A stretch of 64,000 nucleotides of DNA from Rhizobiales bacterium SYSU XM002 (GTDB taxonomy: Bacteria; Pseudomonadota; Alphaproteobacteria; Rhizobiales; Beijerinckiaceae), in assembly GCA_009846685.1 (NCBI GenBank), contig VWVY01000005.1:124001-188000 (forward strand). Direction: 5' to 3'. Position numbers and translations under genes: made by a program. The notes under the pieces are model-generated. The model ran no database searches. It was not told the origin of the DNA and saw nothing but the letters and a program-made list of their open reading frames with translations. Below are positions 1 through 64,000 of this stretch, in pieces. Position 1 is the stretch's first letter. Each line of letters opens with the position of its first letter.

Positions 1-1
1 G

Positions 2-1531
2 TCGCTTCAGGCCGAAATCATCGCTGCGGCGATTTCGAGTGCGGTCGGAACCCAATCCAACCAGCTCGAACTCGATCCGGACAAGCTGCTCCAGCAACAA
101 CTCAACGATGCGCAGCCGGCCGAGGAGGCAGCACCGAACTGGTTCGAGTTCTCGATCAACCCGGCGCGTGTCGCGCCGGTGCTGCGGCGGCTAGTGACGC
201 CGACACGTACCCGCGCCCGCATTTACGATCGCGATGGCCTGCTCCTGCTCGATACGCGCGCCTTCTACAACCCGTCCGACTTTTCTGAGACCATCCGCCC
301 GGTCGTCGAGGACGATTCGACCTGGACCCTGTTCTCGCGCACCTGGAATGCGGTGAAGCAGAGTTTCGGACGTGTCGATATCGGCCAACCGGAAGCGCTC
401 GCGCCGAACGCGCGTCTGCCTGAGATCGATCGGGCGCTGAAGGGATCGCCGGCCTCTGTCGTCCGCGTGGCGACCAATGGACGGACGATTGTCTTCGCTG
501 CGACCCCGATCCAGCGCGCCAACGCGGTGCGAGGCGTCCTCCTGCTCTCGACACAAGAAGGCGACGTCGACCGGGTGATTGCGGACGAACGGCGCGGCTA
601 TGTCATGGTGTTCCTGATCGCGGCCGGCGTGATGCTGGTTCTCTCCGTTCTCTTGGCCGGAACGATCGCCGAGCCCGTGCGGCGGCTCTCCGATGCGGCG
701 GATCGGGTCCGGCGCGGCATTCGTGCCCGCGAGGAAATTCCCGATTTCTCCGCCCGCTCGGATGAAATCGGTCAGCTCTCGGCCTCGCTGCGGGACATGA
801 CCGGCGCGCTCTACAACCGCATCGAGGCGATCGAACGCTTCGCGGCCGATGTCAGCCACGAACTCAAGAACCCGCTGACCTCGCTCAGAAGTGCCGTCGA
901 AACCTTGCCGTTGGCCAGGAAGGAGGAGAGTCGCGAACGCCTGCTCTCCGTCATCATTCACGATGTCAAACGCCTTGACCGCCTGATTACCGATATCTCG
1001 GATGCCTCGCGTCTCGATGCGGAGTTGCAGCGCGGCGGCTCGGAGCCGTTCGATCTTGTCGCGCTCGCCGAAACGGTCGTCGGCATGAAGCGCGATGTTG
1101 CCCAGCCGGGCGATCCCGAGCTTGTCTTTCATCGCGGCACCCTGCCGAAGGGCAAGGGAACTCTCGTGGTCAACGGGCATGACAGCCGCGTCGTGCAGGT
1201 CCTGACCAATCTTATCGACAACGCGCTTTCGTTCACCGCTCCGGGCAAGCCCGTGGTCGTCACGGTCGGGCATGTCGGCGGAATGGCCGAGATTCGGGTG
1301 GAGGACGGAGGCCCCGGCATCCCCGATCACGCGCTCGAACGCATCTTCGAGCGTTTCTATACGGACCGACCGGATCACGGCTTCGGACAAAACTCCGGCC
1401 TTGGCCTCTCGATCTCGAAGCAGATCGTGCTGGCGCATAACGGCACGATCCGGGCCGACAACATCGTTGACGAAGCCGGCAATCGTTGCGGCGCGCGCTT
1501 TATCGTTCGGCTGCCGGTGGCGAGCCCGTGA
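2..1531 (+). CDS. chvG: Sensor histidine kinase ChvG (ExoS), 5' end missing
   Basis: Membrane histidine kinase of the ChvG-ChvI acid/envelope stress system; it phosphorylates ChvI, whose gene would lie upstream of the window. The frame is open from base 2, so the N-terminus is cut off. Visible in order: a periplasmic part containing TRTRARIYDRDG, a membrane segment encoded near 600-660 (YVMVFLIAAGVMLVLSVLL), a HAMP linker (EPVRRLSDAADRVRRG), the phospho-acceptor box DVSHELKNPLTS, the N box NLIDNALSF, and ATP-lid motifs DGGPGIPD and SGLGLSISKQ. All catalytic motifs look intact. Its stop overlaps the GTG start of hprK by four bases (GTGA), so the two are probably translationally coupled. The pairing with the HPr kinase operon is usual in this order. 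Confidence 0.93.
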   Translation, partial: SLQAEIIAAAISSAVGTQSNQLELDPDKLLQQQLNDAQPAEEAAPNWFEFSINPARVAPVLRRLVTPTRTRARIYDRDGLLLLDTRAFYNPSDFSETIRPVVEDDSTWTLFSRTWNAVKQSFGRVDIGQPEALAPNARLPEIDRALKGSPASVVRVATNGRTIVFAATPIQRANAVRGVLLLSTQEGDVDRVIADERRGYVMVFLIAAGVMLVLSVLLAGTIAEPVRRLSDAADRVRRGIRAREEIPDFSARSDEIGQLSASLRDMTGALYNRIEAIERFAADVSHELKNPLTSLRSAVETLPLARKEESRERLLSVIIHDVKRLDRLITDISDASRLDAELQRGGSEPFDLVALAETVVGMKRDVAQPGDPELVFHRGTLPKGKGTLVVNGHDSRVVQVLTNLIDNALSFTAPGKPVVVTVGHVGGMAEIRVEDGGPGIPDHALERIFERFYTDRPDHGFGQNSGLGLSISKQIVLAHNGTIRADNIVDEAGNRCGARFIVRLPVASP

Positions 1532-1965
1532 GCGAGGGCGGGTATGTCCATGCCTCGGCCTTGGTCGTCGGCGAAAAGGGCGTGCTGGTGCGCGGGCCGT
1601 CAGGTGCGGGGAAATCGCGGCTCGTGGCCGCACTCCGGCAGGCGGCGCAAGCCGGGGGGCGTTTTGCGCGGCTTGTCGGCGACGATCGGGTCGCGCTGCG
1701 GGTTCGCGGCGGCCGGGTTCTCGCAGCGGGGCATCCGGTTGTGGAAGGGCTGCTCGAGCGGCGCGGCATTGGTCTCTGCCGCGTTGCTGTTCTGTCACCC
1801 GCCGTCATCGGACAGGTCGTCGACCTCGTCGCGGAAGCGCCACGGCTGCCGGAGCAGGGCCGCACCATACGGCTGGAAGGTGTCGAGCTGCCGTATTTGC
1901 AGGTCGATGACCGGCTTTCCGGCGCCGATCAGGCGGCTCTGGTGCTATTTTGGCTGTTCGGTTAG
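1528..1965 (+). CDS. hprK: HPr kinase/phosphorylase, short alphaproteobacterial form
   Basis: Phosphorylates and dephosphorylates the regulatory serine of HPr, linking the nitrogen/carbon phosphotransfer chain to two-component signalling. The 145-residue product has only the C-terminal kinase domain, as in other alphaproteobacteria, instead of the about 300 residues of Firmicutes HprK. The P-loop GPSGAGKS is at residues 23-30 and is followed by LVGDDRVALR. I chose the GTG at 1528, which overlaps the chvG stop as GTGA; an upstream in-frame start at 1486 would lie wholly inside chvG. It is followed by manX and ptsH, its HPr substrate. Confidence 0.92.
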   Translation: MSEGGYVHASALVVGEKGVLVRGPSGAGKSRLVAALRQAAQAGGRFARLVGDDRVALRVRGGRVLAAGHPVVEGLLERRGIGLCRVAVLSPAVIGQVVDLVAEAPRLPEQGRTIRLEGVELPYLQVDDRLSGADQAALVLFWLFG

Positions 1966-2116
1966 TTTCGCATGTGCGAAAAAGGGCGAATGCGACGGGT
2001 TTTGCTTGCCAAGTCGAGTTGGCTCGACAAAATGCCCGTCCTGATCGCGCGGGCGGCAGGTCGCCTGACGTGATCGCAACAGCGATCCGGGAACGGAAAG
2101 GTCACGGTATCCGTCG

Positions 2117-2518
2117 ATGATCGGAATGGTATTGGTCAGCCACGGCCAGCTCGCGACCGAGTTTCGCCTGGCGATGGAACACGTGGTGGGGCGGCAGCCG
2201 CAAGTGGCGACTGTCTGCATCGGCCCGGAAGACGACATGGATGCCCGGCGCGGCGAAATCGTGGCCGCCATCAAGGCCGTGGACGCGGGTGATGGCGTGG
2301 TCGTTCTTACCGACATGTTCGGCGGCACGCCCTCGAACCTCGCAATATCGGCGATGAACGGCGCTAACGTTGAGGTGATCGCGGGCATCAATCTCCCGAT
2401 GCTGGTCAAGCTTGCAAAAGTGCGGGAAACGACCCCGCTTGCCGAAGCGGTCACGCAGGCGCAGGATGCCGGCAAGAAATACATCAACGTTGCCAGTCAC
2501 ATCCTGGCAGGTCGCTGA
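2117..2518 (+). CDS. manX: PTS mannose-family EIIA component
   Basis: A 133-residue EIIA domain of the mannose family (EIIA-Man/PtsL), which accepts phosphate from HPr on a histidine. The expected phospho-histidine is His9 in LVSHGQLA, and the family motif TDMFGGTPSN is present. No EIIB, EIIC or EIID sugar permease gene is nearby, so this is a regulatory rather than a sugar-transport PTS. It lies between hprK and ptsH, with 10 bases to ptsH. The 151-base gap before it, downstream of hprK, contains no other recognisable gene. Confidence 0.93.
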   Translation: MIGMVLVSHGQLATEFRLAMEHVVGRQPQVATVCIGPEDDMDARRGEIVAAIKAVDAGDGVVVLTDMFGGTPSNLAISAMNGANVEVIAGINLPMLVKLAKVRETTPLAEAVTQAQDAGKKYINVASHILAGR

Positions 2519-2528
2519 GGCTGAAGCC

Positions 2529-2840
2529 ATGTCGGATGAACCCTGCCCCCCGCCGCCGGTCGTCGAAGGCGCGCTCATCCGCGAGCTTCCCATCATCAAC
2601 CGCAAGGGACTTCATGCCCGCGCGTCGGCGAAGTTCGTGCAGTGCTGCGAGAATTTCACGGCCGATATCCGCGTCACCCGATGCGGCGAAACCGTGGGCG
2701 GCACCTCGATCATGGGGCTTCTGACCCTCGCGGCGGCGCAAGGCACCAGCGTTTCCGTCGCCGCAACCGGCGCGCAGGCAAAAGAGGCCCTGGATGCGCT
2801 CGAAGCGCTGCTCGCCAACCGCTTCGGCGAGGACGAGTAG
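2529..2840 (+). CDS. ptsH: Phosphocarrier protein HPr
   Basis: Small phosphocarrier of the PTS. Residues 24-33 (NRKGLHARAS) hold the PEP-dependent phosphorylation site His29, and Ser60 in GGTSIMGLL aligns with the serine modified by HprK. The 103 residues exceed the usual 85-90 because of a proline-rich N-terminal extension (PCPPPPVVEG). The ATG at 2529 is taken because it leaves this compact domain and starts ten bases after manX; a longer frame would begin inside manX. EI (ptsP) is not in the window. Confidence 0.92.
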   Translation: MSDEPCPPPPVVEGALIRELPIINRKGLHARASAKFVQCCENFTADIRVTRCGETVGGTSIMGLLTLAAAQGTSVSVAATGAQAKEALDALEALLANRFGEDE

Positions 2841-2841
2841 T

Positions 2842-3207
2842 TCAGCTTGACCGGGCGTCGAACCGACGGCGAGCGTCGTCAATCCCGGAGCGGTTTTCCT
2901 TTGCCCAGTCGGCAAGTATCCGGAAGTGGCCGATCAGCGAGCACCCCAGCGCTGTGAGACCATAAGTCACGGCGGGAGGAATCGATGGCTGGACGTTCCG
3001 CCAGACCAGACCATCCCGTTCCAGGCAGCGCAATGTCGCTGTCAGCACGCGTTGCGAGATGTCCGGTACGAGGCGCCGGAGCGCGCTGAACCTGTGATCG
3101 CCGTGTGACAGGTGCAGGAGCACCAGAATGCTCCACTTGTCGCTGATGCCGGCGACGACCTCCCGAACCGGGCAATTCTCAGGCGCGCCTCGATCTTCGC
3201 GGGTCAA
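2842..3207 (-). CDS. HxlR-family transcriptional regulator
   Basis: Winged-helix DNA-binding protein of the HxlR/DUF24 family, whose members often sense electrophiles or aldehydes through an N-terminal cysteine. The core reads CPVREVVAGISDKWSILVLL followed by RFSALRRLVPDISQRVLTATLR, the recognition helix region. The cysteine in ENCPV (residue 12) is at the usual sensor position. The TTG at 3207 is chosen because GGAG lies six bases upstream; a second TTG at 3219 is possible and has no such site. It converges on ptsH with one base between them and is divergent from the SnoaL-like gene, across a palindrome that is a good candidate operator. The ligand is unknown. Confidence 0.9.
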   Translation of the reverse strand: MTREDRGAPENCPVREVVAGISDKWSILVLLHLSHGDHRFSALRRLVPDISQRVLTATLRCLERDGLVWRNVQPSIPPAVTYGLTALGCSLIGHFRILADWAKENRSGIDDARRRFDARSS

Positions 3208-3219
3208 TGGAATCTCCAA

Positions 3220-3254
3220 GGTTACAAAAAAGTGCCTACTTCCTTTTTATAACC
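3220..3254. promoter_or_regulatory. Inverted repeat between hxlR-like and SnoaL-like genes, probable operator
   Basis: GGTTACAAAAA (3220-3230) and TTTTTATAACC (3244-3254) are inverted copies with one mismatch, separated by 13 bases. The element lies just upstream of the HxlR start and about 60 bases upstream of the SnoaL-like ATG, the usual place for a divergent HxlR operator. Assignment to this regulator is inference. Confidence 0.6.
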
Positions 3255-3314
3255 AATAGCACTTCAATCCCCTCAGGCCAAGCCGGCCCCGTCCAACCTG
3301 AGAGGAGAACGCGC

Positions 3315-3800
3315 ATGCCCAAATCCAATTTCTCGCCCGCGAAGGCGGCGACAGCAGCCTTGATCGCCATGGCCTCGCCCGCCTCCGCCGGGGATCTCGA
3401 CACCGTCAAGGCGCTGTATTCGGATGCCTTCTCGGCCACCGGATCGCCTGAAAAGCGCGCCGCAGCATTTGCCGGGCTCGCAGACACCTGGCAGTCGATC
3501 GGCGATTATTCCGGCAAGAACAAGTCGCGCGAGGAACTGACGAAACAACTCGCCGGATTTTTCCAGCTTATTCCGGATCTGACATGGTCGATCGAGCAGA
3601 TCGTCCAGTCGGGCGATACCTATGTCGTCCGTGGCCGTGCGACCGGAACGCCGAAAGGACCGCTGTTCGGGGTTGACGGCAAGGGCAAATCCTTCACGAT
3701 CATGTCGATCGATATCCACAAGGTCGAGAACGGCAAGATCGCAACATCGCACCATGTCGAGGATTGGGCCGGCGCGCTACGGCAGCTTTCCGCCAAGTGA
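3315..3800 (+). CDS. Secreted SnoaL-like (ester cyclase-type) protein
   Basis: A 161-residue SnoaL/NTF2-fold protein. Residues 1-27 look like a signal peptide ending ASPASAGD. The rest (LDTVKALYSDAFSATGSPEKR, then TWSIEQIVQSGDTYVVRGRA and HHVEDWAGALRQL) has the layout of ester-cyclase-like SnoaL proteins acting on small, often polyketide-like or aldehyde, substrates. The ATG at 3315 is preceded by GAGGAG; an upstream in-frame start at 3207 would run through the operator. The divergent HxlR gene is probably its regulator. The substrate cannot be told from the sequence. Confidence 0.8.
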   Translation: MPKSNFSPAKAATAALIAMASPASAGDLDTVKALYSDAFSATGSPEKRAAAFAGLADTWQSIGDYSGKNKSREELTKQLAGFFQLIPDLTWSIEQIVQSGDTYVVRGRATGTPKGPLFGVDGKGKSFTIMSIDIHKVENGKIATSHHVEDWAGALRQLSAK

Positions 3801-3821
3801 TCTGCCGGACGACCCCTAGAC

Positions 3822-3849
3822 CGAGGCGGACGGAAAGTCGCCCGCCTCG
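3822..3849 (+). terminator. GC-rich hairpin after the SnoaL-like gene
   Basis: CGAGGCGG (3822-3829) pairs perfectly with CCGCCTCG (3842-3849) around a 12-base loop, 20 bases after the stop. No uninterrupted T run follows, so termination is only a possibility. Confidence 0.35.
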
Positions 3850-3853
3850 TTCG

Positions 3854-3873
3854 ATATAAAGAAATCTTTATAT
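3854..3873. promoter_or_regulatory. Perfect palindrome upstream of ahcY, possible SahR-type operator
   Basis: ATATAAAGA (3854-3862) and TCTTTATAT (3865-3873) form a perfect 9+2+9 inverted repeat in an otherwise GC-rich stretch, 125 bases before ahcY. It is flanked by a second inverted pair, GAAAGTCG (3833-3840) and CGACTTTC (3882-3889). ArsR-family SahR proteins, which respond to S-adenosylhomocysteine, bind AT-rich palindromes before methionine-cycle genes in proteobacteria. The link to SahR is inference from location and shape; no sahR gene is in the window. Confidence 0.55.
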
Positions 3874-3998
3874 GTTTATTGCGACTTTCGGTATTCTCTG
3901 ATACGGACGGTCCGCCGGCCCGCACGAGGCCGAGCGATCCGGCGCGGCCGGCCGCGAGAAAGCGGCACGCAGGCCGCGCGATCAGCACAGAGGGTTTC

Positions 3999-5390
3999 AT
4001 GGATTACGTCGTCAAGGATATCGGCCTCGCGGATTGGGGTCGCAAGGAAATCAACATGGCCGAGACCGAGATGCCGGGTCTCATGGCTGTCCGCGAGGAG
4101 TACAAGGGTCAGCAGCCGCTCAAGGGCGCACGCATTGCCGGCTGCCTGCACATGACGATCCAGACAGCGGTTCTGATCGAGACGCTCAAGGTGCTCGGCG
4201 CCGACGTCCGCTGGTCGAGCTGCAACATCTATTCGACGCAGGACCATGCAGCCGCCGCCATCGCCAAGACGGGTACGCCGGTGTTCGCGATCAAGGGCGA
4301 GACGCTGGAAGACTATTGGGAATATGTCTACCGCACCGCGCAGTGGGGCGACGGCGGCACCCCGAACATGATCCTCGACGATGGTGGCGATCTCACCATG
4401 TTCATCATCCTCGGTGCCGAGGCCGAGAATGGCGACGCCGCCTTCCTCGACAAGCCGGGCAACGAGGAAGAGACGATTTTCTTCGCGCTGATCAAGAAGG
4501 TGATGAAGGCCAATCCGGGTTGGTTCACCCGCGTGCGCGGCGCCATCAAGGGTGTTTCCGAAGAGACCACCACGGGCGTGCATCGCCTTTACGATCTCGC
4601 CAAGGCGCATCGCCTGCCATTCCCGGCGATCAACGTGAATGATTCGGTCACCAAGTCGAAATTCGACAACCTCTACGGTTGCCGTGAATCGCTCGTCGAT
4701 GCGCTGCGCCGTGGCACGGACGTGATGATGGCCGGCAAGGTCGCGATGGTCGCGGGCTACGGCGACGTCGGCAAGGGTTCGGCCGCCTCGCTCCGCCAGG
4801 CCGGTTGCCGTGTGCTTGTCTCCGAAATTGACCCGATCTGCGCGCTTCAGGCCGCGATGGAAGGCTATGAGGTCACCACGATGGAAGATGCGGCGTCGCG
4901 CGCCGATATCTTCGTCACCTCGACCGGCAACGTGGATGTCATCACGGTCGAGCATATGCGGGCGATGAAGCATCGCGCCATCGTCTGCAATATCGGCCAC
5001 TTCGATTCGGAAATTCAGGTCGCGGGCCTCAAGAACTTCAAGTGGGACAACGTCAAGCCGCAGGTCGACGAGATCGAGTTCCCCGACGGCAAGCGCATCA
5101 TCCTTCTCTCGGAAGGCCGCCTCGTGAACCTCGGCAATGCGACGGGCCATCCGTCCTTCGTGATGTCGTGCTCGTTCTCGAACCAGACGCTGGCGCAGAT
5201 CGAACTCTGGAACCACCACGCCAAATACGAGAACAAGGTCTACACGCTGCCCAAGCACCTCGACGAAAAGGTCGCGGCACTGCATCTCGCCAAGGTCGGT
5301 GCGAAGCTCACCGTGCTTTCCAAGAAGCAGGCGGGCTACATTGGCGTGCCGGAGACCGGCCCGTTCAAGCCCGAGACCTATCGTTACTGA
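3999..5390 (+). CDS. ahcY: Adenosylhomocysteinase (S-adenosyl-L-homocysteine hydrolase)
   Basis: Cytosolic NAD-dependent enzyme that splits S-adenosylhomocysteine into adenosine and homocysteine, removing the inhibitor left by methyltransferases and feeding the methionine cycle. The 463 residues are full length. Start [18 protein letters not shown], then the substrate region [14 protein letters not shown], the catalytic/NAD region [20 protein letters not shown], the Rossmann motif [10 protein letters not shown] and the C-terminal KPETYRY are typical. The ATG at 3999 follows AGAGGG; the frame is open further upstream but the conserved N-terminus begins here. A palindrome lies 125 bases upstream and a strong terminator follows, so it is probably monocistronic. 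Confidence 0.97.
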
Positions 5391-5439
5391 GGCATCCGGC
5401 GCGCGCCGCCGGATATTCTCCTTCTGTTCCGACTAATCC

Positions 5440-5476
5440 AACGCGTCCGGGAAGCCGGGCGCGTTATTTGTTTGTT
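5440..5476 (+). terminator. Rho-independent terminator of ahcY
   Basis: AACGCGTCCGG (5440-5450) pairs over 11 positions with CCGGGCGCGTT (5455-5465), with one G-T wobble and a GAAG loop, followed by ATTTGTTTGTT. A second hairpin, ATCCGGCG/CGCCGGAT at 5394-5414, sits immediately after the stop codon. Confidence 0.85.
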
Positions 5477-5603
5477 AACCACTTCCTGCGGGAGTCACTC
5501 GACGATTAAAGTGCGCCCGCGCGTATCGCTCCGGTGATTCGCGGCGCGGCGGCGCAAAAGGATTTCGCGCGAAAATGGCGGCTAAGCGCGAGGAGGCCAG
5601 GAG

Positions 5604-8117
5604 ATGGAGGACGAGGCAGCTCCGGCGGGCGATCTTGGGCGGAAGATCGCGCGGGAGGCCGATGTGAGATCGCCGTGGCGAACCGGCGCCGCGCGGCTGG
5701 CCCTGCGCGCAGCCCCGATCGTTGCCAGCATCTCGACTTACGGGCAGGCTCTCGCGGCCGGAAATGACGGGTTCGAACTGCGTCTGCCCGCTCAGGTCAT
5801 GAGCCGTTTCGAAATCGTCGGCGCCACCATCCCGCTCTCGATCGCGCTTCTGGCGGTAACCCTCTATGCCGCGACCATTTCCATCCTGCATGTCCGCGCC
5901 CGCCGGATCTGGAACGATCATTTCGAGGAGCAGAACCGCGCCATCCAGGATGCGCAGGCACAGGTCGAGCGGTCCCATCTGTTTCTGGCCTCCGATCGTC
6001 AGCTTCTGGTCGCCTGGAACGGCCAGACAGGCGAGCCGGAATTCGAGGGTGATCCCGGCATCATCCTCGAAACGACGGTGCCGCAGCGCGTGCTTGCCTT
6101 TGGCGATTGGCTCCCGGAGGAAGATGCGCGCCGCGTCGATCACCGCCTGATGGCCCTGCGGTCGTCCGGAACAGCATTTTCCGAACAACTCCGCTCCCTG
6201 CGCGGCGATCACGTCGAGATCGAGGGCAGGCCCATTGCCGGGCGGGCGGTGATGTCGATCCGCATCGCCACCGGCGAGCGCCTCGCGCTGGCGCGACTGA
6301 TGGACGAGAAAAACGCGCTCGAACTCGCACAAAATCAGCTGCGCTCGGTCGTCGAGGCCATTCCCCAACCGGTCTGGCTGCGCGACCGTGCCGGCAAGCT
6401 TGGCTGGGTGAACACCGCCTATGCGCAGGCGGTGGATGCGCCGGGCCCCGAAGTCGTTCTGCGTACCCAGACCGAAATTCTCGACAGCGACGACCGTGCC
6501 GCGATTCGCCGCCGACAGGCTGACAGCGGACGTTATCATGGCTCCGTCACGGCGATCTTTGCCGGCGAGCGGCGCAAAGTCGATGTCGTCGAGGTCGCCG
6601 GGCCGGAAGGCGGTGGCGGCTTCGCGCTCGACATGAGCGAATTGGAGGCCACCCGGCAGGCGCTCGAACGGCAGATGGAAGCGCATGTCAGAACGCTCGA
6701 CGAACTGCCGAGCGCTGTCGCGATCTTTGATCGCGCCCAGCGCCTCACCTATTCTAACCGCGCCTTCGCCGATCTTTTCGCGCTCGACGCCCAGTTCCTC
6801 GGCAACCACCCTAGCAACGCCGAGCTGCTCGATCACCTCCGGGCCAAGGGACGCTTGCCGGAAGCCTCGAACTACCGCGAGTGGAAAGCGCACCTCATTG
6901 CCCAGTTTGCGGCCACCGAGCAGGCTGAGCGCGGCTGGCGCCTCCCGAACGGGCGTTCGCTGCGGGTGGTGACGACCCCGAACCCGCAAGGCGGGCTGAC
7001 CTACCTCTTCGAGGACGAGACCGAGCGTTTCACGCTCGAAACCTCCTACGACCGGCTGAAAAACACCCAGTGGGAAACCCTGATGGCGCTGTCGGAAGGC
7101 GTTGGCGTGTTCGGTTCCGACGGGTGCCTGCAACTGTCGAACCCGGCCTTTGCCGATCTGTTCGGCATCGCGCCGGAAACGTTGCAGGGGTCCCCCCATG
7201 TCGAGGAGGTCGCGGCCGCCTCGACCAAGGCGCCGAAGGAATGCTGGCGCACGATCATTGGGATTGTCTGCCTGTTGGCGGAAGCGCGCGACGACAAGCA
7301 GTTTGAGGTTGCCGCGCAGGACGGGCGTATCCTCCACGTGACGACGACGCCACTTCCCGAGCGCGCGACGCTGGTGACCGTCGCCGATGTCACCGACACT
7401 GTGGAGGCTGAGACGCGCCTGCGCGAGCACAACGAGGCTTTGCGGCAGGCGGCGCGCCTGCGGACGGATTTCATCAAGAGCGTGTCGTTCGAATTGCGCT
7501 CGCCTCTGACCTCGGTGGTCGGGCTGGCGCAGGCGCTCGCCGGCGGTGTCGCGGGCGAGCTCAACCCGAAGCAGCTTTCCTACACGCAGGATCTTTCCCG
7601 CGCGGCCGATGCGGTGTTGACGATCACTTCGGACATTCTCGATCTTGCGGACGTCGAGGCCGGGGCCGGCATCGAGATCGAAAAGAGCGACGTCGACATC
7701 GCCGGCGCGATCAGCGAGGCGATGGAGGGGCTCAAGGATCGCCTCGGCGATGCCAAGGTGCGCCTCTCGATCAATTTGCCGAGCGGGATCGCGACGATCC
7801 GCGCCGATGCCAAGCGATTCCGCCACATTGTGTTCAATCTGCTCGCCAACGCCATCGCCTATTCCGGACCCGGCGATACCGTGCGCCTCGCCGTCCGCCG
7901 GGCCGAGGGCGGCATCGCGATCGACGTTACCGATCCGGGTCGTGAGCAGGGACTGGAGGTTTCGCCGGGCCAGGGACACGTGCCGAGCGTCGAGCGCGGC
8001 CACGGCCTCCGGTTCTCGCTCGCCAAGGCGCTCACGAAGCTGCATGGCGGCAGCCTCGGCGTCAGCGATGACGGCAAGGGCGGGCATACGACAACCGTCG
8101 TGCTACCGGATGCGTGA
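5604..8117 (+). CDS. divL: DivL-like PAS-domain pseudo-histidine kinase
   Basis: An 837-residue membrane-anchored kinase-like protein. An N-terminal hydrophobic stretch and a clear membrane segment (about 72-95, IVGATIPLSIALLAVTLYAA) are followed by three PAS-like units (VVEAIPQPVWLRDRAGKL; DELPSAVAIFDRAQRL; EGVGVFGSDGCLQLSNPAF), a HisKA dimerisation helix and an HATPase domain. The H-box reads SVSFELRSPLT: the phospho-acceptor His is Phe629. The ATPase N box (FNLLANAIAYS) is present but the G1 region (VTDPGREQG) and G2 region (GHGLRFSLAKAL) are altered. Caulobacter DivL has Tyr at this position and signals to the CckA-CtrA cell-cycle pathway, so I read this as its homologue. It sits between ahcY and tsaE, 12 bases before the latter, with GGAGG-type sites upstream. 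Confidence 0.75.
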   Translation: MEDEAAPAGDLGRKIAREADVRSPWRTGAARLALRAAPIVASISTYGQALAAGNDGFELRLPAQVMSRFEIVGATIPLSIALLAVTLYAATISILHVRARRIWNDHFEEQNRAIQDAQAQVERSHLFLASDRQLLVAWNGQTGEPEFEGDPGIILETTVPQRVLAFGDWLPEEDARRVDHRLMALRSSGTAFSEQLRSLRGDHVEIEGRPIAGRAVMSIRIATGERLALARLMDEKNALELAQNQLRSVVEAIPQPVWLRDRAGKLGWVNTAYAQAVDAPGPEVVLRTQTEILDSDDRAAIRRRQADSGRYHGSVTAIFAGERRKVDVVEVAGPEGGGGFALDMSELEATRQALERQMEAHVRTLDELPSAVAIFDRAQRLTYSNRAFADLFALDAQFLGNHPSNAELLDHLRAKGRLPEASNYREWKAHLIAQFAATEQAERGWRLPNGRSLRVVTTPNPQGGLTYLFEDETERFTLETSYDRLKNTQWETLMALSEGVGVFGSDGCLQLSNPAFADLFGIAPETLQGSPHVEEVAAASTKAPKECWRTIIGIVCLLAEARDDKQFEVAAQDGRILHVTTTPLPERATLVTVADVTDTVEAETRLREHNEALRQAARLRTDFIKSVSFELRSPLTSVVGLAQALAGGVAGELNPKQLSYTQDLSRAADAVLTITSDILDLADVEAGAGIEIEKSDVDIAGAISEAMEGLKDRLGDAKVRLSINLPSGIATIRADAKRFRHIVFNLLANAIAYSGPGDTVRLAVRRAEGGIAIDVTDPGREQGLEVSPGQGHVPSVERGHGLRFSLAKALTKLHGGSLGVSDDGKGGHTTTVVLPDA

Positions 8118-8129
8118 GGGAGCCTTGCG

Positions 8130-9797
8130 ATGACGGAAGCGGGCGCTCCGGTTCTCTGGCGCATCGACCTGCCTGACGAGACCGCGACCGAGCGCGTGGC
8201 GCAGCAGATCGCTGCGGAATTGCGGCCGGGCGATCTCGTGACGCTCGCGGGCGATCTCGGGGCCGGCAAGACCACCTTCGCACGGGCGATGATCCGCACC
8301 TTGACGCGCGATCCGGCGCTGGAGGTGCCAAGCCCGACCTACACCCTGATGCAGACGTATGACGCGCCGGATTTTCGCATCGTCCACGCGGATCTCTACC
8401 GCGTCGCCGATGTCAGCGAACTCGTTGAACTCGGCTGGGAGGATGCGGCGGAAAACGCGATCGTCCTGTGCGAATGGGCCGATAAGGCGGGCGACATTCT
8501 CGCCGAGGATCGGCTTGATGCCCGCTTCGACATTCCGCCCGGCGGCGAGGGACGCATCCTCACGCTCACCGGCCACGGCCGCCTTGCGCCCCGGCTGGCG
8601 CGCGCCTGCGCGATCGACGGCCTTTTCCGGAAAGGGGGCTTTCCCGATCCCGCGCGCGAATTCATGCAAGGCGATGCTTCGGTGCGCGCCTACGAGCGCA
8701 TTCGCGATCCAGCCTCCGGCCGCAGCGCCATTCTCATGATCGCGCCGCGACGGCCGGACGGGCCGCCGATTCGCTTGGGCAAGAGCTATTCGCAGCTCGT
8801 GCATCTCGCCGAATCCGTCCATGCCTTTGTCGCGATGACCAAGGGCCTTCGCGACCTTGGCCTCTCCGCGCCGGAACTCTACGCCGCCGACCTCGACGCC
8901 GGGCTGCTGCTGATCGAGGATCTCGGCATCGAGGGGGTCGTCGATGCCAACGGTCCGATCCCGGAGCGTTACGCATTGGCGGTGGATGTGCTAGCCGAAC
9001 TTCATTCGCGCACCCTGCCGACCGAGCTTCCCGTCGACGGGTTGCAGATGCACAAGCTGCATCGGTACGATCTTGAGGCGCTGACCATCGAGGCTGAACT
9101 GCTGCTCGACTGGTACCTGCCCTACGCCAACAAGCGCACGCCGAACGCCGGTATGCGCCTCGGTTTTGTTGACCAATGGGTCTCGACGCTCGATGTGATC
9201 GTCAACGGTGAGCGGACCTGGACGCTACGCGACTACCACTCGCCCAACCTGATCTGGCTGCCCGCGCGCGAGGGGCTGCGCAGGATTGGTCTGATCGACT
9301 ATCAGGACTGCGTCATCGGTCACCCTGCCTACGATGTCGTTTCGCTGCTTCAGGATGCGCGCGTCACCGTGCCGGAACCGCTCGAACTCTCGCTGCTCGC
9401 CCGTTATGCCAAGGGTCGGCGCGCGCGTGATCCCGATTTCGACATGCAGGCTTTCGCGGCGGCCTATGCCATTCTCGGCGCGCAACGCGCGACCAAGGTC
9501 CTTGGCATCTTCGTCCGGCTCGACCGACGTGACGGCAAGCCAGCCTACCTGAGGCATATCCCCCGGATCGAGGCCTATCTCAAGCGCTGCCTCGCGCATC
9601 CGGTCTTGGCAAAGCTCGCCGGCTGGTATCAAACCAACCTGCCGGGATTTGCGACGGATTCGGGGAATGGGGCAGGCATTGGCGATCGACAAGGCGATGG
9701 TGCTGGCAGCGGGGCTGGGCACGCGGATGCGCCCGCTGACGGACAAGCTGCCGAAGCCGCTGGTGAAGGCGGGCGGCAGGACCCTGCTCGATCATAA
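8130..9797 (+). CDS. tsaE-amgK: Fusion of TsaE ATPase and AmgK-type amino sugar kinase
   Basis: Two domains in one 555-residue chain. Residues about 10-150 are TsaE, the ATPase of the tRNA threonylcarbamoyladenosine complex (P-loop GDLGAGKT at 41-48, then PSPTYTLMQTYD and HADLYRV). Residues about 180-505 are an aminoglycoside-phosphotransferase fold like AmgK, the N-acetylmuramate/N-acetylglucosamine anomeric kinase (LRDYHSPNLIWL, LIDYQDCVIGHPAYD). The following gene is MurU, the next step in the anomeric recycling route to UDP-MurNAc. Fusion is known in this order. After about residue 507 (WYQTNLPGFA) the frame continues for about 48 Gly/Ala/Asp-rich residues that lie out of frame over the start of murU, an overlap of 131 bases; this tail looks like run-on, not a domain. 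Confidence 0.9.
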   Translation: MTEAGAPVLWRIDLPDETATERVAQQIAAELRPGDLVTLAGDLGAGKTTFARAMIRTLTRDPALEVPSPTYTLMQTYDAPDFRIVHADLYRVADVSELVELGWEDAAENAIVLCEWADKAGDILAEDRLDARFDIPPGGEGRILTLTGHGRLAPRLARACAIDGLFRKGGFPDPAREFMQGDASVRAYERIRDPASGRSAILMIAPRRPDGPPIRLGKSYSQLVHLAESVHAFVAMTKGLRDLGLSAPELYAADLDAGLLLIEDLGIEGVVDANGPIPERYALAVDVLAELHSRTLPTELPVDGLQMHKLHRYDLEALTIEAELLLDWYLPYANKRTPNAGMRLGFVDQWVSTLDVIVNGERTWTLRDYHSPNLIWLPAREGLRRIGLIDYQDCVIGHPAYDVVSLLQDARVTVPEPLELSLLARYAKGRRARDPDFDMQAFAAAYAILGAQRATKVLGIFVRLDRRDGKPAYLRHIPRIEAYLKRCLAHPVLAKLAGWYQTNLPGFATDSGNGAGIGDRQGDGAGSGAGHADAPADGQAAEAAGEGGRQDPARS

Positions 9798-10392
9798 CCT
9801 CGACCAGCTCGCCGCCTGCGGGGTCCGTGATGCGGTGGTCAATGTCCATTACCTTCCCGATCAGATCATCGCGCACGTGAAGGGGCGGAAGGCACCGCGC
9901 ATCACCATTTCCGACGAGCGCGACCGCATCCTCGATTCCGGCGGCGGCATCGGCAAGGTGCTGCCCTTCTTCGGCAACCGGCCCTTCTTTTCGCTCAACG
10001 CCGATACGATCTGGCTTGATGGGCCACGCCGCAACCTCGACCGGATGCGGGAGTATTTCGATCCAGAAACGATGGATGTGCTCCTGCTGGTCGCTCCTGC
10101 GGTCTCCACCATCGGCTGGGGTAATCGCGGAGATTTCATCCTCGAACAGGATGGTCGCCTGCGTCGCCCGAAGCCGGGCGAGGTCGCGCCTTTCGCCTAT
10201 ACCGGCGCCGCGATCCTCAAACCGCAATCCTTCTCCGGAAAACCCGAGGTCTTCTCGCTCAACCGCATCTTCGACGAGGCACGGGAGGCGGACCGGTTTT
10301 ACGGCCTCCGGCTTGATGGCTTGTTCATGCATGTCGGCACGCCCGCCGCGCTGGAAGAGGCCGAGCGGGCGCTCACCCTCTATGATCGGTAG
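9667..10392 (+). CDS. murU: N-acetylmuramate-alpha-1-phosphate uridylyltransferase-like nucleotidyltransferase MurU
   Basis: Sugar-1-phosphate nucleotidyltransferase of 241 residues, close in organisation to MurU, which makes UDP-MurNAc from MurNAc-1-phosphate in peptidoglycan recycling. The signature AMVLAAGLGTRMRPLTDKLPKPLV is near the N-terminus (pyrophosphorylase consensus with catalytic Arg and Lys), followed by NVHYLPDQI and FFSLNADTIW. The ATG at 9667 is preferred; a TTG at 9649 is in frame. It begins inside the end of tsaE-amgK and ends six bases before addB. The adjacent AmgK domain supports the substrate, though related mannose- or glucose-phosphate enzymes share the fold. Confidence 0.85.
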   Translation: MGQALAIDKAMVLAAGLGTRMRPLTDKLPKPLVKAGGRTLLDHNLDQLAACGVRDAVVNVHYLPDQIIAHVKGRKAPRITISDERDRILDSGGGIGKVLPFFGNRPFFSLNADTIWLDGPRRNLDRMREYFDPETMDVLLLVAPAVSTIGWGNRGDFILEQDGRLRRPKPGEVAPFAYTGAAILKPQSFSGKPEVFSLNRIFDEAREADRFYGLRLDGLFMHVGTPAALEEAERALTLYDR

Positions 10393-10398
10393 CGTCCG

Positions 10399-13300
10399 AT
10401 GACGCGCACGGTCCCGAACGTCTTCACGATAGCGCCGGGGCTGCCTTTCGTGCGGCTTGTGGTCGAGGAGCTTCTGGCGGGTCGGCTCATCGACATTCCC
10501 TTCGGCGAAGAGCCGCATCGCCTTGCCGATCTCACGATCCATGTGCCGACGCAGCGCGTGCGCCGCCTTGTGGAGGAAGAGTTCATCCGCACACTCGCCC
10601 CACGCCCGGCCATCCTGCCGCGCATCCGGCCGCTGGCGGAGCCCGGCGATCCGCTCCGGACACCCGAGGAGGGGGAAGCGGAAAACGATGGACTTTCGAT
10701 CGACGCGCTTGGCGCCGGCCGCATCATCGGTCCGCTCGAACGCCGTTTCCTGCTGCTGCCACTGGTGAGGGCCTGGCTGCACGGCATCCGCGCCGAGGCG
10801 GGTGATCGGCTCACGGGCGAGGCCGGCCTACGCGAGGAGCTCGTTCTCGCGGATGAGCTTGGTCGACTGATCGACGAGATGCGGATCGCCGAGGAGCCGC
10901 TGGCCAAGCTCGAATCCACCGCTCCGCCGGGTTACGACGAAGCGAAACACGATCTCTATTGGGCAAAATCGCGTGAATTCCTGCGGATTGCCGCCCAAGC
11001 CTGGCCTGCGCATCTGCTGGAAATCGGCGCGCGCGACGAGATGGAGGTTCGCCTCGAAAACATCGGGATCGAGACCCGCCGCATCGCGGGCGGTGCCGGC
11101 GGACCGGTGCTGGTGATCGGTTCGACCGGGTCCGTGCTGGCGACTGCGCGGCTGATGCGAGCGGTAAGTCACCACCCGCAGGGCGCAGTCGTCCTGCCGG
11201 GTCTGGATATCGATCTTGACGAAACCGCCTGGGCGATGATCGGCGACGACAAATCGACCATCGCCACCCGCTTCGCGCATCCGCAGGCGAGCCTCAAGAA
11301 CCTGCTGGCGATCCTCGGCCTCAGGCGCGAGAATGTCGTGACGATTGGCGCGACAATGAGGGCGCGCAATCGCGTGATCTCCGAGGCCTTGCGCCCGGCG
11401 GAGACCATCGATCTCTGGCGTGATCGCGTGGATACATCGCTGCTCGTCTCCGGGTTGGAGGGCATTGAGGTGATCGAAGCCGCCGAAGAACGGGAAGAAG
11501 GGCTCGCCGTCGCGCTGTTGATGCGCGAGACGCTTGAAGACCCGTCGGCTTCCGTTGTCTGCGTCACGGCCAATCGCAAGCTTGCCGAGCGCGTCCGCGC
11601 CGAACTGCGACGCTGGGCGATCGATGTCGAGGATTCGGCCGGCGTTCCGCTCTCCGAAACCCCGGCCGGGCGCATGCTGCTCCTGTTGTTCCGTGCCGCG
11701 ACCGAGCAGGACGGCGGTGCAATCCTCGCCTTGTTGCGCGATCCGCTTGTCGCACTCGGCTTCGATGCTGCGACTTTTGAACCCCTCGTCGATGCGATGG
11801 AAATCCTCGTGTTTCGCGGACGGCATTTCTCGAAGGGAGAACCGCTTTCGGCACGAGTCGCCGTGGTCCTGGCAAAGGAAGAGCGCCACGCCCATCCTGC
11901 GGCCGAACGCATCGGCACGGAGGTCCGGGCGGAACTGCCGGTTCTCGCCAAGGCCCTCGATGACGTTTTCGTCCGCCTCGTCGGGGACGATGCCCCGCGA
12001 CGTCTCGATGATTTTGCTGTTGCGCTCGGTGACGCAATGCACCGGCTCACGGAAGATGTCGATGGGCGTACTCCGCTTGGGGAGGATGCGCATTCCGCCC
12101 GTCTGCTCGTGCTGCTGGAAGAGGTGGGCGCGCATGGTGCTGCGACGCTGATGGAGCCTTCTGACGCGATCAGCGCAATCGAGTTGCTCGTCCGCGGTGA
12201 TATTCTCCCTCCGGTCGGTGGTCATCCGCGCGCAGCGATACTGGGACCGCTGGAATCGCGTCTCGTCAAGGCGGATCGGATCATCCTCGCCGGCCTCAAT
12301 GAAGGCTCGTTCCCGCCAGCGGCGCGAGAGGGGCCGTTTCTCAACCGGACGATGCGGCTCGATCTGGGTCTGCAACCGCCGGAGCGCCGAATCGGCCAGA
12401 GCGCACACGATTTCGCGATGCTCGCCGGCGCACGGCATGTCGTGCTGACGCGGGCTCGCCGCGAGGGCGAATCGCCGGCGCTGGCCTCGCGGTTCCTTCG
12501 GCGCCTGCGAGGGCTGGTCGGCGAGGACAACTGGAAGGAAGCCGCCGGGCGCGGTACCCGCATCATCGACTTCGCACGGCGGCTGGACGAACCGTCAGGC
12601 CCGGTCAGGCCTTGCGTCGAGCCGGAGCCCTTTCCTGCCGCGCCGCGCGTGCCGGCGAAACTCTCCGTCACGGAAATCGAGACCCTGCGGCGTGATCCCT
12701 ACGCGATCTACGCCCGGCATCTGCTTGGCCTCGAGCCGCTGGAGCCGATCGAGCCGGAACTCGATGCGCGCGAGCGCGGCACCGTGCTCCACGCCTGTCT
12801 TGAGGAATACGTAAAGTCCGACCCGCCGGTCGACCCGGCGGCGGCGGCGGACAGATTGATCGAGATCGGTCGCAGACACTTCGACAGCCTGCGGCATGAT
12901 CGCGAACTCCACGAATTCTGGTGGCAGCGCTTTCGCGAGATCGTTCCGGGTTTCGTCGCTTTCGACCATGAGCGGCGCGTGCAGGGTTGGCAGGTTCTGG
13001 CCGAGCGTTACGGCAGGGTGGAAATCAACCTTCCCGCCGGCGAAACTGTCGCGATCACCGGCCGCGCCGATCGGATCGAGACCCGCGCCGGTGAGCGCGC
13101 GATATTCGATTACAAATCAGGCGCTGTTCCGAACAAGAATGACATTCTGGCACATCTTGCGGCGCAACTGCCGGCCACGGCGGCGCTAGCTCGGCGCGGT
13201 GCATTCCCCGATGTATCGGTCGAGGCCGAAACCAGTGCGCTCGCACATCTCTCCGTCGGCGGGCAGGAAGCGGTCGAGCCGGTAGAGGTCAAACCGCCGG

Positions 13301-13491
13301 ACCTCTCGCTCGATGCCTTCGCCGAGGAGGACTGGAAGCTTTTGGAGGAGCAGCTCTCCCGCCTCGCGAGCGGTGAGGAGGCCTACCGCGTGCGGCTCTA
13401 TCCGAAATCCGGCAATCGCCCCGGCGATTACGATCATCTTGCCCGCGTCGACGAATGGCGGATGGTTGGTGTGGGCGAGGACACGGAATGA
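10399..13491 (+). CDS. addB: Double-strand break repair protein AddB, alphaproteobacterial type
   Basis: The 1030-residue subunit of the AddAB helicase-nuclease that resects double-strand ends and loads RecA. The N-terminus (PNVFTIAPGLPFVRLVVEELLAG) and the central LAGLNEGSFPP block are typical of the alphaproteobacterial family, which lacks a working helicase P-loop. The C-terminal PD-(D/E)XK nuclease is visible as RGTVLHACLEEYV, GRADRIE and IFDYKSG. I do not see the four-cysteine iron-sulfur cluster motif of Bacillus AddB. Its stop overlaps the addA start (ATGA), indicating coupled synthesis of a 1:1 complex. Confidence 0.95.
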   Translation: MTRTVPNVFTIAPGLPFVRLVVEELLAGRLIDIPFGEEPHRLADLTIHVPTQRVRRLVEEEFIRTLAPRPAILPRIRPLAEPGDPLRTPEEGEAENDGLSIDALGAGRIIGPLERRFLLLPLVRAWLHGIRAEAGDRLTGEAGLREELVLADELGRLIDEMRIAEEPLAKLESTAPPGYDEAKHDLYWAKSREFLRIAAQAWPAHLLEIGARDEMEVRLENIGIETRRIAGGAGGPVLVIGSTGSVLATARLMRAVSHHPQGAVVLPGLDIDLDETAWAMIGDDKSTIATRFAHPQASLKNLLAILGLRRENVVTIGATMRARNRVISEALRPAETIDLWRDRVDTSLLVSGLEGIEVIEAAEEREEGLAVALLMRETLEDPSASVVCVTANRKLAERVRAELRRWAIDVEDSAGVPLSETPAGRMLLLLFRAATEQDGGAILALLRDPLVALGFDAATFEPLVDAMEILVFRGRHFSKGEPLSARVAVVLAKEERHAHPAAERIGTEVRAELPVLAKALDDVFVRLVGDDAPRRLDDFAVALGDAMHRLTEDVDGRTPLGEDAHSARLLVLLEEVGAHGAATLMEPSDAISAIELLVRGDILPPVGGHPRAAILGPLESRLVKADRIILAGLNEGSFPPAAREGPFLNRTMRLDLGLQPPERRIGQSAHDFAMLAGARHVVLTRARREGESPALASRFLRRLRGLVGEDNWKEAAGRGTRIIDFARRLDEPSGPVRPCVEPEPFPAAPRVPAKLSVTEIETLRRDPYAIYARHLLGLEPLEPIEPELDARERGTVLHACLEEYVKSDPPVDPAAAADRLIEIGRRHFDSLRHDRELHEFWWQRFREIVPGFVAFDHERRVQGWQVLAERYGRVEINLPAGETVAITGRADRIETRAGERAIFDYKSGAVPNKNDILAHLAAQLPATAALARRGAFPDVSVEAETSALAHLSVGGQEAVEPVEVKPPDLSLDAFAEEDWKLLEEQLSRLASGEEAYRVRLYPKSGNRPGDYDHLARVDEWRMVGVGEDTE

Positions 13492-16400
13492 ACAGTCCCT
13501 TCGTCATCCCCGAAAGCGAGCGGCAGGATCGGATCGCTGCGACCGAGCCGAGGCAGGATGTCTGGGTGTCGGCCAACGCGGGCTCCGGCAAGACGACGAT
13601 CCTGCGCAACCGCGTGATCCGGCTGCTGTTGGAAGGCGTCGCGCCGGATCGCATCCTCTGCCTCACCTACACCAAGGCGGCGGCGGCCGAGATGCAGGGG
13701 CGCATCTTCGCTGAACTCGCGCGTTGGGTGCAGCTCGACGACAAGGCGCTCGGTGAAGAGCTTGCCGGTCTCGCAGGTGATGCACGGGCGGCGACGCCGC
13801 AGCGTCTTGCCCGCGCGCGCACGCTTTTCGCCCACGCTATCGAGACGCCGGGCGGGCTCAAGATCCAGACGATCCATGCCTTCGCCGAGCGAGCCTTGCA
13901 TCTCTTCCCTCTGGAAGCCGGGGTGCCGCTCAACTTCGAGGTTGTGGAAGCGGGCGAAGCGAAGACCATGCGGCTTGAGGCTCGCAAAGCGGCGATCGGG
14001 CTGGCGGTGTCCGAACCGGCCTCGAAAATTGGTCTCGCGCTCGGGGAGATCATCTCCGCGGGCGGCACGGAGCGATTCGAGAAGGCGCTCGATGCGGCGC
14101 TGGAGGAGCTTTCTATCCTTCGCCTGCGTGACGAATCGGTTGCCTCCGGCACGGAGCGTGACGCGCGATATCGGCGCCTTTTCGGTATCAGACCCGGCGA
14201 AACGCTCGAAGCGCTTGAAGGGGCTTTCTCTCGTGAACGGCCCGCGTTCAGCGAGATCGAATCGCAGATCGAGGCTATCCTGGCGCTGGGCGTGCCGGGA
14301 GCCAGCGACACCAAGGTGCTCGACCAGCTTCGCCGAGCCGTCGGCGCGCGCGAAGGTGGGCGCGACTGGATACCCGCCTATCTCGCCGTGTTTCTGACCG
14401 GCAAGAATGAGGAAAAGGCCAATGCCTTCACCAAGGGGCTGAAGGGCAGGCTGCCCCGGCTCGAAGCCTTCGAGACGGTCGAGAAGTCCGCCTGCGTCGA
14501 TTATCTCGAACGTCGCCGGGCAATCGTTTCGTTCAATCGCTCGCTCGCGCTTCTGACCTTTGCCGAAGATGTGCTCTCGCGCTTCGAAGCCTCCAAGCGC
14601 ACCCGCGCCCTCCTCGATTTCAACGACCTGATCGCGGCCTTGCGGCGTCTTCTCGCGCGAGCCGACGCGAGCTGGATCATGATGAAGCTCGACAGCGCCA
14701 TCGAGCATGTGCTGATTGATGAGGCGCAGGATACGACGCGCGAGATGTGGGATATCGTCCGGGCGCTGACGAGCGAGTTCTTCGCCGGCGAGGGGCGGAC
14801 GAAGCGTTTCCGTTCGTTGTTCGTCGTCGGCGACGAGAAGCAGTCGATTTTTTCATTCCAAGGTGCGGACCCCACGGTCTTTGAAGAGACGCGGCATTAT
14901 TTCGCGGAACAATCCGTGGCACGCACAGGCCCTGATGTGGATGTGCGACAGAACCGCATTCACCATCCCATACCACTGCGCTCTTCTTTCCGGTCGAGTG
15001 CGGATGTGCTGGCGGCAGTGGACAAGGTTTTCGCAAGCGAGCATCGAGCCGAAGGGCTCGGCGCGTCCGGTGCGCCGACGGTGCATCATGCGGCGAAGAC
15101 CCGGCATCCCGGCCTCGCGGAACTCTGGCCGGTCGATTACAAGGAAACGGAAGGAGCGGCCCGCAGTGGTCTTTTCGCTTTGGCTGACCGCATCGCAGAG
15201 CGGATTGCCAGCCTGCTGGCGACGGGGCGACACCTGTCCAGCGACGAACCGGTCCGCCCCGGCGATATCCTCATCCTGGTCCAGAAGCGCGGCGGGCTTT
15301 TCAAGGCGATCCTGAAGTCGCTGAAACAGCGCGAAGTACCGGTCAGTGGCGCCGACCGGCTCAAGCTTCAGGAAGAACTGGTGATCCGGGATCTGCTGGT
15401 GATCGCAGAGGCCGCGCTGCTGCCAGCGGATGATCTCGCACTGGCGACCGCACTGAAGACGCCGCTCTTCGATCTTGACGAAAACGCGCTGGAACGGCTC
15501 GCGCGGGGACGAGCAGGCGCACTTTTTGATGCACTGTGCGCCGGCGGAGAATTCGAGGCGCTCGCGAGATGTTGGCGCGACCTTCGCCGACGTGCGCGCG
15601 AAGATTCGCCCTTCGCTTTTTTTTCCCACCTTCTCAATGCGCCGATTCCTTCCAGTGAGGCGATCAGCGGACGCCGCGCGATCTACGCTCGCCTTGGCGC
15701 AGACGCCGGCGATCCGCTCGACGCCTTCCTCCTCGAAGCCCAGGGTTTCACGAGTCGCGAACCCGGGTCGCTCCTCCGGTTCGTATTGGCGCAGCGCGCC
15801 CGCGAGAGCGAGTTGAAGCGTGATCTCGAACAGGGGGCCGACAAGGTCCGGGTCATGACCGTGCATGGCGCAAAGGGGCTGGAGGCGCGCATCGTCTTCC
15901 TTGCCGATGCCTTGACGAAGCCGGATCGAGGCAAGGAGAAGCCCGCTTTCGTGATGAACGCGGCCGCCGAGAGCAACCGGACCGAGCCCCTGCTCGTCTG
16001 GTCTGGCGAGAAGGATAGTGAAACCAGCCCCCAGCGCACCGCGCGTGCCGGGCAGCGGCGCCGGACGATGCAGGAGTACAGGCGACTTCTCTATGTCGGC
16101 ATGACCCGGGCAGCGGATCAGCTTTACGTGTCGGGCTATTCGGACAAGGAGCCCCCTAGGAAAGCCACCGATCCGGCACCGCTCGAGGAAAGCTGGTACC
16201 AGCTTGTCGCCGCCGGCTTCTCCGAGGGCGGCGCACGCGTCGTTTCGGCGGAAGATGGGCGCGAAATTCTACGTCTGGGCGCTGATCCCGCTTCCAGGGT
16301 TGAACGAGACGACCGGCAGGCGGACAAGAACGAGCCTCCGCCGCCCGGTTGGTTGTTCCGGAAGCTGCCGCCGCCGGGGGCTGTCCTGCCGCCCTTGCGG

Positions 16401-16982
16401 CCTTCAGCAGGCTTTCCGCTCGGTGACGCGCGCCCGACGCCTGACCCTGAAGGAGCGTTCGGGCGGCGCGAGCGCGGTATTTTCCTGCACAAACTTTATG
16501 AAATTCTGCCAGGCATGCCGGCCACGCGGCGCGAACCGGTGGCAAGATCGATCGCGGCGCGCATTGCCCCGGGAACGGGTGGCAATGACATCGCAGCCCT
16601 TCTCCGGCCTGTTCTCGGAGCGCTTGACGATCCCGCGAATGCCTGGATTTTCGCCGAACCTTCCCGCGCGGAAGTGCCCGTTGCCGGAACTGTGGTCTTG
16701 CCGAACGGCGAGCGGCGGGTTGTCGCCGGCCGGATCGACCGGCTGATCGTGCAGCCTGATGCGGTCGATATCGTGGATATCAAGACTGGCCACGAACGGT
16801 CAGCGGCGGAGGATGCTGCGATCCTGCGGCAGATGGCGCTTTACCGGGCCCTGCTCGCCGGCCTTTATCCGGAAAGGTTGATCCGCTGTCATGTCTTCTG
16901 GGCGGAAACCGCGCGGCACGAAATTTTGCCATCCAAAGCGCTGGATCGAACATTAGATGGCATTGATGTAAAACAAGAGTGA
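13488..16982 (+). CDS. addA: Double-strand break repair helicase AddA
   Basis: UvrD-type superfamily 1 helicase and nuclease subunit of AddAB, 1164 residues. Motif I is [10 protein letters not shown], motif [10 protein letters not shown], with [15 protein letters not shown] (motif III) and [12 protein letters not shown] (motif V region). The C-terminal nuclease shows AGRIDRLI and VDIVDIKTG. The ATG at 13488 overlaps the addB stop and gives [13 protein letters not shown]; an in-frame start 33 bases earlier lies inside addB. The thioredoxin gene follows after 83 bases. Confidence 0.95.
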
Positions 16983-17065
16983 TGTCCGGCACTCTTGATT
17001 CCGCCGACTGCTCTTCCTACCTTCTGAGCCAGAAATCCCCGTGGATTTTTATGAAAGGAACCGCG

Positions 17066-17392
17066 ATGGGCGCGAACACCCACACTGTCACCGACAAGTC
17101 CTTTGCCGCTGACGTTCTCCAGTCGGCCACACCGGTCGTCGTCGATTTCTGGGCGCCTTGGTGCGGTCCGTGCAAGATGATCGCGCCGGCGCTTGAGGAG
17201 ATCGCTGCCGAGATGGCGGGCAAGGTCAAGGTCGTGAAGGTCAACGTCGACGAGAATCAGGAAGTCGCCGCGCAGTTCGGCATCCGCTCGATTCCGACGC
17301 TGATGGTCTTCAAGGGCGGCAAGCTTGCCGCCACCAAGGTCGGTGCGGGCTCGAAGAGCGACCTGTCGAAATGGATCACCGCCTCAGCCTGA
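17066..17392 (+). CDS. trxA: Thioredoxin 1
   Basis: General cytosolic dithiol reductant of 108 residues. The active site WCGPC is at residues 32-36, and the cis-proline loop reads RSIPTLMVF. The ATG at 17066, preceded by GAAAGGA, gives a standard-length thioredoxin; longer in-frame starts (16979, 17051) add a non-conserved leader. A strong intrinsic terminator follows 23 bases after the stop, closing the plus-strand run that begins at divL. Confidence 0.95.
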
Positions 17393-17414
17393 TCGCTCTC
17401 TGGATGACTTTGGG

Positions 17415-17438
17415 AAACCCGGCTCCGGCCGGGTTTTT
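17415..17438 (+). terminator. Rho-independent terminator of trxA
   Basis: AAACCCGGC (17415-17423) pairs perfectly with GCCGGGTTT (17428-17436) around a TCCG loop, followed by a run of T. A further hairpin, GCGAAGA/TCTTCGC at 17472-17488, separates it from the convergent folC. Confidence 0.9.
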
Positions 17439-17492
17439 CATGTGCAGACCACGTCAGGCGATGCGTGGTTTGCGAAGAATATCTTCGCTTCT

Positions 17493-18806
17493 TTATTCCG
17501 GGATTGCGCCGTCGAGCGCGAGCACCTCGCCGGCGAGATAGAGCGAGCCGGTGATGACGATCCGCGGCGGCTCGCGCCAGTCGCGTGCGCCGAGGTATTT
17601 GAGGCTCTCCGTGATCGAACCGGCGACAGCCGAAGGCAATCCCAGTTTCCGCCCGACTGCGGCCAGTTCCTCCGGCGGACGCGCGAGCTCGCTGCCGACT
17701 GGCACTGCGAGCAGCTCCCGCGCGAGGCCGACGAAGGGCGCGAGCAGGGCATCCGCATCCTTGCGGGCCAGTGAACCGCAGATCAGCACTAGCGGCTTCG
17801 GGCTTTTCTCCTCAAGTTCGCTGACGGTCTCCGCCAGCGCCCGTGCGCCGTCGGCGTTGTGGCCGCCGTCGAGCCAGATCTCCGCGCCTTTCGGTGCCAG
17901 CTTTGTCAGCGAACCCGTCAGACGCTGGAAGCGCGCCGGCCATTCGACGCGGGTGAGCCCGGTCTCGATCGCCTTCTGACCGACCCGCTCTGGCGCGACG
18001 GCCAGCAATGTGGCGATGGCGGTCGCAGCATTGATATGCTGGTGGCGACCCAACAGGCGCGGGAGCGGAAGATCGAGAACCCGGTCCTCGGCTTGATAGA
18101 TCAGGCGGCCGTTTTCCTCGTGCGCGTGGAAATCCTCGCCGCCGACAAGCGGGCGGATGCCGAGTCGTGCCGCCTCGCGACGGCAGACCGCGAGCGCGTC
18201 CGGGTGCTGCTCGGCGAGAATGAGCGGCGCACCGCGCTTGATGATTCCCGCCTTCTCGAACGCGATCTTGGCGATGGTGTCGCCGAGGTGCTCCCTGTGA
18301 TCCATCGACACCGGCGTGATGACACAGGCTGCCGGGTGCTCGAAGACGTTGGTGGTGTCCATCCGCCCGCCGAGGCCGACTTCCATCAACACGTAGTCGG
18401 CCGGATGGCGCTGGAAAAGATCGATCGCTACCGCCGTCGTGATCTCGAAAAAGGTGATCGGCTCGCCGGCATTGATGCTCTCGACGCGCTCGAAAGCCTC
18501 GACAAGCGCATTCTCGCTCACCAGTTTCCCGCCGCCCGGCGCTGCAAGGCGGATGCGCTCGTGGAAATGCACCAGGTGCGGCGAGGTATAGGCATGGACG
18601 CGAGCCCCGCTTGCCTCCAGCATCGCCCGCATGAAGGCGACGGTCGAGCCCTTGCCGTTGGTGCCGGCAACATGGATCACTGGCGGCAGCTGACGTTCCG
18701 GGTGTCCCATCTTCGCGAGCAGGCGTTCGATCCGGCCGAGGCTGAGATCGATCTTGATCGGGTGAAGCGACTGGAAGCGCGCGATATAGGCGTCCGAAAT
18801 GCGCAT
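17493..18806 (-). CDS. folC: Bifunctional folylpolyglutamate synthase/dihydrofolate synthase
   Basis: ATP-dependent ligase of the Mur fold that joins glutamate to dihydropteroate and then extends folate polyglutamate tails. The 437 residues contain the P-loop HVAGTNGKGST, MEVGLGGRMDTTN, the domain-linking DGGHNADGARAL and CGSLARKDADALL, all typical. It is the last gene of the trpFBA-accD-folC run, 25 bases after accD, an order conserved in this bacterial group. Confidence 0.95.
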   Translation of the reverse strand: MRISDAYIARFQSLHPIKIDLSLGRIERLLAKMGHPERQLPPVIHVAGTNGKGSTVAFMRAMLEASGARVHAYTSPHLVHFHERIRLAAPGGGKLVSENALVEAFERVESINAGEPITFFEITTAVAIDLFQRHPADYVLMEVGLGGRMDTTNVFEHPAACVITPVSMDHREHLGDTIAKIAFEKAGIIKRGAPLILAEQHPDALAVCRREAARLGIRPLVGGEDFHAHEENGRLIYQAEDRVLDLPLPRLLGRHQHINAATAIATLLAVAPERVGQKAIETGLTRVEWPARFQRLTGSLTKLAPKGAEIWLDGGHNADGARALAETVSELEEKSPKPLVLICGSLARKDADALLAPFVGLARELLAVPVGSELARPPEELAAVGRKLGLPSAVAGSITESLKYLGARDWREPPRIVITGSLYLAGEVLALDGAIPE

Positions 18807-18831
18807 CGAAACACCCTGTCTCTAGCCGATC

Positions 18832-19707
18832 TCAGGCAGCGGCGTCGCGCTTCGTCAGGAGGCGGCAGAGGCGCGAGACCGTGGGGCGGATCTCCTTCCG
18901 GTGCAGCACCATATCGACCATCCCGTGATCGCGCAGATATTCCGCGCGCTGGAAGCCCTCGGGCAGCTTCTCGCGGATCGTCTGCTCGATGACGCGCGGC
19001 CCGGCGAAACCGATCATCGCGCCCGGCTCCGCGATATGGACGTCGCCGAGCATACCGTAGGAAGCGGTAACACCGCCGGTCGTCGGGTTGGTGAGCACCG
19101 CGATATAGGGCAGGCCCGCGCGGCGGAGGCGCTGGAGCGCGACAGTGGTGCGCGGCAATTGCATCAGCGAGAGGATGCCCTCCTGCATGCGTGCACCGCC
19201 CGAGGCGATGAACAGCACCAGTGGCGTCTTGCGCTCGTAGGCGGTGTCCGCCGCGACGATCACAGATTCGCCCGCCGCCATGCCGAGCGAACCGCCCATG
19301 AAGGCGAAATCCTGCACGCCTATCGTCACCGGCAACTGATCAAGCGTGCCGAAGCCGACCAGAACCGAATCGTTCATCCCGGTCTTGGCGCGCGCATCCT
19401 TGATGCGATCGGTGTAGCGCTTCTCGTCCTTGAACTTGAGGGGATCGGGCACGACCTCGGGGATTTTGATCGCTTCGAACTGCCCGCCGTCGAACATATG
19501 CGCGAGCCGCGCCTTCGCGGTCATCCGCAGGTGATGCTCGGAGCCGGGAATGACCCAGAGATTGTCCTCGACCTCCTTCTGGAACACCATCTGCCCGGTG
19601 TCGGGGCATTTGATCCAGAGGTTCTCCGGCGTCTCGCGCCGGAGCAGCGATCGGATCTTCGGTCGGACGAGGTTGGTGATCCAGTTCATCGTGCTTTCGG
19701 TGGACAT
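18832..19707 (-). CDS. accD: Acetyl-CoA carboxylase carboxyltransferase subunit beta
   Basis: Beta subunit of the carboxyltransferase that, with AccA, transfers CO2 from biotin to acetyl-CoA in fatty-acid synthesis. The product is 291 residues. The N-terminal zinc-ribbon region reads [15 protein letters not shown], keeping only one of the four cysteines, which is usual for alphaproteobacterial AccD. The crotonase-fold core includes SGGARMQEG and [17 protein letters not shown]. The ATG at 19707 follows GAGGGA; an internal ATG at 19689 (MNWITN) matches the start of many homologues and is an alternative. Confidence 0.95.
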
Positions 19708-19803
19708 TTTTCTTTGATCCCTCGCGTAAGCTCGGCGTCGCGTTGCTCCTGGCTCCGGCCTTTGGCCTTCACAAAGGTGCCCAGCCCCAAGCGATTTGGA
19801 ATG

Positions 19804-20628
19804 TTATTTCTTCACGTTGTGAACGGCCTTTGCGAGGCTGCTTACAAGGCTGGTAACGGCCGAAACGGTCTTTTCCGTGGCCTTGCCCTCGCTGTCGAGT
19901 GAAAGGCGGATCGCCTCGACCAGCGCCGAACCGACGACGACGCCATCCGCGCCTTTGGCGACCGCTTCGGCATGCTCGGGCGCCTTGATGCCGAACCCGA
20001 CCGCAACCGGCAACGCCGTGTGGTTCTTGATACGGGCAACGGCTTCGGAAACCTTTGAGAAGTCCGGCGTCGCAGTGCCGGTGATGCCGGTGATCGAGAC
20101 GTAGTAGACGAAACCGGAGGTATTGCTGAGCACCTTCGGCAGGCGCCTGTCGTCTGTCGTCGGTGTCGCGAGACGGATGAAATTTAGCCCCGCCTTCATC
20201 GCCGGAAGGCAAAGCTCCGCGTCTTCCTCAGGAGGCAGATCGACGACGATCAGGCCATCGACCCCCGCCGCCTTGGTATCAGCAAGGAACTTGTCGACAC
20301 CGTAGACATAGATCGGGTTGTAATAGCCCATCAGCACAATCGGCGTATCGGCGTTTCCTTCCCGGAACGCGCGCACCATCGCGAGCGTGCCCTTGAGACT
20401 CATGCCGGCTTTGAGTGCCCGCATGGAGGACCATTGCACCGCCGGGCCATCCGCCATCGGGTCTGAGAACGGCATGCCGAGTTCGATCACATCCGCGCCG
20501 GCGGCAGACAGCGCCTTGACGATCGCGAGGCTGGTCGCGGGGTCAGGATCGCCCGCCGTGATAAAGGTCACGAGCGAGGCACGGCCTGCGGCGGCATTGG
20601 CCGCGAAACGGGCGGGGATGCGGCTCAT
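19804..20628 (-). CDS. trpA: Tryptophan synthase alpha chain
   Basis: Cleaves indole-3-glycerol phosphate to indole, which is channelled to TrpB. The 274-residue barrel shows the catalytic Glu in [11 protein letters not shown], the following Asp in ADGPAVQ, and [11 protein letters not shown]. The ATG at 20628 has GGAGGG upstream and lies one base after the trpB stop, so an in-frame start 63 bases earlier inside trpB is rejected. accD follows after 96 bases. Confidence 0.96.
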
Positions 20629-20629
20629 G

Positions 20630-21847
20630 TCACATCCCTCCGAGATGTTCGGCGACGGTGAAGATGTCCTTGTCGCCGCGCCCGGAGACATTGACGACCA
20701 TCAGGTGATCCCGCGGCTTTGTCGGCGCGAGCTTCTCCGCGAGCGCGAGGGCATGGGCAGATTCGAGCGCAGGGATGATGCCTTCGAGCCGCGAACAGCT
20801 CTGGAACGAGGCGAGCGCTTCGTCGTCGGTGATCGGCAGGTATTTGACGCGGCCTGTGTCGAACAGCCAGGAATGTTCGGGGCCGACACCGGGATAATCG
20901 AGGCCGGCGGAGATCGAATGTGCATCCGCGATCTGGCCGTCCTCGTTCATGAGGAGATAGGTGCGGTTACCGTGCAGCACGCCCGGCTTGCCGCCGGTCA
21001 TCGAGGCGGCATGGAGCCCCGAGGCGATGCCGTGTCCGGCGGCCTCGACGCCGTAGATCTCGATCGAGGGTTCATCGAGGAATTCGTGGAAAAGGCCGAT
21101 GGCGTTCGAACCGCCCCCAACCGCCGCGATGAGCGAATCCGGCAGCCGTCCCTCGGCCTCCAGCATCTGTGCACGCGTCTCCACGCCGATGACGGACTGG
21201 AAATCGCGCACCATCGCCGGATAGGGGTGCGGGCCGGCGACCGTGCCGATGCAGTAGAACGTATCGGTCACGTTGGTCACCCAGTCGCGCAGCGCCTCGT
21301 TCATCGCGTCCTTGAGCGTCTTGGTGCCGGACTGGACCGGGATGACTTCCGCACCGAGCATCTTCATCCGGAAGACGTTCGGCTTCTGCCGCTCGACGTC
21401 GACCGCGCCCATGTAGACGACGCACTTGAGACCATAGCGCGCGCAGAGCGTCGCGGTGGCGACGCCGTGCTGGCCAGCGCCGGTTTCGGCGATGATGCGC
21501 TCCTTGCCCATGCGTTTGGCGAGCAGGATCTGGCCGAGAACGTTGTTCACCTTGTGCGCGCCGGTGTGGTTCAGTTCCTCGCGCTTGAAATAGATCTTCG
21601 CACCGCCGAGTTCCGACGTCATGCGCTCCGCGAAATAGAGCGGCGAGGGGCGGCCGATATAGTGCTTGCCCATCGCCACCATCTCGGCGTGGAAAGCCGG
21701 GTCGTTTTTCGCGTCCTCATAGGCCTTTTGCAGGTCGAGAATCAGCGGCATCAGTGTCTCGGCAACAAAGCGCCCGCCGAACAGCCCGAAGCGCCCGTTC
21801 TCATCCGGCCCCGACCGGAATGAATTCGGCCTGTCCTGAACCGCCAT
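20630..21847 (-). CDS. trpB: Tryptophan synthase beta chain
   Basis: Pyridoxal-phosphate enzyme condensing indole and serine to tryptophan. The 405 residues contain the PLP lysine in [11 protein letters not shown], the phosphate-binding GGGSNAIG and [17 protein letters not shown] site lies seven bases before the ATG, which follows the trpF stop by three bases. Full length and intact. Confidence 0.97.
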
Positions 21848-21850
21848 CGC

Positions 21851-22516
21851 TCAACTCCCGCCTGCCTCGCGCGCGCTGGCAACGAAGGCCCTGATCTTGT
21901 CGGGATCCTTGACGCCCGGTGCGCTTTCGACGCCCGTGGATACGTCAACCCCGAGTAGGTTGAGACCCATCCCGCGCACGGTCCGGATCGCCTCGCCGAC
22001 ATTTTCCGGCGAGAGGCCGCCCGATAGCATGAAGGGCAGGTCCGGGGGAAGCGCGGAAAGAATGGTCCAGTCGAATGGCCGCCCATGACCGCCGGGATAG
22101 GCGGCATCCTTCGGCGGCTTGGCATCGAGCAGGATGACGTCGGCGATCCTCGCGTATTGGTCGACGGCTGCGAGATCGGCCGGAGCGGCAACGCCAAGCG
22201 CCTTCATCACGGGACGGCGCCGCCACTCCTTGATTTCGCCACACCGGGTCGGCGTTTCAAGTCCGTGCAATTGCCAGAGATCCGGCGAGACCTGTGCCGA
22301 GAGCACATTGAGCAATCCCGGCCCCGCGTCGACGACGAGCGCCACGATTTCCGTCCGCCCGCGCGCAACCGCCGCCAATCCGGCCGCTTCTTCCGGGACG
22401 ACATAACGGGGGCTCTTCGGGTGAAAATTCAGGCCGATCATATCCGCGCCGGCCTCGATGGCGGCCTCGATCACCTCTTCGGTTTTCAGGCCACAAATCT
22501 TGATTTTGAAATTCAA
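21851..22516 (-). CDS. trpF: Phosphoribosylanthranilate isomerase
   Basis: Third step of the tryptophan pathway, a 221-residue barrel. KIKICGLKT carries the catalytic Cys, GADMIGLNFHPKSPRYV and LLGVDVSTGVES are diagnostic. No ATG fits: the TTG at 22516 overlaps the stop of the upstream cyclodeaminase-family gene as TTGA and is the natural start, immediately before NFKIKICG. A longer in-frame reading to 22627 has no family similarity and lies over the neighbour. Start by reinitiation would couple it to the upstream gene. Confidence 0.93.
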   Translation of the reverse strand: MNFKIKICGLKTEEVIEAAIEAGADMIGLNFHPKSPRYVVPEEAAGLAAVARGRTEIVALVVDAGPGLLNVLSAQVSPDLWQLHGLETPTRCGEIKEWRRRPVMKALGVAAPADLAAVDQYARIADVILLDAKPPKDAAYPGGHGRPFDWTILSALPPDLPFMLSGGLSPENVGEAIRTVRGMGLNLLGVDVSTGVESAPGVKDPDKIRAFVASAREAGGS

Positions 22517-23463
22517 TCTCCAATCCCGCTTCTTCTGGCAATGAGCACCGCTGCGGCGAGATCGAACACCGCGCCGCCTGTCGACTTGTAAAATGTAATG
22601 TCGTTCGCGCTCCGGTGAAGATGGCAATTCCCCCGGGCGAGATCAAAAAGATCGGCCTTGATGCTGTCTTCCGCGATAACGCCGTCGCGAATCGGCTGGA
22701 CGAAATCGCCGCCTTCCTTGAGAACGCCGCCGCGCGTATCGACGAAGAGCCGGGCGCGGCGCACGCATTCGTCGTCTGTTTCGCGCATCGCCGGCGTGAA
22801 GGCGCCGACGCAATCGAGATGCGCGCCGGGCTTGAGCCATTCCCCACGGACCAGCGGGGCGGTTGAAAGCGTTGCCGTCGAGATGACGTCGGCACTCCGC
22901 ACGGCAGTTTCGAGGTCATCCGCGACCTCGACCGCCACGCCTTCGTCCACGAGCTGTTTCGCGAGCTTCTCGGCATTGCCGCGCGTCTTGTTCCAGAGGA
23001 TTGTCCGGGTAATCGGACGAACGGAGCGATGGGCGCGGATGAAGAACGGCGCAAGCGCGCCGGCACCCACCATCAGATGCGTCGCGGCATCGACGCGGGC
23101 GAGGTAGCGCGCGGCAAGCGCCGACGTCGCGGCGGTCCGCCATAGTGTCAGCCGCGTGCCGTCGATCACCGCGATCGGTGCTCCGGTATCGCCGTTCATG
23201 AGCACGTAGCTGCCCAGAACGCTTGGCAGCCCGCGCGTGGCGTTGCCGGGAAAGACATTGACGAGTTTGACGCCGAGAAACCCGCCTGGCCCGCTCGCCC
23301 AGGCCGGCATGATGAGATGCGTGGCATCCCCGTCAGGACGCGCGATCGTATGGTGATGGCGCACGGGAACAACGACATCGGCCCGCAGGGCGTCGTCGAT
23401 CGCGGCGATCAGCGCCGGAAAGGCGAGAGCGGAATCAACTTCGTCTGCGGAAATGACGCGCAT
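22513..23463 (-). CDS. Ornithine cyclodeaminase/mu-crystallin family protein
   Basis: A 316-residue NAD(P)-dependent family member. Visible are the substrate-side VVVPVRHHHTIARPDG, the LTLWRTAATSALAARYLAR segment, a Rossmann-type MVGAGALAPF and VISTATLSTAPLVRGEWLKPGAHLDCVGAF. Relatives include ornithine, lysine and alanine dehydrogenase-like enzymes and imine reductases, so the substrate cannot be given. It precedes trpF with a TTGA overlap and follows the LapA-like gene by two bases, an unusual member for a tryptophan operon. Confidence 0.85.
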   Translation of the reverse strand: MRVISADEVDSALAFPALIAAIDDALRADVVVPVRHHHTIARPDGDATHLIMPAWASGPGGFLGVKLVNVFPGNATRGLPSVLGSYVLMNGDTGAPIAVIDGTRLTLWRTAATSALAARYLARVDAATHLMVGAGALAPFFIRAHRSVRPITRTILWNKTRGNAEKLAKQLVDEGVAVEVADDLETAVRSADVISTATLSTAPLVRGEWLKPGAHLDCVGAFTPAMRETDDECVRRARLFVDTRGGVLKEGGDFVQPIRDGVIAEDSIKADLFDLARGNCHLHRSANDITFYKSTGGAVFDLAAAVLIARRSGIGD

Positions 23464-23465
23464 CG

Positions 23466-23798
23466 TCAGCGCGAACTGATCAGCGCGGCACTGGTTGCCG
23501 GAAGCTGGGACTTCAGCCGCTCACACTCGCCGGAAAGCTTGTCGCACTCCCGCTTCAACTGCCGCTCACCGCGGCGATGGCGGCCTTGCGCGAGCCATGT
23601 CGTGGCCGAGCCGATGATAGCCCCGACCGCGAGCGTGCCGAAAAAGAACGCGAACAGCGGCACGGTAATCTTGAGAGCAGCCGGGTCGGACGAGATCGGG
23701 TCAAGCACCAGCGTCACCAGCTGCCGGTTCGCGACGCCGAACATCACGAGCGCAATGGCGACGGGCGCTAGGATCAGCCATTTCAGGAACCGTAGCAC
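23466..23798 (-). CDS. LapA-domain inner membrane protein (DUF1049)
   Basis: Small membrane protein of 110 residues with two hydrophobic helices (about 5-24 and 46-69: LKWLILAPVAIALVMFGVAN and LFAFFFGTLAVGAIIGSATT) and a basic, charged C-terminal coiled region (RRGERQLKRECDKLSGECERLKSQL). This is the layout of LapA/YciS proteins linked to lipopolysaccharide assembly control in enterobacteria. Position between ihfB and downstream biosynthetic genes is common in alphaproteobacteria. Its role here is inferred from family only. Confidence 0.8.
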   Translation of the reverse strand: MLRFLKWLILAPVAIALVMFGVANRQLVTLVLDPISSDPAALKITVPLFAFFFGTLAVGAIIGSATTWLAQGRHRRGERQLKRECDKLSGECERLKSQLPATSAALISSR

Positions 23799-23832
23799 GC
23801 AACCCTCCCTCGATGCGACACCGAATGCAGCC

Positions 23833-24135
23833 TCAGCTCTTGCGGGCAGCGCCAGCCTTGGGGTTCAGGCGATCGCGCATTTCCTTGCCGCTCTTGAAAT
23901 AGGGCACGACCTTGCCCGTCACGCTCACTTTTTCGCCCGTGCGCGGGTTGCGACCCTGTCGGGCATCGCGCTCCTTGATCGAGAAGGTGCCGAAGCCGCG
24001 CAGTTCGACCCGATCGCCTCGCCGCAAAGCGTCCGTGATCTCGTCGAGGATCGCGTTCACCAGAATCTCGACATCCCGCTGGTAAAGGTGCGGGTTCATT
24101 TCGGACAGCTTGAGCACGAGTTCGGATTTGATCAT
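23833..24135 (-). CDS. ihfB: Integration host factor subunit beta
   Basis: DNA-bending nucleoid protein of 100 residues that pairs with IHF-alpha. It starts [21 protein letters not shown] and has the minor-groove arm [11 protein letters not shown] with the intercalating proline. The internal ATG at 24135 is chosen since the ten preceding in-frame residues are not part of the HU/IHF fold. IHF commonly assists sigma-54 promoters of the kind seen near 51000 and 53000 in this window. Confidence 0.94.
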
Positions 24136-24210
24136 CGGTTGTTTCTCTGGCGGGACCTGAATCATCCCATAAAACAGGGATTTCTCAGTTATAGCTTTGA
24201 TTTGGAATAA

Positions 24211-25164
24211 CTATTCGCGCGAAGGGTGCCAGACCGAAACGAGCCCGTCAAGCGCGCTCGGGCCAAGCAGTGCTCGCGCCTGTTCCTCCAGCGGGCGCTG
24301 GGGGGTGCCGGTCAGGAACGCTAACATCCCGCCCATCGAGGTAAGGTTGGGAAAGCGGTTGGTATTCGCTGTATAGGCGCGGATCGTGAGCGACTCGGCG
24401 ATACCCTTCTCCTTGCGAAGCCAAGCGAGCGCGTCGAGTTCGTCGCCGAGCGCATCGATCAGCTTGAGGTCGATAGCCTGCCGGCCGGTAAAGACGCGCC
24501 CGTCGGCCACCTTGTCGAGCGCCTCGCCCGAGATGGCACGCGCGTCGCCCACCAGGCCCTTGAACCAGGCATAACTGTCCTTGACCGTCGCCTCGATGGC
24601 GGCGCGGGACTCCGGCGTCGTCGGCTCGATACCGTTCGGCATCGCCTTGAGCGGCGAGGACCGGATCGCTTCGACCTTGACGCCGAGCTTGTCGAGGAGC
24701 TGGGTCACGTTCGGGAACTGCGCGATAACGCCGATCGAGCCCACCATCGCGCTGCCGTTGGCGATGATCCGGTTCGCGCCGAGCGCGGTCATGTAGGCGC
24801 CGGAGGCACCGACACCATCGATCACCGCGATGACCGGTTTCTTGGCCGCGAGGCGCTTGACCTCGTTGTAGAAGAGTTCCGAGCCGGCTGTGGTGCCGCC
24901 GCCGGAATTGATCCGGAGAATCACCGCCTTCGCACTGGCCTGATCGGCACGGCGCAGGAGATCGAGCGTTGTCTGGCTGCCGGTGATCAGCCCGTCGATT
25001 CGGATGCGCGCGATATGGTCACCACCGCCGAGCGTACTGCGCTGGAAAGCGATACCTGCACCGACGATCGCCGCAACCGCGATGAGGAACGCCGCGATGC
25101 GCCAGAAAGTCACCTGCCGGCGAAGTTTCCGTCGGTCGACCATGAGGTCGGAAGCGGAACTCAT
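24211..25164 (-). CDS. sppA: Signal peptide peptidase SppA, short form
   Basis: Membrane serine protease that degrades cleaved signal peptides, 317 residues, with a single ClpP-like domain as in the short SppA/36K type. A membrane anchor lies at about 21-42 (FWRIAAFLIAVAAIVGAGIAF). The catalytic Ser is in MVGSIGVIA and the base Lys in SSPLKAMPNG. The ATG at 25164 has AGGAAAGG upstream; a TTG-type start 72 bases earlier would add a charged leader and is less likely. Confidence 0.92.
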   Translation of the reverse strand: MSSASDLMVDRRKLRRQVTFWRIAAFLIAVAAIVGAGIAFQRSTLGGGDHIARIRIDGLITGSQTTLDLLRRADQASAKAVILRINSGGGTTAGSELFYNEVKRLAAKKPVIAVIDGVGASGAYMTALGANRIIANGSAMVGSIGVIAQFPNVTQLLDKLGVKVEAIRSSPLKAMPNGIEPTTPESRAAIEATVKDSYAWFKGLVGDARAISGEALDKVADGRVFTGRQAIDLKLIDALGDELDALAWLRKEKGIAESLTIRAYTANTNRFPNLTSMGGMLAFLTGTPQRPLEEQARALLGPSALDGLVSVWHPSRE

Positions 25165-25272
25165 CCTTTTTCGCCTTTCCTGCCGGGTTACGGGGGCGGG
25201 ATTCGCCTTCGGCTTTTCAAGCCGGTTTGCTGCCACGCCCCGGCGATGGTGACAAGCCTTTTGACGCGACGG

Positions 25273-26541
25273 CTAGAGACCGATCGGCCGCCCCGCGACC
25301 ACGATCAGCGGTTCGGCATTGCCGAACAAGCGTGCACCGACGCGGGCGAGATCGTCCAGCTTCACTGCGCTCACCTCGGCATTGCGCCGGTCGATATAGT
25401 CGATGCCGAGCTCTTCGATTTTGATTTCGAGCAGTTGATGCGCGATCTTGCGCGAGGTGTCGAACCGAAGTGCATACGAACCGGTCTGGAAGCGGATCGC
25501 CTGTTCGAGTTCCTCCGGGCTCGCGCCGTCCCGTGCGATACGGTTGATCTCGCGCAGCATGATTTCGAGCGATTCCGCAACGCGCTCGTTGCTCGTCGCC
25601 GTGCCGGCGAAGAACAGGGAGGCAAGGTTGCGGTTCGCCAACATCGACCAGACGGAATAGGCGAGGCCACGCTTCTCGCGCACCTCGAACCAGAGCCGTG
25701 AGGTGAAGGAGCCGCCGCCAAGGATGTGGTTGAGGATCATCGCGGGCATGTGATCCGCGTCTTTGCGGGCGATGCCGGGCAGTGCAAGGTAGAGCGTCGA
25801 TTGCGGTATATCGAGATCGATGATGTCGCGCCGGCCGAGGTTTTTCATCGATACGGCCTCGAGCGGCGTCAGTTGCGGCTTGGCCGCGAGCGGGCCGAAC
25901 GCGCCTTCGACAAGCGCGACGAGCAAGTCAGGCGTAATGGCACCGACGGCGACGATATGAAGCTGCTCGCGAGCGAAAAGCCGTCCGTGCTGATGGACGA
26001 TATCGTCGCGGGTGATCGACATCAACTCGTCAATTTTCCCTTCGGCCGACCGGCCGTAGGAGTGTCCTTCGAACGCGAGGGCGTTGAGGCGGTCGCGTGC
26101 CCGCGCGCCCGGGTCGGACTCGTCGCGCTTGAGGCCGGAGACGATCTGCGAGCGCACACGCTCGATAGCATCCTGATCAAAGCGGGGTGCCTGCATCGCA
26201 AGGCCAAGGAGGCGGAAAGCCTCCGTAGCGTTATCAGCCAACGTCCGCAGCGACGCACTGATCCGGTCCCGCCCCGCATCGAACGACAGTTCGATTGCCT
26301 TCTCCTCCAGCAATTCTTGGAAAGCCGCAGAGTCGAGCGAACCCGCCCCCTCGTCCATAAGGCCGGTGAGCAGGTTTGAGAGACCACACTTGCCTTCCGG
26401 GTCCTGTGCCGCGCCCCCCTGGAAAGCGCATTCGACCGACAGGACCGGCACGGTGTAATCTTCGACGTGCCAAATCTCGATGCCGGAAGCCGTCCGGTAG
26501 GACCGGACACGCGCGGCGGGCGGGGTTGAAACGATGGACAT
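25273..26541 (-). CDS. M16 family peptidase-like subunit without the zinc site
   Basis: A 422-residue insulinase-family protein. Where active members carry HxxEH, this one reads CGLSNLLTGLMDEGAG, so it cannot bind catalytic zinc there. The C-terminal half contains the substrate-binding R/Y-type motif LWFEVREKRGLAYSVWS. It follows, after 47 bases, an M16 gene that has HFLEH. Such active/inactive pairs form heterodimeric proteases, as in mitochondrial processing peptidase and bacterial homologues. The ATG at 26541 starts the conserved part; the frame runs open into the neighbour upstream. Confidence 0.9.
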   Translation of the reverse strand: MSIVSTPPAARVRSYRTASGIEIWHVEDYTVPVLSVECAFQGGAAQDPEGKCGLSNLLTGLMDEGAGSLDSAAFQELLEEKAIELSFDAGRDRISASLRTLADNATEAFRLLGLAMQAPRFDQDAIERVRSQIVSGLKRDESDPGARARDRLNALAFEGHSYGRSAEGKIDELMSITRDDIVHQHGRLFAREQLHIVAVGAITPDLLVALVEGAFGPLAAKPQLTPLEAVSMKNLGRRDIIDLDIPQSTLYLALPGIARKDADHMPAMILNHILGGGSFTSRLWFEVREKRGLAYSVWSMLANRNLASLFFAGTATSNERVAESLEIMLREINRIARDGASPEELEQAIRFQTGSYALRFDTSRKIAHQLLEIKIEELGIDYIDRRNAEVSAVKLDDLARVGARLFGNAEPLIVVAGRPIGL

Positions 26542-26588
26542 CGGGCGAAGAAACTTTCGGGTTCCGTTAAAATGGCAGGCGGAGCGTG

Positions 26589-27866
26589 TCAGGCGGCGTC
26601 CTTGACGAGGTGGCCGATGACCGCGCGCTCGACGGCGAGATAGCGGTTTGCCACGTCGCGGATATCCTCGGCGCTGACCGCGCGGATGCGCACCGGCCAC
26701 TCCGCGACATCCTCGACCTTGCCGCCCGTCGTCAGCGTCGACCCGTAGATGCGGGCGAGATGCGTCTGGCTGTCTTGCGCGTAGATCATATCGGCGATCA
26801 ACCGGGTCTTGGCGCGTTCCAGTTCCCTGTCGCCAACGAGATTTTCGCGCAGATCCTGCATGACCTTGCCGATCGCGGTGTCGACGGTGTCGAGCGTCAC
26901 GCCCTCGGCCGGCACGCCATAGGCGCCGAACTGGCCGAGATCGAGCGCGTCGTTCCAGTACCACGAGCCGGCACCGACGCAGACGCCCTGTTCCATTACG
27001 AGTGCGCGATAGAGCCGGCTCGTCTGCGAGCCGCCGAGAATCTGCGACAAAAGCTCGAGCGCGAAGGCTTCGTTGCCAGTCGCGGTGGAATGCGACGGGA
27101 CGAGAAAGGCGCGCTGCGAAGTCGGCTGCTCGACCTTCGCATCGGCAAGTTTGACGAGGCGGCTCGCCCGGATTTCTGGTTCGCGCACCCGGCGCCGGGT
27201 TGGCGGTGCATCCGTTCCGACAGGAATCCGACCGTAGGTTTCACCGGCCAGCGCCCGGACTTCCGTGGCGTCGATATCACCGGCGACGATCAGGATCGCG
27301 TTTTCCGGCCGGTAGAAGCGGCGGTAATACGCAAGCGCGTCCTCCCGCCCGAGCCCTTCGATCTCGTGCCCCCAGCCGATGATCGGCGTGCCGTAGGGGT
27401 GGTGGACATAGAGCGTCGCCAGCAGGCTTTCCTGCAACTGCGCGGCCGGGTCGCTGTCGGTGCGCATCTTGCGCTCCTCGATCACCACGTCGCGTTCAGA
27501 ATCGACCTCCGGACCTTCGAGGATGAGGCCGGTCATCCGATCCGCCTCCAGCGCCATCATCCGGCCAAGGTGTTCCTTCGCGACGCGCTGATAATAGGCG
27601 GTGTAATCATAGGAGGTGAACGCGTTTTCCTGCCCGCCGACACTGGCCACAGTCTCCGAGAACGCGCCCTTGGGATTTTTTTCGGTGCCCTTGAACATCA
27701 GATGTTCCAGGAAATGCGCGATGCCGGATTTGCCGGGGGGGTCATCCGCCGCGCCGTTCCGGAAATAGACCATATGGGTCACGACGGGCGCGCGGCGATC
27801 CGGGATGACGACGACGGCAAGCCCGTTTTCAAGCCGGAAATGGTCCACCTGTGGCGCATCGCGCAT
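26589..27866 (-). CDS. M16 family zinc metallopeptidase (active subunit)
   Basis: A 425-residue insulinase-family protease with the inverted zinc motif HFLEH in GIAHFLEHLMFKGTEKNP and the downstream Glu region ALEADRMTGL. The C-terminal half has FALELLSQILGGSQTSRLYRAL. The ATG at 27866 has GGGAG seven bases upstream; in-frame starts at 27890 and 27905 are possible. No signal peptide is evident. It probably acts together with the zinc-less partner that follows. Confidence 0.92.
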   Translation of the reverse strand: MRDAPQVDHFRLENGLAVVVIPDRRAPVVTHMVYFRNGAADDPPGKSGIAHFLEHLMFKGTEKNPKGAFSETVASVGGQENAFTSYDYTAYYQRVAKEHLGRMMALEADRMTGLILEGPEVDSERDVVIEERKMRTDSDPAAQLQESLLATLYVHHPYGTPIIGWGHEIEGLGREDALAYYRRFYRPENAILIVAGDIDATEVRALAGETYGRIPVGTDAPPTRRRVREPEIRASRLVKLADAKVEQPTSQRAFLVPSHSTATGNEAFALELLSQILGGSQTSRLYRALVMEQGVCVGAGSWYWNDALDLGQFGAYGVPAEGVTLDTVDTAIGKVMQDLRENLVGDRELERAKTRLIADMIYAQDSQTHLARIYGSTLTTGGKVEDVAEWPVRIRAVSAEDIRDVANRYLAVERAVIGHLVKDAA

Positions 27867-27994
27867 CGCGTTTCTCCCGAAAACTCGCATGGACAGACGC
27901 CGCAAAGACGTCGCCCCGGTCCCGGCGGGCCGGAACTCGTTTCTCTCAGATGGGCAATAAATGGGCGGATAGCAAGCCCGACGGGTGTGGCCCG

Positions 27995-28654
27995 TCAGTC
28001 GGGGTTCTTGTTCCAGGCGCCGAGCGACTTGAACGTGTCAACGATCGGGCCATCGGTTGTGCGCTTGCCAACCGGCGCATTGGCCGAGGGAATGCGCAGA
28101 CCCTTCGGAGGGTCGGTCAGATAGACGCGCGGCGGTTCGGTGCCCGGCGGATAGCTCGGCGCGCTCGCCGTCTTGCCGGCGGCCTCCATCTGATGGATGT
28201 CGAGGCGGACACCGTCCTTGTCGTTGCGCGCAATCGGTGCTTCGCCCGGTGTTGCGCCACGGGCAATGCGACCACGGCGCATCTCCTCGAGCGACAGCCG
28301 GTTGCCTTCGCTGGCGTCTGCCTTGAGCGGGGCGAAGATCGGAACATTGCGCCGGGCACGCTCGCGATCGCGCTCGACGATGTCCGGATCGACCGGCCAT
28401 TGGCCGTTTTTCGTGTGGCCTTCCGGTTGCTCGGGCGTGCGCAGCTTCGAGGTATCCTTCGGCACGACAAGCGCAGGGCGTTCGTGATAGACGATAGGTT
28501 CCTTCTCCTCGGGCAAAATGCCGAGCTTGCCGAAGATATTCCGCATCACCAAGCCTTCCTGGGCCACCGCAGGCGCGGGCAAGGTCAGGCCAGCCGCCGC
28601 CGAGAACAGGGCCGCGCCGAGGATGGCAGGTTTACGGAACGGGAATTTCGTCAT
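27995..28654 (-). CDS. Secreted protein of unknown function
   Basis: A 219-residue protein beginning with a signal peptide (MTKFPFRKPAILGAALFSAA, cleavage probably after APAVAQ). The mature part is hydrophilic, proline-rich and highly charged (ILPEEKEPIVYHERPALVVP, ARRNVPIFAPLKADASEGNR, DPPKGLRIPS) with no motif that I recognise. Genes like it are often found between lspA and the M16 pair in this order, so it may be an envelope protein, but this is only context. GGAG lies six bases before the ATG at 28654; an ATG directly before it is an alternative. Confidence 0.7.
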   Translation of the reverse strand: MTKFPFRKPAILGAALFSAAAGLTLPAPAVAQEGLVMRNIFGKLGILPEEKEPIVYHERPALVVPKDTSKLRTPEQPEGHTKNGQWPVDPDIVERDRERARRNVPIFAPLKADASEGNRLSLEEMRRGRIARGATPGEAPIARNDKDGVRLDIHQMEAAGKTASAPSYPPGTEPPRVYLTDPPKGLRIPSANAPVGKRTTDGPIVDTFKSLGAWNKNPD

Positions 28655-28709
28655 CATCAACTCCACACTTTCGCGGGCGTCATATCATCCAACGCAATAA
28701 AAGACCAGA

Positions 28710-29204
28710 TCAGGGCTTTTCCGGGGCGGAAGGTCTGGGCAGAAGCTGCCCGAGCAACATAAGCCCCACGCCGACGACGATCGCCGCATCCGCGATGTTA
28801 AACACATACCAGCTGAAATCGCCGACATGGAAATGCGCGAAGTCGAACACGGCACCATGGACGATGCGATCGATCGCATTGCCGATCGCGCCGCCGATGA
28901 TCATGCCGATACCCGCAGTTTCCCATCGACTTGCGGACTTGCGGACCCAATAGGTGAGAAAGATCGCCGCACCGATTTTGATTGCGGTGAGCACCCAGCG
29001 CCCCAGTTCCGAATGCTGTTGGAACAGCCCGTAGGAAATGCCCCGGTTCCACACCACGGTAAGGTCGAAAACCGGCAGGACCGCCCAAGGGTAGGTGAGC
29101 CGGAGATCGGTGCCGAAAATCAGGAACAGCTTCGAGGCCTGATCGAGCACCAGCACGATCACGGCCACGAAGAGCGCCATGCGAAGCGCTGCCGAAGCGC
29201 CCAT
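28710..29204 (-). CDS. lspA: Lipoprotein signal peptidase
   Basis: Inner-membrane aspartyl protease (signal peptidase II) that removes signal peptides from prolipoproteins. The 164 residues form four membrane helices. The two catalytic aspartates are in GNAIDRIVHG and NIADAAIVVG; VVWNRGISYGLF is also conserved. The ATG shares its A with the ileS stop (TGATG), so translation is coupled to ileS, the classical ileS-lspA arrangement. Confidence 0.95.
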   Translation of the reverse strand: MGASAALRMALFVAVIVLVLDQASKLFLIFGTDLRLTYPWAVLPVFDLTVVWNRGISYGLFQQHSELGRWVLTAIKIGAAIFLTYWVRKSASRWETAGIGMIIGGAIGNAIDRIVHGAVFDFAHFHVGDFSWYVFNIADAAIVVGVGLMLLGQLLPRPSAPEKP

Positions 29205-32200
29205 CAGGGCGCGTCCGGATTGGCCGCGCGCCACTCGCGCATCGCCGCCGCATCGCGCGGCGTGATGCCGGGAAATGCTGGATCGGCGGTTGCGGGATCG
29301 AAATAGCGCCACGAGCGCGCGCACTTGATGCCCGCAGCCTTGCCCGGCACCAAAGCCACGCCCTTCACATCCTCGAGCCGGAACGCATCCGCCGGCCCTT
29401 CGCCTGCCTCGACCGAGATGGCAGAGGTGATGCAGATATCCGCAAAATTCACACCCTCGAGCGCGGTGCGCAGATCGACATCCGCGATAAAGACGGTCGG
29501 CGCCGCTTCCAGCGACGAGCCGATGCGCTTGCCGGCACGTTCGAGTTCCAGCGCGCCGGTGACGACGCGGCGGATATCTCGGATTTTTGTCCATTTGGCC
29601 GCGAGCGTATCGTCACGCCAGTTCACGGGAACTGGGGCAAATTCCTGTTCATGCACGGAGGCTTCGATGCCGGGGTTGCGCGCAAGCCAGGCTTCTTCCG
29701 CCGTGAACACCAGCACCGGCGCGAGCCAGCGCGTGAGCGTGGTGTTGAGCGTGTCGATCACGGTGAGCGCCGCGCGACGCGCGAGGCTCGAAGCCGGATC
29801 GCAATAAAGCGTGTCCTTGCGGATATCGAAGTAGAAGGCCGAGAGTTCAGTATTCATGAAGGCCGAGAGCAGGCTCACCACCTCGCGATAGTCATACTCA
29901 GCATAGGCCTTGCGGATCACCGGATCGAGTTCGGCGAGGCGATGGAGCATGAGGCGCTCCAGTTCCGGCATCTGCGCATGCGCGACCGGCTTGCCGTCGA
30001 AGTGAGCGAGCGCGCCGAGCATCCAGCGCAGGGTGTTGCGCAGTTTCCGGTAATGCTCGGAAAGGCTCTTGAGGATTTCCGGCCCGATGCGCTGGTCATC
30101 GGCGTAATCGACACTGGCGACCCACAGCCGGAGGATATCCGCCCCCGAAGCCTTGATGACATCTTGCGGGAAGGTCTGGTTGCCCAGCGATTTGCTCATC
30201 TTCCGACCATGCTCGTCCATCGTGAAGCCGTGGGTGAGCACCACGTCGAACGGCGCGCGGCCGCGCGTGCCGCAGCTCTCGAGCAGCGACGACTGGAACC
30301 AGCCGCGATGCTGATCCGAGCCTTCGAGATACATCACGCGGTCTTTCCCGCTATCGACCTGCCGGTGGATACCGGCTAGCGTCGGGAAGTTCACCGGGTC
30401 TTCGAGCACATAGGTGTGGGTCGAGCCGGAGTCGAACCAGACGTCGAGTACGTCCGTCACCATTTCATAGGTGGCAGATTCATGTCCGAAAGGCTTCAGG
30501 AACCGCTCCGCCGCGCCTTCGGCGAACCACGCATCCGCGCCCTCCGCCTCGAAAGCCGCGGCGATGGCATCGTCCACGCGCTTGTCCTGCAGCATCTCCT
30601 TGGTGTCGCGGTTCACGAACACGGTGATCGGCACGCCCCAGGCGCGCTGGCGCGACATCACCCAGTCGGGCTTGTTCTCGACCATCCCTCGGATGCGGTT
30701 TTCGCCCGTCGCCGGCACCCATTCGGTTTTGGAGATGGCGTCGAACGCGCGCTGGCGCAGCGACACCTCGCCCGCGAGCCCCTCGACCTTGAAGGGCTTG
30801 TCCATGGCGATGAACCACTGCGGCGTATTGCGGAAGATCACCGGTTTTTTCGAGCGCCACGAGTGCGGATACTGGTGCTTGAGGCGGCCGCGCGCCACCA
30901 GCGCGTTGGCTTCGATCAGCGCCGCGATCACCGCCTCGTTGGCATCGCCCTTGTCGCCGTTTTCCTTGATGACGCGCTTGCCGGTGAAACCGGGCGCCTC
31001 GGCGGTGTAGACGCTGTCATCGTCGATCGTGAAGGGGATCTTGGTCTCGATGCCGCGCGCGCGCAGATCCTGCTGCACATCGGCGCGGGTCCAGATCTCG
31101 AAGTCCTCGCGGCCATGCGACGGTGCGGTGTGGACGAAGCCGGTGCCCGCGTCATCCGTCACGTGCTCGCCATCGAGGAGCGGGACATCGAAGGTGTAGC
31201 CGAGCGACGCGAGCGGGTGAGCGCAGACCATGCCAGAAATCGCATCCGCCGAAACATCGGCCTTGCGCTCAAGCGTGATCTTCGCCGAACCGGCGACGGC
31301 TTCCGCGAGCTTGTCAGCGAGGATGTAGCGTTCGCCCACCTTCGGCCCGAACTCGCGCTCGTTGCCGGCGACTTCAAAGAGGCCGTAGCTGATCTTGTGT
31401 GAGAACGAGATCGCGCGGTTGCCGGGGAGGGTCCAGGGTGTCGTGGTCCAGATGATGACGGAAGCTGGCAGATGCTCGCCACCTTGAACCGGAAAATGCT
31501 TAGCTAGATCAGACTGAGCCTGAACTCGCCCGCCCACCACCGGGAATTTCACCGGAAACTTCACCCAGACCATATCGCTCTGATGGTCGTGGTATTCGAT
31601 CTCGGCTTCCGCGAGCGCGGTCTTTTCCGCCACCGACCACATCACCGGCTTCGAGCCGCGATAGAGGAGGCCGTTGTCCTTGAACTTCATGATCTCGCGG
31701 GCGATCTGCGCCTCGGCGGGGAAGGTCATGGTCTGGTAGGGGTTGTCCCAGTCGCCGGTGACGCCGAGGCGCTTGAATTCCTCGCGCTGCACGTTGAGCC
31801 AATGCGTCGCGTAAGCGCGGCACTCGGCGCGGAAAGCGTTGATCGCCACGCCCGAGTTCAGCTCCGGCTTCGATTTGCCCTTGGCGCGATATTCTTCCTC
31901 GATCTTCCATTCGATCGGCAGGCCGTGGCAGTCCCAGCCCGGCACGTAGTTGGAATCGTGCCCGAGCATGGATTGGCTGCGCGTCACCAGATCTTTCAGG
32001 ATCTTGTTGAGCGCATGGCCGATGTGGATGTTGCCATTGGCGTAGGGAGGGCCGTCGTGCAGCACGAACTTCGGCTTGCCCTTCGAGGCCGCGCGAATGC
32101 GCTTGTAGAGGTCGATCTTTTCCCAGCGCGCAAGGATTTCCGGTTCTTTCTGCGGTAGGCCCGCGCGCATCGGAAAATCGGTTTCAGGCAGGAAGAGGGT

Positions 32201-32236
32201 CTTCGAATAATCGAAATCGGTTCTGGCGTCGGACAT
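29204..32236 (-). CDS. ileS: Isoleucyl-tRNA synthetase
   Basis: Class I tRNA synthetase of 1010 residues with the HIGH motif in [14 protein letters not shown] and the KMSKS loop in [11 protein letters not shown]. The editing domain ([32 protein letters not shown]) is present. The C-terminal zinc-finger region ([11 protein letters not shown]) keeps a single cysteine, usual in alphaproteobacteria. A GC-rich palindrome lies in the 174-base gap upstream, downstream of ribF. Confidence 0.97.
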
Positions 32237-32285
32237 GGAAGAGCTTTTCGCGGATATCGAGAGGCAAACGGAACGAAGCGAAACG

Positions 32286-32327
32286 TAACCCGGCCCGGGC
32301 CGCGCTCAGCGCGACGGAGCCGGGGTA
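32286..32327. repeat. GC-rich nested palindrome between ribF and ileS
   Basis: TAACCCGGC (32286-32294) and GCCGGGGTA (32319-32327) are inverted with one mismatch, enclosing a second stem CGCGC/GCGCG (32301-32313) with a TCA loop. The two stems can form a cruciform or a long RNA hairpin in the ribF-ileS spacer. No T run follows on either strand, so a terminator is unlikely. Confidence 0.5.
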
Positions 32328-32410
32328 ATAATTCGTGCCGGAATCGGGAACCTCGTGATCATGCGCTCGCTATATCAGGCTCTTGAGCTTTGGGCTAGCG
32401 GGCGCGCTGG

Positions 32411-33409
32411 TCACGCTTTGGGGAGGGTGGCGAGCCGCTTTTTCGCTTCCGCGCTGTCGGCATCCATCTGTGCGATCAGCGCGTCGAGGCTGTCGAACTT
32501 TGCCTCTCCGCGCAGATAACTTTCGAAAATCACCTCGATTTCGCGGCCGTAGAGATCACTTTCGAAATCGAACAGATGCGTTTCGAGCAGCGGTGCGCCG
32601 TTGTCGAAATGCGGGCGACGACCGAAACTCGCAACGCCCGGCACGAGGCGACCGTCATCCAGCCGCACCCGCACCGCGTAGATGCCGTGCGCGAGGCCTG
32701 TCGCCGGGTCGAGCCGCATGTTGGCGGTGCGGTAGCCGAGTTCACGGCCCCGCTTCTCGCCGTGCAGGACCGGGCCGGAGACGCTATAGGCATAGCCGAG
32801 CATCCGGTTCGCATCTTCTACCCGGCCCTCGGCCAGCGCCTTGCGGATTGCGGAGGAGGCGACGACGATGCCATCCCTGTCGCGGAAGGGGGGCACGAAC
32901 CGCACCGCGAGCCCGTGCCGCTCGCCCTCTGCCTTGAGGAGCGCCGGCGTGCCCGCCCGTCCCTTGCCGAAGTGAAAATCCTCACCGACTACAACGCCGG
33001 CAGCCTGAAGACGCTTTAAGAGGATTTCGCCGATGAAGGTGTCCGGCGCTAGCTCCGCCAGAGCTGCGTCGAAGGGCAGGATGACGACACCGTCGAAACC
33101 GATACGGCGGAGCGCTTCGCCCCGCCGGGCTTCGGACACCAGCCGGAAGTGCGGTCTGTCGGGTTGAAAGAACCGGCGCGGGTGCGGATCGAACGTCAGC
33201 GCAAGGACTTCCGTCCCATGATTTTGTCCTGCGAGCTCACGGCCAAGGGCATGGGCGGCCATCGCGACGGCCCGGTGACCGAGATGCGCCCCATCGAAAT
33301 TTCCGATAGCCACCACGCGGATTCTGCCTTTTGACACGGGAGGATAGCCGCCGGAGAGGGCATCCGGCGCGCGCCATTGGCTAAAGATGGCCGGCATTTG
33401 TTTGTTCAT
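32411..33409 (-). CDS. ribF: Bifunctional riboflavin kinase/FAD synthetase
   Basis: Makes FMN and FAD from riboflavin. The N-terminal adenylyltransferase has GNFDGAHLGHRA and LTFDPHPRRFF; the C-terminal kinase has GYRTANMRLDP, AHGIYAVRVRL and LETHLFDFESDLYG. Length is 332 residues from the ATG at 33409. A later ATG at 33397 and an earlier start at 33442 are both possible, since the first 30 residues are not conserved. It is the first gene of the long minus-strand run ending at folC. Confidence 0.94.
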   Translation of the reverse strand: MNKQMPAIFSQWRAPDALSGGYPPVSKGRIRVVAIGNFDGAHLGHRAVAMAAHALGRELAGQNHGTEVLALTFDPHPRRFFQPDRPHFRLVSEARRGEALRRIGFDGVVILPFDAALAELAPDTFIGEILLKRLQAAGVVVGEDFHFGKGRAGTPALLKAEGERHGLAVRFVPPFRDRDGIVVASSAIRKALAEGRVEDANRMLGYAYSVSGPVLHGEKRGRELGYRTANMRLDPATGLAHGIYAVRVRLDDGRLVPGVASFGRRPHFDNGAPLLETHLFDFESDLYGREIEVIFESYLRGEAKFDSLDALIAQMDADSAEAKKRLATLPKA

Positions 33410-33627
33410 TGTCAACCACGTCGGATTTTTCCCAAGCAGCAAGGTCCCGCAAAATCACATCAAATGGAATGGATGTGTGTTGAAATTAACGCATTCGCAA
33501 TCCCGCTCGCTTTATGTTCGGCAAACAAGGCAACACAACTCGTGGACGAAATGTGTTCCTTCCGGTTCCCCGAGGGTCCCGATTGGGCTGGCGCGGGCGC
33601 CGTGAATGGGCGTATTTGGAGTGGGTC

Positions 33628-34020
33628 ATGAATTTTGACAGTTCAATGCCGATCCTCGTGGTCGACGACTATCAGACCATGGTTCGGATCATTCGCAACC
33701 TTCTGAAGCAGCTTGGCTTCGAGGATGTGGATGAGGCCTCCGACGGTTCCGAGGCATTGGCGAAGATGCGTGAGCGCAGGTACGGGCTGATTATCTCCGA
33801 CTGGAACATGCAGCCGATGACCGGTTACGAACTTCTCAAGCAGGTTCGTGCGGATCGCGATCTGCATTCGACTCCCTTCATCATGGTGACGGCGGAATCG
33901 AAGACGGAGAACGTCATCGCCGCCAAGCGCGCCGGCGTCAACAACTACATTGTGAAGCCGTTCAATGCGCAGACCCTGAAGGCGAAGATCGACGCCGTCG
34001 GCCAGTCGCTGCACGCCTGA
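33628..34020 (+). CDS. CheY-like single-domain response regulator
   Basis: A stand-alone receiver domain of 130 residues. The acidic pair is in ILVVDDYQTM, the phospho-acceptor is Asp58 (LIISDWNMQPM), and the conserved Thr and Lys are in VTAESKT and YIVKPFNAQT. No output domain is attached. The DW instead of DI after the acceptor and the KQLGF helix resemble chemotaxis CheY proteins. No chemotaxis genes are in the window, so the partner kinase is unknown. The ATG at 33628 follows TTGGAG by eight bases; the longer in-frame reading from 33514 lacks similarity. Confidence 0.92.
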   Translation: MNFDSSMPILVVDDYQTMVRIIRNLLKQLGFEDVDEASDGSEALAKMRERRYGLIISDWNMQPMTGYELLKQVRADRDLHSTPFIMVTAESKTENVIAAKRAGVNNYIVKPFNAQTLKAKIDAVGQSLHA

Positions 34021-34039
34021 TCGCCTTTTCCGTTTTTCA

Positions 34040-34909
34040 TCACCAGACAAGGCTGGCCATGGTCATGGTCGGCCTTGCGTTGTTGAGATCGGCAAGGCGT
34101 CCGAAGGCCTCGCGGTCGAAATCATTGCCATTGAGTTGGATCTGGTGGGCGTGGATGCCGGCCAGCGTCATCAGGGAATCGTGCCCGTTGGCGATCGCGC
34201 CAGCGACGTCGGTGCGGAAGGCGTCGCCGATACAGAGGATGCGTGACGCCTCGATCTGCCGTCCTGCAAGCCGCGCGATATGCTCGCGCGCATGGTCATA
34301 GACGAGCCGGTGCGGCTTGCCGACCCAGATGGCTTCGCCGCCCATGTGTTCGTAGAGTTCAGCGAGGGCGCCGGCACAGGGAATAAGGTCCTTGCCCCGT
34401 TCCACGACCAGATCCGGGTTGGCGCAGTAGAGCTTCAGCCCGCGTTTCACGCCCTCGGCCAGGATGGAGCGATAATCCTCGGCAGTTTCGGTTTCGTCAT
34501 CGACGAGGCCAGTGCAGAGAATGTAACGCGCGTCCGCGAGCGGAGCCGGTCGTGCCGTCAACCCGCGATAGATCGAAACATCCCGCGATGGGCCAATGTG
34601 GTGGAAGGGGGCATCGCCTTCCGCCTCGACCAGCGCGCGCGTGACACCACCGGATGAGACAATCGCGTCATAGCAGTCGTCCGGCACATCGAAGCCGCGC
34701 AACTGCTTCTCAATCGAGGCTGGCGGACGGGGCGCGTTGGTCAGAAGCACAACCGGCAGGCCCGCCTCTCGCGCCTTCCGCAGCGCTTCCGGCGCGCCGG
34801 GATTGGCTTTCAGCCCATTGTGGAGCACGCCCCAGACATCGCTGATGATGGCCGAATAACGCGGAACGACCGCACGAAAACCGGTCAGATGTTCAGGAAA
34901 GGCGCTCAC
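34040..34909 (-). CDS. HAD-superfamily hydrolase, class IIA (TIGR01459 type)
   Basis: A 289-residue haloacid-dehalogenase-fold phosphatase. Motif I is ISDVWGVLHNG (the nucleophile Asp followed by V-W rather than the usual D), motif II LLTNAPRP, and motif III/IV WVGKPHRLVYDHA and ILCIGDAFRTDVAGA. This is the pattern of the alphaproteobacterial NagD-like family TIGR01459, whose substrate is not established. It converges with the CheY-like gene and is separated from the gene upstream by a terminator. Confidence 0.88.
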   Translation of the reverse strand: MSAFPEHLTGFRAVVPRYSAIISDVWGVLHNGLKANPGAPEALRKAREAGLPVVLLTNAPRPPASIEKQLRGFDVPDDCYDAIVSSGGVTRALVEAEGDAPFHHIGPSRDVSIYRGLTARPAPLADARYILCTGLVDDETETAEDYRSILAEGVKRGLKLYCANPDLVVERGKDLIPCAGALAELYEHMGGEAIWVGKPHRLVYDHAREHIARLAGRQIEASRILCIGDAFRTDVAGAIANGHDSLMTLAGIHAHQIQLNGNDFDREAFGRLADLNNARPTMTMASLVW

Positions 34910-34931
34910 GTCGATGATGGTCCCGGAGGGT

Positions 34932-34975
34932 CAAAAAATGAAAACGGGCCCGACACCAGTGCGCGAAGCCCGTTT
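34932..34975 (-). terminator. Rho-independent terminator after the TipF-like gene
   Basis: On the minus strand AAACGGGC and GCCCGTTT (34942-34949 and 34968-34975) form an 8 bp stem with an 18-base loop, followed by TTTTCATTTTTTG. It stands between the TipF-like stop and the HAD gene start. Confidence 0.75.
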
Positions 34976-34991
34976 CAAGCTCGTATCCCGC

Positions 34992-36380
34992 TCAGGCCCG
35001 GCGTGCAAGATCTCGCAAGGTGCGGCGCTCGGGACGCGGCTCCGGCGCCGGCGAGACTTCCGCCGTGCGCGGTGTATCGAGCACATCCGCCCGAACAGCT
35101 TGTGGCGGCGAGAACGCATTCCCTTGGGCAAACTCGACGTTGATATCGAGCAGGTCAGCCACGTCGCCTTCAGCGCCAACGCCTTCCACGATGAAGTTCA
35201 GCCGGCGCCGCGCAAGCAAAGCCACGAAATCGACACTCGCCACATCCATCAGCGTCTCGCTGGCCTGTGCAAGCGGCAGGAAGCGGTCAGCCGTCATCCG
35301 TAGCCAGCGGACACCCATCTGCGACAGCTTCAGCGGATCGAAATCGAGATCCTCGATGTCGCGCATCGCGAAGCTGAAGCCCATCTTGCCCAGCGTGCGC
35401 AGGGCCTCGTGCTCGAACGCGACCGCCTTCTTGAAGAAGCGTTGCGGCAGGCACAGCACGATCCGTTCGGCGGCGCGCGGCACGTCCGCGACCAAGGCGT
35501 CGAGATCGTCGAACGCGGCTTCGCTCATCAGGAAGCGCTGGGATATGTCCGCGAAAAGAACGATTTCCCGGTCACGCTGCTCGAAAACGCGCGCAAGCCG
35601 GATGGCCTGGATCATCAACTTGCGATCGAAAGCGAGCTGATGGCCGACCGCCTCGACCGCTTGACGGATATCGGTATTTGGTATCGCGAGGTCGCCGCCA
35701 TCCGGCCGGAGCGTGACGTCATAGCCCCGAACGCGCCGCTGCGGCAGGCCGACGACGCGCTGGAGATAAAGGTCGAACCGGTCGGCTGCGATGGCAGCGG
35801 CAACGAGCTGGCGAACAGCGCGCGGCGCTTCCGAACCGACGACCGAGCGCGGCGCGGCGGGAATATCGCGCAGCGCGGGCTCCTCGGCTGCCAGCGGACG
35901 CGGCATGGAGGCGGCGGGCGGCATCGCGGGCTTCGACGTCGGGGCGACCCAGCCCGGCGCGGCGCGACCGGCAGACATCGGCATCCGGCGGATATCGACA
36001 AGCTCCGCTTCGGTCTTCTCGGTCCGTTTGTCGAGTTCGGCGACTCCGTCGGCGATGTCGCGGACGAGTGCACTCAACGCAGCAAATTCGCTTGCACGGA
36101 TCGCCTGCGGATCGACGAGCGCCACGGATTCTCGCAGTTCGCGGGTGTGGCGCGCCAGAAGCGCGGCATGCTGGCGCGTGCTTTCGAGATGATTGCGCAG
36201 GACGTCGACTTCGCGGTTGGTCGCATTGTTGCGCAGGTGCAGGAACATGCCGCCGCCGGCAAAGGCGCCGGAAAGTGCGGCCACCGCAAGCCAGAGCTGA
36301 TCCATCTGCTGGGCGGCGACCGTCGCGCCCGTCGCGGCGGCGGCAAGCGAACTGACAGCGAGGAAATGTCTGAAACGCAT
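34992..36380 (-). CDS. tipF: TipF-like membrane protein with degenerate EAL domain
   Basis: A 462-residue protein with two N-terminal hydrophobic segments (FLAVSSLAAAATGATVAA; LWLAVAALSGAFAGGGMFL), a coiled coil (about 55-125, NREVDVLRNHLESTRQHAAL), a Pro/Ala-rich linker and a C-terminal EAL fold (about 190-435). The EAL signature is replaced by YDVTLR, and the DDFG and EGVE motifs by RDIEDLD and VEGVGAEG, so phosphodiesterase activity is unlikely. Caulobacter TipF, a c-di-GMP receptor that positions the flagellum, has this architecture. The start is the ATG at 36380; a TTG lies 18 bases upstream. The name is inferred from architecture. Confidence 0.7.
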   Translation of the reverse strand: MRFRHFLAVSSLAAAATGATVAAQQMDQLWLAVAALSGAFAGGGMFLHLRNNATNREVDVLRNHLESTRQHAALLARHTRELRESVALVDPQAIRASEFAALSALVRDIADGVAELDKRTEKTEAELVDIRRMPMSAGRAAPGWVAPTSKPAMPPAASMPRPLAAEEPALRDIPAAPRSVVGSEAPRAVRQLVAAAIAADRFDLYLQRVVGLPQRRVRGYDVTLRPDGGDLAIPNTDIRQAVEAVGHQLAFDRKLMIQAIRLARVFEQRDREIVLFADISQRFLMSEAAFDDLDALVADVPRAAERIVLCLPQRFFKKAVAFEHEALRTLGKMGFSFAMRDIEDLDFDPLKLSQMGVRWLRMTADRFLPLAQASETLMDVASVDFVALLARRRLNFIVEGVGAEGDVADLLDINVEFAQGNAFSPPQAVRADVLDTPRTAEVSPAPEPRPERRTLRDLARRA

Positions 36381-36627
36381 GTTTTTCGTCGGCGCCAATT
36401 TATCAGGAAGGACAGCGAATCACTTTTGTTAACCTAAATTCTCGGGCGTCGGTTGACGAGAGCCAAAGAGGGCAACGAGTTGTGGAAATCGTGTTGTTCG
36501 TGGCAGTTTCTTCCAGCAGAATTCGCATGGACGTGAACCGGCCCGGTGGGTTGCAAAACCCCTGATTGCGTACTCACGCATGGCCGATGCAGCCGTGCCG
36601 TGAAACGCCTGTAGAAAGTGGACAGCC

Positions 36628-37131
36628 ATGCCAAGGCCGATCAAGCCGAGAACCGTTGCGCCGCCTGCCTCGCGCTATGCCCACGGGGTCGTCCATTCAG
36701 CGCGGGCGCGGCGGCTCGTCATTGCCGGGCAGGTCGGCGTCACGGTCGACGGCAAGATCGCGGCAGGCTTGCAAGCCCAGTGCGAACAAGTCTGGGACAA
36801 CATTACCGCGATCCTGATCGAGGCCGGCATGTCGCTGACCGATCTTGTCCGGATCACGGCCTATACCACCGAGCCGGGCGGGGCTGCGATCTACCGTTCC
36901 GTGCGAGACAGGCGACTTGGCGGTCATCTCGTCGCCGCAACCTACATCGAGGTTGCCGGACTGGCTGACCCGCACTACCTCATCGAAATCGAGGCCGAAG
37001 CTGTTTGTGAGGAGCCAGATCTCGCCTTTCTTGACATGGATCAGGACGGGGCTGTGGCGTCTTCGGATATCAGTGGGCTCGCGAGCGCCGCACCGGCTGC
37101 ACGCTCGGGTCGCGGCAAGTCAGGAGCGTGA
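36628..37131 (+). CDS. RidA-family protein lacking the deaminase arginine
   Basis: A 167-residue YjgF/YER057c/UK114 (Rid) fold protein: VIAGQVGVTVDGKIAAG, then VWDNITAILIEAGMSLTDLVRI and EIEAEAV. RidA enzymes that hydrolyse enamine/imine intermediates need an Arg in ARSCVEV; the equivalent here reads AATYIEV, so it is not a canonical RidA. The last 40 residues are an acidic then Ala/Ser-rich tail not found in the about 130-residue family. Its TGA is followed three bases later by the ATG of an HMA protein. The 247 bases upstream, to the TipF-like gene, contain no gene that I can support. Confidence 0.85.
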   Translation: MPRPIKPRTVAPPASRYAHGVVHSARARRLVIAGQVGVTVDGKIAAGLQAQCEQVWDNITAILIEAGMSLTDLVRITAYTTEPGGAAIYRSVRDRRLGGHLVAATYIEVAGLADPHYLIEIEAEAVCEEPDLAFLDMDQDGAVASSDISGLASAAPAARSGRGKSGA

Positions 37132-37133
37132 CA

Positions 37134-37340
37134 ATGGGAATGGCAATCGAGATCAAGGTCGAGGGTATGGGCTGCCAGAAATGCGTGACGTCGGTCGAGG
37201 CCGCGTTGAAGCGCGTCGATCCGGGTGCGCGCGTTGACGTCGACCTCGCCGGCAAGCTTGTCCGTGTCGCAGACGCCACGGCCCCGCAAGCTGCGCTTGA
37301 GAGCGCGATCGAGGACGCGGGCTACGACGTGGTGAAATAA
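37134..37340 (+). CDS. Small heavy-metal-associated (CopZ-like) protein
   Basis: A 68-residue stand-alone HMA domain. The metal-binding loop GMGCQKC has Cys14 and Cys17, and the C-terminus ends AIEDAGYDVVK, typical of copper chaperones and of the N-terminal domains of copper ATPases. AGGAG lies seven bases before the ATG at 37134, inside the end of the RidA-like gene; a GTG at 37128 would sit directly on that site. No copper ATPase or CueR-type regulator is in the window, so its metal partner is unknown. Confidence 0.88.
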   Translation: MGMAIEIKVEGMGCQKCVTSVEAALKRVDPGARVDVDLAGKLVRVADATAPQAALESAIEDAGYDVVK

Positions 37341-37478
37341 ACTCAAAGCGGCTTGCGGCAGTGTCTTTCACTAGTCTTCCGTGAGAATCGGGGGTTGTTT
37401 CCGGATTTTGCTGGCGTATTCTGGCCTGATCCACGGGCGCCGCTGCCTGATTGCGCCCCGTTTTTCGGGAGATATGCC

Positions 37479-38831
37479 ATGTCGAAATCCGGTGCGCGTC
37501 CCATCACGACGCAGTCGCAGCCCAATGACCTTGAGGCGTTCTGGCTGCCCTTCACCGCGAACCGCGCCTTCAAGAAGACGCCGCGCATCGTTTCGCATTC
37601 GAAGGACATGCATTATTACACGACCGACGGTCGTGCGGTCATGGACACGACCGCAGGTCTCTGGTGCTGCAACGCCGGGCATAACCGTGATCCGATCGTC
37701 GCGGCGATCCAGGCTCAGGCCGCCACGCTCGATTACGCGCCGCCGTTCCAGTTCGCGCATCCGCTCGGCTTCCAGCTCGCCTCGCGCATTGCCGATATGG
37801 CGCCCGGCGATCTCGACCACGTCTTCTTCGTTAACTCCGGCTCCGAGGCTGTCGATACCGCGCTGAAGATGGCCTTGGGCTATTGGCATGCGAAGGGCGA
37901 ATCCAATCGTTTCCGGTTCATCGGCCGCGAGCGCGGCTATCACGGCATCGGCTTTGGCGGCATTTCTGTCGGCGGCATTTCGCCGAACCGCAAGGCCTAC
38001 GCACCGGCGCTGCTGCCGGGTGTCGATCACCTGCCGCACACCTATGACCGCGAGAAACAGGCCTTCACCAAGGGCGAGCCCGAATATGGTGCACATTTCG
38101 CCGATGCGCTCGAAGGCATCGTCGCGCTGCACGACCCCTCGACCATCGCGGCCGTGATCGTCGAGCCGATGGCGGGATCGACCGGTGTTCTCGCCACCCC
38201 CAAAGGCTATCTCAAGCGCCTGCGTGACATCTGCGACAAGTACGGCATCCTGCTGATCTTCGACGAGGTCATCACCGGCTTCGGTCGCCTCGGCCATGCC
38301 TTCGCCGCCGAGCGCTATGGCGTTGTTCCGGATTTCATCACCTTCGCGAAGGGCGTGACCTCAGGCACCGCGCCGATGGGCGGCGTGATTGCGCGCAAGC
38401 ACATCCACGATGCCTTCATGAAAGGCCCGGAGCATATGGTGGAGTTCTTCCACGGCTACACCTATTCGGCCCATCCGCTCGCCTGCGCCGCCGGCGTCGC
38501 GACGCTCGATCTCTACCGCGACGAGGATCTCTTCGCCCGCGCCAAGAAGCTTGAACCCATCTGGGCCGATGCGATCATGTCGCTCAAGGGTCTGCCGAAT
38601 GTGCTCGACATCCGCACGGTGGGCCTCACGGCGGGTATCGACCTCGCCTCGATCCCGGATGCCTATGGCAAGCGCGCGTTCAACGGCATGCACAAGGCCT
38701 TCGAGGATTATGGCTTCATGGTGCGCAACACGGGCGATACGCTCGCGCTCACCCCGCCGCTGATCATCTCCGAGGCGCAGATCGACGAAACCGTCGACAA
38801 GATGGGCAAGCTCATCCGCGCGATTGCCTGA
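37479..38831 (+). CDS. Class III aminotransferase, beta-alanine--pyruvate type
   Basis: Pyridoxal-phosphate omega-aminotransferase of 450 residues. The start region FWLPFTANRAFKKTPRIV, the substrate loop SKDMHYYTTDGR, the cofactor region VNSGSEAVDTALKMA and the PLP lysine in FAKGVTSGTAPMGGV resemble omega-amino acid:pyruvate transaminase (EC 2.6.1.18). It probably moves the amino group of beta-alanine or a related omega-amine to pyruvate; the exact donor cannot be read from sequence. GGGAG stands eight bases before the ATG at 37479. It precedes the small cap-like protein and hisS. Confidence 0.88.
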   Translation: MSKSGARPITTQSQPNDLEAFWLPFTANRAFKKTPRIVSHSKDMHYYTTDGRAVMDTTAGLWCCNAGHNRDPIVAAIQAQAATLDYAPPFQFAHPLGFQLASRIADMAPGDLDHVFFVNSGSEAVDTALKMALGYWHAKGESNRFRFIGRERGYHGIGFGGISVGGISPNRKAYAPALLPGVDHLPHTYDREKQAFTKGEPEYGAHFADALEGIVALHDPSTIAAVIVEPMAGSTGVLATPKGYLKRLRDICDKYGILLIFDEVITGFGRLGHAFAAERYGVVPDFITFAKGVTSGTAPMGGVIARKHIHDAFMKGPEHMVEFFHGYTYSAHPLACAAGVATLDLYRDEDLFARAKKLEPIWADAIMSLKGLPNVLDIRTVGLTAGIDLASIPDAYGKRAFNGMHKAFEDYGFMVRNTGDTLALTPPLIISEAQIDETVDKMGKLIRAIA

Positions 38832-38916
38832 GAAAGCGCGAGGGTTTCTTTAACCCGCTGTGCTAGCTTGTGGTTGCCGGGGCACCAGCCGCTCGGCAAC
38901 CAAGGCAGGAGGCATC

Positions 38917-39147
38917 ATGGCAAAGGCGCATTTGCTGGCAGCGCTGTTCGCGCGTTTCGGCGTCTCGCTCACGCCGGAAGAGGCGCGCGCCGAGGATGGC
39001 AACCCGCCGCGCGACGCGATCACCATGCTGCTCGCCAACCGCGAGATCGCCGCGCGTTTCGATGCCGCGCATGGTCGCCCGCCCAACGATGACGACATCG
39101 AGGAACTGCTCGATATCTACCTCGTGCTCAAGTCTCGCGATACGTGA
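38917..39147 (+). CDS. 76-residue protein resembling the cap domain of phosphonoacetaldehyde hydrolase
   Basis: A short gene with an ideal AGGAGG site seven bases before its ATG. The product ([18 protein letters not shown], then [30 protein letters not shown]) lines up with the helical cap of phosphonoacetaldehyde hydrolase PhnX, where the corresponding text is a GV-x-x-T-x-EEAR stretch, an RIA-x-EW helix and a PTEADI helix. The HAD core before and after the cap is absent. The Schiff-base lysine of PhnX (about five to seven residues after EEAR) is not matched: the region reads [10 protein letters not shown]. It could be a free-standing conserved protein or a remnant. It lies 57 bases before hisS. 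The comparison is from memory of PhnX. Confidence 0.7.
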
Positions 39148-39203
39148 CAAGCGTCGGGCCAACGGCTAAAGGCGGGCGAACGCCTTCAGGCCGAGAGACC
39201 CCG

Positions 39204-40721
39204 ATGACCGAGACGAAACCCGCCCGAACCGAGGCGCGCCGCCCGCGCGGCCTTCAGGACCGCAACGCCGCCGATATCGCCGCGACCGAGGCGATGATGG
39301 CAACGATCCGCGAAGTCTATCACCGCTACGGGTTCGATGCGGTGGAAACGCCCTTCCTCGAATACACGGATGCGCTCGGCAAGTTCCTGCCGGATCAGGA
39401 TCGGCCCAACGCCGGCGTGTTCTCGCTCAGGGACGACGACGAGCAGTGGATGAGCCTGCGCTACGATCTCACTGCCCCGCTCGCGCGCTATTGCGCGGAA
39501 AACTGGCAGAACCTGCCCAAGCCGTATCGGAGCTATCGCGCGGGATGGGTGTTCCGCAACGAGAAGCCGGGGCCGGGCCGCTTCCGTCAGTTCATGCAGT
39601 TCGACGCCGATACGGTGGGTTCGCCTTCCGTCGCCGCCGACGCCGAAATCTGCATGATGGCGGCGGATACGCTGGAAGCCTTGGGTATTCCGCGCGGCAG
39701 CTACGTCATCAAGGTCAACAACCGCAAGATTCTCGACGGCGTGATGGAAGCCATCGGCCTAGGCGGCGAGGAAAACGCCGTGCGTCGGCTGATCGTGCTC
39801 CGGGCGATTGATAAGCTGGATAAATTTTCGGCGGAGGAAGTTCGGAAGCTGCTTGGACCAGGCCGGCTCGACGAAAGCGGAGATTTCACAAAGGGCGCGG
39901 GACTTACGGGTGAACAGTCGGACATTGTAATGTTTACAATGGCTCGTGAGGCGCACGGCTCCGAAGATACAACTGCGGTCGAGGTTATCCCGGCATTTCA
40001 GGTTGCGGGAATCTCAACCAGCGACATGCCGCAGACATTTCATGATGGCGTGTCCGAATTGGGAGTCATACAACATCTTTGTCGAGCTGCCGGCTACGGC
40101 CCGGATCGCATCCGCATCGATCCCTCCGTCGTCCGCGGCCTCGAATATTACACCGGCCCTGTCTATGAGGCCGAGTTGCTGTTCGAGGTGAAGGACGAGG
40201 AGGGTCGCCCCGTGCGGTTCGGCTCGGTCGGCGGCGGCGGGCGCTATGATGGCCTCGTCTCGCGCTTTCTCGACGAACCCGTCCCCGCGACCGGCTTTTC
40301 GATCGGCGTTTCGCGCCTGCTGGCCGCTCTGCAGGCGCTCGGCAAGGTCTCGACCGAAGCCCCAGAAGGCCCGGTGATCGTGCTGGCGATGGATAAAACA
40401 CCCGAGGCGATGGCGAGCTATCAGAAGATCGTCGCGGACCTGAGGAATGCTGGCATCCGCGCCGAACTCTATCTTGGTTCGGCCGGCATGAAGGCGCAGA
40501 TGAAATACGCCGACCGCCGCAATTCCCGCGTCGCAATCATTCAGGGCTCCAACGAGCGCGAGAAGGGCGAGGTGCAGGTGAAGGACCTCGTCCTCGGCGC
40601 TACGCTGACCTCGATCAAGGATCGCGAGGAATACCTCAGGCAGCAGGCCGAGGCGCAGTTTGCGGTGCCGGTTTCCGGCGTCGTCGAGGCTGTGCGCAAG
40701 GTGCTCGCCAAGCATCGCTGA
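39204..40721 (+). CDS. hisS: Histidyl-tRNA synthetase
   Basis: Class II tRNA synthetase of 505 residues. Motif 2 is [20 protein letters not shown], the histidine-binding signature is [15 protein letters not shown], and motif 3 [13 protein letters not shown]. The start [19 protein letters not shown] at 39204 follows GAGAG; a longer in-frame reading from 39144 overlaps the small gene. Bases about 39810-40082 (residues about 203-293) have markedly lower G+C and different codon choice than the rest, though the frame and motifs are intact. hisZ, a diverged relative, follows after 97 bases. Confidence 0.96.
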
Positions 40722-40818
40722 GCACTAAACCATTAATCCCGAATCGGCTTTCCCCTCGCGCTTTCGCGCGCGGAGTGGTATCGGCTGGCCCTACAATGCC
40801 GGGAGTATCGAGGCGAAA

Positions 40819-41976
40819 ATGAGCGAAAGAAGCAGCAAGGCGGCGCAGGCGCGCGCCACGGGTGCGGCGGCGGACGGGGCAGACCTCGTCACACGTTTCA
40901 TGCGCGCCGGCTTCCATCGTGCCGATGTTCCTGTGCTTCAGCCCGCCGATCCGTTTCTCGAACTCTCGGGCGAGGACATCCGCCGCCGGCTGTTCGTTAC
41001 CTCGGACGAGGAGGGGGCGGAGCTTTGCCTGCGGCCGGAATTCACCATTCCTGCGGCACTGGAGTATCTCAAGGCCGGTGTTGTCGGCCGGCGGATCGAT
41101 CAGGTCTATTGCGGGCCGGTATTCCGCCATCGCCCCGGCGAGAGCGGCGAGTTCGTGCAGGTGAGCCTCGAATCCATCGGTCGGACCGACCGCGAGGCGG
41201 CGGATGCCGATATCCTCGCGGAGAGCTATCACGCCGTGGCGGAAATCGCGGGTGGCGAGGCGCTGGCGATCAACATCGGCGATCTCGGCCTGTTCTCGGC
41301 GCTGCTCGAAGCACTTGCAATCGATGCTGCGACCCGCCGCCGTCTCGCGCTGGCGCTTGGCGAAGGGCGCATCGACGCGCTCATCGATCCGGCGAAAATC
41401 GAGGCCCGCAAGGCCGAGCCACGAGGGCTCGCGCGCTATTCCGGCGTACTTGATGCCCTCAAGGGCGCGGACCCTGATGAAGCCAAGGCCTTCGTCAAGG
41501 ATCTCCTGTCGATGGCTGGGATCACCGCGACCGGCGGGCGCACCGCCGAGGATATCGCCGGCCGCTTCCTCAAGCGCGCCCATGAGGAGAGCGAGGCGCT
41601 TGACAGCGCGCAGGCCGCAATCCTCAAGCGTTTTCTGGGCATTGCCGGTGATCCTGACGAGGTCGCTGCTGCGCTGCGGGCGCTCGCGGGCGAAGCTTCC
41701 CTTGATCTTGGTGCAGCGATTGACCGTTTCGAGGAGCGCACCGGCTTCTTGGATGCACGTGGGCTACCGCTCGCGCGGATGAAGGCCTCGGCGGGGTTCG
41801 CCCGCAACATGGATTATTATTCCGGTTTCGTGTTCGACATCCGGCGGGCAGCCGATCCGGTGCGGCCGCTCGTCGGCGGCGGGCGCTATGATCGCCTGTT
41901 CGAACGCCTCGGGCGTGAGGTGCCGGGGATCGGCGCCGCGATCTGGGTCGATCGCCTGATGGGGAACAACGCATGA
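40819..41976 (+). CDS. hisZ: ATP phosphoribosyltransferase regulatory subunit HisZ
   Basis: A HisRS paralogue without aminoacylation function that activates and confers histidine feedback on HisG. The 385 residues keep class II core features (LRPEFTIPAALEYL, VYCGPVFRHRPGESGEF, GGGRYDRLFERLG) but lack the histidyl-tRNA synthetase C-terminal anticodon domain. Its stop overlaps the hisG ATG (ATGA), consistent with a fixed HisZ-HisG ratio. Confidence 0.94.
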   Translation: MSERSSKAAQARATGAAADGADLVTRFMRAGFHRADVPVLQPADPFLELSGEDIRRRLFVTSDEEGAELCLRPEFTIPAALEYLKAGVVGRRIDQVYCGPVFRHRPGESGEFVQVSLESIGRTDREAADADILAESYHAVAEIAGGEALAINIGDLGLFSALLEALAIDAATRRRLALALGEGRIDALIDPAKIEARKAEPRGLARYSGVLDALKGADPDEAKAFVKDLLSMAGITATGGRTAEDIAGRFLKRAHEESEALDSAQAAILKRFLGIAGDPDEVAAALRALAGEASLDLGAAIDRFEERTGFLDARGLPLARMKASAGFARNMDYYSGFVFDIRRAADPVRPLVGGGRYDRLFERLGREVPGIGAAIWVDRLMGNNA

Positions 41977-42974
41977 CGAAGCCCGTCCTCACCATCGGCA
42001 TCCCCTCGAAGGGCCGTTTGCAGGAAAATGCCTTTGCGTTCTTCTCGCGCGCCGGGCTCAACATAATCCAGCCACGCGGTGCGCGCGATTATCGCGGCAC
42101 CGTCAAGGGCGTCGAGGGCATCGAGATCGCGTTTCTTTCCGCCTCCGAGATCGCGGGCGAACTTGCGCGCGGCGCCGTGCACTTCGGCGTCACCGGCGCC
42201 GATCTTATCCATGAGTCGCTTGTCGATCCGGCTTCGAAGGTCGAAATGCTGGCCCCGCTCGGCTTCGGGTACGCGAATGTTGTCGTCGCAGTTCCCGAGG
42301 CCTGGATCGATGTGCACGAGATGGCCGACATCGAAGAGGTCGCGGCTGATTTCCGCCACAAGCAGGCGCGGCGGCTGCGGGTTGCGACCAAATACGTCAA
42401 TCTCACGCGGCGCTTCTTCAAGAAGCACGGCATCGCGGATTATCGCATTGTCGAGAGCCTCGGCGCGACTGAGGGCGCGCCGGCGGCCGGTACGGCAGAT
42501 ATCGTCGTCGACATCACCACAACTGGCTCGACACTCGCCGCCAACGCGCTGAAGGTTCTCGATGACGGCACGATGCTGAAATCGGAAGCGAACCTTGTCG
42601 CCTCGCTCCATGCGGATTGGTCCGACGATGCGCGCGAAATGGCGCGACTCGTTCTCGCGCGCATCCATGCCGAGGAAGAGGCACGCGAGAAGCGCGAGTT
42701 GCGCGCCTATCTCGGCAAGCCGCTGGACGAGGTTTTTCTCGCCTCGCTCGCCGCTGAAGGGGCGGACATCCTCATCAGCGAGGAAAAGCGGCTCGTGCTG
42801 CTTGCCGGCAAATCGGCAGTCGCAGCCATCTCGGACCGGCTGGTGGCCAAGGGCGCGACGCGTGTGCTCGTCAACGCCCCCGATTATGCTTTCGGTGCCG
42901 AGAATCCGCTGAACGACCGGTTGGCCGAGGCGCTGGCGACACGCGCGCCATCCCGCTTCGCCCGCCGCGCCTGA
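41973..42974 (+). CDS. hisG: ATP phosphoribosyltransferase catalytic subunit
   Basis: First enzyme of histidine synthesis, joining ATP and PRPP. The PRPP-binding signature is around ADIVVDITTTGSTLAANAL, and the N-terminus MTKPVLTIGIPSKGRLQE is typical. Short HisG proteins that depend on HisZ are usually about 210-230 residues; this one is 333, with an extra C-terminal segment of about 95 residues (from about 238: LRAYLGKPLDEVFLASLAAE, ISDRLVAKGATRVLVNAPDY) that could be an ACT-like domain. It converges with the ABC transporter gene, three bases away. Confidence 0.94.
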   Translation: MTKPVLTIGIPSKGRLQENAFAFFSRAGLNIIQPRGARDYRGTVKGVEGIEIAFLSASEIAGELARGAVHFGVTGADLIHESLVDPASKVEMLAPLGFGYANVVVAVPEAWIDVHEMADIEEVAADFRHKQARRLRVATKYVNLTRRFFKKHGIADYRIVESLGATEGAPAAGTADIVVDITTTGSTLAANALKVLDDGTMLKSEANLVASLHADWSDDAREMARLVLARIHAEEEAREKRELRAYLGKPLDEVFLASLAAEGADILISEEKRLVLLAGKSAVAAISDRLVAKGATRVLVNAPDYAFGAENPLNDRLAEALATRAPSRFARRA

Positions 42975-42977
42975 GCG

Positions 42978-45089
42978 CTACGCCTTGACCGGCGCGTCTG
43001 CCACCGTGAAAAGGTTGTCCGCGCCCATGCGCATCTCCATGCGCCGGTCGTGGTTGCCGATCAGGCTCGAACGATGGCCGATCGAGACGATGGTCGTCGT
43101 CGGCAATGTCTCACGGATCGCGCGATAGACCCGATCCTCCAGCGGCTCGTCCAGTGCCGAGGTTGACTCATCAAGGAACAGCCAGTCCGGCTTCGCCAGC
43201 AACGCGCGGGCGATGGCGAGGCGTTGCTGTTCGCCGCCGGAGAGAACCTGCGACCAGTTCGCCTCCTCATCGAGGCGATCTACCAGCATCGGCAGGCCGA
43301 CAGCTTCGAGCGCATGGCGGATATCTTCGTCCGGGTGCGTGCCCTCGACCGCGGGATAGTTCACCGCCCCGCGCAGCGTGCCGATCGGGATGTAGGGGCG
43401 CTGCGGCAGCAGCATCACCGAGCCGCCCTCCGGCTGTTCGATCCGCCCCGAACCGAACGGCCAGATGCCGGCAACAGCGCGGAACAGAGTCGATTTACCG
43501 GAACCGGAAGGGCCGACGAGCAAGGTTCGCTCGCCCTTGCGGAAGGAGATATCCGATATGTGGGCGATGGCACGTCCACTGGGCAGGGCCAGCGAGAGTT
43601 CCGGGATGCGGATGTCGGCGCCGGCAAACTCCACCCGTGTGATGTCGGAGGTTTTCTGCAGGGCCTTGGCCCCTTCGATGGAACGATCGAACCCGTTGAG
43701 ACGGTCGACGACGGCCTTGTAGTCGGCGAGGGTCGCGTAACGGTCGATGAAGAAGGAGAGCGCGGCATCGACGCGGGCGAAGGCACCGGCGGTCTGCATC
43801 ATCACGCCGAGCGTCATCTTGCCCGCGAAGAAGAACGGCGCGGTGATCACCAGCGGAATGACGCTGTTGGAGTAGCCATAGAGCCCGGTGAAGGCCGACA
43901 ACCACTTCTGGACACCGATGATGTCCATGTAGTTGCGGACAACGAGCCTAAACCGCTCGAACAGACGCTTCTTTTCCGCGCCCTCGCCCTTGAGTAATGC
44001 GACCGGCTCGTTGAACTCCCGGAGCCGAGCCAGCATGTAGCGGAAATTCGCTTCGTATTTTTCCTGGTCGAAATTCAGGGGAATGAGGCGCCGACCGATG
44101 ATATGCGCGATGAGTGTGCCAACGGCGGCATAGAGCAGCGCGATCCAGAACAGGAAGCCCGGGACGCGGAACTGTTCGCTGGGGAAGGGCAAGGTCGAAG
44201 AAAGCCCCCAAAGGATCACCGAGAAGGAAACCAGCGTCGAGATCTGCGAGATCATCGCGATCGTCAGGGAATAGGTCGTTTCGGTGTATTTGCGGATATC
44301 TTCCTGAATACGTTGATCGGGGTTGTCGACGCCGCCGTTGAATTGCAGGCGGTAATGCGATCCCCCATCGAGCCAGCGGCTTGTCAGGCGCGTCGTCATC
44401 CATTCACGCCAGCGCACCTTGAACACGCCAACCAACACGAATTCGATCAGGTTCGAGAAAAGGAGGGTCGCCACCAGCGGCACCCAGATCTGGAACAACT
44501 GCCGCCAGAACTCGGCCTCGTTCTTGTTCTGGAGTGCGTCGTAGATATCGCGGCTGAACTGGTTATGCCGCACGACGAGGCCGACCTGCCCGAGATTGAT
44601 GAGGATGATGATGCCGAGCAGCACCCAGGCGATCCACTTCTCGCGGGCGGTGATCGACCCGAACGGCCAGATGCGCGTCGTGCCCTTGTCCTCGGTCTCG
44701 AAATAGGGGTCGGCGATCTGGAACACCTCGCGCGTCACGCCGATGCGCGAGAGCAGGATTGCCAGCATGCCGAAGGCGGCGGCAGTGAAGGCCGTCAGTG
44801 GCGGGATAAGCCCGACCCAGGCAAATCCTCCGATGCCGCCCGCCAGCAGGATGGTGATCAATCCGATATACCCGAGCCCGTAGAAGATCACAAAAAACCG
44901 CAGGAAAGCACCGGTGCCGGGCGTCAGGAACATCGCCAGCGCGAAGGCGAGGCCGCCCGCCGCGACATAGACCGGCACGATCGGCGCGGCGCCCGAGAGA
45001 TTGAGCACAAGCGCCAGCGCCGAGATGGACGCAACCACAACGGCGAGAAGCACGGTCGCGGGCATCGAACGCATCGTCATCGCATTCAT
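42978..45089 (-). CDS. SbmA/BacA-like ABC transporter with fused ATPase (BclA/YddA type)
   Basis: A 703-residue half transporter with about eight membrane segments followed by an ATP-binding domain. The membrane part includes ANFRYMLARLREFNEPVALL, a mark of the SbmA/BacA peptide uptake fold (ABC_membrane_2). The ATPase has Walker A GPSGSGKST, signature LSGGEQQRLAIARAL and Walker B DWLFLDESTSALD. Bradyrhizobium BclA, which imports antimicrobial and nodule cysteine-rich peptides, has this combination. An extra pair of membrane helices precedes the core. The ATG at 45089 is chosen; the reading is open to 45176 but those residues are basic and not membrane-like. Confidence 0.85.
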   Translation of the reverse strand: MNAMTMRSMPATVLLAVVVASISALALVLNLSGAAPIVPVYVAAGGLAFALAMFLTPGTGAFLRFFVIFYGLGYIGLITILLAGGIGGFAWVGLIPPLTAFTAAAFGMLAILLSRIGVTREVFQIADPYFETEDKGTTRIWPFGSITAREKWIAWVLLGIIILINLGQVGLVVRHNQFSRDIYDALQNKNEAEFWRQLFQIWVPLVATLLFSNLIEFVLVGVFKVRWREWMTTRLTSRWLDGGSHYRLQFNGGVDNPDQRIQEDIRKYTETTYSLTIAMISQISTLVSFSVILWGLSSTLPFPSEQFRVPGFLFWIALLYAAVGTLIAHIIGRRLIPLNFDQEKYEANFRYMLARLREFNEPVALLKGEGAEKKRLFERFRLVVRNYMDIIGVQKWLSAFTGLYGYSNSVIPLVITAPFFFAGKMTLGVMMQTAGAFARVDAALSFFIDRYATLADYKAVVDRLNGFDRSIEGAKALQKTSDITRVEFAGADIRIPELSLALPSGRAIAHISDISFRKGERTLLVGPSGSGKSTLFRAVAGIWPFGSGRIEQPEGGSVMLLPQRPYIPIGTLRGAVNYPAVEGTHPDEDIRHALEAVGLPMLVDRLDEEANWSQVLSGGEQQRLAIARALLAKPDWLFLDESTSALDEPLEDRVYRAIRETLPTTTIVSIGHRSSLIGNHDRRMEMRMGADNLFTVADAPVKA

Positions 45090-45196
45090 CGGCAGGGAGT
45101 TCCTTCTCGGGCGGCGGTCAGGGTTGTTTCGGGGTTTATCAGGTCCGATTGGGGCGGAATAGCGCTCGCGCGCCATCGTCCCGTGTGAAGCGAGCC

Positions 45197-45703
45197 CTAT
45201 CGCACAGAATTGAACGGGTTACGGTTCTTTTTCTCGGCAATCGGCAACAGCCGGCTGTCTTTCAGGCTGGTCAGCGCGATCGAGGAGCGCACATGCGCGA
45301 CGCTCTCGTGTGGCAGGAACACCTCGTTGAGTAGGTTCGCCAGCGCCGGAAGATCCGCAACGATGACCTTGATGAGGTAATCTGCCTCACCCGTCACCGA
45401 GAAGGCCTCCTGCACCTCGTCGGTGCTCTCGATCAGGCTCTGGAAGCGACGGGAATTGTCGGGCGAATGCGTCGCCAGTGTCACCTGCACAAAGGCCTGC
45501 ACCTTGAGCCCGAGCGCCTCGGGGTCGAGCGCGGCGTGATAGGCACGGATCAGCCCCTCTTCCTCCAGTTGCGTCCGGCGGCGTGAACATTGCGAGGCAG
45601 AGAGACCTACCCGCTCGGCGAGATCATTGTTGGTGAGGCGCGCATCGCGTTGAAGCGCATCGAGAATGCGGAGGTCGAATTGATCCATGCGCGAAACATG
45701 CAT
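45197..45703 (-). CDS. Lrp/AsnC-family transcriptional regulator
   Basis: A 168-residue feast/famine regulator: helix-turn-helix LTNNDLAERVGLSASQCSRR at about 23-42 and a ligand-binding RAM domain (LKVQAFVQVTLATHS, SVTGEADYLIKVIV). The ATG at 45703 is used; a second ATG 15 bases downstream (MDQFDLRILDAL) is where many relatives begin. It is divergent from hpd, so regulation of tyrosine catabolism is likely. A short inverted repeat overlaps its first codon. Confidence 0.92.
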   Translation of the reverse strand: MHVSRMDQFDLRILDALQRDARLTNNDLAERVGLSASQCSRRRTQLEEEGLIRAYHAALDPEALGLKVQAFVQVTLATHSPDNSRRFQSLIESTDEVQEAFSVTGEADYLIKVIVADLPALANLLNEVFLPHESVAHVRSSIALTSLKDSRLLPIAEKKNRNPFNSVR

Positions 45704-45716
45704 TGATTAGGATCAA
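45703..45716. promoter_or_regulatory. Inverted repeat at the lrp-like start, possible Lrp operator
   Basis: TTGAT-TAGG-ATCAA at 45703-45716 is a perfect 5+4+5 inverted repeat next to the ATG of the Lrp-type gene and about 110 bases upstream of hpd. Lrp-type regulators often bind such sites to control themselves and a divergent target; binding here is inference. Confidence 0.4.
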
Positions 45717-45822
45717 AGTGCAAGAAGCGAGCGATCTTCGTCTTATCGGTATTCATTTTGCGCAGTTCGTGCAGTCGTCCCGCGCTATTCTGAAACAAGA
45801 GGAATTGCTCAGGGAGAACAAG

Positions 45823-46938
45823 ATGGGTCCGTTTCCGCATCAGGCGCCGCCGGCGACGATCTCGGCCGACAATCCAGCTGGCACCGACGGCTTCGAGTTC
45901 GTCGAATTCGCGCATCCGAATCCGGAAAAGCTGGCGGTTCTGTTCCAGATGATGGGGTTCCGCCCCGTCGCTCGGCACCGGAAGAAATCGATCTACGTCT
46001 ATCGTCAGGGCGACGTGAACTACATCCTCAACGCCGACCGGGAGAGCTTCGCCGCGCGCTTTGTCGCCGAGCACGGCCCCTGCGCGCCGTCGATGGCCTG
46101 GCGCGTTGTTGATGCGAAGCACGCCTTCGAGCACGCCGTGAAGATGGGTGCCGAGCCCTACGAGGGGCCGGGCAAGGTGTTCGACGTGCCGGCGATCAAG
46201 GGCATCGGCGGTTCGCTCCTTTATTTCGTGGAACGGTATGGCGAGAAGGGCTCGGTCTATTCGAATGACGAGTTCCGCTGGCTCGGCCCCGTCGATCCGA
46301 AGCCCGAGGGGTTCGGCTTCTATTACCTTGACCACCTCACCCACAATGTCTTCCGCGGCAACATGGATAAGTGGTCGGAGTTCTACATCCGCCTGTTCAA
46401 TTTCCGGCAGATCCGGTTCTTCGATATCGAAGGCAAGATGACCGGACTCTACTCGCGCGCATTGACCTCGCCTTGCGGTCGTATCCGCATCCCGATCAAC
46501 GAGAGCGCGGATGAGCACAGCCAGATCGAGGAATACCTCAGGAAATACAAGGGCGAGGGCATCCAGCACATAGCGGTTGCGACCGAGGACATCTACGCCT
46601 CGACCGACAGGCTCGCCGCCAATGGCATCCGCTTCATGCCGGGTCCGCCCCGGACCTACTACGAGATGAGCCGCGAACGCGTGCACGGGCATGAGGAGCC
46701 GCTCGACCGGATGATGCAGCACGGCATCCTGATCGACGGTGAGGGCGTCGTCGGCGGCGGCGAGACCCGCATCCTGCTCCAGATCTTCTCCAAAACCGTG
46801 ATCGGGCCGATCTTCTTCGAGTTCATCCAGCGTAAAGGGGATGACGGCTTCGGTGAGGGCAATTTCCGCGCCCTGTTCGAATCGATCGAGGAAGACCAGA
46901 TCCGGCGCGGTGTGCTGAAGAACGTCGCAGCCGAATGA
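45823..46938 (+). CDS. hpd: 4-Hydroxyphenylpyruvate dioxygenase
   Basis: Non-haem iron enzyme converting 4-hydroxyphenylpyruvate to homogentisate in tyrosine breakdown, 371 residues. The iron ligands are visible: His in YYLDHLTHNV, His in GIQHIAVATEDI and Glu in FFEFIQRKGDDGFGEGNF. The ATG at 45823 has GGGAG seven bases upstream. It is divergent from the Lrp-type regulator and precedes maiA; homogentisate dioxygenase and fumarylacetoacetase, the steps between and after, are not in the window. Confidence 0.96.
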   Translation: MGPFPHQAPPATISADNPAGTDGFEFVEFAHPNPEKLAVLFQMMGFRPVARHRKKSIYVYRQGDVNYILNADRESFAARFVAEHGPCAPSMAWRVVDAKHAFEHAVKMGAEPYEGPGKVFDVPAIKGIGGSLLYFVERYGEKGSVYSNDEFRWLGPVDPKPEGFGFYYLDHLTHNVFRGNMDKWSEFYIRLFNFRQIRFFDIEGKMTGLYSRALTSPCGRIRIPINESADEHSQIEEYLRKYKGEGIQHIAVATEDIYASTDRLAANGIRFMPGPPRTYYEMSRERVHGHEEPLDRMMQHGILIDGEGVVGGGETRILLQIFSKTVIGPIFFEFIQRKGDDGFGEGNFRALFESIEEDQIRRGVLKNVAAE

Positions 46939-47002
46939 GGTTGCTTGACAGGGCAGCGGGCGGGGCCGAACCTCGCCCGTAAGTTTCGCAGGAGATGCTG
47001 CC

Positions 47003-47650
47003 TTGGCCCTGACGCTCTACACCTACTACCGCTCCTCCGCCGCCTACCGCGTGCGGATCGCCCTCAACCTCAAGGGCGTGAGCGCGGAGCACCGCGCGAT
47101 CCATCTTGTGAAAGACGGCGGTCAGCAGAAGTCCGAGGCTTATACGCGGATCAATCCCAACCGCACGGTGCCGGCGCTCGACCTCGGTGATGGCGCCCGG
47201 CCGCTCGTGCAGTCGCTCGCGATCATCGAATACCTTGACGAGACAATCCCCGAGCCGCGCCTTCTACCCGGGGACGCGGCGATGCGCGCCCGCATCCGCG
47301 CGGCGGCGCAGGTCATTGCCTGCGACATCCATCCGGTCAACAATTCCCGCGTCGGCGCCTATCTCAAGGAAAAGCTCGGCCACAGCCAGGACGAGGTCAT
47401 CGCCTGGATGAACCATTGGATGGAAACCGGGCTCGCGGCGTTTCAGGCGCTTTTGCCACCCGGTGGGCGCTATTGCTTTGGCGGCACACTGACGCTGGCC
47501 GATCTCTGCCTCGTGCCGCAGATGTACAACCTCAACCGCTGGGGCGGCTCGACGAAGGGACTCGACCGCCTCGTCACCATCAACGAGGCGTGCCTCGCCC
47601 TGCCGGCGTTCGACGCCGCCCGGCCGGAGAAGCAGCCGGACGCGGAGTGA
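47003..47650 (+). CDS. maiA: Maleylacetoacetate isomerase
   Basis: Zeta-class glutathione S-transferase of 215 residues that isomerises maleylacetoacetate to fumarylacetoacetate in tyrosine degradation. The active-site motif YRSSAAYRVRIALNLKG is at the N-terminus, followed by NPNRTVPALDL and QSLAIIEYLDE. It starts at a TTG (47003) with CAGGAG nine bases before it; no ATG precedes the conserved start. The spacer from hpd contains a CGGGCG/CGCCCG hairpin (46959-46981 region). Confidence 0.93.
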   Translation: MALTLYTYYRSSAAYRVRIALNLKGVSAEHRAIHLVKDGGQQKSEAYTRINPNRTVPALDLGDGARPLVQSLAIIEYLDETIPEPRLLPGDAAMRARIRAAAQVIACDIHPVNNSRVGAYLKEKLGHSQDEVIAWMNHWMETGLAAFQALLPPGGRYCFGGTLTLADLCLVPQMYNLNRWGGSTKGLDRLVTINEACLALPAFDAARPEKQPDAE

Positions 47651-47653
47651 GTG

Positions 47654-48352
47654 CTACTGCGAGTTCTTCAAATATTCCAAAAATTGAAAACCTTCCGGGC
47701 CAAGGCTTTGGAAGCGATCGCTTTCATTGAAATTTGTCAGAAGATCTCCGGAAGATTGATATCCCAGATCCTGGAAATTCAAAAACAACATAATCATATA
47801 TATATGATATTCTGGCTTCATGACGGAATGCTTTAGCAAGCTGTCTTTTTTAGTGATAATTTCGCGAAGCCCATCAGAATTTTTCCAACGAGAATCGTAC
47901 AATATTTTCGTGGAGATTGCTCTCACCAAGAATTCAACAAAAGTTGGCGGGTCCAATTTTTTGGGCAGAGCTGCGAGGCGCAGCCGGTTCATTAGGCTGA
48001 TTCCGCGCGGCCTGAGATGGTATTTCCAAATCAGGCCATCTTCAAAATCGAAAGAACAAGCCTCCAATCCCGCAAGTTCATACAAGTAGAAACCAAAACC
48101 GGATCGATAACCTTGGCATTCAAGTCCTTGGAAATGACTGAATGCTTGATCAAATTCAGGGTAATGGATGTAGAACTCCATTTCCAAATTTGTGCGCCAC
48201 TTGCCCGTTCGAACAAAAATGACGCGCGTCGGCGTGTCTTCGTCCAGACAAATTGCCAGACCATCTTGGCATTTCGCGATGCGACCGCCAAGCTCCCGCT
48301 GAAAAGCCTCTGCGCAGGCTTGGGCTATGCCTGATCTGCTGCACTTGCTCAC
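47654..48352 (-). CDS. AT-rich orphan gene, function unknown
   Basis: A 232-residue protein that I do not recognise. It has no signal peptide or membrane segment and is rich in aromatic residues (LEMEFYIHYPEFDQAFSHFQ, SGFGFYLYELAGLEACSF, EYHIYMIMLFLNFQDLGY). Its DNA is only about 42 percent G+C, down to 30 percent in one 60-base line, against about 65 percent on both sides, and its codons (ATA, AAA, TTA, AGA) differ from the neighbours, so recent acquisition is likely. The GTG start overlaps the TGA of the dapA-like gene (GTGA), and its stop is three bases from the maiA stop, so it exactly fills the gap between two native genes. An internal start is possible. Confidence 0.7.
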   Translation of the reverse strand: MSKCSRSGIAQACAEAFQRELGGRIAKCQDGLAICLDEDTPTRVIFVRTGKWRTNLEMEFYIHYPEFDQAFSHFQGLECQGYRSGFGFYLYELAGLEACSFDFEDGLIWKYHLRPRGISLMNRLRLAALPKKLDPPTFVEFLVRAISTKILYDSRWKNSDGLREIITKKDSLLKHSVMKPEYHIYMIMLFLNFQDLGYQSSGDLLTNFNESDRFQSLGPEGFQFLEYLKNSQ

Positions 48353-49278
48353 ATTTTGGCTCGCCCATCCACGCGAGAAAGCCGCGCGAGCAGATAATCC
48401 ACCTCCGCCTTCGCGGTTGCCGAAAGCGTGCCGCCCGGCTTGCGTTGCGCGTCCGAAGCGAGGATGCCGCGCTTCATCATCACGTATTTCCGCACCGCGA
48501 GCCCCGCGCCCGGCTGCTGCTCGTAACGCAGCAGCGGCAGATGCGCATCGAAGAGGTCATGCGCTTCGTCCCGCTGGCCAGCCTTCGCGAATGCCACGAC
48601 ATCGATCAGCATTTCGGGGAAGGCATACCCGGTGTTGGAGCCATCCGCTCCGCGATCCATCTCAAAATCGAGAAACAGGCCACCGTTTGCGGTCATGATC
48701 GCGAGATCGCGCAGCGAACTCTCCTGCTGCCACTTGCGCAAGAGCGAGATCTTCTCCAGCCCCGGCCAGTCCTCGGCCTTGAGCATCACACATGAAGGAT
48801 TGTCGCTGACGATCTTGCGGATCACGCCCGGCGTCATCTGAACCGAGGTGATGAGCGGATAATCCTGGATGACGAAGGGCACATCGGCTCCGATGGCCTC
48901 GACCGCCTGCGCGTAATAACCAGTGATCTGGTCGTCCGTGCGCAAGGTGTTCGGCGGCGCGATCATCACCGAAGCCGCGCCCGCCTCCATTGCCTCGCGC
49001 GCCAGCGAACGCATCGCCGCGAAGCCCGGTGCCGAGACGCCGACGATCACCGGCTTGCCCAGGATTCGCACCGCGCGCTTGAGGATTTCGAGCGATTCAT
49101 GCGGTTCGAGCTTCGGCGCTTCGCCCATGATGCCGAGCACGGTGACGCCATCGGCGCCGATCTTGCCGTAGAAATCGAACAGGCGGTCGAGGCTTACCCA
49201 ATCCACGTTTCCGTCGGCAAGGAACGGCGTCGGCGCAATCGGGAAGACGCCGGTATAGGCTTTCGTGCCGATGCTCAT
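48349..49278 (-). CDS. Dihydrodipicolinate synthase (DapA) family aldolase
   Basis: Class I pyruvate-dependent aldolase or lyase of 309 residues, N-acetylneuraminate lyase/DapA superfamily. The Schiff-base Lys is in CVMLKAEDWPG and the catalytic Tyr in FVIQDYPLITS; GVTVLGIMGEAPKLEP replaces the usual GTTGE loop, so it is not a housekeeping lysine-pathway DapA. Placed between an SDR and RraA-like gene, it probably serves catabolism of a sugar acid or aromatic-derived keto acid. The ATG at 49278 is used; upstream in-frame codons run through a palindromic repeat. Confidence 0.85.
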   Translation of the reverse strand: MSIGTKAYTGVFPIAPTPFLADGNVDWVSLDRLFDFYGKIGADGVTVLGIMGEAPKLEPHESLEILKRAVRILGKPVIVGVSAPGFAAMRSLAREAMEAGAASVMIAPPNTLRTDDQITGYYAQAVEAIGADVPFVIQDYPLITSVQMTPGVIRKIVSDNPSCVMLKAEDWPGLEKISLLRKWQQESSLRDLAIMTANGGLFLDFEMDRGADGSNTGYAFPEMLIDVVAFAKAGQRDEAHDLFDAHLPLLRYEQQPGAGLAVRKYVMMKRGILASDAQRKPGGTLSATAKAEVDYLLARLSRVDGRAKM

Positions 49279-49293
49279 TTGCTGCTTCTCCCC

Positions 49294-49334
49294 ATGATCT
49301 TGTCCGAAAACCGGAAACCGCTTTTCGGGATCAT
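49294..49334. repeat. Rhizobial palindromic repeat in the rraA-like/dapA-like spacer
   Basis: Nested inverted repeats ATGATC/GATCAT (49294-49299, 49329-49334) and CCGAAAA/TTTTCGG (49304-49310, 49322-49328) surround an 11-base centre. Elements of this form, with a GATC end and a CCGAAAA stem, are dispersed in many Hyphomicrobiales genomes. The TGA stop of the rraA-like gene (49333-49331) lies inside the right arm. Confidence 0.65.
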
Positions 49335-50059
49335 TTCTTCGATGCCTCGTAGCGGGCCTTGGTTTCGGCATTCATCGGGTAAAGGCCCGGAAGCGGCAGC
49401 CCCTTCTCGACTTCGCCCATGATCCAGCCTTCCATGCGCTCCTGCTCGACGCCGAGCTTCGCGACCTCCTCGACGATCGCCTGCGGGATCAGCACCGCAC
49501 CGTCGTCATCCGCGACGATCACGTCGTTGGGGAATACCGCGACGCCGCCGCAGCCGATCGGGAGCTGCCAGTCGACAAAAGTCAGTCCCGCGACCGAGGG
49601 CGGGGCCGCCGCGCCGTCGCACCACACCGGCAAGCCGGTGCCGAGCACGCCGGCGAGATCGCGCACCACACCATCGGTGATGAGCGCGGTGACATTCCGC
49701 TTCTTCATGCGCGCGCAGAGGATATCGCCGAAGATGCCGGCATCCTTCACGCCCATCGAATCGACCACCGCGATCACGTCGTTCGGCATCGCTTCGATGG
49801 CGCCGCGCGTCGAGATCGGCGAGGACCAGCTCTCCGGTGTCGCGAGATCCTCGCGCGCCGGCACGAAGCGCAGCGTGAAGGCGCGGCCGACGAGGCGCGG
49901 CTGCCCGGCTCGGATCGGCCGTGCGCCACGCAGCCAGACGTTGCGCAGGCCCTTCTTGAGGAGGATCGTCGTCAGCGTCGCGGTGGTGATGCCGGAGAGC
50001 ATCGCCTTGAGGTCGGCAGCAAGCGGGGTGACCTCGGGGGTCTTGAACTCGATGGTCAT
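49331..50059 (-). CDS. RraA-like/HMG aldolase family protein
   Basis: A 242-residue protein of the RraA family, which includes 4-hydroxy-4-methyl-2-oxoglutarate/4-carboxy-4-hydroxy-2-oxoadipate aldolases and the RNase E inhibitor RraA. The metal and substrate motif is present as GIFGDILCARMKKRNVTALI followed by TDGVVRD. The N-terminal extension (about 45 residues) and a C-terminal tail make it longer than E. coli RraA (161). Neighbouring aldolase and dehydrogenase genes favour an aldolase role over RNA metabolism. The stop codon is supplied by a palindromic repeat. Confidence 0.82.
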   Translation of the reverse strand: MTIEFKTPEVTPLAADLKAMLSGITTATLTTILLKKGLRNVWLRGARPIRAGQPRLVGRAFTLRFVPAREDLATPESWSSPISTRGAIEAMPNDVIAVVDSMGVKDAGIFGDILCARMKKRNVTALITDGVVRDLAGVLGTGLPVWCDGAAAPPSVAGLTFVDWQLPIGCGGVAVFPNDVIVADDDGAVLIPQAIVEEVAKLGVEQERMEGWIMGEVEKGLPLPGLYPMNAETKARYEASKK

Positions 50060-50083
50060 ATCAACAGGCTTTCGGGCTGAGAC

Positions 50084-50869
50084 TCAAACGTTGGGGATCA
50101 CGCCGCCATCGACCCGGACATTCGAGCCGGTGACGTAGGAGGCGCGCGCGGAGCAAAGAAAGGTTGCCACATCGGCAAATTCCTGCGGATCACCGTAGCG
50201 TCCGGCGGGAATGGTCGCCTGGCTGGCGGCGGCGACCTCCTCGACGGTCTTGCCCTCGCGCTTTGCCTGCGCACCGTCGATCTGGTGGATGCGATCGGTC
50301 AGGATGCGGCCGGGCGAGATCACATTGACTGTCACACCCTCCTTCGCGACCTCGCGCGAGACGGTCTTCGACCAGCCGATGAGGCTCGCGCGCAAGGTGT
50401 TCGAGACGCCGAGGTTGGGGATCGGCACGATGGTGCCCATCGAGGTCGAGGTCAGAACCCGCCCCCATTTGCGCGCGCGCATTCCCGGCAACACGCGGTC
50501 GGTGATCGCGATGACGGAAAGCACCATCAAATTGAAGTGCTTCGTCCAGACATCCTGCGCCTGCCCGGCGGCGGGCGAAGGCGGCGGGCCACCGGTATTG
50601 TTGACGAGAATGTCGATCGGGCCGAGTTCCTTCTCGATCAGGGCGATGGAGGGTTCGATCAGGGAGAGATCGCCGAGGTCCCACACGAGGCTGATGACGG
50701 TGCCGCCGGCGGCCTTGATCGCAGCCTCGGTCCTGTCGAGCTTCTCCCGGTTGGTGCCGGTGATCGCCACTTTCGCGCCTTCGGCGGCAAGCGTACGTGC
50801 GATGGCCGCGCCAAGCCCGCCCGAGGAAGCCGTGACCAGTGCCACCTTGCCCTTGATGCCTAGATCCAT
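50084..50869 (-). CDS. SDR-family oxidoreductase without the catalytic tyrosine
   Basis: A 261-residue short-chain dehydrogenase/reductase fold. The cofactor loop TASSGGLGAAIA and NNTGGPPPSP are present, and it ends with YVTGSNVRVDGGVIPNV. The YxxxK active site is replaced: after PNLG the chain reads VSNTLRASLIGWSK. A subgroup of 3-oxoacyl-ACP-reductase-like SDRs shares this SN-xx-R form, so the reaction may be unusual or absent. First gene of the SDR, RraA-like, DapA-like cluster and divergent from nasT. Confidence 0.88.
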   Translation of the reverse strand: MDLGIKGKVALVTASSGGLGAAIARTLAAEGAKVAITGTNREKLDRTEAAIKAAGGTVISLVWDLGDLSLIEPSIALIEKELGPIDILVNNTGGPPPSPAAGQAQDVWTKHFNLMVLSVIAITDRVLPGMRARKWGRVLTSTSMGTIVPIPNLGVSNTLRASLIGWSKTVSREVAKEGVTVNVISPGRILTDRIHQIDGAQAKREGKTVEEVAAASQATIPAGRYGDPQEFADVATFLCSARASYVTGSNVRVDGGVIPNV

Positions 50870-50987
50870 TGTCTCGATCCCTTGATGGATGGATGTGTAT
50901 GCTGTGTTCTGGCGCGGGAGGGCTCAAAAGGAAAGGCGGGAAACAGTCTTTCGCGCACTTCTTTAGCGCGAAGACGGCGTGACGGGT

Positions 50988-51003
50988 CGGCACGCTTATT
51001 GCA
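50988..51003 (+). promoter_or_regulatory. Sigma-54 type promoter of nasT-nasS
   Basis: CGGCACGCTTATTGCA fits the sigma-54 consensus, with GG at 50989-50990 and GC at 51001-51002 exactly ten bases apart. The predicted start of transcription is about 51014, leaving a 20-base leader before the nasT ATG. An inverted repeat TTCGCGC/GCGCGAA lies just upstream at 50950-50972. Confidence 0.7.
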
Positions 51004-51033
51004 GCGCCCGGGCATGGTTGCCGAGCCCGTGTG

Positions 51034-51645
51034 ATGAGTCCCGATCTTTCTATCCTGATCCTTGACGAGAACCGCATCCGCGCGGCGATCATCGAAACGG
51101 GTCTGCGCGAGGCCGGGCACACGCGCGTCAGCATCGTTTCGGACATGAACGGCATTGTCCGCCGCATCGCCGAGACAGCGCCGGATGTCATCGTCATCGA
51201 TCTCGAGAACCCCAATCGCGACCAGTTGGAACATGTGCTCCAGATGAGCCGCGTCGTCGAACGACCGATCGCGATGTTCGTCGATCGCTCGGATACCGAG
51301 ATGATGGCCTCGGCGATCGAGGCGGGCGTCTCGGCCTATGTGGTCGACGGGCTGCGCCAGGATCGCGTCAAGCCGATCCTCGACATGGCGATCGCGCGGT
51401 TCAACGCTTACTCGCGCCTCAAGTCCGAGTTGGAGGATACCCGCCGCGCACTGGAGGACCGCAAGGTCATTGATCGTGCCAAGGCGATCCTGATCCGCAC
51501 GCGCGGGCTCACCGAGGACGAGGCGCATCACCTCCTGCGCCGCACCGCCATGCAACAGAGCGCGAGAATGGGCGATGTCGCCCGGGCGCTGGTCGCGAGC
51601 GCCGAACTCCTGCTGGGAGAAAAATCGACAGGAGACGAGCCTTGA
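51034..51645 (+). CDS. nasT: NasT, ANTAR-domain transcription antiterminator
   Basis: RNA-binding response-regulator-like protein of 203 residues. A receiver-like domain (ILILDENRIRAAIIETGLRE, DVIVIDLENPNRDQLE) is followed by a coiled segment and an ANTAR domain (KVIDRAKAILIRTRGLTEDE, AHHLLRRTAMQQSARMGDVA). In other proteobacteria NasT binds two hexaloop hairpins in the leader of nitrate genes and lets polymerase pass a terminator, unless held by NasS. Candidate hairpins lie at 53003-53065. The ATG at 51034 is used; a GTG directly before it is in frame. It overlaps nasS by TTGA. Confidence 0.93.
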   Translation: MSPDLSILILDENRIRAAIIETGLREAGHTRVSIVSDMNGIVRRIAETAPDVIVIDLENPNRDQLEHVLQMSRVVERPIAMFVDRSDTEMMASAIEAGVSAYVVDGLRQDRVKPILDMAIARFNAYSRLKSELEDTRRALEDRKVIDRAKAILIRTRGLTEDEAHHLLRRTAMQQSARMGDVARALVASAELLLGEKSTGDEP

Positions 51646-52808
51646 TATCCGCCCTCAAGCCCCTGCGCCTCGGTTTCATTCCGCTGATGGATGCCGCGAT
51701 CCCTATCGTGGCGGCCCGCAAGGGCTTTGCCGCAGCGCACGGGATCGATCTCCGACTGGTGCGGGAGACTTCCTGGGCGAATATTCGCGATCGCCTCGCC
51801 ATCGGCCATCTCGACGCCGCGCACCTGCTCGCGCCGATGCCGGTGGCGGCCGCACTCGGGCTCGCCCCGCTCGATACGCCCCTGATTGCGCCGATGGCTC
51901 TGGGCGCCGGCGGCAACGCGATAACCTTCTCGGCTGACTTGACGAATGCCCTTCGTGAAGCCGGCATCGTCAGGTTTCCGGCCGAACCGTCCGCCCTTGG
52001 CCGCGCGCTTCGGGCGGTGATCGAAGCGCGCGTCGCAGCGCGCAAGGAGCGATTGATTTTCGGTGTTGTTCACCCATACTCGGCCCACAACTACGAGCTT
52101 CGCTACTGGCTTGCGGCCTCGGGTATTGATCCGGACTGCGATATCGAGATCGCAATCCTGCCGCCACCCTTCATGCCGGACGCGCTGGCGAGCCGGAAAA
52201 TCGACGGGTTCTGCGTCGGGGAGCCGTGGAATTCAGTGGCCTGCCGGCATTCCGGTGGAGCCATTGTGCTCACGAAATCCGCGATCTGGCGTGCGAGCCC
52301 GGAGAAGGTGCTCGCGCTCCGCGAGGACTGGCCGGATGAGCGACCGGGAGACCTTGCAGCGTTGCTGCAAGCAATGCTCGACGCCGCCTTCTGGTGCGAG
52401 GACGCCGCCAACCGGACGGAGCTGGTGCAGATGCTCTCGGCATCCGACATGCTCGATCAGCCGCCGGAAGTGCTCCTCCCATCGCTGGATGGAACGCTGG
52501 ATGGCCCCGGACGTTTCCTGACCTACGCCACCGGCATGGCGAATTTCCCTTGGAAGAGCGATGCCGAGTGGTTTCTCGGCCAGATGCGGCGCTGGGGTCA
52601 GATTGGGCCGGGCCAGGGCGATCCCGCAGGGGTCCGTGCCGCCTTCCGCCCCGATCTTCTGCGCGAGGCACTGCTCGCGCGCGGCGTATCGGCGCCCCTC
52701 GCGGATGACAGGCCGGCGGCGGCCGAAGGAGGGGCCGGCCTGATCGTTCCCGGAACGCTGGGAGACGTCCGCCTGCCGAGGTTCGGGTTCTTCGATGCAG
52801 GCTGCTAG
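51642..52808 (+). CDS. nasS: NasS, cytoplasmic nitrate/nitrite sensor
   Basis: A 388-residue protein of the NrtA/CmpA periplasmic-binding fold but with no signal peptide: it begins MISALKPLRLGFIPLMDAAI, so it stays in the cytoplasm. Shared ligand-site text with NrtA of this window includes [18 protein letters not shown] and QMRRWGQI. NasS binds NasT and releases it on nitrate or nitrite binding. Translation begins at a TTG overlapping the nasT stop (TTGA) with GGAG eight bases upstream, indicating coupled production with its partner. Confidence 0.93.
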   Translation: MISALKPLRLGFIPLMDAAIPIVAARKGFAAAHGIDLRLVRETSWANIRDRLAIGHLDAAHLLAPMPVAAALGLAPLDTPLIAPMALGAGGNAITFSADLTNALREAGIVRFPAEPSALGRALRAVIEARVAARKERLIFGVVHPYSAHNYELRYWLAASGIDPDCDIEIAILPPPFMPDALASRKIDGFCVGEPWNSVACRHSGGAIVLTKSAIWRASPEKVLALREDWPDERPGDLAALLQAMLDAAFWCEDAANRTELVQMLSASDMLDQPPEVLLPSLDGTLDGPGRFLTYATGMANFPWKSDAEWFLGQMRRWGQIGPGQGDPAGVRAAFRPDLLREALLARGVSAPLADDRPAAAEGGAGLIVPGTLGDVRLPRFGFFDAGC

Positions 52809-52975
52809 GAGCGTCTTTCTGCACAAATTTTAGGCATTGTGCGATGCAACAATGCGCATCGGCTTGAAACTGCGCCGGCCGGAAAGACCGCGGCGACAAT
52901 GCAAGGCACGACAGCAGCACGAAACATGCAGCGATTCCGCAGGCGAACTTCTGTGAATCTTGCATCCTGCCGGTT

Positions 52976-52991
52976 TGGCACGTCGGTTGCT
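52976..52991 (+). promoter_or_regulatory. Sigma-54 type promoter of the nrt-nir-nas operon
   Basis: TGGCACGTCGGTTGCT matches the sigma-54 consensus with GG at 52977-52978 and GC at 52989-52990, spacing ten. Predicted transcription start is about 53002. The region upstream (52809-52975) carries inverted repeats GCACAA/TTGTGC (52821-52842) and GCATTGT/ACAATGC (52834-52855), about 150 bases before the start, possible enhancer sites. The 318 bases between nasS and nrtA contain no gene, only this promoter and the leader RNA. Confidence 0.75.
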
Positions 52992-53002
52992 GAGACTGGT
53001 TT

Positions 53003-53089
53003 GGCCAACGAGGGCCTCTTCATTCGCGGATTGCTGCTTGAAGCAGCGCCGGCATGGTTGCCGGTGATCGCGAGGGCCTCGTCCTTCGC
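53003..53089 (+). promoter_or_regulatory. nrtA leader with two ANTAR-type hexaloop hairpins
   Basis: Hairpin 1: GGCC (53003-53006), loop AACGAG, GGCC (53013-53016). Hairpin 2: GCCGGC (53048-53053), loop ATGGTT, GCCGGT (53060-53065). Both loops are six bases with A at position 1 and G at position 4, the recognition pattern of ANTAR proteins such as NasT. A third stem, GCGAGGG/CCTTCGC (53070-53076, 53083-53089), follows hairpin 2 and may be the terminator stem, but lacks a T run. The predicted transcript begins one base before hairpin 1. Confidence 0.7.
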
Positions 53090-53126
53090 TCCGTGAGTGT
53101 CAGCTCAACCAGATCGAGGGGTTCCC

Positions 53127-54554
53127 ATGTCCAAGCGCCAGCACCTTGTTTCGACTACCGCCTTTCCGGCTATCGACCGTCGCCGTTTCCTCCTCGGCGC
53201 AGGTGCGCTCGGTTTCGTCTCGCTGGCCGGGCTGCGCAAGGCACGCGCCGCCAGCCTCAAGGTCGAGAAGGACGAGCTGAAGTTCGGGTTCATCAAGCTC
53301 ACCGACATGGCGCCGCTCGCCATCGCCAAGGAGCTTGGTTACTTCGAGGACGAGGGCCTGTTCGTGACGCTGGAAGCGCAGGCGAACTGGAAGGTGCTGC
53401 TCGATCGTGTCATCACCGGTGAACTCGACGGCGCGCATATGCTCGCGGGCCAGCCGCTCGCCGCGACCATCGGCTTCGGTACCAAGGCGCATATCGTCAC
53501 CCCGTTCTCGATGGATCTGAACGGCAACGCCATCACGGTTTCCAACGCGATCTGGGAGATGATGAAGCCGGCGATCCCCAAGGGCACGGATGGCAAGCCG
53601 GTACACCCGATTTCCGCCGAGGCGCTCAAGCCCGCCATCGAGAAGCTGCGCACCGAGGGCAAGCCGTTCAAGATGGGCATGGTCTTCCCGGTCTCGACCC
53701 ACAATTACGAGCTGCGCTACTGGCTGGCCGCCGGCGGCGTCCACCCCGGTTTCTATTCTCCGACCGATGTTAGCGGCACCGTTCAGGCCCAGGCACTGCT
53801 CTCCGTCACGCCGCCGCCGCAGATGCCTGCAACCCTCGAAGCGGGTACCATCCACGGCTATTGCGTGGGTGAGCCGTGGAACCAGGCGGCGGTGTTCAAG
53901 GGTATCGGCGTTCCGGTGATCACCGATTACCAGATCTGGAAGGACAACCCGGAAAAGGTGTTCGGAATCACCGCCGAGTTCGCCGAGAAGAATCCCAACA
54001 CGGTTCTCGCTCTGACAAAGGCACTGATCCGCGCCGCGATGTGGCTCGACGAGAACAACAATGCCAACCGCATGAAGGCGGTCGAAATCCTCTCCAAGCC
54101 CGAATACGTCGGCGCCGACAAAGCCGTGATCGCCAACTCGATGACAGGCACCTTCGAGTTCGAGAAGGGCGACAAGCGCCCGATCCCGGATTTCAACGTC
54201 TTCTTCCGTTATTTCGCGACCTACCCCTACTACTCCGACGCGGTCTGGTATCTCACCCAGATGCGCCGCTGGGGCCAGATCGCCGAATTCAAGGACGACA
54301 GCTGGTATGCCGAGACCGCGAAGAAGGTCTATCGCCCCGATCTCTACCTCAAGGCCGCGAAGCTTCTCGTCGAGGACGGCAAGGCCAAGGAAGCCGAGTT
54401 CCCGTGGAAGAGCGACGGCTATCGCGAGATCACCTCCGATAACATCGACAAGATCGCCTACGACGGCAAGAAGCCCAACGCCTACATCGACAGCCTGAAG
54501 ATCGGCCTCAAGGGCCAGCAGAAGGTCGAGGGCGCGAGCGTTGTCGGCGGCTGA
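53127..54554 (+). CDS. nrtA: Nitrate ABC transporter substrate-binding protein NrtA
   Basis: Periplasmic nitrate-binding protein of 475 residues (CmpA/NrtA family). The N-terminus carries a twin-arginine type signal ([20 protein letters not shown], then KARA), so it is probably exported folded by Tat. Ligand-binding text includes [32 protein letters not shown] and [18 protein letters not shown]. The ATG at 53127 follows GAGGGG. It is homologous along its length to the cytoplasmic NasS encoded just upstream, which suggests duplication of one ancestral binding protein. Confidence 0.94.
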
Positions 54555-54594
54555 GCCGGCACCCCTCCCTACTGGTCAGGATCGGAGTTCAAGC

Positions 54595-55683
54595 ATGGCG
54601 ATGGCAAGCGACCTCGTGGATATCAAGGCGGATGAGGCGCGGCGTCTGCGGCGCGAGCGCATCCACCACTGGCTGAACCGCGCCAGCGGCACGCTCGGCG
54701 TCGTCGGGCTCGGGTTTCTGGTGCCGCTTCTGAAGATCGCGGCCGGCGACAGCCCACGGCACCAGTTCAAGGTGCTCTGGCAGCAGCTGTTCGTGCCGCT
54801 CATCGGCATCGGCGCGTTCCTCGCGCTCTGGGCGATCTTCGCGCCACAGGTGCAGACCTCGCTCGGCGCCATCCCCGGTCCGGCGCAGGTCTGGTCGCAG
54901 ACCACGAACCTCTATGCCGACCACAAGGCCGAGCGCGCCAAGGAAGCGCAGTTCTACGCCCGGCAGGCCGAGCGCAACGCCAAGCTCGTCGCGGAAGGGC
55001 GCGCGGCGGATGTGAAGCACCGTTCCTACACCGGCAAGCCGACCTATATCGACCAGATTTTCACGAGCCTGAAGACGGTGGCGCTTGGCTTCATCATCGC
55101 CACGATCTTCGCGGTGCCGCTCGGGATCATGTGCGGCCTCTCGAAGACGGTGAACGGCGCGCTGAACCCCCTGATCCAGATCTTCAAGCCAGTCTCTCCC
55201 CTCGCCTGGTTGCCGATCGTGACGATGGTCGTCTCCGCGCTCTACGTGACGCCGAGCGAAGCCTTCCCGAAGTCCCTTGTCATCTCCGCGGTGACGGTGA
55301 CGCTCTGCTCGCTCTGGCCGACGCTCATCAACACCTCGCTCGGCGTGGCTTCGATCGACAAGGATCTGCTGAACGTCGGTCGCGTGCTCCAGCTTCCGAC
55401 ATGGCGCACGGTGACGAAGCTGATCCTGCCCTCGTCGCTGCCGCTGATCTTCACCGGCTTGCGGCTTTCTCTGGGCGTGGGCTGGATGGTGCTGATCGCA
55501 GCGGAAATGCTCGCGCAGAACCCCGGTCTCGGCAAGTTCGTGTGGGATGAATTCCAGAACGGCTCCTCGCAGAGCCTCGCCAAGATCATGGTTGCGGTGC
55601 TGACCATCGGTGTCATCGGCTTCCTGCTCGACCGGCTGATGTATGCCCTTCAATCCGCCTTCACCTACTCCGCGAACCGCTGA
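54595..55683 (+). CDS. nrtB: Nitrate ABC transporter permease NrtB
   Basis: Inner-membrane permease of 362 residues, binding-protein-dependent type with the EAA-loop region LNVGRVLQLPTWRTVTKLI followed by LPSSLPLIFTGLRLSLGVGW. An extra N-terminal membrane segment precedes a hydrophilic, charged loop of about 60 residues (YADHKAERAKEAQFYARQAE) before the permease core; many NrtB proteins are shorter (about 280). The ATG at 54595 has GGAG seven bases upstream. It lies between nrtA and the fused ATPase gene. Confidence 0.94.
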   Translation: MAMASDLVDIKADEARRLRRERIHHWLNRASGTLGVVGLGFLVPLLKIAAGDSPRHQFKVLWQQLFVPLIGIGAFLALWAIFAPQVQTSLGAIPGPAQVWSQTTNLYADHKAERAKEAQFYARQAERNAKLVAEGRAADVKHRSYTGKPTYIDQIFTSLKTVALGFIIATIFAVPLGIMCGLSKTVNGALNPLIQIFKPVSPLAWLPIVTMVVSALYVTPSEAFPKSLVISAVTVTLCSLWPTLINTSLGVASIDKDLLNVGRVLQLPTWRTVTKLILPSSLPLIFTGLRLSLGVGWMVLIAAEMLAQNPGLGKFVWDEFQNGSSQSLAKIMVAVLTIGVIGFLLDRLMYALQSAFTYSANR

Positions 55684-55693
55684 GGAGGCCGGC

Positions 55694-57454
55694 ATGAGCG
55701 ACAAGCCGAAATTCGAACAGCCGATCCTCGAACTCAGAAACCTCGCCAAGACCTACGGAGAGGGCGCCCAGCGCACGGAAGTGTTGACGGATGTCAACCT
55801 CGCGGTGGCCGAAGGCGAGTTCATCGCCATCGTCGGCTTCTCCGGAACCGGGAAGACGACGCTGATCTCGGCGATGGCCGGGCTGGTGTCGCCCAACGCT
55901 GGCGAGGTGCTGTTTCGAGGCCAGCCGGTGACCGGGCCGGGGCCGGAGCGTGGCGTGGTGTTCCAGTCCTACTCGCTGATGCCCTGGCTCACCGTGCGCG
56001 GCAATGTCGCACTGGCAGTCGATCAGGTCTTCGCCAAGGAAAGCAAGGCCGAGCGCGCCGGGCGTGTTGATCGCTACATCGCGATGGTCGGCCTCTCGCA
56101 CGCGGCCGAGCGTCGCCCGTCGGAACTCTCGGGCGGCATGCGCCAACGCGTTGCGGTGGCTCGTGCGCTGGCGATGAGCCCGGAATTGCTGCTGCTCGAC
56201 GAGCCGCTTTCGGCGCTCGATGCGCTGACGCGCGCCAAGCTTCAGGGCGAATTCGAGCAGATCTGCGCGACCGAGAAGAAGACCGTCGTACTGATCACCA
56301 ATGACGTCGACGAAGCGATTCTTCTCGCCGACCGCATCATTCCGCTGCTCCCCGGCCCGCGTGCGACCCTGGGGCGCGAGTTCCGCGTCAACCTGCCCCG
56401 TCCGCGCGATCTTGCCGAGATCGGCGAATCCGACGCGTTCAAGGCGCTACGCGCCGATGTCACGAACTACATGCTCGACATTGCCGCCGACCGCGCGGCT
56501 GGACAGGATGCGGCGCTGGTACTGCCGGGCATCGAGCCGATCTCGCTCGACAAGCGCCGCAACAAGTTGCCGAAAGCCTATGTCGAGGCATCGCAATCGA
56601 TCCGCGAGGAGCGTTTCCTCGAATTCTCTCAACTCTCCAAGATCTATCCCACGCCGAAGGGGCCGCTCACCGTGGTCGACAAGTTCGATCTGAAGGTGAG
56701 GAAGGGTGAGTTCATCTCGCTGATCGGCCACTCCGGCTGCGGCAAGTCGACCGTGCTGTCGATGGCGGCGGGTCTGAACGAGGTGTCCGAAGGCGGTATC
56801 ATCCTCGACGGGCGCGAGGTTGCGACCGCGGGGCCGGATCGCGCGGTGGTGTTTCAGGCACCTTCGCTGTTCCCGTGGCTCACCGCGCGCGAGAACGTGA
56901 CGCTGGGTGTCGACCGTGTCTATCCGCACGCATCGAAAGCCGAACGCGACGATGTCGTCTCCTACTATCTCGATCGCGTCGGCCTCGGTGATGCGATGGA
57001 CAAACTCGCCGCTGACATGTCGAACGGCATGCGTCAGCGGGTCGGTATCGCCCGCGCCTTCGCGCTTTCACCCAAGCTCCTCCTGCTCGACGAACCCTTC
57101 GGCATGCTCGACAGCCTGACGCGCTGGGAGTTGCAGGAAGTGCTGATGGAGGTCTGGTCCCGCACCAAGGTTACCGCGATCTGCGTCACGCACGATGTTG
57201 ACGAAGCCATCCTGCTCGCGGACCGCGTGGTGATGATGTCGAACGGGCCGAACGCCCGCATCGGCAACATCATGGAGGTTGATCTGCCGCGTCCGCGCAC
57301 CCGCAAGGCGCTGCTCGAACATGCGGACTACTATGCCTACCGGCAGGAACTCCTCGAATTTCTCGAAGCCTATGAAGGCGGCGCCAACCCCGATCCCGCG
57401 CATCTCGCGGCGATCAAGGCCAAGCGTCATTCCGGCACGGCCGCGGCAGCCTGA
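55694..57454 (+). CDS. nrtD: Nitrate ABC transporter ATPase with two fused nucleotide-binding domains
   Basis: A 586-residue protein with two complete ATPase domains in tandem, supplying both NBDs of the nitrate importer in one chain. Domain 1 (about 10-240): Walker A GFSGTGKTT, Q-loop VVFQSYSLMPW, signature LSGGMRQRVAVARAL, Walker B LLLLDEPLSALD. Domain 2 (about 305-540): Walker A GHSGCGKST, VVFQAPSLFPW, signature MSNGMRQRVGIARAF, Walker B LLLLDEPFGMLD. In cyanobacteria these are separate NrtC and NrtD, and NrtC carries a binding-protein-like regulatory domain; that domain is absent here. The H-loop of domain 1 reads ITNDVDEA (Asn in place of His), of domain 2 VTHDVDEA. AGGAGG precedes the ATG. 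Confidence 0.92.
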   Translation: MSDKPKFEQPILELRNLAKTYGEGAQRTEVLTDVNLAVAEGEFIAIVGFSGTGKTTLISAMAGLVSPNAGEVLFRGQPVTGPGPERGVVFQSYSLMPWLTVRGNVALAVDQVFAKESKAERAGRVDRYIAMVGLSHAAERRPSELSGGMRQRVAVARALAMSPELLLLDEPLSALDALTRAKLQGEFEQICATEKKTVVLITNDVDEAILLADRIIPLLPGPRATLGREFRVNLPRPRDLAEIGESDAFKALRADVTNYMLDIAADRAAGQDAALVLPGIEPISLDKRRNKLPKAYVEASQSIREERFLEFSQLSKIYPTPKGPLTVVDKFDLKVRKGEFISLIGHSGCGKSTVLSMAAGLNEVSEGGIILDGREVATAGPDRAVVFQAPSLFPWLTARENVTLGVDRVYPHASKAERDDVVSYYLDRVGLGDAMDKLAADMSNGMRQRVGIARAFALSPKLLLLDEPFGMLDSLTRWELQEVLMEVWSRTKVTAICVTHDVDEAILLADRVVMMSNGPNARIGNIMEVDLPRPRTRKALLEHADYYAYRQELLEFLEAYEGGANPDPAHLAAIKAKRHSGTAAAA

Positions 57455-57465
57455 AAGGAACACCC

Positions 57466-59931
57466 ATGAATACTGCCATGAGCAAGCAGCGACTTGTCGT
57501 CATCGGCAACGGCATGGCGCCGGGCCGGGCGCTCGAAAAGCTGCTCGAAGCCGCGCCCGATGCGTTCGATATCACGATCTTCAACGCCGAACCGCGTGTG
57601 AACTATGATCGGATCATGCTTTCCCCGGTTCTCTCGGGCGAGAAGAAGTATGAGGAAATCGTCATCCACGGTGATGGCTGGTACATCAAGCACGGGGTGA
57701 TGCTCTACAAAGGCCACAAGGTCACGAAGATCGACCGCGAGGCGCGCACGGTCACCTCGGAGCATGGCGTCGTCGTTCCCTATGACAAGCTGATCATCGC
57801 CACCGGTTCGAGCCCCGTCATCATCCCGGTTCCCGGACATAAGCTCGCGGGCGTCCTTTCCTATCGCGATCTCGACGACGTCCACGCGATGATGCTCGCC
57901 GCCGCCAAGCCCGGCAGCCGCGCCGTGGTGATCGGCGGCGGCCTTCTGGGTCTCGAAGCTGCTGTCGGCCTCAAGATGCAGGGCATGGACGTGACGGTCC
58001 TGCACCTCATGCCGCACCTGATGGAACGCCAGCTCGACAGCGCTGCCGGCTATCTGCTCCAGCGCGCCATTGAGGAGCGGGGCATCCGTGTCCATTGCAA
58101 GGCCAACACGCACGAGATCACGGGCACGTCCCGCGTCGAGGGCGTCCGGCTCGATGACGGCACCTTCTATCCGGCGGATATCGTCGTCATGGCGGTCGGC
58201 ATCCGGCCGAGCGCAGGGATTGCCAAGGACGCGGGACTCACAACCAATCGCGGCATCGTCGTGACGCCGGACATGCGCACCTCGGACCCTGACATCTACG
58301 CCCTCGGAGAATGTGCGGAAGCGAGCGGGCAGGTCTTCGGCCTTGTCGCCCCGCTCTATGAGATGGCGGGTGTCGTTGCGCAGAACCTGCTCGGCGGACA
58401 GGCGGAGTTCCACCCTTCTGCCACCGCCACCAAGCTGAAAGTGACCGGTTGCGATCTCTATTCCGCCGGCGATTTCGCCGAGGGCGAGGGCCGCGAGGAG
58501 ATCGTGCTGCGCGATCCCATGCGCGGCGTCTACAAGCGTCTCGTTCTCAAGGATAACCGCATTCTCGGCGCGGTGCTCTACGGCGAGGTTGCGGACGGGC
58601 CGTGGTTCTTCGACATGCTCAAGCGCAGCGTCGACATCAGCGAGATGCGCGAGACGCTCATTTTCGGTCAGGGCTATCAGGGGGGCGCCTCCGCGGACCC
58701 TATGGCGGCCGTTGCAGCCTTGCCGGATGAGGCAGAGATCTGTGGCTGCAACGGCGTGTGCAAGGGCAAGATCGTCTCGACCATCACCGACCTCGGGCTG
58801 AAGAACCTCGACGAGGTGCGCGCCCATACCAAGGCCTCCGCCTCCTGCGGCTCCTGCACGGGTCTCGTCGAGCAGGTCATCAAGCTCACCCTCGGCGATG
58901 CTTACAACCCCGCTGCCGTGCAACCGATGTGCACCTGCACCGACCTCGGCCATGACGACGTGCGTCGGCTGATCCGCGCCAAGGAACTGAAGTCGATCCC
59001 GCAACTGATGCAGGAGCTCGGCTGGAAAACGTCCTGCGGCTGCGCCAAATGTCGCCCGGCGCTCAATTACTATATGGTCTGCGATTGGCCGGGCGAATAC
59101 GAGGACGACGGGCAGTCCCGTTTCATCAACGAGCGCGTCCACGCCAATATCCAGAAGGACGGCACCTATTCTGTGGTTCCGCGCATGTGGGGTGGCCTGA
59201 CCAGCGCCAAGGAACTGCGCGCCATCGCCGATGTCGCCGACAAGTTCAATATCCCAACCGTGAAGGTCACCGGCGGTCAACGCATCGATTTGCTCGGGGT
59301 GAAGAAGGAAGATCTGCTCGGCGTCTGGGCTGATCTCAACAAGGCCGGGATGATCTCCGGCGCAGCCTATTCCAAGGGTCTGCGCACGGTAAAAACCTGC
59401 GTCGGCACGGATTGGTGCCGGTTCGGCACACAGGATTCGACCGGGCTCGGCGTGAAGCTGGAGAAGTTTCTCTGGGGGTCGTGGTCGCCCGCGAAACTGA
59501 AGCTCGCGGTCTCCGGCTGCCCACGCAACTGCGCCGAGGCGACCTGCAAGGATATCGGTGTGATCTGCGTCGATTCCGGCTACGACATCCACTTCGCCGG
59601 CGCGGCAGGGCTCGATATCCACGGCACGCAGCTGCTCGGCCATGCCGATACCGAAGACGAGACGATCGAGATCGTCGGCGCATTGACCCAGCTCTATCGG
59701 GAGCAGGGCCGCTACCTCGAACGCATCTACAAATGGGCAAAGCGCGTCGGCACCGAGAGCATTCGCGCGAGCGTGATCGATGACCGGGAGAAGCGTCGCG
59801 CCCTCTACGAGCGCTTCGTCTACAGCCAGAAGTTTGCGCAGATCGATCCCTGGGCCGAGCGTGTTGCCGGCAAGGATGCACATGAATTCGCGCCGATGGC
59901 GGATCTCGGGTTCCAGCATGCCGCCGAATGA
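57466..59931 (+). CDS. nirB: NAD(P)H nitrite reductase large subunit
   Basis: Cytosolic assimilatory nitrite reductase that makes ammonium, 821 residues. N-terminal FAD/NAD domains (VIGNGMAPGRALEKLL; VIGGGLLGLEAAVGL), then two bacterioferritin-associated ferredoxin-like [2Fe-2S] modules (CGCNGVCKGKIV with CGSC; CTCTDLGHDDV with CGCAKC), and a C-terminal sulfite/nitrite reductase domain with the sirohaem-[4Fe-4S] cysteines in KTCVGTDWCRFG and GCPRNCAEATC. All ligands are present. The ATG at 57466, 11 bases after nrtD, has AAAGGA upstream. Confidence 0.97.
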   Translation: MNTAMSKQRLVVIGNGMAPGRALEKLLEAAPDAFDITIFNAEPRVNYDRIMLSPVLSGEKKYEEIVIHGDGWYIKHGVMLYKGHKVTKIDREARTVTSEHGVVVPYDKLIIATGSSPVIIPVPGHKLAGVLSYRDLDDVHAMMLAAAKPGSRAVVIGGGLLGLEAAVGLKMQGMDVTVLHLMPHLMERQLDSAAGYLLQRAIEERGIRVHCKANTHEITGTSRVEGVRLDDGTFYPADIVVMAVGIRPSAGIAKDAGLTTNRGIVVTPDMRTSDPDIYALGECAEASGQVFGLVAPLYEMAGVVAQNLLGGQAEFHPSATATKLKVTGCDLYSAGDFAEGEGREEIVLRDPMRGVYKRLVLKDNRILGAVLYGEVADGPWFFDMLKRSVDISEMRETLIFGQGYQGGASADPMAAVAALPDEAEICGCNGVCKGKIVSTITDLGLKNLDEVRAHTKASASCGSCTGLVEQVIKLTLGDAYNPAAVQPMCTCTDLGHDDVRRLIRAKELKSIPQLMQELGWKTSCGCAKCRPALNYYMVCDWPGEYEDDGQSRFINERVHANIQKDGTYSVVPRMWGGLTSAKELRAIADVADKFNIPTVKVTGGQRIDLLGVKKEDLLGVWADLNKAGMISGAAYSKGLRTVKTCVGTDWCRFGTQDSTGLGVKLEKFLWGSWSPAKLKLAVSGCPRNCAEATCKDIGVICVDSGYDIHFAGAAGLDIHGTQLLGHADTEDETIEIVGALTQLYREQGRYLERIYKWAKRVGTESIRASVIDDREKRRALYERFVYSQKFAQIDPWAERVAGKDAHEFAPMADLGFQHAAE

Positions 59932-59941
59932 GGAGAGGGCG

Positions 59942-60286
59942 ATGAACGCGTCGGTGAAGGATTGGGTCGATATCGGTGCCGCCGAGGCGATCCCCTTGCG
60001 CGGCGCGCGCGTCGTGAAGGCGCCGGGCGGCGACATCGCGGTGTTCAAGGCGGCCGACGGCAGCGTGTTCGCGCTGCGCGATCGGTGCCCGCACAAAGGT
60101 GGGCCGCTCAGTCAGGGCATCGTGCATGGTCACGGAGTCACCTGTCCGCTGCACAACTGGGTCATCAGCCTTGAAACCGGAGAGGCGCAGGGCGCGGATA
60201 AGGGCTGCACGCCGAAGATTCCGGTGCGGCTCGAGAACGGGCGCGTGCTCCTGCTGGCGACGGCGCTCATGGAGGCCGGAGCCTGA
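59942..60286 (+). CDS. nirD: Nitrite reductase small subunit
   Basis: Rieske-fold accessory subunit of NirB, 114 residues. Unlike many enterobacterial NirD proteins it keeps both cluster-binding motifs, CPHKGGPL and CPLHNWVI, so a [2Fe-2S] Rieske cluster is likely. The ATG at 59942 follows GAGGAG; an upstream in-frame reading lies inside nirB. It ends three bases before nasA. Confidence 0.94.
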   Translation: MNASVKDWVDIGAAEAIPLRGARVVKAPGGDIAVFKAADGSVFALRDRCPHKGGPLSQGIVHGHGVTCPLHNWVISLETGEAQGADKGCTPKIPVRLENGRVLLLATALMEAGA

Positions 60287-60289
60287 GCG

Positions 60290-62953
60290 ATGAGCGCCGA
60301 AAGCGTCACTACCCGCACTACCTGCCCCTATTGCGGCGTCGGCTGCGGCGTTCTGGCGACACGCGCGCCGGATGGCTCAGTCGCGGTGAAGGGCGATCCC
60401 GATCACCCGGCGAATTTCGGACTGCTGTGTTCGAAGGGCACGGCGCTGGCCGATACGCTCGCGCTCGAAGACCGGCTTCTCTACCCGGAAATCGCAGGAG
60501 CTGGCGCGGATTGGAACGCTGCGCTCGACCTTGTCGCGACCCGTTTCTCCGAGACAATCCGCGTTCATGGGCCTGACGCGGTGGCCTTCTATGTCTCCGG
60601 GCAGATTCTCACCGAGGACTATTACGTCGCCAACAAGCTGATGAAGGGCTTCATCGGTTCGGCGAACATCGACACCAACTCGCGTCTTTGCATGGCCTCC
60701 GCCGTAGCGGCGCATCGGCGCGCCTTCGGCACGGACACCGTGCCAGCGATCTACGCCGATCTCGAAGAGGCCGATCTCGTCGTGCTGATGGGGTCGAATT
60801 TCGCCTGGTGCCATCCCGTGCTGTTCCAGCGCCTGCTGCAGGCGAGGAAGGCGCGGGGCACGAAGATCATCGTGATCGACCCGCGCCGGACCATCACCGC
60901 CGATGTGGCCGATCTTCATCTCGCCCTCGAACCCGATAGCGATGTCGCGCTCTATCTCGGGCTGTTGAACTATCTCGAAGCGGCCGGGCTGCGCGACGAT
61001 GCCTTCACTGAAGCGCATGTCGCTGGCCTCGACGCCGCACTGGCCGAAGCGCGGGGTATGGATATCGATGCCGTCGCCACTCTGACAGGTCTTGCACTTC
61101 GCGACATCGAGGCGTTCTACACGCTTTTTGCACGGCACGAACGCGTTGTTTCCGTATTCAGCCAGGGCGCGAACCAGTCCGTTTTCGGCACGGACAAGGG
61201 CAACGCCATCATCAATTGCCACCTGCTCACAGGCCGCATCGGCAAGCCCGGCGCTTCACCCTTCTCGATCACCGGCCAGCCGAATGCGATGGGTGGACGC
61301 GAGGTCGGCGGGCTCGCCAACATGCTCGCCGCGCATATGAACATCGAGGATGAGGCCGCGCGGAGCCGTGTCCAGCAGTTCTGGAATGCCCCGGCAATGG
61401 CCGGGAAGCCCGGTCTCAAGGCGGTCGATCTCTTCCGGGCTGTAGGCGAAGGCAAGGTCAAGGCGCTCTGGATCATGTCCACGAACCCCGTGGACAGCCT
61501 TCCAGAGGCCGATCTCGTCCGCAAGGCTCTCGAGACCTGCCCCTTCGTCGTCGTTTCGGACGCCACGCGGGACACCGACACCAACGCCTACGCGGATGTG
61601 CTGCTACCTGCGCTGACATGGGGTGAAAAATCCGGGACGGTAACCAATTCCGAGCGCCGCATTTCGCGCCAGCGCTCGTTCCTTCCCGCGCCGGGCGAAG
61701 CGCGTGCCGATTGGTGGCACATGGCCGAAGTCGCGCGCCGGATGGGCTTCGCCGGTTTCGATTACGACAGTCCTGCCGCGATCTTCCGCGAACACGCCGC
61801 GCTCTCGGCGTTCGAAAACGACGGTACCCGCGATTTCGACATCGGCGCCTACGCGAATGTTTCGGAAGCCGCGTTCGACAGGCTCGCGCCGTTTCAGTGG
61901 CCTCAGCCCGCCGGGACGGTCTCGCGCGAGACGCGCTTCTTCGCCGACGGTCGCTTCTATACGCCCGATGGCAAGGCGCGCATGATCGCAGTCAAGCTGC
62001 CGGCAGTCTCGAAGCCGCTCAGCGCCAAATATCCTCTCTGGCTCAACACCGGCCGCATCCGCGACCAGTGGCACACCATGACGCGCACCGCCAAAGCGTC
62101 GCGCCTCATGGGCCATTTCGGTGAGCCGTTCTGCGAAATTCATCCGGACGATGCAGCGGAGGTGGGGATCGGCCCCGCGAGCCTTGTCGAGGTCGAGAGC
62201 CGCCACGGGGTCATTATCGTCCGCGCGCTTGTCACGGAGCGGCAGCGGCGCGGTTCCGTCTTCGTGCCGATCCACTGGACGGATCAACTCGCGTCGAAAG
62301 GCCGGGTCGATGCACTGGTCGACGCGATGACCGATCCGGTTTCCGGGCAACCGGGCTCGAAACGCACGCCGGTTTCGATCAGACCTTTCGTGGCAGGCTG
62401 GTACGGTTTCGCGGTCACGGCCGCAAAACCCGATTGCGCTGGCCTTCCCTACTGGGCGCTTTCGATTGCCGAGGGTGGATACCGGCTTGAACTCGCAGGC
62501 CAGGAAGCCCCTGCCGACTGGCAGGAGTTTGCGGGGCAGCTCTTCGGCCTGGGCAGCGGCGAGGGCGAATGGATCGCCTATTACGATCGCGAGGCCGGCA
62601 TCGCGCGGCTTGCAGCCTTCGTCGGCGACAGGCTTGTTGGATCCCTGTTCACCGCGCCGCAGCCGGTAGCGCTCTCGCGCCGCTTCATCACCGAGGCATT
62701 GCCGCAGGGCCATGCCGGTAGCGCGCGTTACCGGCTGCTCGCCGGGCAGGGCGGCGCCGACAGGCCCGATCCTGGCGCGATCCTCTGCGCCTGTTTCCAG
62801 GTCGGCGTCAACCAGATCGCGGCGGCGATCCGCGAGGGGCTTGGCGATGTCGAAGCCATCGGCGCGGCATTGAAAGCCGGCACCAATTGCGGCTCCTGCC
62901 GCAGCGAAATCCGGAGAATGCTTGATGAAAGTCGTCTCGAGAAAGCCGGCTGA
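60290..62953 (+). CDS. nasA: Assimilatory nitrate reductase catalytic subunit
   Basis: Cytosolic molybdenum bis-MGD enzyme reducing nitrate to nitrite, 887 residues. The N-terminal [4Fe-4S] ligands are Cys12, Cys15 and Cys19 (TCPYCGVGCG) and Cys47 (GLLCSKG). Molybdopterin-binding text includes SRLCMASAVA, MGSNFAWCHPV, DPRRTITADVADLH and IMSTNPVDSLP. A C-terminal bacterioferritin-associated ferredoxin-like [2Fe-2S] domain (AILCACFQVGVNQI, TNCGSCRSEI) replaces a separate electron-transfer subunit. cysG starts inside its last 29 bases. Confidence 0.96.
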   Translation: MSAESVTTRTTCPYCGVGCGVLATRAPDGSVAVKGDPDHPANFGLLCSKGTALADTLALEDRLLYPEIAGAGADWNAALDLVATRFSETIRVHGPDAVAFYVSGQILTEDYYVANKLMKGFIGSANIDTNSRLCMASAVAAHRRAFGTDTVPAIYADLEEADLVVLMGSNFAWCHPVLFQRLLQARKARGTKIIVIDPRRTITADVADLHLALEPDSDVALYLGLLNYLEAAGLRDDAFTEAHVAGLDAALAEARGMDIDAVATLTGLALRDIEAFYTLFARHERVVSVFSQGANQSVFGTDKGNAIINCHLLTGRIGKPGASPFSITGQPNAMGGREVGGLANMLAAHMNIEDEAARSRVQQFWNAPAMAGKPGLKAVDLFRAVGEGKVKALWIMSTNPVDSLPEADLVRKALETCPFVVVSDATRDTDTNAYADVLLPALTWGEKSGTVTNSERRISRQRSFLPAPGEARADWWHMAEVARRMGFAGFDYDSPAAIFREHAALSAFENDGTRDFDIGAYANVSEAAFDRLAPFQWPQPAGTVSRETRFFADGRFYTPDGKARMIAVKLPAVSKPLSAKYPLWLNTGRIRDQWHTMTRTAKASRLMGHFGEPFCEIHPDDAAEVGIGPASLVEVESRHGVIIVRALVTERQRRGSVFVPIHWTDQLASKGRVDALVDAMTDPVSGQPGSKRTPVSIRPFVAGWYGFAVTAAKPDCAGLPYWALSIAEGGYRLELAGQEAPADWQEFAGQLFGLGSGEGEWIAYYDREAGIARLAAFVGDRLVGSLFTAPQPVALSRRFITEALPQGHAGSARYRLLAGQGGADRPDPGAILCACFQVGVNQIAAAIREGLGDVEAIGAALKAGTNCGSCRSEIRRMLDESRLEKAG

Positions 62954-64000
62954 AGCCGGGGTGACGCGCCTCGGCGCACTCGCCAAGCTGCCGGTGTTCT
63001 TCGATTTGAGGGACAAGCGCGCCATCGTCGCGGGCGGCGGCGCGGGCGCGACATGGAAGGCCGAACTGCTGGCGGCATCCGGTGCCCGTGTTGAAATCTA
63101 TGCGACCGACCCTTGCGAGGAGATGCGCGCGCTCGTGCTGCGCGGTGCGGCGGACGGCGAACTTGTCCTGCACGAGCGCCCTTGGTCGATGGGTGTGTTC
63201 GCCGGCGCAGCTATCGCGGTTGGCGACTTCGAGGACGAAGCCGAGGCAAAGGCGTTCCGTTGTGCGGCCAGGGTCGCGGGCGTGCCGGTCAATACCATCG
63301 ACAAGCCCGCAACCTGTGATTTCCAGTTTGGCTCCATCGTCAACCGTTCGCCGGTCGTGATCGGCATTTCCACCGACGGGGCCGCGCCGATCCTCGGGCA
63401 GGCGATCCGCCGCAAGATCGAGATGCTGCTGCCGGCGTCGCTTTCGGATTGGGCGGGTGCTGCACGGGACATTCGCGGGAAGGTCATGGATACGCTGCGG
63501 CCGGGCGCCCAGCGCCGTCGCTTCTGGGAGGCTTTTTCGGAGCATTCTTTCCGCACCGGAGCCTCCCCTGAAACCGCGATGCTGGAGGCGATGATCGCCG
63601 ACTGTCGCGCCGGGACCGCGACATCGAGCGGCCGCGTGACATTGGTCGGTGCGGGACCGGGCGACGCCGAACTGCTGACGATCCGCGCGGTGCGCGCGCT
63701 TCAGAGCGCGGACGTCATCCTGTTCGACGACCTCGTTTCCGACGATATCCTCGAACTCGCGCGGCGCGAGGCGAAGCGGATGATGGTCGGCAAGCGTGGA
63801 CGTCGCGAGAGCTGCGCGCAGGAGGATATCAACGCGCTGATGCTCACGCTCGCGCGGGCCGGCAAACACGTCGTTCGTCTCAAGGCCGGCGATCCGATGG
63901 TGTTCGGTCGTGCGGGCGAGGAGATATCAGCACTCGAAGCTGCCGGCATTCCGGTCGCTGTCGTGCCGGGCATCACCTCGGCGCAGGCGATGGCGGCCAG
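62925..64000 (+). CDS. cysG: Sirohaem synthase CysG, 3' end missing
   Basis: The frame is open from the ATG at 62925 to the end of the window (358 residues so far; complete CysG is about 470). GGAG lies eight bases before the ATG, inside nasA. The first 210 residues are the precorrin-2 dehydrogenase/ferrochelatase part (PVFFDLRDKRAIVAGGGAGA, VNTIDKPATCDFQFGSIVNR, SPVVIGISTDGAAPILGQAI). From about 237 the uroporphyrinogen-III methyltransferase begins (VTLVGAGPGDAELLTIRAVR, KAGDPMVFGRAGEE). It provides sirohaem for NirB, which explains its place in the operon. The final portion of the methyltransferase lies beyond the window. Confidence 0.93.
   Translation, partial: MKVVSRKPAEAGVTRLGALAKLPVFFDLRDKRAIVAGGGAGATWKAELLAASGARVEIYATDPCEEMRALVLRGAADGELVLHERPWSMGVFAGAAIAVGDFEDEAEAKAFRCAARVAGVPVNTIDKPATCDFQFGSIVNRSPVVIGISTDGAAPILGQAIRRKIEMLLPASLSDWAGAARDIRGKVMDTLRPGAQRRRFWEAFSEHSFRTGASPETAMLEAMIADCRAGTATSSGRVTLVGAGPGDAELLTIRAVRALQSADVILFDDLVSDDILELARREAKRMMVGKRGRRESCAQEDINALMLTLARAGKHVVRLKAGDPMVFGRAGEEISALEAAGIPVAVVPGITSAQAMAA

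What the first reader, a model, noticed from the sequence alone, without database searches (positions are those of the whole stretch)
38917..39147. Free-standing phosphonatase-like cap domain upstream of hisS
A 76-residue gene with an ideal AGGAGG site has the helical pattern of the PhnX cap ([28 protein letters not shown]) but no HAD core and no Schiff-base lysine. The clean start, stop and codon use argue against a decaying fragment. A lone HAD cap as a stable protein would be new to me; it might bind a small phosphonate/aldehyde or regulate an enzyme. It follows an omega-aminotransferase gene, which could supply an aldehyde, but that link is speculative.
Basis: partly seen in the sequence, partly recalled or inferred. 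Interest (0 to 1): 0.6.

Follow-up and report, generated by a model that had tools for sequence, protein, structure and literature searches.

The report
Free-standing phosphonatase cap protein
A genus of alphaproteobacteria keeps just the helical lid of a phosphonate-degrading enzyme as a separate small gene, without the enzyme's catalytic body or its catalytic lysine, and holds it under selection next to hisS, so an enzyme part seems to have become a protein with a new, non-enzymatic job.

Summary
Window 38917-39147 encodes a 76-aa protein homologous to the C1 cap of phosphonoacetaldehyde hydrolase (PhnX): TIGR01422 E=5e-10, profile positions 19-85 of 251; a confident AlphaFold2 model (pLDDT 93.7) whose best PDB matches are PhnX caps (TM about 0.8, 1.1 Å). 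No HAD core flanks it. It is not a decaying fragment: in all 16 assessable genomes of the genus (Rhabdaerophilum and relatives, Hyphomicrobiales) it lies intact, on the same strand, between an AptA-type omega-aminotransferase and hisS, with dN/dS 0.03-0.27 in the 28 closest pairs. The copies form one clade. In over 1,000 genomes searched outside the genus I found no other free-standing copy; real hits are full-length PhnX. The Schiff-base lysine is replaced in 16/16 (Pro in 14), the active-site His is Ala in 16/16 and the substrate loop is lost, while scaffold residues stay and new charged residues are fixed on one helix. The aldehyde/phosphonate-binding idea is therefore not supported. Best explanation: an exapted, non-catalytic cap acting as a small protein-binding (adaptor/regulator) module; partner unknown. 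A new variant of a known kind; I found no published stand-alone HAD cap.

The parts
38917..39147 (+). free-standing PhnX-type C1 cap protein, 76 aa (stop included)
   Evidence: TIGR01422 E=5e-10; AF2 pLDDT 93.7 and PDB fold match to 1rql/1fez/1swv/3iru caps; purifying selection; synteny
38907..38912 (+). AGGAGG ribosome-binding site, 4 nt before the ATG
   Evidence: direct reading of the sequence
38995..39018 (+). codons 27-34: former PhnX substrate loop; M49 to D, K53 to P, H56 to A (G50 kept here but not in most relatives)
   Evidence: ungapped alignment with PhnX; M, G, K, H are 24/24 in PhnX; K replaced in 16/16 and H to A in 16/16 caps
39040..39072 (+). codons 42-52, helix [11 protein letters not shown]: most conserved stretch, with cap-specific fixed R42, E43, F48 and near-fixed R47, D49; candidate interaction face (inferred)
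   Evidence: column comparison caps against PhnX; helix 42-52 in the model
37479..38831 (+). class III omega-aminotransferase, AptA type; conserved upstream neighbour
   Evidence: NF052567 684 bits, cut-off 500; synteny
39204..40721 (+). hisS, conserved downstream neighbour, followed by hisZ and hisG
   Evidence: TIGR00442 375 bits, cut-off 287; synteny

Best explanation
The gene encodes the excised C1 cap domain of a phosphonoacetaldehyde hydrolase, kept as an independently folding five-helix protein. It arose once, in the ancestor of this genus, at a fixed place between aptA and hisS. It lost the substrate-facing loop (including the Schiff-base lysine and the active-site histidine) and cannot do PhnX chemistry. 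It kept the helical scaffold and gained fixed charged residues, chiefly on helix 42-52. Most likely it now works without catalysis, by binding another protein (adaptor or regulator), perhaps as an oligomer. Shown here: homology, predicted fold, gene conservation, purifying selection, loss of catalytic residues, absence of a core. Inferred: protein binding as the function. Unknown: the partner. My confidence is about 0.95 in the identity part; the figure given is for the whole statement, mechanism included.
For: Profile and profile-profile homology. AF2 pLDDT 93.7, pTM 0.82, helices 4-13, 20-24, 31-40, 42-52, 58-74; the eight best PDB matches are PhnX, TMq 0.79-0.85, rmsd 1.1-1.7 A. Present, intact and syntenic in 16/16 assessable genus genomes; in the 17th both flanking genes are cut by contig ends. 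dN/dS 0.03-0.14 among close pairs and 0.11-0.27 among the more distant ones listed, with changes concentrated at codon position 3. One clade with support 1.00. Catalytic and loop residues lost, scaffold kept, new invariants. No PhnX over cut-off in the genus. Precedent: PcrP (PA2803), a PhnX-like HAD protein with a shortened cap, is non-catalytic and binds partner proteins (Acp3, PA3518); its authors suggest the cap contacts Acp3 (PMC12632274).
Against: No binding partner, expression or phenotype data. An invariant charged helix can also reflect self-association, nucleic-acid binding or ligand binding. The protein evolves faster than its neighbours (48-72% identity to the window copy, against 73-81% for HisS and 76-92% for the aminotransferase), so it is not as constrained as a housekeeping subunit. 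The AF2 alignment has only 5 sequences.
Confidence: 0.6

Rival explanations
1. A cap working in trans: it docks on a cap-less HAD core encoded elsewhere and completes its active site (split HAD enzyme).
For: In PhnX this domain closes over the core; the genomes carry other HAD proteins that match the core part of TIGR01422 weakly.
Against: No PhnX-like core over cut-off in any genus genome, only generic HAD scores of the kind also seen in the control genomes. The substrate loop that a trans cap would need is lost (K53, M49, H56); the loop conserved in all PhnX has drifted while the rest of the scaffold is conserved.
Confidence: 0.1
2. A small-molecule (phosphonate or aldehyde) binding protein, the first reader's suggestion, perhaps fed by the aminotransferase.
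For: It derives from a domain that binds phosphonoacetaldehyde; adjacent to an omega-aminotransferase in all 16 genomes (and window).
Against: The Schiff-base lysine is absent in 16/16 and H56 is Ala in 16/16. In PhnX much of the substrate site, including the phosphoryl-binding part, is on the missing core (established knowledge of PhnX). Full-length PhnX loci do not carry this aminotransferase nearby.
Confidence: 0.08
3. A remnant of an old phnX gene that happens to stay open, without function.
For: Part of a known enzyme gene; the genus lacks PhnX.
Against: dN/dS far below 1, no stops or frameshifts in 16 lineages with dS up to and beyond 1, a start codon in every copy, boundaries that match the two hinges of the cap.
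Confidence: 0.02
4. A regulator specific to the downstream histidine genes (HisS, HisZ or HisG), expressed with them. This is a special case of the best explanation, not an exclusive rival.
For: Same strand and same place upstream of hisS-hisZ-hisG in the loci long enough to show them.
Against: The cap-hisS gap varies from about 41 to 229 bp and the conserved gene order continues upstream too, so linkage may only reflect slow rearrangement; no direct evidence.
Confidence: 0.15

Closest known systems
Phosphonoacetaldehyde hydrolase PhnX (TIGR01422), C1 cap domain, e.g. B. cereus 1FEZ/1SWV, Oleispira 3IRU
   Same: Sequence homology over the whole cap (ungapped, up to about 40% identity to the nearest PhnX), same helical fold, boundaries at the cap's two hinges
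   Different: No HAD core, no nucleophile Asp, no Mg site, no Schiff-base lysine, no H56, no PMG loop; separate gene; not in a phosphonate operon
PA2803 subfamily (PcrP, PSPTO_2114) of phosphonatase-like non-catalytic HAD proteins
   Same: PhnX-related, catalytic residues lost, acts (PcrP) or is proposed to act by protein binding
   Different: Mirror image: those keep the core and have a shortened cap; here only the cap is kept
Other C1-capped HAD phosphatases (beta-phosphoglucomutase, Bacteroides thetaiotaomicron pyrophosphatase)
   Same: Related helical cap fold (TMq about 0.55)
   Different: Clearly more distant than PhnX caps; full enzymes

Membership tests
PhnX / TIGR01422 phosphonatase (equivalog) | Full-length score over the curated cut-off (220 bits) | tested here: not met
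   39.1 bits, profile 19-85 of 251 only
PhnX / TIGR01422 phosphonatase (equivalog) | HAD core with nucleophile Asp (DWAGT motif) and motifs II-IV | tested here: not met
   ORF starts after the position of motif I; flanking gaps of 85 and 56 bp hold no HAD motif
PhnX / TIGR01422 phosphonatase (equivalog) | Schiff-base lysine K53 and H56 in the cap | tested here: not met
   Pro/Glu/Ala at 53 in 16/16, Ala at 56 in 16/16; Lys and His 24/24 in PhnX
PhnX C1 cap domain (homology and fold) | Significant sequence homology to PhnX caps | tested here: met
   TIGR01422 E=5e-10; hhalign 98.7%, E=2.7e-16; shuffles at most 13.8 bits against 36.8 or more
PhnX C1 cap domain (homology and fold) | Helical cap fold | tested here: met
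   AF2 pLDDT 93.7; PDB matches 1rql, 1fez, 1swv, 3iru at TMq 0.79-0.85; predicted, not solved
PA2803 subfamily | HAD core retained with truncated cap | tested here: not met
   Core absent, cap complete (description in PMC12632274)
PA2803 subfamily (works like) | Non-catalytic protein binding | not testable with these tools
   Only the loss of catalytic residues could be tested

The most novel reading that the evidence does not exclude
A HAD cap has been cut out of its enzyme and domesticated as a stand-alone regulatory protein of the aptA-hisS-hisZ-hisG neighbourhood, binding one of those enzymes: a first case of a HAD cap living as an independent, selected protein with a specific partner.
Probability: 0.2. 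Interest if true: 0.75.

Novelty: new variant of a known kind. Interest (0 to 1): 0.55.

Why it matters
HAD caps are normally known as insertions that give the HAD core its specificity. A conserved cap without a core shows that the insert can fold and be selected on its own, which bears on how caps were gained and how enzyme parts turn into binding proteins. It is the reciprocal of PcrP (core kept, cap shortened, protein binding) and gives a small, testable system in a genus with a cultured species (Rhabdaerophilum calidifontis).

Tried and rejected
Chance or artefact ORF: rejected. Decaying fragment: rejected. Split gene with a core nearby: no core in the flanks. Other free-standing copies: none found in samples of 199 family, 398 order, 385 class and 399 phylum genomes (overlapping samples), plasmids or viral contigs. 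Three short or partial frames came up: G585 (79 aa, E 2e-4) and G302 (150 aa, E 2e-4) give no tblastn match to full PhnX, and G200 begins at base 3 of its contig, so it is cut. L077 from the genome-contig scan is a chance [11 protein letters not shown] match; its 360-aa frame looks to me like MurB. Pfam and PHROGs: no hit. A remnant phosphonate operon at this locus: the aminotransferase is AptA type and is absent from the six full-length PhnX loci examined. In one search the aminotransferase and hisS queries were out of frame by one base; corrected. Literature searches for stand-alone HAD caps found none, though the library holds open-licence papers only.

Full report
Observation. The ORF at 38917-39147 is real as described: ATG, 76 codons, TGA, with AGGAGG at 38907-38912. 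It lies 85 bp after an omega-aminotransferase (37479-38831) and 56 bp before hisS (39204-40721), all on the + strand. NCBIfam names the aminotransferase AptA (NF052567, 684 bits, cut-off 500) and the downstream genes hisS and hisG over their cut-offs; hisZ is over the cut-off of one of its models.

Homology. The single sequence matches TIGR01422 phosphonatase at E=5e-10 over profile positions 19-85 of 251 and no other NCBIfam model. Pfam gives nothing. phmmer against PDB sequences finds Oleispira PhnX-like 3iru (E=2e-4) and the B. cereus enzyme below significance. All nine members scanned hit TIGR01422. Profile-profile comparison with eleven full-length PhnX gives 98.7% probability, E=2.7e-16. 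In a control, 16 copies score 36.8-53.7 bits against an HMM of PhnX caps, the best of 2000 shuffled copies 13.8 bits, and no other open stretch of the window is significant (the columns of that HMM were chosen on the joint alignment). The alignment with PhnX is essentially ungapped; it starts just after motif I (DWAGT..DFGS) and ends at the second hinge, so the gene is the cap and nothing else.

Structure. AlphaFold2 with five natural sequences gives pLDDT 93.7, pTM 0.82 and helices 4-13, 20-24, 31-40, 42-52, 58-74. The eight best Foldseek matches in the PDB are all PhnX (1rql, 1fez, 1swv, 1rdf, 2ioh, 3iru, 2iof), TMq 0.79-0.85, rmsd 1.1-1.7 A over 64-70 columns, probability 1.00; E-values are modest (4e-3 to 0.1). 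More distant C1-capped HADs follow at TMq about 0.55.

Conservation. The gene occurs in 16 of 17 genomes of the genus, with no stop codon inside. In the 17th (G006) contigs end inside hisS and inside the aminotransferase, so the place is not assembled. In all 15 relatives with the locus, RidA, aminotransferase, cap and hisS lie in the same order and strand, and hisZ too except where the contig ends in hisS. Named contigs of the set include Rhabdaerophilum calidifontis and MAGs labelled Rhizobiales and Beijerinckiaceae (taxonomy). dN/dS is 0.03-0.14 in close pairs and 0.11-0.27 in the more distant listed pairs, and differences pile up at codon position 3 (2648, 1991, 4440 at positions 1, 2, 3 over all pairs). 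It evolves faster than its neighbours.

Distribution. With an alignment of the copies I searched 199 genomes of the family, 398 of the order, 385 of the class and 399 of the phylum (samples overlap). Outside the genus hits lie in frames of 230 aa or more, i.e. full PhnX where examined, apart from three exceptions: two that give no match to full PhnX and one cut by a contig end. Upstream of hisS in eleven other genera of the family there is no trace of the gene within the DNA held. Nothing was found in plasmids or viral contigs. A tree of the cap region puts all 16 copies in one clade (support 1.00) on a long branch among PhnX caps; the nearest PhnX is not resolved. One origin followed by vertical descent is the simplest reading.

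What was lost and kept. Columns fixed in 24 PhnX caps (A-P at the hinge; R, P, M, G, K, H of EARxPMGxxKxxH) are replaced in most or all free-standing copies: the K53 column is P in 14, E in 1, A in 1; the H56 column is A in 16. Scaffold positions (F11, G15, V16, I35, L39, A46, H52, G53, P56, D60) are retained. New residues are fixed: R13, A34, R42, E43, F48 and Y68 in 16/16, R47 and D49 in 15/16, of which R42, E43, R47, F48 and D49 lie on helix 42-52. This is the pattern of a domain that no longer closes an active site but keeps its fold and has acquired a new constrained face. That this face is a binding site is inference.

Function. No genome of the genus has a PhnX over the cut-off. Six of 17, including the copies most divergent from the window, have a PhnW over its cut-off, so phosphonate use there, if any, does not run through PhnX. 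The lysine and histidine losses exclude PhnX-type Schiff-base chemistry. The closest functional precedent is PcrP (PA2803) of Pseudomonas aeruginosa: PhnX-like, shortened cap, no phosphonatase or phosphatase activity, dimeric, binding Acp3 and PA3518 (PMC12632274). By analogy, and because only scaffold and surface are conserved, I commit to a non-catalytic binding module (about 0.6), with a trans-acting cap (0.1) and ligand binding (0.08) as weaker rivals. A histidine-gene regulator (0.15) is a special case of the binding module, not an exclusive rival. No step beyond conservation and fold prediction has been shown.

Novelty. I know of no free-standing HAD cap kept as a conserved gene, and open-licence literature searches found none. 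The domain itself is known; its life as a separate gene is new. I therefore call it a new variant of a known kind.

Noticed in passing
L104 (G028), between the aminotransferase and hisS: In this other genus of the family the aminotransferase and hisS are also neighbours, but the gap holds two minus-strand ORFs that look like a HigBA/Gp49-type toxin-antitoxin pair instead of the cap gene (by eye).
   Followed up: partly
G002, G003, G004, G006, G007, G010: These six genomes of the genus have a PhnW (2-AEP transaminase) over the curated cut-off but no PhnX; another route from phosphonoacetaldehyde may exist there.
   Followed up: no
window 37128-37340: Small HMA-domain (CopZ-like) metallochaperone ORF overlapping the end of a RidA-family gene; found in ten of the 15 relatives' loci and not detected in the other five (G002, G003, G004, G007, G010).
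   Followed up: partly
window 34040-34909 (minus) and 34995-36398 (minus): A HAD-IIA family (TIGR01459) hydrolase and a TipF-like EAL-domain protein lie upstream and belong to the same conserved block in all 15 relatives. The HAD protein belongs to another HAD subfamily and is not a PhnX core.
   Followed up: partly
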